A stretch of 26,684 nt of DNA from a virus: the IMG/VR virus record IMGVR_UViG_3300017613_003240, positions 1-26,684 of that record; one strand, given 5' to 3'. Shown here in pieces: positions 1-26,684 of this stretch. The notes beneath the pieces are model-generated. The model saw nothing but the letters and a program-made list of their open reading frames with translations. It did not search any database and was not told where the DNA came from. A program made the position numbers and the translations under genes. Numbering within the stretch: position 1 is the stretch's first letter; each line of letters starts with the position of its first letter.

Positions 1-2
1 AG

Positions 3-1145
3 CTCCAGGACTTGCTCTACCTAAAACTCAAGTTCCCTGTCCAGGTCCAGAGGAGTACTCGACGTCCCACTACAGATGTCGACGCTCTGAACCGCCTTGA
101 GTTAAAGACCAAACATCCGATTTTCAAACACATCAAAGACTATCGGAAGTATTCCAAGCTCATTAGCACCTATATCGAGATGAAGCTTGGCGAAAGGAGT
201 AGGATGCACACCTCCTACGACCCTACCGGCACAGTTACTTGGCGTCTATCCTCCTATGAGTCCCATCTGGGAGGAGGCGGCAATCTCCAGAACATCCCGA
301 AGCGTGACGAGGAAGGACGCGAGATTCGGAAGATGTTCGTTCCTGATGAAGGATATGTGATGATTGCTGCAGATCTATCTCAGGCTGAGGATCGCTATGT
401 CAACTGGAAGGCCGGCGACATCAAGGGGATTGAGGACTACCAGGCGGGGAAAGATCCTCATTGGGAGAACTCTATAATGTTCTTCGATCTGGAACCTGGC
501 CTCACCTACAACTCCTCTAACCCTGAGCATTGGAAGATGAGAAACAACCTCACCAAGCACGCTAACCATGCTAACAACTACGACATGGGGCCTCAAAAGT
601 TTAGGGAGCTTCTCCTAAAGGCTGGCTACAATGAGTATACCCTCAACGACTGCAAGGCTCTCCAACAGAAGATCAAACGAAAGAAACCTATGATCGAATC
701 ATGGAAGGCTTGGGTTCGGAACAAGATCACCCAAAATCGTACCCTCGTTACTGCCCTCGGTCGTAAGAGAATCTTCTACGGGAGGATCTCCGATGACCTA
801 TTCCGCCAAGCGTATGCCTTCGATCCCCAGAGCACAATCGGGGAGCTGATGAGCCTGTGCATCAAGAGGTTGCACGAGGAACTCTACGAATTTGGCCTCC
901 GCATCCTGATGAATTCCCACGATGAGGTTATATGCCAGGTACCTATGGGCCAAGAACACAAGTTCATCCCGTTGATGAAGAAGGTAATGGCAATTCCCCT
1001 GGAGGTCACTGACATCTATGGGCAAGTACGAGAGCTTGTGATCCCTGTCGACTTCAAGGTTGGAATGAGTTGGGGAGACTTAGAGGATTACCACTACGAT
1101 GTCCAAATGTTGGACAAAGGAGTTAATGATGACGAAACTGATTGA
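3..1145 (+). CDS. Family A DNA polymerase, polymerase domain (5' partial)
   Basis: This is the C-terminal polymerase domain of a Pol I/T7-type replicative DNA polymerase. The frame is open to the left edge of the window, so the N-terminus, including any 3'-5' exonuclease, lies outside; the first in-frame start-like codon (TTG at 12) is not trusted. Numbering residues from that codon, motif A is ADLSQAEDRY (about 120-129, compare DYSQIELR), a motif B-like stretch with Arg177, Lys182 and Tyr190 follows, and motif C is NSHDEV (about 301-306), giving both metal-binding aspartates. The SSYESHLGGGGNLQNIP segment matches the usual template-binding NLQNIP motif. Motif B is unusual: His stands at Lys+4, where Phe or Tyr is common, and the Arg-Lys spacing is one residue longer than normal. 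The 3' end overlaps the next gene by 17 nt and contains the first copy of a conserved palindrome/ribosome-binding block. Confidence 0.93.
   Translation, partial: LQDLLYLKLKFPVQVQRSTRRPTTDVDALNRLELKTKHPIFKHIKDYRKYSKLISTYIEMKLGERSRMHTSYDPTGTVTWRLSSYESHLGGGGNLQNIPKRDEEGREIRKMFVPDEGYVMIAADLSQAEDRYVNWKAGDIKGIEDYQAGKDPHWENSIMFFDLEPGLTYNSSNPEHWKMRNNLTKHANHANNYDMGPQKFRELLLKAGYNEYTLNDCKALQQKIKRKKPMIESWKAWVRNKITQNRTLVTALGRKRIFYGRISDDLFRQAYAFDPQSTIGELMSLCIKRLHEELYEFGLRILMNSHDEVICQVPMGQEHKFIPLMKKVMAIPLEVTDIYGQVRELVIPVDFKVGMSWGDLEDYHYDVQMLDKGVNDDETD
1093..1123 (+). promoter_or_regulatory. Conserved palindrome-plus-RBS block, copy 1
   Basis: The block reads ACTACGA, then TGTCCAA-ATG-TTGGACA (palindrome with 7-bp arms, 1100-1116), then AAGGAGT. 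It ends exactly 5 nt before the ATG at 1129. The same 31-nt block occurs at 15074-15104 and 25765-25795 on the other strand; 25 of 31 positions are identical in all three, and the distance to the ATG is identical. This copy lies inside the C-terminal coding sequence of the DNA polymerase. It may be an operator, a phage promoter or a short RNA hairpin next to the ribosome binding site; the sequence alone does not decide. Confidence 0.8.
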
Positions 1146-1329
1146 CGATACCGACCTATTAGAGCGTTATTGTAACCTACAAGGCGATACCTACAAAGTC
1201 CTATCGCTTAGTGGTGAGTATGCTTTCCTAATAATGGCAGTAGACGAAGTACGGGGCGTTGGTGCCCTTCACATTGCTCCAATCAAGCAAGTACGGGAGG
1301 GACTGATAGATGAGCGAGAGGAGGTGTGA
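1129..1329 (+). CDS. Small protein of unknown function, 66 aa
   Basis: I do not recognise this protein. It begins MTKLIDDTDLLERY, has a predicted beta-rich middle (YKVLSLSGEYAFLIMAV) and no cysteines beyond one, and no membrane segment. The ATG at 1129 is preferred over the ATG at 1126 and over starts further upstream because the AAAGGAG ribosome binding site (1116-1122) is well spaced from it, and because the two other copies of the upstream conserved block also sit exactly 5 nt before their ATG. It overlaps the end of the DNA polymerase gene by 17 nt and the start of the following helicase-like gene by 20 nt, so it belongs to the replication operon. Confidence 0.75.
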   Translation: MTKLIDDTDLLERYCNLQGDTYKVLSLSGEYAFLIMAVDEVRGVGALHIAPIKQVREGLIDEREEV

Positions 1330-2485
1330 GAATTGGCTAAAGACTCTTGGCCAAGTAGTGGATCGCACCGAAGCCCCAGCTCACTATTGGCTCTGGAGTG
1401 GACTCTTTACTTTGGGAGCTGCGATGGAGCGAAAGGTATGGGTGCCCTATGGACTCGATGACATCTATCCGAACCATTACATCATCTTGGTATCTCCACC
1501 AGGGAAATGTCGCAAGGGAGGACCGATTGCACTCTCGAAGAGGTTCCTTGAGAAGGTACAATGTACAGTTAGCAAGGATTCGACATCTAAGCAGGCACTG
1601 TGTAACGAACTCGCAGCTTCATTTGCTCAGGTCGTGCTGCCTGAAATGGGTACGGTTCAACAGAGCCCTATGGCTGTCATCTCCAAGGAGTTCTCCTCCC
1701 TGCTGAGCGTCGACCCCAAGCAGATGATTGAGTTCCTTACCGACATCTACGACTCTCATGATGTATGGGAATATAGGGTATTAAGTCGTGAACCAGAGAA
1801 ACTCTACGGCCCCTGCGTCGGCCTATTCGCTGCAACCACCCCAACCTACATGGCCAACAACCTGCCCTATGAGGCCTTCGGAGCTGGGTTCTTCTCTCGT
1901 GTAGTCTTTATAATTGGCACCGAGAAGAAGCAGAGAATCCCAAGGCCGATGCTTGACGAGGAGGAGCGATACCTGATGAAAGACCTCGTTCACGACCTGG
2001 GGATTATTCGCCACCTAAGGGGGCCATTCCAATGGGAGGATAAGGCAGGTGAGTACTTCGATGCTTGGTACAATGAGTTGGATGTCAAGTATGCTGAGAT
2101 CAAGGACGAGAGGTTCCACGGGTTCATAGAGAGGGCACACATCTCGGTACTCAAAACCGCTATGTGTATTCGAGTCTCCTATAGTGATGATCTAACCTTC
2201 ACGGTCAACGACATCGGACAGGCTATTGAGGAAGTCAACTCGATATTTCCAACCCTCTCTATGGCCTTTGGCGCTATGGGTAGGAGTGAGAGGAGCCAGG
2301 ACATACAGGACGTGATGAACCAGCTGAAGGTGGTAAGCCCGATCTCGTTCTCACAGCTCCTTGGAGACAACTGGATGAACATGACTTCTCCAGCCCTTCG
2401 TGAGGTGATTGACGTGCTCCAGAAGCGGAAGATGATTCGCTCGGAGTATAGGGCTGATGGCGAGGAGTGGTATTATTGGCTATAA
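1310..2485 (+). CDS. DUF3987-like replicative helicase/ATPase
   Basis: The 391-aa protein resembles DUF3987/RepA-like phage ATPases that act as the helicase part of the replisome and are often encoded beside family A polymerases. An atypical P-loop, SPPGKCRKG, lies at about 62-70; it lacks the standard GK[S/T] but the PPGKCRKG form is what I associate with this phage group. A Walker B-like strand (MAVISKEFSSLL, about 121-132), a sensor strand ending in TTP (about 176-178) and a possible arginine finger (AGFFSRVVFI, about 192-201) follow in the usual order. The C-terminal 80 residues look like a winged-helix domain (ALREVIDVLQKRKMIRSEY). The start ATG has GGGAGGG about 8 nt upstream. No primase zinc finger or TOPRIM is present. 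The helicase role is inferred from family and context. Confidence 0.72.
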   Translation: MSERRCENWLKTLGQVVDRTEAPAHYWLWSGLFTLGAAMERKVWVPYGLDDIYPNHYIILVSPPGKCRKGGPIALSKRFLEKVQCTVSKDSTSKQALCNELAASFAQVVLPEMGTVQQSPMAVISKEFSSLLSVDPKQMIEFLTDIYDSHDVWEYRVLSREPEKLYGPCVGLFAATTPTYMANNLPYEAFGAGFFSRVVFIIGTEKKQRIPRPMLDEEERYLMKDLVHDLGIIRHLRGPFQWEDKAGEYFDAWYNELDVKYAEIKDERFHGFIERAHISVLKTAMCIRVSYSDDLTFTVNDIGQAIEEVNSIFPTLSMAFGAMGRSERSQDIQDVMNQLKVVSPISFSQLLGDNWMNMTSPALREVIDVLQKRKMIRSEYRADGEEWYYWL

Positions 2486-2543
2486 GAAAGATGGAACTTA
2501 ACAACCATAACCAAATTTTTACTCGGCCACAAGGAGGATAAGG

Positions 2544-2882
2544 ATGAGCAAACTAATCTATATAGCAGGCCCATACGAGGGTGGCGACACGATCATCAAC
2601 GTGAGAAATGCTATTGATATGGCGATGAAGCTTAACGACAACGGGCATGCCTGCATAGTGCCCCACCTGAACCACTTCGTGCATATGCTGTACCCAAGAC
2701 CACGCAGCTATTGGATGGGTCTATGCAGGAACATAGTACCTTACTGTGACACATTGCTCAGGCTGGTGGGAGACTCTCCAGGAGCAGACGAGGAGACAGA
2801 GCTGGCAGAGGAGTGTGGAATGGAAGTAATAGAAGAGCTAAAATTGAGGGCGAAAATGGGAGGAAGAGGAGGAAGCCTCTAA
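2544..2882 (+). CDS. DUF4406 / nucleoside 2-deoxyribosyltransferase-like protein
   Basis: This 112-aa protein has the N-terminal signature KLIYIAGPYEG of DUF4406 proteins, which share the nucleoside 2-deoxyribosyltransferase fold, and the C-terminal GADEETELAEECG segment where the family keeps its conserved acidic residues. Members are common in phage replication regions and are thought to act on nucleotides or nucleosides, but the activity of most is untested, so the biochemical role here is an inference. A strong AAGGAGG (2531-2537) lies 6 nt before the ATG. The gene follows the helicase-like gene after a 58-nt spacer, the longest gap on this arm, and its stop overlaps the next start as TAATG. 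Confidence 0.75.
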   Translation: MSKLIYIAGPYEGGDTIINVRNAIDMAMKLNDNGHACIVPHLNHFVHMLYPRPRSYWMGLCRNIVPYCDTLLRLVGDSPGADEETELAEECGMEVIEELKLRAKMGGRGGSL

Positions 2883-3064
2883 TGAAAAGAAGACTTAAAG
2901 CAGTGCTGAGTTTTTGGGTAGCAATACTTGCGGTGATGAGTGCAGTAGCTATTGTTTTCGGCTTGCTCTCATGTACTCACCCTTTAGTGGTACCAATCGC
3001 AGTAGGTGTCCTTATATTTGTCTCTTTCAGCTATGTAATATGGAAAGGCGAAGACGAAGACTAA
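2882..3064 (+). CDS. Small membrane protein, 60 aa
   Basis: The protein begins MKRRLKAVLSFW and has two predicted transmembrane helices, about residues 9-28 (WVAILAVMSAVAIVFGLL) and 35-54 (LVVPIAVGVLIFVSFSYVIW), with basic residues at the N-terminus and acidic ones (GEDED) at the C-terminus. I chose the ATG at 2882 because it overlaps the stop of the previous gene as TAATG, which suggests translational coupling; a longer reading from 2813 would run through the previous gene. No function is recognisable; a two-helix layout would also fit a holin-like protein, but the position next to replication genes gives no support for that. Its stop codon overlaps that of the convergent gene on the - strand. 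Confidence 0.65.
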   Translation: MKRRLKAVLSFWVAILAVMSAVAIVFGLLSCTHPLVVPIAVGVLIFVSFSYVIWKGEDED

Positions 3065-6000
3065 GGTCTCATAACCTCCTCAAAGATCTTCTTCGCTTCC
3101 TTAACTGTGAGCTTGGGCCTCTTACGAGCTGCACGGCCAACGAGTTCCTTGGCCTTCCTGGCTCTAAAGCCCTGGCTCATAGCCGCTTTGGTGAGATCAA
3201 AGGGTTTGAACTTAATACCAGTGGCGTAGCTGAGAGCGGAGTAGAGGCCTTGATCACTCTCCGCCACCAGACTTCCTGCCTGCGGGTATGCTCTCTCCCA
3301 ATCGTTGAGAAAGGGGAAGGCGGTTTGGAGGGCATGCTTCCATTGAGGATCCATCCCCAACACAAGCTTCCCAGTCCTACTATCTCGGATTGGCTCCACT
3401 CCTGCGTACTTGTGCAACCAGTTGGGCATCCAAGTGACATAGAAGGGAGCTATAGACTTCTGCCCAGGCTCCGATAGCTTCCCCACCTTTGGCCAGGTAC
3501 GCACGTTCATACCTATCTGAATCATAGTCCAGACAGGAGTGAGGGCTGAGATCCATGTGTTAAGTCTCCACATCGTGTTTAGGTCGTCGGGTGGTAAGTC
3601 CAGCTTGGCATAGATAGGGTTGTCGTTGGTGGTAGTCCAAGGTGTTCTCCTGAAGTTGTCTTCCTTCATCCAGTTGTATCGCATGAGCTGTTCCTCGGTA
3701 GGTGAAGCTGCACTATCCGGCCAGAGCTGCATCCCATGATCCGTAGCAGTACTGATGTCTCCCATCCGAGCATACTTCCAAGGCTTGGTAGCAACCATCT
3801 CCAGTTGGAGAGGAATGTTCTTACGGAGCCAGGTGTAGAAGGGAAAGATCCTCTTCATTGTCCTACGCTCGAACTCGGTTAGCTCAGTGTAGTCGAACAG
3901 ATACTTCCTCACATGGGCTGCTGCCTTCTCAATTTTAGCGGTATTGCCCTTCGCTCCCTTCGTGATCCCGAGCTTCTTCATCTGATCTATGAAGACACCG
4001 AGACGAGCCGTGTCCTCCACTCCAGTACCGAACTTCCTACCCGCCCTGCTGAGAGTTTGAAAAGGATTCCAAGGTTGCTCTCCTACCCCTACCTTACGAG
4101 CGAGGGCTCCCCTCGTCTCCACTATGTGAAGCTCCCTCTGAGCAAGTGTCGGTACATCTCCACCCATCCAACCATAGGCTCGGACTCCATGCCTGTCTGC
4201 AATACGAAGGAGTTCCTCTGCCGCAAACCCTTCAATCTTACGCCCAGTCTTGAGCTGGATGGTTGCTGCCTCCGCAAGTCGCTGTGGAATCTTGGCTGCA
4301 TTAACGTCTCCAAGATACATCTGCCAGGTGTTAGAGATTGCGTTCCTCATATGGAAGGGCCACCTCATACTGGTCGCCATTGACTTCCACATATGCACAG
4401 CCTTGTCCATCGCCCCGATGAAGGCCTTGGTCGATGCATCTGTACTGAATACCTTGAAAGTTTCCTTGATCTCCTTAGCGTACTCACTCGGTAAGATGTG
4501 TACGGTGTCACCTGCTCCACCTTTAACCAGGGTTGCAGCCTGCTCTGGGTTCAACTCAATGACTCCTCTACCCTTCATCTTCTTGAAAAGTTGAAAGAGA
4601 GTATCCTCTTGACCCAACTCCTTCGCAACACTCTCTACCCCACTCTCCTCGACTGCCTTCAAGGTACGCCTTAACTCCTTAAAGAACATCCCCTTCATGC
4701 GAGGAGAACGTAGGTTGGTAGTGGCTGTGACAAAGGAGAAACCCTTGGGGATTAGTAACCTGTAGGCATTGTCCAAATCCTGGATGTCTGCAAGATCTAC
4801 TCCCTTCCCCAACAGTGCCTCGATATTATCTGCGTGCTTCATTGCTCTGGCAGCTCTCGATCCAAGCTGTTCAGTGTATAGGTCACTTAGCTTAACACCA
4901 AATTCACTGAGGGAAGTGTCAATGAACTGCTTCCAGGCGATAGCACTCTCACCAACCATCTTTCGGATAGCGTAGCCTCGGAACCAATTGTCGACAGGTA
5001 CAATGTCCTTCAGAGGCCCACCCTTGAGCCAGTCCTCATGGATAACCTTCTTCGCCTCCTCGGTCGTCTTGAAATGCTTAGCCTTCCCATAGAATGGATC
5101 AGCCCTGTAGCCCATCTTAGTGAAGAACCCAGTTTGCTTCTTGGACATGAGCTTTCCACCCTTCTCTACGAGCTTCCCATACTCGTAGATACCAGGGAAG
5201 TAGTCGTCAATGAGTTTCTTCTCGTCGAGGATACCATGCTTGACCTCCCTCTTAGCAATCTCGCCAAACCCCTCCACGATGTCGTCAAAGTGCTTCTGGT
5301 ACTCTGGCAACACCTCCTCGGCCAGCCCCATCTGCCTTAGACGAATCAGCTCCGCAGCTGCAACGTTCGGATCTTGGCCAAGCCCCTTGGCTACCTTCCT
5401 GAAGTCATCCCAGCGTTGGATAAACTCTCGTCTTGACAACCTACGGATGTCGTTGAGCTTGCGTTGTAGATCTCCATATAGCTCATAGGCCCCAGGCACT
5501 CTCCGAAGGGTATGCCCAGGTATGAACCTCTCCAACTGTCGACTGATAGCAGGAGCCTCAGCGACCTTCCTCCCAACTGTCTTCATGATCTTAGTGGTCT
5601 TGGTCAAATCATCTGCAGCTTTGAGGAGGTCAGGAAGTTTCAACAACCTACCTATCTTCCCATACCAAGCCATTGGAGCGAAGTTGATAGGATCAGCAAC
5701 TATATCTAGGCCAAGCCCCATCGGAACCTCTACCCAAGGATGTCTTCCAGGGATCACCCTCTCCATCACGTCAATCCAGGAGCCCTTGGTCTCTCCCTTG
5801 AGGCCCTTCCAGGCTGCCGGCAAGATCGGCTCTCCCTTTTCATAGGCCTCATAGGCTCCTACCACAGAGTACTGTCCTCTTGCAAAGAGATCCAACGTCT
5901 TCATGAGGAATCCCATCTCCTCCGTATCCGCCATCCTATTGTCTTGGAGTTCTCTGCTAAAATTCACCGGTGCGACCTTGTCAAGGGCCTTGTCTCGATT

Positions 6001-6087
6001 CTTCAAAAGGTCGAGCGTTGTCCTATCTTTGGACAATCCTCGGTAATCGGGATGCCCAGCTAACTCCATCACTCTCTCGATTCCCAT
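3061..6087 (-). CDS. Large internal virion / DNA ejection protein candidate, 1008 aa
   Basis: This is the last and among the largest genes of the late operon, placed like gp16 in T7-type phages, which is packaged inside the capsid and ejected into the cell to form the DNA channel. The protein is basic, mostly helical, and rich in amphipathic segments. Its C-terminal half holds a segment that I recognise from large virion proteins of other environmental phages (IFPFYTWLRKNIPLQLEM, about 745-762). Unlike T7 gp16, its N-terminus (MGIERVMELAGHPDYRGLSK) shows no lytic transglycosylase motif. The ATG overlaps the stop of the upstream gene as TAATG. The gene ends with a TAG whose bases overlap the stop of the convergent + strand gene. 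The internal virion role is inferred from size, order and composition. Confidence 0.6.
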   Translation of the reverse strand: MGIERVMELAGHPDYRGLSKDRTTLDLLKNRDKALDKVAPVNFSRELQDNRMADTEEMGFLMKTLDLFARGQYSVVGAYEAYEKGEPILPAAWKGLKGETKGSWIDVMERVIPGRHPWVEVPMGLGLDIVADPINFAPMAWYGKIGRLLKLPDLLKAADDLTKTTKIMKTVGRKVAEAPAISRQLERFIPGHTLRRVPGAYELYGDLQRKLNDIRRLSRREFIQRWDDFRKVAKGLGQDPNVAAAELIRLRQMGLAEEVLPEYQKHFDDIVEGFGEIAKREVKHGILDEKKLIDDYFPGIYEYGKLVEKGGKLMSKKQTGFFTKMGYRADPFYGKAKHFKTTEEAKKVIHEDWLKGGPLKDIVPVDNWFRGYAIRKMVGESAIAWKQFIDTSLSEFGVKLSDLYTEQLGSRAARAMKHADNIEALLGKGVDLADIQDLDNAYRLLIPKGFSFVTATTNLRSPRMKGMFFKELRRTLKAVEESGVESVAKELGQEDTLFQLFKKMKGRGVIELNPEQAATLVKGGAGDTVHILPSEYAKEIKETFKVFSTDASTKAFIGAMDKAVHMWKSMATSMRWPFHMRNAISNTWQMYLGDVNAAKIPQRLAEAATIQLKTGRKIEGFAAEELLRIADRHGVRAYGWMGGDVPTLAQRELHIVETRGALARKVGVGEQPWNPFQTLSRAGRKFGTGVEDTARLGVFIDQMKKLGITKGAKGNTAKIEKAAAHVRKYLFDYTELTEFERRTMKRIFPFYTWLRKNIPLQLEMVATKPWKYARMGDISTATDHGMQLWPDSAASPTEEQLMRYNWMKEDNFRRTPWTTTNDNPIYAKLDLPPDDLNTMWRLNTWISALTPVWTMIQIGMNVRTWPKVGKLSEPGQKSIAPFYVTWMPNWLHKYAGVEPIRDSRTGKLVLGMDPQWKHALQTAFPFLNDWERAYPQAGSLVAESDQGLYSALSYATGIKFKPFDLTKAAMSQGFRARKAKELVGRAARKRPKLTVKEAKKIFEEVMRP

Positions 6088-7448
6088 TACTTATACTTAC
6101 CCTCCAGGAATTCCTGCACACGCTTGTGGTAGACAGGATTTATCTTGATACCTCCAGTTTCACCGCCTGCTCCTGGTTCTTGATCAGCGATGTAGCCCCA
6201 GTCCTTCTTCTCCTTTCTGATGGGCTTTGCCTTAGGCTGATAGGAGATACCTTCCGGTGTCTGCAACAACTCGTATTCCTTAGGTGCCTTTATCGGGGTC
6301 TCGATCGAAACCTCACCTGCTACCTGAGGCCCCCTGTAGTTCTCGGTCATAATGCTCAAGCCATCGAGTGCATTGAGTTTATGCTTCCCCCAGAAGTTAA
6401 AGTAGACCTCCCGTTTTATGGCATCATGCCAGGAAGGAACATCAAGACCTGGGCGATTTTTGAGATCCTCTTCGAAGGCCTGAACAAAGACGTCGGCATA
6501 CTCATCTGTTGACATCAGTGGCATCTCCAGTTTCTTACGTATCCCTTCTGTCCTCAGAGCAACTGTCCTCTTCCTCGATTCCTCATCAATCCCCATTTCG
6601 GCAAGCGAGTTCTCGAACCATTCTAACTCCTTCCCTACACGCTCAAGGTACTTGGCCTCGAGAGAAGCAGCTATCCTCTCACGTCCCTCCTCCTGCTTTC
6701 CTGGATCTCCCGACTCAATACCATCTTGAAAGGTCAGGACTCCGTGGTTGAGAGAGTTCATCACACCAGACACCGTCTTGGTTTCTGCAAGCACATCCTG
6801 ATGATGTTGATGGATACGCTCATCGAACTCCTTCACGAGCTCAGTGACCTCAGGTGCCGTCTTGTTTAACTCGACGCTGTTGATCACAGTCCCACCCGTA
6901 CCAACCATTCGCAGAACAGTATGACCACTCTTTCCAATATCTGCCTTGACCGTATGAACCTTATTACCAGCCATAGTAGCCATCGCCGTCTTGTTGTATG
7001 TGTCGAGGAAAGACATTACCTCCTTCAGCTCCACGAATGGGAACTTAGCAGCGATAGCAGTAGCTCCTCCCGTATACTGCTTAAAGGCTTTCTCTGGATC
7101 ACTGAGGTCAACTGTTCCAATGAGATCAGATATCTCACTAAGAGCAGCACCATAACCTGCCTTCCTCGCCTCAGCCTCATCGAGCTGTATGTGAGCAAGT
7201 TTGCTTGTTACAGCAGCGGCATCAAGTCGTAGGTTACGGAGACCCTCCTCATCCTGGTACACCTTCATAGTGTGAGCCCATTGCCTATCCATGGAGTCCT
7301 TTGCAACTTGGGCCTGTGCCTCCTGGAAGGCGAACTGTCTCTCCCACTGAGTGTTAATGCGAGCCTGTCTTCGCTCGATCAAGGCTACCTGTGCATAGCC
7401 CTTGGCGAAGCTACTGGCTGCGTTTACTGCACCAACAAAACCTTCCAT
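6087..7448 (-). CDS. Helical virion protein, candidate internal virion protein (gp15 position), 453 aa
   Basis: The 453-aa protein is predicted to be mostly alpha-helical with long coiled-coil-like stretches, for instance a Gln/Arg-rich region about 20-60 (INTQWERQFAFQEAQAQV) and a charged region about 240-320. The first residues (MEGFVGAVNAASSFAKGYAQ) are small and weakly hydrophobic. It stands between a small Gly-rich membrane-interacting protein and the 1008-aa protein, the position of gp15 in T7-like phages, and is the right kind of protein, although shorter than T7 gp15. No enzymatic motif is visible. Start: ATG at 7448 with AGGAGGTGAACT upstream (core AGGAGG). Stop overlaps the next ATG as TAATG. 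Function is inferred from order alone. Confidence 0.6.
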   Translation of the reverse strand: MEGFVGAVNAASSFAKGYAQVALIERRQARINTQWERQFAFQEAQAQVAKDSMDRQWAHTMKVYQDEEGLRNLRLDAAAVTSKLAHIQLDEAEARKAGYGAALSEISDLIGTVDLSDPEKAFKQYTGGATAIAAKFPFVELKEVMSFLDTYNKTAMATMAGNKVHTVKADIGKSGHTVLRMVGTGGTVINSVELNKTAPEVTELVKEFDERIHQHHQDVLAETKTVSGVMNSLNHGVLTFQDGIESGDPGKQEEGRERIAASLEAKYLERVGKELEWFENSLAEMGIDEESRKRTVALRTEGIRKKLEMPLMSTDEYADVFVQAFEEDLKNRPGLDVPSWHDAIKREVYFNFWGKHKLNALDGLSIMTENYRGPQVAGEVSIETPIKAPKEYELLQTPEGISYQPKAKPIRKEKKDWGYIADQEPGAGGETGGIKINPVYHKRVQEFLEGKYK

Positions 7449-7458
7449 AGTTCACCTC

Positions 7459-8166
7459 CTAAGCGGACTTAGTCCAGTCCTCTATCTCATAGGTAGAGGG
7501 TTCAAGATAGTATGGCAACTGCCCTCCTGATTTGGCCAAGGTACTCTTTGTGTCTGGAGTAGTATCAGATTTATCCATCATACTAAGAGCGAGCATCTGC
7601 CCAAAGCCGGAGAGATCCACCGAGGGAGTGCTGGTTGCCTGCATATAGGTACCCCAATCTACCTGACCCATACCCTTATAGGGTTCCGGCGGCTTTCTAA
7701 GTCCAAGCCTCTGCTCTCTTGCTTTCGCAGCAATACCTGTATGAATAGTAGTAAGCTGTCCCTCAAAGGCCTCTGTAAGATCCATAAGTGCTCTATCCTG
7801 AATCCCACCAGTCCGACCCCTTCGCCTAAGACTTTGCTTGAGTGACGTACGAGCTCCTCCAAATGCCTTCTCCAGACCTTCCTTTGCTCCGGCATACTCA
7901 GGGTGTCCGGTTGGATCTGCGATCAGTGCATCCAGGTAGGCAAGGTTCTTCTCGTAGACTTCCTTGGCTGACCCATACTTCGCTATGTCAGCCTTGTACT
8001 TTCTCTCCGCCTCTGCCTCAGCCTTAGCTATCTGCTTCTGCTGTATGCCGTACTGTTGGCTATACTGTTTCGCAGATTGCTTACCTGCCTTCTTGCTACC
8101 GAATATACCTGCGCCGAGCCCAAGTCCTCCAAGCGCAAGCGTCCCTATTTGAAATCCTGTACACAT
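7459..8166 (-). CDS. Small internal virion protein candidate (gp14 position), 235 aa
   Basis: The N-terminus MCTGFQIGTLALGGLGLGAGIFGSK is a Gly/Leu-rich hydrophobic stretch that could insert in a membrane, followed by a charged, Gln-rich coiled coil (about 28-100: SAKQYSQQYGIQQKQ, AEAEAERKYKADIAKY) and a basic Gly/Arg patch (LRRRGRTGG, about 113-121). This plan, a short hydrophobic head plus helical body, is common for small ejection proteins of podoviruses, and the gene sits first in a run of three candidate internal virion proteins. The start ATG at 8166 overlaps the stop of the GNAT gene (TAATG) and has AAGGAGGAATTC upstream. The ejection role is inferred. Confidence 0.6.
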   Translation of the reverse strand: MCTGFQIGTLALGGLGLGAGIFGSKKAGKQSAKQYSQQYGIQQKQIAKAEAEAERKYKADIAKYGSAKEVYEKNLAYLDALIADPTGHPEYAGAKEGLEKAFGGARTSLKQSLRRRGRTGGIQDRALMDLTEAFEGQLTTIHTGIAAKAREQRLGLRKPPEPYKGMGQVDWGTYMQATSTPSVDLSGFGQMLALSMMDKSDTTPDTKSTLAKSGGQLPYYLEPSTYEIEDWTKSA

Positions 8167-8675
8167 TAGAATTCCTCCTTTAGTAACCCAAAGAGTATTA
8201 TGTCCGTTGGGCTACTATCATAACACGTTGCCTTCCTTAGGATTCCCTCTTGTGTGAACCCCACATCTCTTAATACGTTTTGGTTAGCCTTGGCAAAGTC
8301 AGCTGACCAAGTTCCCATCCTCTCCAGCCCAAGCTCCTTGAACCCAAACTCAACGAGGAGCCTCACTAAACCTACAACCCAATGCCTTCGCATCCTTGTC
8401 CACTTGTTTGCCCAGGAGTTGATCTGAGCTACCCTCTTGCCAATCGGGTCAAGAGAGCCATATCCAAGCACTTTCTTCCGATAGCGCATGGTGAAGTAGA
8501 GAGTATCCTCTGATTGCACTCGGTCAGTGAGAAAGCTCATCGGGTCTTCCATCTCATCAGGGAAGAGTCTCGGCTCCCTTTGCCTAAACGCTACCAACTT
8601 CCTTATGTCGGTGTTGTAGAACCTACCTAAGCTAAGGTTCGGATCCTCTCCCCTATAGATTTCATTAAACTTCAC
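8166..8675 (-). CDS. GNAT-family N-acetyltransferase-like protein, 169 aa
   Basis: The C-terminal half matches the RimJ/RimL type of GNAT fold: LLVEFGFKELGLERMGTW (about 107-124), then NQNVLRDVGFTQEGILRK (about 132-149) and a closing strand IILFGLLKEEF. The acetyl-CoA loop is not canonical: where Q/RxxGxG/A is expected the protein has a basic WTRMRRHWVVG (about 92-102), so catalysis is uncertain. It lies between the large tail protein and the three candidate ejection proteins, the place occupied by gene 13 in T7-type genomes, which suggests a virion or assembly role rather than general metabolism. The start is GTG at 8675, with AGGAGAGG upstream, in a GTGA overlap with the preceding gene. The stop overlaps the next gene as TAATG. 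Confidence 0.75.
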   Translation of the reverse strand: MKFNEIYRGEDPNLSLGRFYNTDIRKLVAFRQREPRLFPDEMEDPMSFLTDRVQSEDTLYFTMRYRKKVLGYGSLDPIGKRVAQINSWANKWTRMRRHWVVGLVRLLVEFGFKELGLERMGTWSADFAKANQNVLRDVGFTQEGILRKATCYDSSPTDIILFGLLKEEF

Positions 8676-11600
8676 TGTCCCTCTCCTACTACAGTTACTC
8701 CCACGAAGCGAATTCCATAGAACATCTGAGCGGTGGTTGAACTCCCACTTATCTTCACGCTAAGCCTGGTGAAGTCATAGTCCGGGTTTACCCGAAACTC
8801 ATGTACAGTCCTACTCGCATCGTCGAATGTTCTTGTTTGTCTAACAGTATCATCGTGGTATACTTGAACGGTTACCGTCTCCCCTACCGGATTAAGATCA
8901 AGCCTGATCTTCCCTCCCCTCTTCCATAAGAGTCTCCCACGAGATTTCTGTGAGAGTGCCTCCTCCTTCACTTCCAAGCTGCTACCAACAAGCTCGCTTG
9001 CGAAGTCCTTAGTCCTAAAGTTCCACACGATCGCCGAGCCTTCGTCGTCATTCCCTGTTTCAAGTTGGTACACATAGCCATCGGTCCCGATCCCAAGGAG
9101 TACCTTCGCCTCCTTGTCGGTAGTGAAAGAAGTAAACCCAGTTTGAATCACTCCTTCGAAGCATTTAAACTTCCGATTGTAGATGATAGTGCGATCGTTG
9201 GTAGTCTGTCCTGTGCGAGTGTATGACACATAGATCCTGTCGTCAATGAATCCTGTTCGAATATTGGTAAGGTAGGAGCTGTTAATCCTCTCAGTATATG
9301 ATCCAGTAGGATCGAGCAACGGATCGATCTTGTAGGAAAGTTTGAGTTCCTTGACAGCATCGAAGTAGTACATTCCAGTAGCATCTACTATGAGCAAGGC
9401 GTCTCCCACATTTATCACAGCATAGCCAACTGGCGATCCAATACTGGAGAAGCTCTCGGTAAGTATCTCAGGATCTTCCTCTGTGTTATACCTCCAGATT
9501 CTCGTACCTTGTACTCCCACCAGGTTCTCTCCAAGGCTCTCAAGTGCCACAGTCTCATCATTGTTGCTCCCGAATAGAGAGTAGTTCGTGATCCTGAAGG
9601 CATCCCAGTCGTCGAAAGCATTACAGTACCAAATCTTATTCTTGTTTGCAGCCTCTACACCATGTAAGAGTGATTGGCGATCATGGACTTCAGAGAATAT
9701 AGGGGGAGCTTCCTGAGTATCTACAAGGTTCATTCCAAGCAACGAGTCTGGTGCACTATCCTCGTAGACCTGGCTGTGGTTGTTGCTAACCGTAGTCAGA
9801 AACTGGTACGTAGCTCCACCAGTTTCCGTCCTATAGATGTTGCGTGCGACCACCTGCGGGTCATCGGATATAGGGATTGTCAGGTAAGACACTTCGCTAC
9901 TTGGTTCCAGTAGGACAAACCCACCTGCGTTACCTTCCCTTCCATCGTAGTTCACGTTGGTCATCCTGTATTTAAACGTCCCGCTAAAAGTTGTTGAGTA
10001 TGCAGAGGTAGGAGCAGTAAAGTTTGCCCTGTAGGGAGCCTCCCCAACAACGTACCTTATCTCATCCATTGATCCATTGAGGGAGGTAGTACCCTCAAAC
10101 ACCTCAAGCATACCAATATAGAGGTCCCCAGTCAAACCCTCTATAGTCCTTTCCTCTTCCTCAGTAGCCACGACACTTCCATCTATACAGACTGCAAACA
10201 TATCGTCGTTGCTGTCCCAACCACGGCATACATAGATGTGATACCACGTGTCTGCTGCCGGAGTCCAGTTCGCTGATACCTGGAGGTATCTGGATCCTAC
10301 AGCAAGGCTACTATCATAGTGAGTGAAGAAGATCTTACTGTAGTCCCACTTGATGTAGATCGTCTTATTAGCATAACCAGTAGAGAACAGCCCAGTCCTT
10401 GATGTAGGTACTGCATCGAACCTGACCCAGAACTCTATAGAGAATCTATCGGTGCCTGGATTAAACGCAGAACTCCAAGCGACAGATAGATAATCCCCAT
10501 CACCATCGAGGAGTAGGGTGGCAGAACCTACTTTAGTCTTTCCTGTATCTACTTGTGCTCCTCCATTAGCCGTGATGGTACGACTTTGAGCAGCGTCAGT
10601 GAAGCTTGTGGACTCATCAGCTCCCTCGCAGTGTACAAGTAGCTGCGTCTTCATAGAACCACTTGCTGATTCTACCGTACCCGACACCGCTTGCCCAACG
10701 GGTAGCCCAAGATCAACTGCTCTGCAAACATCCATCACGTCAACAGGGGTCGTTTCTATATTCCTGGACTCATAGCAACTACTTGTGTAGAAATCGTCCG
10801 AGTCCTCCGTGATCTCCTTAACCGAAACATCGTCGATGGTTACGTCACACGAGACTCCATCCTCATTTCGGTAAATTTGAAAGGTTGTCCCAGTCGCCTG
10901 GAAGTTGTATGTCTTAACTCCTGTGGTATTAATGTTTGAGATAGCACAACGAGAGGAAAGTTCAATCTCTATGGCACCATCATCCACAGCCTTCACGTCA
11001 ATGGAGAACCGATAGAACTTGCCTGACGTAAGAGGATTATCATTTATCCCCATCTTCTTGCTTCCATCGGAGACAATCCTACATTGCCCAGATGCTTCCG
11101 TTACATAGTTGGTTGCATCCTCAGCGGTGACGAGTGCCCAGACATCAGGGTTATCAGTAGTCCAGTCAGCAAAGTCTCCGTTCTCGACGAGCTCGGTGTC
11201 TGAAAGGTCATAGTCGGTACCCTCTATCGTCTTCCGTTCCCATTCGAAGGTACAGCGCCATTCGGCATCTCCCTCCCCAAGGGGATCACCATAGACATGT
11301 AGGAAACTCTGCACATACGCACCAAGGACAATATCATCTGCTATGTCTGCATCCACTAATACATCGTACTCGTTATCGTAACAGTAGGCTGTGTGAACCG
11401 TGAGACCCATCCCACTTTGCTTGTACTTCAGGTTCTCGTATCCATTGGCCAGGATCACATGGTTCCCAAACTCCTCGAACCTTGCAGGACTATCTGTGAG
11501 TCCACAATAGACTGGTCTTAGACCATCGTAGAGTCGGTCGCCTGCTCTGACTATGGGGCCTGGAGTACCAAGCGTCCTCTGCCAATACACCTCATCAGCA

Positions 11601-11767
11601 TCCAGGTCTCTGGAGTAGTACTTGTCGATCCCCCTCCTTGGACAAACTGCTCCCACTTCCCTAACGAACTCGACGTTCTCAGCTTCCTGACACTCATGTG
11701 GATTCAGCTGATCCGGTGTTGGCTTGAGCACCAACCCCCCAGTAAACTTGCTCTGTTCAAAGTCCAT
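8672..11767 (-). CDS. Tail tube/nozzle-like protein with CBM-like and LamG-like insertions, 1031 aa
   Basis: The N-terminus (MDFEQSKFTGGLVLKPTPDQ ... NVEFVREVGAVCPRRGIDKY) is the typical opening of podovirus tail-hub/stabilisation proteins of the T7 gp12 type, and the C-terminal part from about 600 has repeated beta strands as in their propeller (WRYNTEEDPEIL, LLIVDATGMYYFD, RTIIYNRKFKCFEG, IGTDGYVYQLETG). Two extra modules are inserted. Residues about 190-320 look like a CBM_4_9-type jelly roll (GKFYRFSIDVKAVDDG ... CDVTIDDVSVKEIT). Residues about 372-592 look like a LamG/concanavalin-like domain (LLLDGDGDYLSV, RFSIEFWVRFD, WYHIYVCRGWDS, GSMDEIRYVVG). Such modules usually bind glycans, so this protein may contact the cell surface. 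Its gene directly follows the adaptor-like gene (TAGATG) and overlaps the GNAT gene by 4 nt. Confidence 0.75.
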   Translation of the reverse strand: MDFEQSKFTGGLVLKPTPDQLNPHECQEAENVEFVREVGAVCPRRGIDKYYSRDLDADEVYWQRTLGTPGPIVRAGDRLYDGLRPVYCGLTDSPARFEEFGNHVILANGYENLKYKQSGMGLTVHTAYCYDNEYDVLVDADIADDIVLGAYVQSFLHVYGDPLGEGDAEWRCTFEWERKTIEGTDYDLSDTELVENGDFADWTTDNPDVWALVTAEDATNYVTEASGQCRIVSDGSKKMGINDNPLTSGKFYRFSIDVKAVDDGAIEIELSSRCAISNINTTGVKTYNFQATGTTFQIYRNEDGVSCDVTIDDVSVKEITEDSDDFYTSSCYESRNIETTPVDVMDVCRAVDLGLPVGQAVSGTVESASGSMKTQLLVHCEGADESTSFTDAAQSRTITANGGAQVDTGKTKVGSATLLLDGDGDYLSVAWSSAFNPGTDRFSIEFWVRFDAVPTSRTGLFSTGYANKTIYIKWDYSKIFFTHYDSSLAVGSRYLQVSANWTPAADTWYHIYVCRGWDSNDDMFAVCIDGSVVATEEEERTIEGLTGDLYIGMLEVFEGTTSLNGSMDEIRYVVGEAPYRANFTAPTSAYSTTFSGTFKYRMTNVNYDGREGNAGGFVLLEPSSEVSYLTIPISDDPQVVARNIYRTETGGATYQFLTTVSNNHSQVYEDSAPDSLLGMNLVDTQEAPPIFSEVHDRQSLLHGVEAANKNKIWYCNAFDDWDAFRITNYSLFGSNNDETVALESLGENLVGVQGTRIWRYNTEEDPEILTESFSSIGSPVGYAVINVGDALLIVDATGMYYFDAVKELKLSYKIDPLLDPTGSYTERINSSYLTNIRTGFIDDRIYVSYTRTGQTTNDRTIIYNRKFKCFEGVIQTGFTSFTTDKEAKVLLGIGTDGYVYQLETGNDDEGSAIVWNFRTKDFASELVGSSLEVKEEALSQKSRGRLLWKRGGKIRLDLNPVGETVTVQVYHDDTVRQTRTFDDASRTVHEFRVNPDYDFTRLSVKISGSSTTAQMFYGIRFVGVTVVGEGQ

Positions 11768-13324
11768 CTATACCTCCACTGCTGGATAATGATCAGGGAA
11801 CCTGGGTCTTGCAGGCTTCAGGTCGTACACCTCTCGGTCACCGCTAAACCCAAGCTTCCTATCCGCAAGAAGCTTCCACATCAACCCCTTCACAAAGCGC
11901 ACTCCCAACTCATAGCGAGACTTCATGTGAGCAGCCTTGGCCTGAGACTTCTTCGGGCCATCGAAGTTAAGAAGTCGCTCAGCTACCCCAAACTCCACAT
12001 ACTTGCGGAAGGGCTTCAGAAGCTCAACCGCACTACTCGTAGCACTCGGCCTATCCGGTACTTGGGAGTAGATAGCATAGAAGACATTGGCAACAAGTTC
12101 TGCATCTACGGCCGACAGTTGATCCAGGGAGTTAAGGGTTCCATTTGCAAGAGCACTGTTCGTGATTTGCTTTACACTTAAACTTGCAATAGTATACTCC
12201 GCCACTTCTGCTGTTCCTGTATTGCAATAAAATACTCCTGTCATTGTTTCGTTGGCAGTGAATACTGCTATATTTGCACCAACCTGGATGGTGTAATACC
12301 CCTCATCAGACTTGGAGGCACCATTAAGGGAAGTAGAAATAACAGCAACTGGAACTGCTCCTGAAGTCAATGTGGCAGTAAATGTTACTATGTAACTTAT
12401 ACCGTCAGTGAAACTTATCTCATCTGCTGTTCCAGCAGTTCCAGAATACGATGTGCCTGTTTTTTTAGCATGAAACCCAGTAGCACTTTCACCATCAAAA
12501 GTATCATAACCATAGACTCCCGCACGATTTTCACAAGCACTTACATTCAGTGTACTTCCATAAGTGCTTTCATAGACAACATCATTGTCCTCGAACGTAC
12601 CCTTGATGTCCTTCAGGAACAATACTCCCTCGTTGCCAGGAGGACTCGTGAAGAAATCTACAACGGTGGCTGTCGCCCCGGACTCACTACCAGTCACGGT
12701 GTTCCCAGCAGTATACGTTGCATCCGGTGCTATGTTATCGAGAAGGAGATAGCCCTCCGCCCCTGTAGTCGTTGGTACCCCATGACTAACGAACGCCTTC
12801 CCCTTCCCCTCTCGTAGAGGTGAGAACCAGTCAACTACATCACCCAGCTTCGTGAAAGCATCTCGATAAACATCTTGCATCTTGTCCATCGAGAGCTCCT
12901 GTACCCACTTCTTATTCCAGGCGAGTCCCTTGAAAGCATAGAAGTCGGAGGGTAGGAAGAACGGGACTGGGTGTTGTGCTTCCTCTGCCGAGAGGTCAGT
13001 TCCACTCGTTACCGTATAGGCTCCCTTCGATACCTGATCCTCCTCGAGTTCCCATGCTTGCGAAGCAGAGTAGGTTGCATCCCTATAGAAGGGATTGAAG
13101 CTCGAGTCGTCTGCAACATAAGCCTCCTCCCAGAAGTGTGTCACTCCGTAGTCGACATAGGGTGGAGCGAGCAGACTCACTACCTTCACCTCGCATTGGG
13201 TTGCCCGACAGAACCTCTGTTGCATCCTCCCGAAGAGCGTAAGGATCTGTGCATCGGTGAACTCCTGTGAGTTGACATCATTTACCAGTCTGCGGATCTT
13301 AGTTATAGATGCTGATACGGTCAC
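11768..13324 (-). CDS. Neck/tail adaptor-like protein with two inserted modules, 518 aa
   Basis: The ends of this protein look like one phage adaptor or tail-tube A-type protein: residues 1-190 (ITKIRRLVNDVNSQEFTDAQ, with FFLPSDFYAFKGLAW at about 122-136) and 405-518 (LKPFRKYVEFGVAERLLNFDG and a helical tail). The middle is an addition. Residues about 200-262 form a small beta module with the SGATATVVDFF signature often seen as an insert in phage structural proteins. Residues about 268-390 look like a carbohydrate-binding jelly roll closing with YTIASLSVKQIT, like the module in the next gene. The DNA of this second module (about 12180-12600) is near 41% GC by hand count, against about 56% just upstream (12601-12840). 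Start is GTG at 13324 in a GTGA overlap with the preceding gene. Confidence 0.65.
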   Translation of the reverse strand: MTVSASITKIRRLVNDVNSQEFTDAQILTLFGRMQQRFCRATQCEVKVVSLLAPPYVDYGVTHFWEEAYVADDSSFNPFYRDATYSASQAWELEEDQVSKGAYTVTSGTDLSAEEAQHPVPFFLPSDFYAFKGLAWNKKWVQELSMDKMQDVYRDAFTKLGDVVDWFSPLREGKGKAFVSHGVPTTTGAEGYLLLDNIAPDATYTAGNTVTGSESGATATVVDFFTSPPGNEGVLFLKDIKGTFEDNDVVYESTYGSTLNVSACENRAGVYGYDTFDGESATGFHAKKTGTSYSGTAGTADEISFTDGISYIVTFTATLTSGAVPVAVISTSLNGASKSDEGYYTIQVGANIAVFTANETMTGVFYCNTGTAEVAEYTIASLSVKQITNSALANGTLNSLDQLSAVDAELVANVFYAIYSQVPDRPSATSSAVELLKPFRKYVEFGVAERLLNFDGPKKSQAKAAHMKSRYELGVRFVKGLMWKLLADRKLGFSGDREVYDLKPARPRFPDHYPAVEV

Positions 13325-14418
13325 TTCATGGCCTCCTTCTTAGCCTTCCCACTAATCTTCCTCCCTATCTCCGCCAGATCAATCTCCTTATAGTGTTCCT
13401 TCAAGTGATGGTAGGGAGCATCCTCCACCGCCTTCGTCCACTTCTCCATCTGGGGAACCCCATGCTTCCAACGCCACTTCTGCATAGCCGGTTCGGTCAT
13501 TGCTCTCTCATCGAGATATGTAGCATAGGCTGACCCCATCCCTGTGTCGAACTCTGAGGGAAACATCTTGAGCTCGAACTCACTGTAGCGTGCGTCAGGT
13601 GAGTAGAGGATACCTCTATACCCTTTACTTTGAAGGTTGTACGTGAGTTGCTCGTTGAACTCCCTTGCTGGAACCGCTCTCTTGAGATCTCCAAGGTTCT
13701 CAATATAAGCGAGGTCAGGGTACTCCTCAGCCAGATCAAAGATAGTCTTCTCATAGGCCTCGTTCATCACCTTTGCATGAGGTTCGTGGGTTGGGAAGAG
13801 GATCGTCTTGAGCGGATCGCCTCCAAACTCAGGCTTAACCCTAAGGAACTTCTTTCTCATCGTACGAGATGCAACCATCTCCTCACAAGCCACTCGCATC
13901 TCGTCTACAAACCCCGGTCTTCCATAAAACACATCAAGGAACCTTTTCCTGGCCGCCTGATAAAGGGCTTCCCCTCTCGGATTCACCACTCCACTAAACG
14001 AGGGGTTCACCGCTACATGAGGATCCTTCGTAAGGCTTGTCCCTACCGGCTCCCCGAACAAACTACCCTTTCGCCTTGTAGCTGCCATAGTGCTTGCTTC
14101 CTCAAGAGGAGGATGGGTACTCCTACCGTGCCACCATGCCCCACTAAGGATCTCACGAAAGAGCTCGCCAAGAGGATCAACCTCTTCCATTCCCCTCGCA
14201 GCTGCCCTATCCACCTGTATGCCCTTCCGCAAGGTCTTGGCAACTGCCGTCGTCCTCTTGATCTCCCCGATAGCAGTGACGTCAACTTCGGCTTTAGGCG
14301 CCGCATAAATACTCGGCACGAAGTCTGGATGCTCTCGCTGAATCCACTCCGGAGGCGTACCACTAAGAGGCCATACAGGATACTGCCTGAACATCTCTCT
14401 TATCTTCTCTCCGGCCAC
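13321..14418 (-). CDS. Neck-region protein, possible ADP-ribosyltransferase, 365 aa
   Basis: I cannot name this protein with certainty. Several segments resemble phage ADP-ribosyltransferase (ART) domains: AWWHGRST (about 94-101), GSLFGEPVGTSLTKDPHVA (about 118-136), where ARTs keep a G-x-G-x-P-V-Y/T-S/T strand, and a C-terminal KGYRGILYSPDARYSEFELK (265-284), like the family's KGYDGIxY followed by an acidic strand. Residues 1-90 and 300-365 are helical and charged, ending in a Lys-rich tail. It sits between two adaptor-like genes in the late operon, so the product may be a virion component, as T4 Alt is. An alternative is a purely structural neck protein. Start GTG at 14418 overlaps the previous stop as TAGTG. 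Confidence 0.45.
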   Translation of the reverse strand: MAGEKIREMFRQYPVWPLSGTPPEWIQREHPDFVPSIYAAPKAEVDVTAIGEIKRTTAVAKTLRKGIQVDRAAARGMEEVDPLGELFREILSGAWWHGRSTHPPLEEASTMAATRRKGSLFGEPVGTSLTKDPHVAVNPSFSGVVNPRGEALYQAARKRFLDVFYGRPGFVDEMRVACEEMVASRTMRKKFLRVKPEFGGDPLKTILFPTHEPHAKVMNEAYEKTIFDLAEEYPDLAYIENLGDLKRAVPAREFNEQLTYNLQSKGYRGILYSPDARYSEFELKMFPSEFDTGMGSAYATYLDERAMTEPAMQKWRWKHGVPQMEKWTKAVEDAPYHHLKEHYKEIDLAEIGRKISGKAKKEAMK

Positions 14419-15068
14419 TATGCCTCCCCTTGTTGCTTATACCTATAGCGAGCCAACGCCCTATTGTGATGCTTGAACTCCTGCTGAGCACCTATCGCCT
14501 TGAGATAGCGTTCATACTCTCCCATGGCCATAGTGTCCATCCCCCCAGCCCTAAGCAAAAGGTAGTACTTCCCATAATGCACAAGAGCATCCTCAAGCTC
14601 CTCTCGTGTGGTGATGAAGTTGCTCGCCAAGGAGTAGTGCTTCGGAGTAGCAACGACATCTAACTCGATGATACCACCATCGCTCGAGTAACAAGGATAG
14701 ACCATCAGCACCGATGGGGAGAGGGGTACATATTCTCTCGGAGCCCCTCTCCCAAGCATGAAGTTGGCATCCCTTCTTACAATACTTATCAATGAGGCAC
14801 AGTCGAGTTCCCTCTCCTGCTCTCGTAAGTAGGCTCTGCGAATGAACAACGGGTAGGAGTTGGTAGCACTTAGAGAATAGAACATCACATCCTCCTTGAG
14901 TGGTACCATCACCTTGTCGGTGAACAGATTAGTAAAGAAGCAACACTCATCTATGGCATCCCCAAGAGCCTCCCGCAACTCATCATCGCCATCCCATACC
15001 TCGGCGGTAGTCAAATCCTCATGGATCTCCTCCAGTATCTGCTGTTCCAAATCTGTTAGTGTTGCCAT
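14418..15068 (-). CDS. Head-tail adaptor-like protein, 216 aa
   Basis: The protein begins MATLTDLEQQILEEIHED and shows the pattern of short neck adaptors placed after the head genes of podovirus-like genomes: an N-terminal helical part with LREALGDAIDECCFFTNLF (about 31-49), a beta part with MFYSLSATNSYPLFIRRAYL (about 61-80), and a C-terminal helical part (ELEDALVHYGKYYLLLRAGG ... YERYLKAIGAQQEF). The ATG at 15068 is chosen over an upstream TTG at 15098 because the latter falls in the palindrome and the conserved block at 15074-15104 puts its ribosome binding site just before this ATG. The stop overlaps the GTG start of the next gene (TAGTG). The exact adaptor identity is inferred from position and pattern. 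Confidence 0.6.
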   Translation of the reverse strand: MATLTDLEQQILEEIHEDLTTAEVWDGDDELREALGDAIDECCFFTNLFTDKVMVPLKEDVMFYSLSATNSYPLFIRRAYLREQERELDCASLISIVRRDANFMLGRGAPREYVPLSPSVLMVYPCYSSDGGIIELDVVATPKHYSLASNFITTREELEDALVHYGKYYLLLRAGGMDTMAMGEYERYLKAIGAQQEFKHHNRALARYRYKQQGEA

Positions 15069-15073
15069 CTCCC

Positions 15074-15104
15074 ACTCCCTTGTCCAAATATTGGACAACG
15101 TAGT
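15074..15104 (-). promoter_or_regulatory. Conserved palindrome-plus-RBS block, copy 2
   Basis: Reading on the - strand, ACTACG precedes the perfect palindrome TTGTCCAATATTTGGACAA (15080-15098, 8-bp arms) and then GGGAGT, ending 5 nt before the ATG at 15068. It fills most of the 39-nt gap between the unknown gene at 15108-15449 and the adaptor gene. Together with copies at 1093-1123 and 25765-25795 it defines a phage-specific element. The arms are fully complementary here, so a short RNA hairpin with a 3-nt loop is possible, as is a dimeric protein binding site. Confidence 0.82.
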
Positions 15105-15107
15105 TGC

Positions 15108-15449
15108 TTACAAGGACTGGAGCAGTTTCCTCCTGACCAGGTTCCTTATCGCTTCCTCCACAATCTTGTCTCTCTCCTCGACTGAACCCGAAGGCTCCCA
15201 GATCAGGTAGTTGGGTTTAGCTTTTCCATCAAAACCCTCAGTGAATATCACCAGTCCGGCCTTCACCCTTACAGCGAGCTCCTCACTCAATACCAGCACA
15301 ACGCTAATCCCCTGGCTCAATAGGACACCTGCACACTTCCTATGGCCCTTCTCCAGTACCACACCGCAAGCAAATGCTCCCCTAAGCGCTCCTGCTACGA
15401 ACTCGCTGTGCTTTCCTTCAACGACTATTACAAGAATCCCTTCTTCCAT
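15108..15449 (-). CDS. Protein of unknown function, 113 aa
   Basis: I do not recognise this protein. It alternates beta strands and helices (GILVIVVEGKHSEFVAGALRG, GISVVLVLSEELAV, AGLVIFTEGFDGK) in a way that suggests a small alpha/beta Rossmann-like fold, and ends in a charged helix (SVEERDKIVEEAIRNLVRRK). There is no signal peptide. The start is ATG at 15449, with AGGAGG (15455-15460) upstream; this ribosome binding site can pair with the loop of a strong hairpin in the leader (see the entry at 15455-15500), so translation may be controlled separately from its neighbours. It lies between an unknown gene and the adaptor gene in the late operon. Confidence 0.7.
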   Translation of the reverse strand: MEEGILVIVVEGKHSEFVAGALRGAFACGVVLEKGHRKCAGVLLSQGISVVLVLSEELAVRVKAGLVIFTEGFDGKAKPNYLIWEPSGSVEERDKIVEEAIRNLVRRKLLQSL

Positions 15450-15454
15450 GTTAT

Positions 15455-15500
15455 CCTCCTGTCAGGAAACTGGGCGGGTGGCAGGACAGGGCTACCACCC
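15455..15500 (-). promoter_or_regulatory. Predicted hairpin/pseudoknot covering the RBS of the 113-aa gene
   Basis: On the - strand the arm GGGTGGTAG (15500-15492) pairs with CTGCCACCC (15484-15476) in a 9-bp stem with one G-U pair and a 7-nt loop, CCCTGTC. Six loop bases, CCTGTC (15490-15485), are complementary to GACAGG (15463-15458), which overlaps the AGGAGG ribosome binding site (15460-15455). This is the strand order of an H-type pseudoknot, with a 12-nt linker between the parts. The structure lies in an 89-nt gap, unusual in this operon. No U-run follows the hairpin on this strand, so a terminator is less likely. Pairing was done by eye. Confidence 0.5.
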
Positions 15501-15538
15501 TTTGCTCCTTACCCTCACGGTTCAGGACCCAGCAGCTG

Positions 15539-15847
15539 TTAGTCAAAAGTGTGAGCAATCCAGTATCTCAGACTCCCACCCATTAGAGCCATGTTAGTGA
15601 AAGGATCTCGAAAGAACGGATCTCTCCTATCAACATCAAAGGTAACCATGTCAATCTTGTTGATCATATCGTCAGGATCCAAAGCCAATACTGTGTCAGC
15701 AGCCTCAGATATATCCCGACTCGAGACAGGAAAGTTCCTTGGCTCCCAACATCCACCCACTATGGTGTTAACTACGTTCCAGTCAAATGAACGATACCTG
15801 TTATTTCGTTCCTCCATCCTCACTGTACGGTTTAGTATACCACTCAT
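15539..15847 (-). CDS. Protein of unknown function, 102 aa
   Basis: I do not recognise this protein. It opens MSGILNRTVRMEERNNRYRS, has a middle part with repeated Asp residues (TVLALDPDDMINKIDMV, TFDVDRRDPFFRDPF), and ends with MALMGGSLRYWIAHTFD. No signal peptide, membrane helix or cysteine pair is seen. The ATG at 15847 has GGAGGT upstream and lies 4 nt after the stop of the glycosyltransferase-methyltransferase gene. It is followed by the 89-nt structured leader. By position it could be a small virion or neck protein, or an accessory of the modification island; nothing in the sequence chooses between them. Confidence 0.65.
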   Translation of the reverse strand: MSGILNRTVRMEERNNRYRSFDWNVVNTIVGGCWEPRNFPVSSRDISEAADTVLALDPDDMINKIDMVTFDVDRRDPFFRDPFTNMALMGGSLRYWIAHTFD

Positions 15848-15851
15848 TTTA

Positions 15852-17177
15852 CTACCTCCACTTCTGCCAAAAGTAAATTGTTACAGCTCTAAGGCCTAAA
15901 CGCACCATTGTACGCCTAACCCTCCCCTTATCCATATTAATATGTTGCGGGTTAGTATAATCCCTATTATCAAAGTAATTGGTAAGGATTACTCCCCCAA
16001 CCTTAAGCATCCCAATTATACCCTCCATCTCCTCCTCAAGACCCTCCGGATTCATATGCTCTATTGCGTCAAGGAGCAGTACGAAGTCGTAGGAGGCATC
16101 AGGCTCTGGAAGCTTGGCCACTACAACTGCATCCGCCAGCCCGTACTTCTTGATCCTCCACTCGATGAAGTCTCTACAATACTTGTTAGCATCACAAAAG
16201 ACCACAAAGTGACCCAAGCGAGCAAACACGAATCCCACCGGTCCACTCCCACAGTAGTGATCAACTCCTCTACCGACGTTACTCTTGCCGAAGAGTTCGA
16301 GTGTCTCAAGATCATACCTGTTGACATCCTCTCTCGAGTGAAACCAGACATTCCTTGCGAAGGTCTCTATGCCCAGATCGGAGTAGTACTCGTAGAGATG
16401 ATCTCGATCAGGCTCCAGGCTATTCAACCTGTGCTCCTCACCTATCTTACCAAGCTCTATGAGAGTCTTACCGCTAAACTCACAGGCATCGAGCTGATAG
16501 GGTTTAAGGAGATTGGGTGATGGAAACTGCAGCTCACCCTCCAACCTATCCAATGGCTTGATCTCAATAATCTCCCTCGTTTCCCTGAGGTGACCAATAG
16601 AGATCGAGGTATCACACCAAACTGTGAAGCCGGCCTCCCTTGCCTTCCGACAGATCTGTATGTCTGTACCGAACTCGAACTCAGGTGCGAACCATGGACT
16701 GTCGATCTTGTCAAAGAGCTTCATGTTGATCATCATGCAGCCACCACCGGTGATGTCTACCATCTGCAACTGCCATGAAAGATCTTCATAGATCATAAAG
16801 CTCGGACCTCCCTCATACTCCCTCATCACTACGGGAAGGTAATCACTACCCCTCTGTGCATACAAGGCTCCAACTATTCCCCTCTCAGGATCGTCCTTGA
16901 GGTGTTGGATCAGTTTACCTACCAAGTCCTGGTGGTTATCGAGGATATGATCGTCATCGAGCATTAGGAGCCATTGAGAATCCACCTGCAAAGCTGCTTC
17001 AACAATAGCATTCCTTGCCCTAAACTGCTCACTCTTGGATTTGATAGCCAAGAAGAAATCATACTCTGGCTCTCTCCTCCCCATGTGATACCCGAACCTC
17101 ATGTAGCTATCGAGGATCTCAGGAGGCACTGGGCCATAGCAGGGTATCCCTATCGTAACCTTCTCTTTCTCAGTCAT
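15852..17177 (-). CDS. GT2-like glycosyltransferase fused to SAM-dependent methyltransferase, 441 aa
   Basis: The N-terminal half (about 1-210) is a family 2-like glycosyltransferase: opening strand VTIGIPCYGPV, nucleotide-sugar DDDH motif (LLMLDDDHI, about 70-78), GGGCMMI (about 144-150) and a region with GTDIQICRKAREAGF and a late His197. The C-terminal half (about 290-441) is a class I methyltransferase: motif I VDHYCGSGPVGFVFA (about 305-319), acidic FCDANK (about 327-332), motif IV-like DASYDFVLLLDAIEHM (about 360-375), and MLKVGGVILTNYF. Its likely role is to add a sugar and to methylate a sugar or protein acceptor; the acceptor is not evident. The gene overlaps the zinc-ribbon gene by 8 nt and follows a sulfotransferase-like gene, forming a modification island between head and neck genes. 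Confidence 0.82.
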   Translation of the reverse strand: MTEKEKVTIGIPCYGPVPPEILDSYMRFGYHMGRREPEYDFFLAIKSKSEQFRARNAIVEAALQVDSQWLLMLDDDHILDNHQDLVGKLIQHLKDDPERGIVGALYAQRGSDYLPVVMREYEGGPSFMIYEDLSWQLQMVDITGGGCMMINMKLFDKIDSPWFAPEFEFGTDIQICRKAREAGFTVWCDTSISIGHLRETREIIEIKPLDRLEGELQFPSPNLLKPYQLDACEFSGKTLIELGKIGEEHRLNSLEPDRDHLYEYYSDLGIETFARNVWFHSREDVNRYDLETLELFGKSNVGRGVDHYCGSGPVGFVFARLGHFVVFCDANKYCRDFIEWRIKKYGLADAVVVAKLPEPDASYDFVLLLDAIEHMNPEGLEEEMEGIIGMLKVGGVILTNYFDNRDYTNPQHINMDKGRVRRTMVRLGLRAVTIYFWQKWR

Positions 17178-17415
17178 TATCCACCCCCTCCATGGGAGCG
17201 AATAGAGCCAAGAAATCTGGATCTACTCCCCACTTCGCCATCAGTTTCATCTCTTTGTCACTAACCTTCTGAAGGGCTGAGACCCTCCTTGAGCCACAAA
17301 ACTTACAACTCCCAACATGTGACAACACCTTCCTGTCCAGGATCTTCTGACACCCATAGCACCTGACCACAGGGTCGTTGAAGACTCCTGGCTTCTTCAC
17401 ATCATATTTACTCAT
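17170..17415 (-). CDS. Zinc-ribbon protein, 81 aa
   Basis: The protein begins MSKYDVKKPGVFNDP and contains two metal-binding pairs, CYGC and CKFC, 16 residues apart between pairs, the pattern of a zinc ribbon. The C-terminal part (SDKEMKLMAKWGVDPDFL) looks helical. I chose the ATG at 17415 because it forms an ATGA overlap with the stop of the sulfotransferase-like gene and has AGGACAGGA upstream; a longer reading would begin inside that gene. It is sandwiched between two transferases, so it may be a partner of the modification island, or a nucleic-acid-binding regulator. No specific family is recognised. Confidence 0.72.
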   Translation of the reverse strand: MSKYDVKKPGVFNDPVVRCYGCQKILDRKVLSHVGSCKFCGSRRVSALQKVSDKEMKLMAKWGVDPDFLALFAPMEGVDND

Positions 17416-18152
17416 TTCCTGTCCTCCCAGTTTTTCTCGACATGCCAACTCTCACCTTTGTTGAGTTGCATATCGAGCGTGTTCGTGATAGCCTTTGTGC
17501 TCGGAGCCTCGACCTCAAGCCAGTCATACATCCTCTTCACCTCATCGGTGTTGCGATCGGAGAATGCTGCAAAAGGTACCTCGAGCATATCATAGGGCAG
17601 TTCCTGGATGAAATCCTCTATCAAATCATAGTACTCTGCAACCTTCTCTCGTCGAGTAGAACCCTTCATATTAGGTCTCCCGACAGAGAAGGGACTGTTG
17701 CCCTTGAAGAACCCCTTCCTATACATAGACTTGATCACATCATCCCTATCCCTATATAGATGAATTATCTTCACATTGGGAAAGTTCTTCTTAACCGTAT
17801 GAGTAAACCACACAGCCCTTCCATTTACTTCCCCAAACACTTGTCCGAAACTACACACCTGGGAGACCAACTCCCATCTACAAGAAAGATATACCGTAGA
17901 CCATATATCTGCATATGTAGATTGACAGATGTTTGCTTCCATCCACCACAACCTCGGCATCGGCTCGTGGAAAGCCACAATGGTTGGACTTAGGTTAAGT
18001 AGTTCCGTCAAAGTCTTTGTTCCTGACCTAACATGGGTTACAACCCAAACCATCGGAGCCTCCTTCCCCACCATACGCAGTGGAGACCTTGCCAGTACTT
18101 CTCCACATTTGGCTCCGGTTCTGGTTAGAGCTCGTACAAGGTACGTATCCAT
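17412..18152 (-). CDS. Sulfotransferase-like protein, 246 aa
   Basis: The sequence fits a small PAPS-dependent sulfotransferase. A 5'-phosphosulfate-binding loop follows the first strand, VVTHVRSGTKTLTELL (about 37-52; the family pattern is RSGTTxL), then HEP (62-64). The 3'-phosphate-binding element is IIHLYRDRDDVIKSMY (about 129-144), with Arg134 and Ser142 in the usual places (RxxxDxxxS). The C-terminal part (YDWLEVEAPS ... NKGESWHVEKNWEDR) resembles the closing region of the family. The enzyme would transfer sulfate to a hydroxyl, most likely on a glycan, given the glycosyltransferase-methyltransferase two genes downstream. The gene begins after a 42-nt spacer with AAGGAGACAGG upstream and overlaps the zinc-ribbon gene as ATGA. 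Activity and acceptor are inferred. Confidence 0.75.
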   Translation of the reverse strand: MDTYLVRALTRTGAKCGEVLARSPLRMVGKEAPMVWVVTHVRSGTKTLTELLNLSPTIVAFHEPMPRLWWMEANICQSTYADIWSTVYLSCRWELVSQVCSFGQVFGEVNGRAVWFTHTVKKNFPNVKIIHLYRDRDDVIKSMYRKGFFKGNSPFSVGRPNMKGSTRREKVAEYYDLIEDFIQELPYDMLEVPFAAFSDRNTDEVKRMYDWLEVEAPSTKAITNTLDMQLNKGESWHVEKNWEDRK

Positions 18153-18164
18153 CCTGTCTCCTTT

Positions 18165-18189
18165 AAAATGGGAGGCCCTGTCGACCTCC
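18165..18189 (-). terminator. Weak terminator or attenuator candidate
   Basis: On the - strand, just after the decoration-like gene, GGAGG (18189-18185) and CCTCC (18175-18171) can form a 5-bp stem with a 9-nt loop, followed by CATTTT. The stem is short, the U-run is only four bases, and it would act between the highly expressed capsid genes and the modification island. It is listed because attenuation is expected there, but the structural support is poor. Confidence 0.25.
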
Positions 18190-18194
18190 TCTGT

Positions 18195-18674
18195 TTACAT
18201 TGCCTTGATAAAAGCTGCAATGGCTTTCGTTGTCCAACTGGCCTGGGCCGCAAGGGCAAAGGCAAATGGGAACAAGAGGAACGAACTCGTCGCTACTCCA
18301 GCACCAATCCCCTCCGCACAGAACACGTCAGCGGTAATGTCATAGGCTAATGGAACACCCTTGGCAATCGCCTGCAGGTTCTCGTTGAAGGCATGACCGC
18401 TTGTGGTCATAGTCCTAACCCTCACTGCACTATGGTAACCATAGACTTGCAACAGCCCATAGGCTCCACTGGCAATGGTCTCAGCTACAACACCGGCAGC
18501 TGCAAGGCCGCAAGACGCTGCACTGGTAGACCTTGTCACTCCCACTCCATCACAGTCGGTAGTGTAATCCCACCTAACACACTGACCATTGGTGAGGGAA
18601 GCTGTGGCCCAGCTATTATAGACCACAATGAAGACCCTTTCCGGTGAACTATCATTGATTCGACTAAAAAGCAT
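18195..18674 (-). CDS. Capsid decoration-like protein candidate, 159 aa
   Basis: The protein is rich in Ala, Gly, Ser and Thr and mostly small residues. It opens MLFSRINDSSPERVFIVVYN, continues with WATASLTNGQCVRWDY and GVVAETIASGAYGLLQVYGY, and ends in a hydrophobic stretch about 125-150 (SSFLLFPFAFALAAQA). The position directly after the major capsid protein and the Gly/Ala-rich beta-like composition fit a head decoration or cement protein; I recall similar proteins beside capsid genes of environmental phages. The C-terminal hydrophobic stretch could instead suggest a membrane-associated or trimer-core segment. Start ATG at 18674 has TAAGGAGG upstream. Confidence 0.5.
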   Translation of the reverse strand: MLFSRINDSSPERVFIVVYNSWATASLTNGQCVRWDYTTDCDGVGVTRSTSAASCGLAAAGVVAETIASGAYGLLQVYGYHSAVRVRTMTTSGHAFNENLQAIAKGVPLAYDITADVFCAEGIGAGVATSSFLLFPFAFALAAQASWTTKAIAAFIKAM

Positions 18675-18720
18675 TTTATTCCTCCTTAGGAATTGCTAAA
18701 GCCCTGTCAGCCTTGCGGGT

Positions 18721-19857
18721 TTAAGAAGTCAACGGAACAGTAATACCGTAGATCATTCCGGATTTCCTTCGATTTGACGAACAGTGATTACCCATGAAGA
18801 GAATCTGAGCAGTCTTAGCATCCTGGTTCTCCGGCCTCACGAACGGAGTCGTGATAAAGTCCGTAGCCGAGTCAATGATTAACTCTATGAAATTAGTGTT
18901 AACCATTATCCAGGTACCAGTTGCCCAACTGGCACTATCATACTCGTAGCCACCATCAACATCAGGCATCATTTCGTCCCACACGAGATCCTGACCCTTA
19001 AACCTAATAGAGTCAAATCCCATACTCGCTGGCCCCTTCGAGTCCGTGTACCGCATCTTGTCGTCGAGAGCGGCCTCGTAACTCTCAAAAGTCAGCTGGT
19101 CAAGCAACCCCAGATCTGGATACCCTCCTCCTCCCCTCGAACAAGCATTGTAGAGGAAGCGAGCTGCTGCTTTCAGGTTCACCCATGAGTTGCAGTTGAA
19201 CCCTCTCATGGTATTACTATCACGACCAGAGTGCGCATGAGAACCATCAACGATTCTCGGTCTCCACCAACTGTAGGTGCTTTGGTTGATATTACCTACT
19301 GATACCGAACCAGCTGGGTCCTTCGGAATCAGGTGAAGCAACGGATCTAAGCCCGCTGCCGCAGTCTGATTGGCGATACCAGCCGGAGCACTCCAGACTG
19401 CACTCGAGACATACTGCCCAATCATCTGATTGTTCAGCTCATCCCTGAGAGTCATCTCCGTCTGCATAATCTTCGCCTGCAGTAGATCCTTAATCTTACC
19501 CTCGCCAGCGTTCTGACGCTCCTCCTTGCGAGAGATTGAGATGGAGCCGGCCATCTGCCTCCAAGTATAGAAAGCAGTGGTGATCCCATCCTGCGGAGTC
19601 ACATCGAGAGTATCGTAGCCACTGTAAGCTCCCACAGTGGTGTTCTTCCCATATAGGAGCGGAACACGAATCCTCTCCCCTCCATTCACCATCCTGATGC
19701 CCTTCTTAGCCTTCTTCTTCCTACCAAAGGCTCCATACAGAGCAGCCAGATACGGTGCGGAGGTAAAAATATTATCCACAAGCCCCTCTCGCATATACTC
19801 CAGACTTAGCGAAAGCAGTGCGTCATAACTAATTGACCTTGTGCTTGGTGTAGCCAT
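18721..19857 (-). CDS. Major capsid protein, 378 aa
   Basis: Context and sequence fit an HK97-fold major capsid protein of a type common in environmental tailed phages. Typical segments are EYMREGLVDNIFTSAPYLAA (about 19-38), RIRVPLLYGKNTTVGAYSGY (about 62-81), TAFYTWRQMAGSISISRKEE (about 93-112) and KIKDLLQAKIMQTEMTLRDE (about 120-139), the long-helix region, and a C-terminal beta part with NTNFIELIIDSATDF. The length is normal for the group. It follows the scaffold gene by 6 nt, with AGGGGG upstream of the ATG, and precedes the decoration-like gene after 46 nt. No delta domain or protease is seen beside it, which fits a system with a separate scaffold. Confidence 0.88.
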   Translation of the reverse strand: MATPSTRSISYDALLSLSLEYMREGLVDNIFTSAPYLAALYGAFGRKKKAKKGIRMVNGGERIRVPLLYGKNTTVGAYSGYDTLDVTPQDGITTAFYTWRQMAGSISISRKEERQNAGEGKIKDLLQAKIMQTEMTLRDELNNQMIGQYVSSAVWSAPAGIANQTAAAGLDPLLHLIPKDPAGSVSVGNINQSTYSWWRPRIVDGSHAHSGRDSNTMRGFNCNSWVNLKAAARFLYNACSRGGGGYPDLGLLDQLTFESYEAALDDKMRYTDSKGPASMGFDSIRFKGQDLVWDEMMPDVDGGYEYDSASWATGTWIMVNTNFIELIIDSATDFITTPFVRPENQDAKTAQILFMGNHCSSNRRKSGMIYGITVPLTS

Positions 19858-19863
19858 TCTTAG

Positions 19864-20778
19864 TTACCCCCTAAGATCAGTTTTCGCACGCTCCCATGCC
19901 TCATTGAAGCCCATCTTCTTACCCTTACCAGTTCGAATCTTAACCACCTTAGATGAGCGTTCTCCACTCTTGGCTTTCTTCTTGGCAACTCTCTTCTGCT
20001 TCGAAACATCACGAATGTTAGCAGAGGTTGCCTTAGCCATTTTGTAGAGTTCATCTGGGTCATTCATAAGGCTCGGGTGCTTCGTGACAAGCGCAACCAT
20101 CCGATCCTCATAGAGTCCCCAGTCCGTGTAGTTGTCATCGAGATGCTTCAAGGCTATCGCCATCGTCTCCTCTCCCGCTGCTCCAGGAACCTTTCCCTTC
20201 GCTGCTGGCTTAGGAGTTCCTCCCTTGACCAGCTTCTTGATCGAGTCAACCACCGGCAGAAGATTTGCCTGCACGAGACGTCCAACGTACGAGTGTAGTT
20301 CTTCGTCCTTCTGAGGTGCAACATCCTGAGAGGTAAAGTCAAACGAAATCTCGCTTGGCTCCTCCTCTCCCTTCCCAAAGTCAATTCCATAGCGATCAGC
20401 AAGCATCTTTATGGTTTCCTCGGGATTCTCATGAATAGCATCCACCAACTGGGCCTTGATCTTCAGAGCACCAACACCCTTCATCTTATCGGATACCATC
20501 CTTAGCAAGTTATTGCGCTCCTCTTCCAATTCCTTCGAGACTTTAGGGAGTCCATGTTCTTCCTCTGGCTCCTCGTCTCCAGGTTCTCCCTCGTCCTCCT
20601 CTTCTCCAGGTTCCTCTTCAGCACCCTCGTCGTCCTTGGTGCCTTCATCTTCAGGTTCTCCCTCAGAAGGACTGGGTTCCTCTTCCTTGCTAAACTCCTC
20701 GCCAAAGGTGCGAAAGCCTGTGGTAGCGCCACTCTCACCAAATTCGAGATCATCAGCAGGTTCAATAGGATCAGTCAT
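19864..20778 (-). CDS. Scaffolding protein, 304 aa
   Basis: The protein is strongly acidic in its first third, with long Glu/Asp/Gly/Pro-rich runs (about 20-85, for example EEEPSPSEGEPEDEGTKDDE), helical in the middle (LEEERNNLLRMVSDKMKG, about 85-102), and basic at the C-terminus (VAKKKAKSGERSSKVVKIRT and the final helix). This acidic body with a basic C-terminal helix is the usual plan of phage scaffolding proteins, whose basic end binds the coat protein, and it lies directly before the major capsid gene. The ATG at 20778 (MTDPIEPADD), with GAGGAGG upstream, is preferred over a TTG 33 nt earlier. No protease domain is visible. Confidence 0.8.
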   Translation of the reverse strand: MTDPIEPADDLEFGESGATTGFRTFGEEFSKEEEPSPSEGEPEDEGTKDDEGAEEEPGEEEDEGEPGDEEPEEEHGLPKVSKELEEERNNLLRMVSDKMKGVGALKIKAQLVDAIHENPEETIKMLADRYGIDFGKGEEEPSEISFDFTSQDVAPQKDEELHSYVGRLVQANLLPVVDSIKKLVKGGTPKPAAKGKVPGAAGEETMAIALKHLDDNYTDWGLYEDRMVALVTKHPSLMNDPDELYKMAKATSANIRDVSKQKRVAKKKAKSGERSSKVVKIRTGKGKKMGFNEAWERAKTDLRG

Positions 20779-20779
20779 A

Positions 20780-21130
20780 CTAACCTCCTCCTCTCTGTTT
20801 ATGTTTGGCAATCTCTCCAGTCCGCTTGATATGCCTTAGCTTCTGCATCACCTCCCTCTTCCTCTGCGGACTAATTTCCTTTTCCTCTAAGCCTTCACGG
20901 CGCATGAGCTCCTGACGGTGTCTCCTTCCCTTCACCATCACCGGCTCGTCTGCAATATTCTCATCGAGATAGGCATCCCAAGCAGGCCGAACGGATGCAA
21001 GCCTGGAGGGAATACACTTTGCCAAACTCCCACAACTCCCACACATGATAGAGGAAGGCTTGTCAGCTATCTTGCACACGAACTCCGTAAGCTCTTCACA
21101 CAGCATACATTCGTACTCATAGATTGGCAT
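20780..21130 (-). CDS. FmdB-type zinc-ribbon protein, 116 aa
   Basis: The N-terminus MPIYEYECMLCEELTEFVCK, with a second CGSC pair about 20 residues later, matches the FmdB-family zinc ribbon (MPxYEYxCxxC ... CxxC), small proteins of unclear role in bacteria and phages. The C-terminal half is helical and very basic (GRRHRQELMRREGLEEKEIS, RKREVMQKLRHIKRTGEIAK), which suggests nucleic acid or scaffold contact. The ATG at 21130 is chosen over GTG at 21133; it overlaps the stop of the upstream gene as TGATG. It lies between the portal-side coiled coil and the scaffold gene, so a role in head assembly is possible but not shown. Confidence 0.78.
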   Translation of the reverse strand: MPIYEYECMLCEELTEFVCKIADKPSSIMCGSCGSLAKCIPSRLASVRPAWDAYLDENIADEPVMVKGRRHRQELMRREGLEEKEISPQRKREVMQKLRHIKRTGEIAKHKQRGGG

Positions 21131-21324
21131 CACTTCTCCTCCTCTACCAACTTAATCGGAGAGCCTCTCTGTAGCTCAACCCATCCGAACTCAAAGACTA
21201 TCCGTTGCAAATCTCCTAAGTGAGCTTTAACAGCCATAAGCTCCCTCTTCTCATCACTCCTCTCCTCCACCAAGGCATCCATCGCCTTGGTGAAACTTTC
21301 AAGAATCTCCTTCTGTGTTGCCAT
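21130..21324 (-). CDS. Small coiled-coil protein, 64 aa
   Basis: The protein begins MATQKEILESFTKAMDALVE and is a charged helix with heptad-like spacing through about residue 45 (EERSDEKRELMAVKAHLGDL), then a short beta-like end. It contains no cysteine or membrane segment. It stands between the portal gene (5-nt gap) and the FmdB-type gene (1-nt overlap) in the head cluster. Small helical proteins in this place are frequent and often of unknown role; I cannot name it. AGGTAAGAGCT lies upstream of its ATG as a moderate ribosome binding site. Confidence 0.7.
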   Translation of the reverse strand: MATQKEILESFTKAMDALVEERSDEKRELMAVKAHLGDLQRIVFEFGWVELQRGSPIKLVEEEK

Positions 21325-21329
21325 AGCTC

Positions 21330-23195
21330 TTACCTCCCTGTCGCTACTTGTCTACTCTTGCTCGCCTCCTTACCTGTAGAAGTTGACTTCACCTGCTTAG
21401 TTTGATTCTTCTGTTGAGCTTCCATAACCTGGATCTGGAGCATAAGCTGTCCCAACCCCTGGAGTCTCTGGATCAACAGCTCATTGTCTGCAAAGGCTGG
21501 GAACTTATTGACCACAGCTCTAAGTAACACATCATCCAGGGCAAGCATCGGATTCCTTGCAATGATCTCCAACATCTGGAGCATCTGTGCCCTCTCCACC
21601 TGCAACGTAACCTTAGCAGCTTCCTCTGCTGTTGTCTGGAACAGTACCTCTCCCGAGATCTCATCGAAGTGCTCAGGTCCGAAGCTCATCCACTGTGCCC
21701 CAGCCGGCCCTACGAACTCCACCGCTCCCTCTTGCGTGAGGTTCGCTTCCATCGAATCATGGAGCTTCTTGGTGACTGCACTAAGAAAGTGCATAGTCTC
21801 CTCATGCTCATCCACTTCACCTTCCCTCGACCGTCTCTCCACAATCTCAGCCTCAGTCGCACTCTCAGCCCCGAGCATAGCCCTCTGCAACTGACCTACC
21901 CCAGTCAACTCGGTAAACTCCTCCCTAAATTGCTTAGTGTCAAAGTACACCGCTGAGTCAAGAGGAGCATCCTTCACCGGCTCCACTGCACCTGATCCCT
22001 GAGCCCTCGCAAAGGTTCCATCATCTCCCTCTATCAATTTATCAACCTCATCAGGGTCGATCTTGTTAGAGTCGTAGAGATACTTCCTGTTGAACCTCTT
22101 CCGATGTAGGGTGAACTGATTCCTCGTCAGATTGTACTCGTGTTGAGCTCCCCACCAATTATAGATCACAGGGATTGGATAGAAACTATCGCGCTTCTCG
22201 TAGAACTTAAGAAACACATAGGGATGGAGATTTACTCCTGGTGGCATCGGCTCCGGTTTCCTCAACAGATCCTTCGCACCCCTTGCAATCGTCAGCACCT
22301 GCTTATTATAAAGGTCATATACCTCGTAGAGTACCACAACCTCATTCTCTGGCAACTCCGTGCCTGCGTCATGTTGCCACATAGCTCTATAACTAACCGA
22401 CCCCTGGAGCTTCATCCTCTCCGTGTCATAGAGTGACGAAGGTTCAAGATCCTTAGTTGCCTTCCTCGAGTAGTAGGGATCATTCTGCAGATCCTCCACA
22501 GATCGAAAGATCTTCTCAGCTACCCACCTCCCAGTCTTGTCAAGGTCGTTCCTACAGTAGCGATCAACTACTATCATATCCGGATCCACCTGGTCGATGA
22601 AGAACTCCTCCGTGAGGGGTATCTTATCAGGCTCAATCAGCGGCAGCCCACTATCAGGATCATAGACAATCGCACCATCTCGATCCTGTACCACCGCTCC
22701 AGCATTCTCGTTATCCTCCATCTCAGCACTATACCCTACCTTCAAACAACCAAACTGCCACAGGCTGTTGAGGTAAGCAAGTCTGCCCTCCTTCCACAGC
22801 TTCAACCGATTAGCAAAGTACTGCAACACAGCCTGACGCAACTGAACTAACCTCTCCAGAGGAGGAATCATATTCACATCGCTAAGGAAACTCTTCGACA
22901 ACTTCATTCGAATGCGAAGGTCTCTCGGACAGATATTCCTCATAAGCACCTTCACCGAAGCGAATATGAGGTTAAGAGTAAACCAGTCCTTAGCTTTCCA
23001 ATGATCCGGCTTCTGATGGCCGTAGTACGCAGATTCAAGTGCATCAACTCCGAATTCCTTCTTCCAGTGTTCCTTGACCATCTCACCTTCGGCAATCCTT
23101 TGCTCCCACATCGATTGCAACTCGGTACGTGGAACGACCTTCCTTGACCCTGTCTTCCCCGACTTACTCCTCGTAAACCTTTTATATACAGCCAC
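21330..23195 (-). CDS. Portal protein, 621 aa
   Basis: This large protein follows the terminase gene and has the plan of portal proteins. The N-terminal part is mixed alpha/beta, with FTLNLIFASVKVLMRNICP (about 72-90) and WKEGRLAYLNSLWQFGCLKVGY (about 134-155). The central wing has FYPIPVIYNWWGAQHEYNL (about 338-356), followed by RFNRKYLYDS, where portals keep a characteristic aromatic/Arg strand. The stem/crown part has SATEAEIVERRSREGEV (about 445-461) and long helices to a Gln-rich tail (LMLQIQVMEAQQKNQ). The product forms the dodecameric DNA channel at the head vertex. The start is GTG at 23195, with GGGAGG 5 nt upstream. It lies 12 nt after the terminase gene. Confidence 0.85.
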   Translation of the reverse strand: MAVYKRFTRSKSGKTGSRKVVPRTELQSMWEQRIAEGEMVKEHWKKEFGVDALESAYYGHQKPDHWKAKDWFTLNLIFASVKVLMRNICPRDLRIRMKLSKSFLSDVNMIPPLERLVQLRQAVLQYFANRLKLWKEGRLAYLNSLWQFGCLKVGYSAEMEDNENAGAVVQDRDGAIVYDPDSGLPLIEPDKIPLTEEFFIDQVDPDMIVVDRYCRNDLDKTGRWVAEKIFRSVEDLQNDPYYSRKATKDLEPSSLYDTERMKLQGSVSYRAMWQHDAGTELPENEVVVLYEVYDLYNKQVLTIARGAKDLLRKPEPMPPGVNLHPYVFLKFYEKRDSFYPIPVIYNWWGAQHEYNLTRNQFTLHRKRFNRKYLYDSNKIDPDEVDKLIEGDDGTFARAQGSGAVEPVKDAPLDSAVYFDTKQFREEFTELTGVGQLQRAMLGAESATEAEIVERRSREGEVDEHEETMHFLSAVTKKLHDSMEANLTQEGAVEFVGPAGAQWMSFGPEHFDEISGEVLFQTTAEEAAKVTLQVERAQMLQMLEIIARNPMLALDDVLLRAVVNKFPAFADNELLIQRLQGLGQLMLQIQVMEAQQKNQTKQVKSTSTGKEASKSRQVATGR

Positions 23196-23207
23196 TATTG
23201 CCTCCCT

Positions 23208-24659
23208 TTATCCTACCACCTTCCCGCCATGGATTTTCAGCTGGCCTCCACCTCTCTTATCTGCTATCGCTCTCTGTCTTGCAGCCATGAAGCTATTATA
23301 AGGAATCACTGTCCCTTGCTCAACCCTCAGGGGAGGCAAGCTCATGACTCCATACCTCAAAGCATCGCAAGCGTGATCCCTTTTCTTATCTGGTTCCTCT
23401 GGCCAATCATCATCGTCAGTTCGGGGCTGCTTCCAGGAGTAGCTTCGAATCTCCCCTGCCTCTCCAATCATCTCATCCATCGAGGGATGATCCATGAAGT
23501 AGAGGTGACCGATCTTCAACAGCTGACTCACTCGGTTGATCCCCACGCTCACGATGTTGTTTGCCCTTATAAGACCTTGCATTGGATAGGGAGTTTCGAG
23601 ATACTCGTCCGCCACACTGTAGGGAATTGACTTCCCATCAGAGATAAGTTTCTCTCGATCCTTCTTCCACATAGAGGGATCGGCATAGGTAGGCCCGTTG
23701 AAGTTTCCCCAGATCTTCCAAATGTTCTCCCTATGCTCACTCACCAACCCTGACTTATAGTACATCCTATCAACAATCAGTACAGGGTAGCTATCGAACC
23801 TCGGATCCATCGCCTTCATCCTCTCCTCACCAATAATCTGCTCAAGGTGGATATCAGCATATCCGTAGCCAAAGCTCAGGGTTGCTGCAGGGTTCTGCTG
23901 CCCGTGGTCGTGTCCCCTAAAGGTTCTCCACTCAGGTGGAAGCTCTCCCCAAGGAACAACATGACGATCATCGAGGAATTCCTTCCAAATGAGACCACTC
24001 ACCGCACCCCAGTTACCATCAAGGTACTTCTGCCTCCATGTGAGAGGCATGGTGTCAAACAGCTCATGGTAATCCTCCGGCAGATACGGATTATCGTTAT
24101 AGTTTGCCTGCACAAACCTATGATCCTTGAGGTTCTGATCGACGAACCTGCGCTTAACCCACCCAGCCTCAGGGTTGGCACTTATCATAGCCTTACGATA
24201 TATCTTAGGAATTCCTGCTCTCCTCAACCTCGTAGCGAGCATCATGAAGATGCTCTCAGCAACCTCAGTAGCCTCGTCGATACAGAAGAACCCAAGATTG
24301 AGTGACTTAATCCTCTCCAGGTTGTCATGATCGAGCCCCGTGAACCATATCTTTGAGGGAGGACTAAGTGCAAGAAACTCCAACACCCCTTCTGCCTTGT
24401 TGAACTTACAGCCAAGCTCCTTCCACTCCTCACTCCCAGGAATTAGCACCTCGGTGAAGAAAACCTCCATGGTACTCAGACGAAGAGCAGGACCACTCTG
24501 TCTCGCGATAAGCCCAAAGTTGTTTGGAAACTTAATGCAGAATTGGAGGGCAGCCTCACATAAGAAGCGAGACTTCCCCCCTCCCATAGCACCACCGAAC
24601 CCCAGGAATCGTTCCTTCGCCACATGAGCTTCAATTTGCCTCTCTGTTGGGATATACAT
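23208..24659 (-). CDS. terL: Terminase large subunit
   Basis: The protein is the ATP-driven DNA packaging motor. The ATPase domain has Walker A GGAMGGGKS (about 22-30), Walker B FFCIDE (about 124-129) and a coupling motif ISANPE (about 159-164). The nuclease domain has RGHDHG (about 248-253), an acidic YADPS (about 325-329) and the C-terminal RDHACDALRYG (about 427-437), giving the usual RNase H-like acidic triad. At 483 aa it has normal length and no intein. The ATG at 24659 comes directly after the TAG stop of a 53-aa gene (TAGATG). Packaging type (headful, cos or other) cannot be read from this alone. Confidence 0.93.
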   Translation of the reverse strand: MYIPTERQIEAHVAKERFLGFGGAMGGGKSRFLCEAALQFCIKFPNNFGLIARQSGPALRLSTMEVFFTEVLIPGSEEWKELGCKFNKAEGVLEFLALSPPSKIWFTGLDHDNLERIKSLNLGFFCIDEATEVAESIFMMLATRLRRAGIPKIYRKAMISANPEAGWVKRRFVDQNLKDHRFVQANYNDNPYLPEDYHELFDTMPLTWRQKYLDGNWGAVSGLIWKEFLDDRHVVPWGELPPEWRTFRGHDHGQQNPAATLSFGYGYADIHLEQIIGEERMKAMDPRFDSYPVLIVDRMYYKSGLVSEHRENIWKIWGNFNGPTYADPSMWKKDREKLISDGKSIPYSVADEYLETPYPMQGLIRANNIVSVGINRVSQLLKIGHLYFMDHPSMDEMIGEAGEIRSYSWKQPRTDDDDWPEEPDKKRDHACDALRYGVMSLPPLRVEQGTVIPYNSFMAARQRAIADKRGGGQLKIHGGKVVG

Positions 24660-24821
24660 CTACTCCGCCCTTAACCACTTCTCAAGGTCATCTGCTTTCA
24701 CCTGTAGAGCCGCTATCTCCTCCTTCAACTTCTCTGGATCCTCCCCCTGTACACGGGCAATAACCCTGATCAGCGCATCGCTCACAACACTTACAATCAT
24801 TGCTATCTCCATAGGTTCCAT
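24660..24821 (-). CDS. Small protein before terminase, 53 aa; possible small terminase-like gene
   Basis: An open frame of 53 codons begins MEPMEIAMIVSVVSDALIRV and ends KADDLEKWLRAE. It is well supported as a gene: the ATG overlaps the stop of the lipoprotein gene as TAATG, GGAGG lies 7 nt upstream, and its stop touches the terminase ATG (TAGATG). The first part is a hydrophobic helix (about 5-22) and the rest a charged coiled coil (GEDPEKLKEEIAALQVKADD). It stands where a small terminase subunit is often encoded, but it is far shorter than usual and has no helix-turn-helix visible, so this role is only a possibility; a small lysis or membrane-associated protein is another. Confidence 0.72.
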   Translation of the reverse strand: MEPMEIAMIVSVVSDALIRVIARVQGEDPEKLKEEIAALQVKADDLEKWLRAE

Positions 24822-25168
24822 TACCCTGCCTCCTTTTTCATCTGTGTAGCTATATAGTAGATTAGCTCATTCTTGAGCCGTTTCCAGCTCTCTATCTCAG
24901 CACCGACCTCCTGATCGGTCTGAAGGTGGAAGTTCCACAGGTTCAAGACCTCCTTAGACTTAACAAGGACGGGCCTGAACTCCTCGTCCCACTTAGCTCT
25001 GGTCTCCTGATCAGCCTTCTCGTAGTAGAACTTGAACTGCATACCAGCGTCGTACCACACCCCAAGGGCTTTGAAGTAGACCTCCTCTTTGCTTAGCACC
25101 TGAAGGCCTGCACAGCCAACCAGGAATACCAAAGCAACCACTACGGCAACCAATCTTCTCTGTCTCAT
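24821..25168 (-). CDS. Phage lipoprotein, 115 aa; outer-membrane spanin candidate
   Basis: The N-terminus MRQRRLVAVVVALVFLVGC is a type II signal peptide with a lipobox LVGC and the acceptor cysteine at 19. The mature part is helical and charged (AKWDEEFRPVLVKSKEVL, EIESWKRLKNELIYYIATQM). It follows the holin-like gene in a TAATG overlap, in the lysis cluster, so an outer-membrane spanin-like role in Gram-negative lysis is reasonable, together with one of the membrane coiled-coil proteins at 26150-26682. Against this, it is longer than most Rz1-type lipoproteins, is not Pro-rich and is not nested with an Rz gene. A lipoprotein with another function is possible. Confidence 0.7.
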   Translation of the reverse strand: MRQRRLVAVVVALVFLVGCAGLQVLSKEEVYFKALGVWYDAGMQFKFYYEKADQETRAKWDEEFRPVLVKSKEVLNLWNFHLQTDQEVGAEIESWKRLKNELIYYIATQMKKEAG

Positions 25169-25371
25169 TATTGTCCTCCGTTTGGTAATGGAGAGTTCTT
25201 GAGATACATGGCTGCTGCAACGATAGCACTCACCGCTGCCACAGAACCAAGTTTCCCAATTCCCTCTGTCAGGTTAAACTCTTGCGGACTAACAACCATC
25301 GTACTGACAGCTGTAGCCGCACCACCAATAATTGCACTTATTAAACCCTTCAACCAAACTTGCCACTTCAT
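25168..25371 (-). CDS. Holin-like small membrane protein, 67 aa
   Basis: The protein MKWQVWLKGLISAIIGGAATAVSTM... has two hydrophobic segments, about 8-27 (KGLISAIIGGAATAVSTMVV) and 40-57 (LGSVAAVSAIVAAAMYLK), separated by a short polar loop (SPQEFNLTEGIG), and a short polar C-terminus (SPLPNGGQ). This two-helix, Ala/Gly-rich pattern ending in LKxSPLP is one I associate with small phage holins encoded beside endolysins. A holin forms inner-membrane holes that release the endolysin at the end of infection. AAGGAGAAGGTC precedes the ATG. It lies 10 nt after the FN3-like gene and overlaps the lipoprotein gene by one base. Confidence 0.72.
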   Translation of the reverse strand: MKWQVWLKGLISAIIGGAATAVSTMVVSPQEFNLTEGIGKLGSVAAVSAIVAAAMYLKNSPLPNGGQ

Positions 25372-25381
25372 GACCTTCTCC

Positions 25382-25759
25382 TTAGTCTATGGTTAGTATT
25401 AGTCTAAATTTTGTCGGAGCAGACGGTAATCCCTCAAGCACTTTGAACACCTCATTACTCCAGTCGGACGGGCTGACATTAGTATCTGCAACATGTTTCC
25501 TAATCACGAAATAGTATGTATGCTCACCTACCTCCAACGGGAGCGTTGCAGTATGCTGATACTCCTCCTGGTCACTTATATAGTTAATCTGGACAAGCTT
25601 AACATATGGCCCACCTTGAGCATCAACAGAATAATGGATCTGCCAGAAGTCTCCAGTGGCCATCATATGCTGTTCCCACCCAAATCGTAGGTCTTTCGCA
25701 AACAACAACCCAGGCACTAACAATACTACCATCACAACCGTAAACATTAGCTTTTTCAT
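25382..25759 (-). CDS. Secreted FN3-like protein, 125 aa
   Basis: The ATG at 25759 gives a clear Sec signal peptide, MKKLMFTVVMVVLLVPGLLFA (cleavage likely after residue 21), which longer readings would bury. The mature 104 residues look like one fibronectin type III-like beta domain: FGWEQHM, WQIHYSVDA, a PLEVGEHTYYFVIRKHV strand pair, and SPSDWSNEVFKVLE, with the Tyr/Trp spacing common to FN3 folds. A conserved palindrome-plus-RBS block lies 5 nt upstream of the start. It is encoded between the endolysin and the holin-like gene. An exported phage protein in this place might act in the periplasm during lysis or at the cell surface, for instance to block further infection; nothing proves either. 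Confidence 0.7.
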   Translation of the reverse strand: MKKLMFTVVMVVLLVPGLLFAKDLRFGWEQHMMATGDFWQIHYSVDAQGGPYVKLVQINYISDQEEYQHTATLPLEVGEHTYYFVIRKHVADTNVSPSDWSNEVFKVLEGLPSAPTKFRLILTID

Positions 25760-25764
25760 CTGCA

Positions 25765-25795
25765 ACTCCTTTGTCCAAATGTTGGACAACTTAGT
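25765..25795 (-). promoter_or_regulatory. Conserved palindrome-plus-RBS block, copy 3
   Basis: On the - strand, ACTAAG precedes the palindrome TTGTCCAACATTTGGACAA (25771-25789, perfect 8-bp arms) and AGGAGT, ending 5 nt before the ATG at 25759. The block begins inside the last codons of the endolysin gene (stop at 25793-25791). It shares 25 of 31 positions with both other copies and sits directly before the secreted FN3-like gene. Confidence 0.82.
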
Positions 25796-26150
25796 AAACC
25801 CACAGAACTTGCTGCGGATTTGTCCAATTATCTCCAAGGTGGATAAATCCCTTCGCCACCCCTATCCTCCTAAATCCGGCCTCATAACCAGCGAAGATTA
25901 CCTTCCATCTCTCATAGGAATTGACCACCCTGATGTCAGCTGCCTCTCCCATCAGGTGATCCGAGTCCTTCGCACCACCGACCTCCTTATTGTGCTTAGC
26001 ACACCTACATCCGGAGACAACAACAAACGGTATCTGTGCTTCCGTTCGAGCCCTCTGGAGCTTCCATAGAAACGTGTCCTTAACATTGTTGAACCCACAC
26101 CCACACTTGCAGGTGAACTCTTCCTCCCGAAAGTTCAATAACTTGATCAC
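25791..26150 (-). CDS. Peptidase M15-type endolysin, 119 aa
   Basis: The protein has the peptidase M15A pattern of phage endolysins and D,D-carboxypeptidase-like enzymes that cut peptide crosslinks in peptidoglycan. It opens with NFREEEFTCKCGCGFNN, followed by VVSGCRCAKHNKEVGG (about 44-59), the zinc motif SDHLMGEAAD (63-72; His65 and Asp72) and a second His in FIHLGD (102-107; His104). All expected metal ligands are present. There is no signal peptide, so release would need the holin. The start is GTG at 26150, overlapping the previous stop as TAGTG. The cluster holin, lipoprotein and membrane coiled-coil proteins around it supports lysis. Confidence 0.88.
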   Translation of the reverse strand: MIKLLNFREEEFTCKCGCGFNNVKDTFLWKLQRARTEAQIPFVVVSGCRCAKHNKEVGGAKDSDHLMGEAADIRVVNSYERWKVIFAGYEAGFRRIGVAKGFIHLGDNWTNPQQVLWVY

Positions 26151-26443
26151 TAACCGCCTCTCTTCTGGTAGAAGGCCCTAATCTTTATATCAATACACCT
26201 CAACTCCTCGACCAACCTCTGGTACTCAATCATATCGTGATATTGGTTCGGGTAGTTGTGCATTATCGCCCATATTCGCATGTTGAGTTCCTTTCGATAT
26301 TGCTCCAAGAACCGAACATCTGTGAAAGCACAATATTCCTCATACTGCACCTTGTCTACCTTCCGCTGCTCAAAAGAGTAAACGGCAGTTCCAATAATGA
26401 TCACAGCAACAATGATGCTCAATATGGTATATACCTTGTTCAA
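26150..26443 (-). CDS. Membrane-anchored coiled-coil protein, 97 aa; inner-membrane spanin candidate
   Basis: The start is taken as TTG at 26443 (MNKVYTILSIIVAVIIIGTAVYS), since it precedes the membrane helix (about 5-23) and overlaps the upstream stop by 3 nt; no ATG or GTG lies close. The remaining residues are charged and helical (FEQRKVDKVQYEEYCAFTDV ... YQRLVEELRCIDIKIRAFYQ). A single N-terminal membrane helix with a long exported coiled coil is the plan of Rz-type inner-membrane spanins, and the gene sits just before the endolysin. The two cysteines could form disulfides outside the cytoplasm. No partner gene is nested in it, so the spanin role is only a proposal. Confidence 0.62.
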   Translation of the reverse strand: MNKVYTILSIIVAVIIIGTAVYSFEQRKVDKVQYEEYCAFTDVRFLEQYRKELNMRIWAIMHNYPNQYHDMIEYQRLVEELRCIDIKIRAFYQKRGG

Positions 26444-26682
26444 CGTTTGTCTCTCATGTACTGACTAACCTGCCCCATAAAGAAGGTAAATTCTTTAATG
26501 CTTACATCTACCTTCTCTATATCAGATTGAACCCCTTCAATTTTAGTCTTTATGATATCTATCTTACTACACATTGCATCTGTCAACTCCGTATGCCTCC
26601 CATCACACTCGTCTTTAGTAATAAATTTTGCTTTCCCCATTGCTACAACTATGCCTCCTACGAAAATTGCTATTATTATAAG
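26440..26682 (-). CDS. Membrane coiled-coil protein, 5' partial at the window edge
   Basis: The frame continues past the internal ATG at 26640 to the right edge of the window. The codons above it encode LIIIAIFVGGIVVA, a hydrophobic stretch in frame with MGKAKFITKDECDGRHTELT, so the true protein has a membrane helix and its start lies outside. The rest is a charged coiled coil (KIDIIKTKIEGVQSDIEKVD) ending SQYMRDKR. The AGGAGG upstream of 26640 is 13 nt from that ATG, too far for a good site, which also argues for the longer form. Its stop overlaps the TTG start of the next gene. It belongs to the lysis/membrane cluster; function unknown. Confidence 0.65.
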   Translation of the reverse strand, partial: LIIIAIFVGGIVVAMGKAKFITKDECDGRHTELTDAMCSKIDIIKTKIEGVQSDIEKVDVSIKEFTFFMGQVSQYMRDKR

Positions 26683-26684
26683 AC

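Follow-up and report, generated by a model that had tools for sequence, protein, structure and literature searches.

A palindrome joined to ribosome binding sites is one phage's version of a lineage-wide network of probable control sites

Genome-wide operator networks in phages are known so far mainly from temperate phages such as L5 and SPbeta, in which they silence the prophage. In L5 and the other cluster A phages, the repressor gp71 acts at more than 20 short sites, the stoperators, which lie in short intergenic spaces and at promoters, and this one protein halts both the initiation and the elongation of transcription (PMC9283540). Each stoperator is a 13-bp, asymmetric and strictly oriented site that is bound by a monomer (PMC9283540). 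In SPbeta, a large temperate phage, one repeated element with a 15-bp motif, SPBRE, is found at promoter regions in many intergenic regions and answers to a single master repressor, the recombinase-like protein MrpR (PMC10516654). The Mnt operator of phage P22, which is bound by a ribbon-helix-helix repressor, is a single site at one promoter pair, just before the arc start codon, and is composed of GTCCA half-sites (AGGTCCA-CGG-TGGACCT). In coliphage N4, the promoters of the virion RNA polymerase are inverted repeats with a 3-nt centre that need a paired DNA hairpin, and the RNA starts just behind the right arm. Our search of the mostly open-access literature returned no description of the palindromic element that we report here.

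The window, the whole stretch of 26,684 nucleotides that we analysed, is a 26.7-kb IMG/VR virus record (IMGVR_UViG_3300017613_003240) that encodes the last part of a family A DNA polymerase and a primase; a late arm of capsid, portal, terminase and endolysin genes runs convergently. The C-terminal part of the polymerase (3..1145, +) was assigned by alignment and by a match to phrog_17 (E 2e-58). Behind it, a small gene without a family match (1129..1329, +) heads a unit with the DNA primase (1310..2485, +; phrog_14296, E 6e-36). The terminal gene of the late arm (3061..6087, -) encodes 1008 aa and has no Pfam match. Among the structural genes of this arm we also noted a glycosyltransferase-2 and methyltransferase fusion and a sulfotransferase (15852-17177 and 17412-18152, -), whose sequences suggest modification of a surface glycan or of the virion. 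The collections that we searched contained no close relative of this phage, the nearest kin showing 25-35% identity. As baits, the window terminase returned no match and the window capsid returned three distant loci, and the lineage was gathered with the primase family.

We found that three copies of a 31-nt near-palindrome in the window are fused to a Shine-Dalgarno (SD) sequence: ACTACGATGTCCAAATGTTGGACAAAGGAGT at 1093-1123 (+), ACTACGTTGTCCAATATTTGGACAAGGGAGT at 15074-15104 (-), and ACTAAGTTGTCCAACATTTGGACAAAGGAGT at 25765-25795 (-). The first-pass annotation had reported these copies, and its description was borne out: 25 of the 31 bases are identical in all three, and the end of each copy lies 5 nt from an ATG (1129, 15068 and 25759). 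Copy 1 falls within the 3' end of the polymerase gene. Copy 2 occupies the gap that separates gene 15449-15108 from gene 15068-14418 (14418..15068, -; 216 aa, no family match), while copy 3 starts over the endolysin stop codon and finishes at the SD of gene 25759-25382 (25382..25759, -; 125 aa, with a signal-peptide-like N-terminus and no family match). Each 31-mer is a near-dyad: its 3-base centre is flanked by arms of 8 bases (7 in copy 1), and a loose step of 3 bases separates these from the outer ACT/AGT. In a profile built from the three copies, these score 50-52, the next true site scores 6.4 and the best of 20 shuffles scores 11.6, and a scan of the window with this profile gave no further close match.

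With shorter patterns, the element reaches beyond these three copies. The 15-base core with at most three mismatches has nine matches in the window, both strands counted, vs 0.79 expected, and exact TGTCC-N7-GGACA occurs four times vs 0.025 expected (Poisson P 1.6e-8). The fourth site (6012..6042, assigned to no strand; core 6019-6035) reads TTGTCC-N7-GGACAA, has outer bases CGAG/CTCG that pair too, and lies about 60 nt into the terminal 1008-aa gene, near its 5' end, without an SD or ATG. It was recovered twice, by the pattern and by an unsupervised palindrome search that grouped it with the other three. The original count of three therefore stands for copies linked to a ribosome binding site but not as a total, because this intragenic core site had been missed. 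The annotation had further argued that coding constraint does not explain the repeats, and for copy 1 we agree: in an alignment with three kin, it is located in the C-terminal tail of the polymerase, after SWGD, and this tail is absent in two of the three and shows no conservation in the third, which means that the copy is not accounted for by conserved coding.

The repeated palindrome is real, and it is one phage's version of a lineage-wide network of probable control sites. The eighty kin loci that we found via the primase are mostly metagenomic and all distant from the window phage, at 25-30% identity, and we searched them for palindromes without a preset motif. Several uncultured kin phages carry about 7-20 dispersed sites per record, in lists that depend on the chosen thresholds and on gene calls made in this analysis. 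Among 270 shuffled controls, two gave three copies and none gave more. The sites are dispersed odd palindromes whose half-site differs by phage: TGTTCAA (L080/G001, and also L088), TGTTTAA (L087/G003), CGTTTAA (L074/G011), TTGTAA (L077/G002), TGWTCAA (L061/G005) and TGATTAA (L081). In Desulfofustis phage LS06-2018-MD01 (OP947158, L051), which has the same polymerase-primase-convergent layout as the window, TTRCTATGTCCCAA-N-TTGGGACATAGYAA occurs nine times, and its consensus core, TGTCC-N7-GGACA, is that of the window. Of these nine sites, six lie 15-80 nt upstream of an annotated start (P 7e-5 for a zone that makes up 10% of the genome). Six of the nine lie outside any CDS, which applies to 5% of the genome (P 1.5e-6).

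The link to the ribosome binding site also recurs. The right arm continues directly into the SD (ACTATGTTCAAAATTTGAACAAAGGAGA...ATG) in the window as well as in G001, G005 and G006, which indicates that the palindrome-plus-RBS unit is general. We oriented 68 sites by whichever gene lay nearest downstream; 51 of them had a recognisable start preceded by an SD, with the start codon mostly 18-31 nt from the site centre. The exact motif with its SD was present in no record besides the window. A blind IMG/VR scan for TGTYCAANNNTTGRACAAAGGAG, a palindrome with an SD, gave seven matches on five contigs, each followed by an ATG. All five contigs proved to be multi-copy, with 13, 3, 9, 4 and 3 further copies, and both near-complete (long) ones encode the same primase family (E 1e-124 and 1e-131). 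The search for additional copies and for conservation in relatives that the first-pass annotation had proposed thus yielded the fourth site and the kin networks, and its idea was not refuted.

Several observations border on this survey. The core TTGTCCAANNNTTGGACAA matched 39 IMG/VR stretches in unrelated contexts, none with an SD and ATG. In eight of the loci (L014, L028, L029, L013, L039, L037, L043 and L047), TTGTCCAANNNTTGGACAA stands beside further TTGTCC half-sites in apparent regulatory regions, as if this half-site were perhaps used in other repressor operators of other viral contigs. Vibrio phage VS-ABTNL-3 has four CAATCG-N6-CGATTG palindromes (L057 174, 6569, 23360 and 38801); differing inner bases still pair in most of them, and we rejected them as the same element, as they look like repeated hairpins or terminators. 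Matches of the lineage in genome_contigs were phage-sized contigs. Six such contigs of 45-57 kb (L166-L171) were binned in MAGs labelled WOR-3, Nanohaloarchaea, Desulfobacterales, Planctomycetota, Nitrososphaera and Dokdonella, and some of these host labels may be binning errors.

The positions of the sites are conserved even as their sequences change. A site is present at the methyltransferase/DNA polymerase junction in eight phages, and recurs there in further kin with still other half-sites. Copy 1 has a counterpart at G005 43493, where the order is also polymerase 3' end with the site inside, small gene, primase. The fourth window site has counterparts 70 nt into the giant terminal gene of G001 and 50 nt into that of G002, and BLAST detected no homology between these genes and the window 1008-aa gene. 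In OP947158 and G006 a site lies just at the primase 3' end. In G003, G011 and L081, a site is located at the tail-to-tail junction of the arms, where no gene starts, so the sites are not only promoters or translation signals. We also observed that a small gene shared by homology between G003 and G011 has a site within its coding sequence, rather than before its start, in both phages (G003 22240 and G011 14310).

We next asked whether the element acts as DNA or as RNA. An RNA hairpin ahead of the SD, controlling translation or mRNA processing, had been among the options originally listed, and it would suit sites that are mostly intercistronic and near an SD. Two window copies can form an 8-bp stem with a 3-nt loop, and the three 31-mers alone fold with z -2.5 to -4.2; in 53-nt context, however, their folding does not stand out (z -1.0 to -1.8), and an Rfam search gave no match up to the family cut-off. 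Across the 68 oriented sites, Watson-Crick pairing of the arms did not exceed that after within-genome permutation of the right arms in any of seven genomes (P 0.44-1.0), a comparison with reduced power for compensated changes, as sites were gathered by how closely both of their arms resembled a single seed in each genome. Compensatory changes that would keep the arms paired were not seen, against what a hairpin would predict. Arm mismatches fall at offset 3 in nine sites, offset 4 in 18 and offset 6 in nine, and in the mRNA sense A-C outnumbers G-U by 51 to 22, the reverse of what an RNA stem should give. As to orientation relative to transcription, the core is symmetric, the SD is on one side only, and offset 8 is biased, with 20 A-C vs 6 G-U (P 0.009). 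Given the missing within-genome covariation and the excess of A-C, we regard an RNA hairpin as very improbable. An N4-type virion polymerase promoter was rejected as well, as stem pairing is not kept and the giant proteins have no polymerase domain. Between phages, both arms change together, as expected of a symmetric protein tracking its site. Independent arms, the excess of A-C over G-U, phage-specific half-sites and conserved junction positions all favour the operator, another of the options first proposed.

Two rival explanations treat the element as a DNA site. If it were a phage-specific promoter or activator site, the dyad would recruit a phage factor or polymerase, and mRNAs with short leaders would start within it or just behind it. 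Some 10-20 sites over both arms, at the heads of gene groups and near start codons, would fit, as would upstream sequence that lacks a consistent sigma-70 -10 element, so that ordinary promoters do not explain the gene-group heads; we found no sigma-70 promoters at the window copies and no positional enrichment of the -10. Yet sites also occur inside genes and, in several kin, at the tail-to-tail end of the arms, which disfavours the promoter as the sole role, and the SD and ATG already fill the downstream space. No single-subunit RNA polymerase was found in a PF00940 search whose control was also silent, and the giant terminal proteins had either no match or matches to large polyvalent protein domains, none to polymerases. 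We consider this explanation unlikely. It is less probable still that the sites have a structural or maintenance role, in which a phage protein would use them to compact, replicate, segregate or package the DNA and transcription would hardly be affected: their fairly even spacing over the genome and the sites with no gene behind them would agree with such a role, but it needs neither the strong preference for positions before starts nor the SD fusion seen in several phages.

A protein that reads the sites may be visible in the kin. A family of small proteins (64-89 aa; PRFSFEITPEQ...) is encoded in 26 kin loci, and palindrome networks were found in 7 of these 26 vs 2 of 64 loci without it (Fisher P 0.002), with the window counted among the latter although its early region is missing. 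In a reverse search from the family, 10 of 21 long loci, partly the same phages as in that test, had networks of at least three copies and shuffles had none, while in about half of the long loci with the family no network was detected. The family is also present in three of the five blind-scan contigs. A site lies directly upstream of its gene in G002 and G017 and, in G003 and L088, heads a small group of genes to which it belongs; G006 has sites, and no member was detected there. A fold model (pLDDT 88) places helices 16-25 and 31-50 behind an extended segment; these predicted helices and the pattern of the sequence fit a ribbon-helix-helix monomer. Searches with the family against Pfam, a PDB profile and Foldseek gave no significant match, and neither did comparison with Arc/Mnt, where it aligned in the same register as Mnt at an hhalign probability of 2%. 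This small, ribbon-helix-helix-like phage protein is our leading candidate for the binder, a tentative assignment. Because the window is a fragment that lacks the early region, the window phage's own regulator is not seen.

Other candidates were set aside. A conserved family of 139-177 aa beside a Sak4-like ATPase, which we take to be DUF669-like, was read as a recombination partner instead. The ParB_N-methyltransferase is disfavoured because related methyltransferases also occur in kin without sites, sigma-70 region 4-like proteins are present in some genomes only, and the "transcriptional regulator" annotated at 2296-2838 in OP947158 has no family support. We also noted a small early protein of G003 (L145 19249-19605) with a sigma-70 region 4-like HTH and an NrdR-like zinc ribbon, which, judged by these domains, is possibly a second phage regulator.

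The reading that we favour, with moderate confidence, is that a dimeric DNA-binding regulator uses the element as its dispersed operator, which serves as an intercistronic gate on transcription. Inverted half-sites TGTCC/GGACA, 7 bp apart and with looser outer bases, would be bound by a dimeric, sequence-specific protein, perhaps phage-encoded; that a DNA-binding protein acts at the sites at all we judge to be quite likely. The sites stand at numerous cistron borders in both arms, where they overlap or adjoin the SD that follows. A few are intragenic, and kin also have them at the tail-to-tail end of the arms. The bound protein would most plausibly be a repressor or roadblock that blocks or meters transcription at cistron borders; whether it blocks rather than activates is, on present evidence, an evenly balanced call. 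With a site at each boundary, one protein probably gates the reading of many genes at once: a change in its level would reset many operons together, and sites on ribosome binding sites and at arm ends would permit stopping without truncating genes.

A broader and more speculative proposal is that an integrase-less, podophage-like lineage runs its infection programme via genome-wide, palindromic, RBS-fused gates on transcription, placed at many cistron borders, whose sequence each phage has rewritten along with a small protein. We found no integrase (PF00589) in 10 kin records, with a control that was positive in 14 of 14, and a kin phage has been predicted to be strictly lytic (PMC10370329); lysogeny, the classical reason for a genome-wide silencer, is thus lacking. 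The network is placed on ribosome binding sites, its lineage has no detected integrase, and its gene-junction positions are kept while its sequence changes phage by phage. It would offer a natural series for the co-evolution of a DNA-binding protein and its 10-20 sites, with a candidate binder and targets that are directly testable, and, if the proposal is true, an immunity-like network of specificities among non-integrating phages.

How, then, does this network compare with the systems described above? Like the N4 promoters, the element is an inverted repeat with a 3-nt centre; unlike them, its arms are often mismatched and do not covary, and no N4-type polymerase was found. The P22 Mnt operator is nearest in sequence and in its placement before a start, but its half-sites are 3 bp apart vs 5 here. 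The nearest analogues in logic are the L5 stoperators and SPBRE/MrpR. SPbeta likewise has a single repeated intergenic element, and fusion to an SD is not described for SPBRE in the accessible text (PMC10516654). With the L5 stoperators, this network shares many dispersed copies of one site and a location in short intergenic gaps. It differs in that its site is an inverted repeat of two half-sites, fused to or abutting an SD, where the L5 site is asymmetric and read by a monomer, and in that stoperator phages are temperate and carry integration genes, where no integrase was found in the kin records here; for this network, a block to elongation is a proposal. Because of the differences in site symmetry and lifestyle, our claim is that the network works like the stoperators, not that it is one of them.
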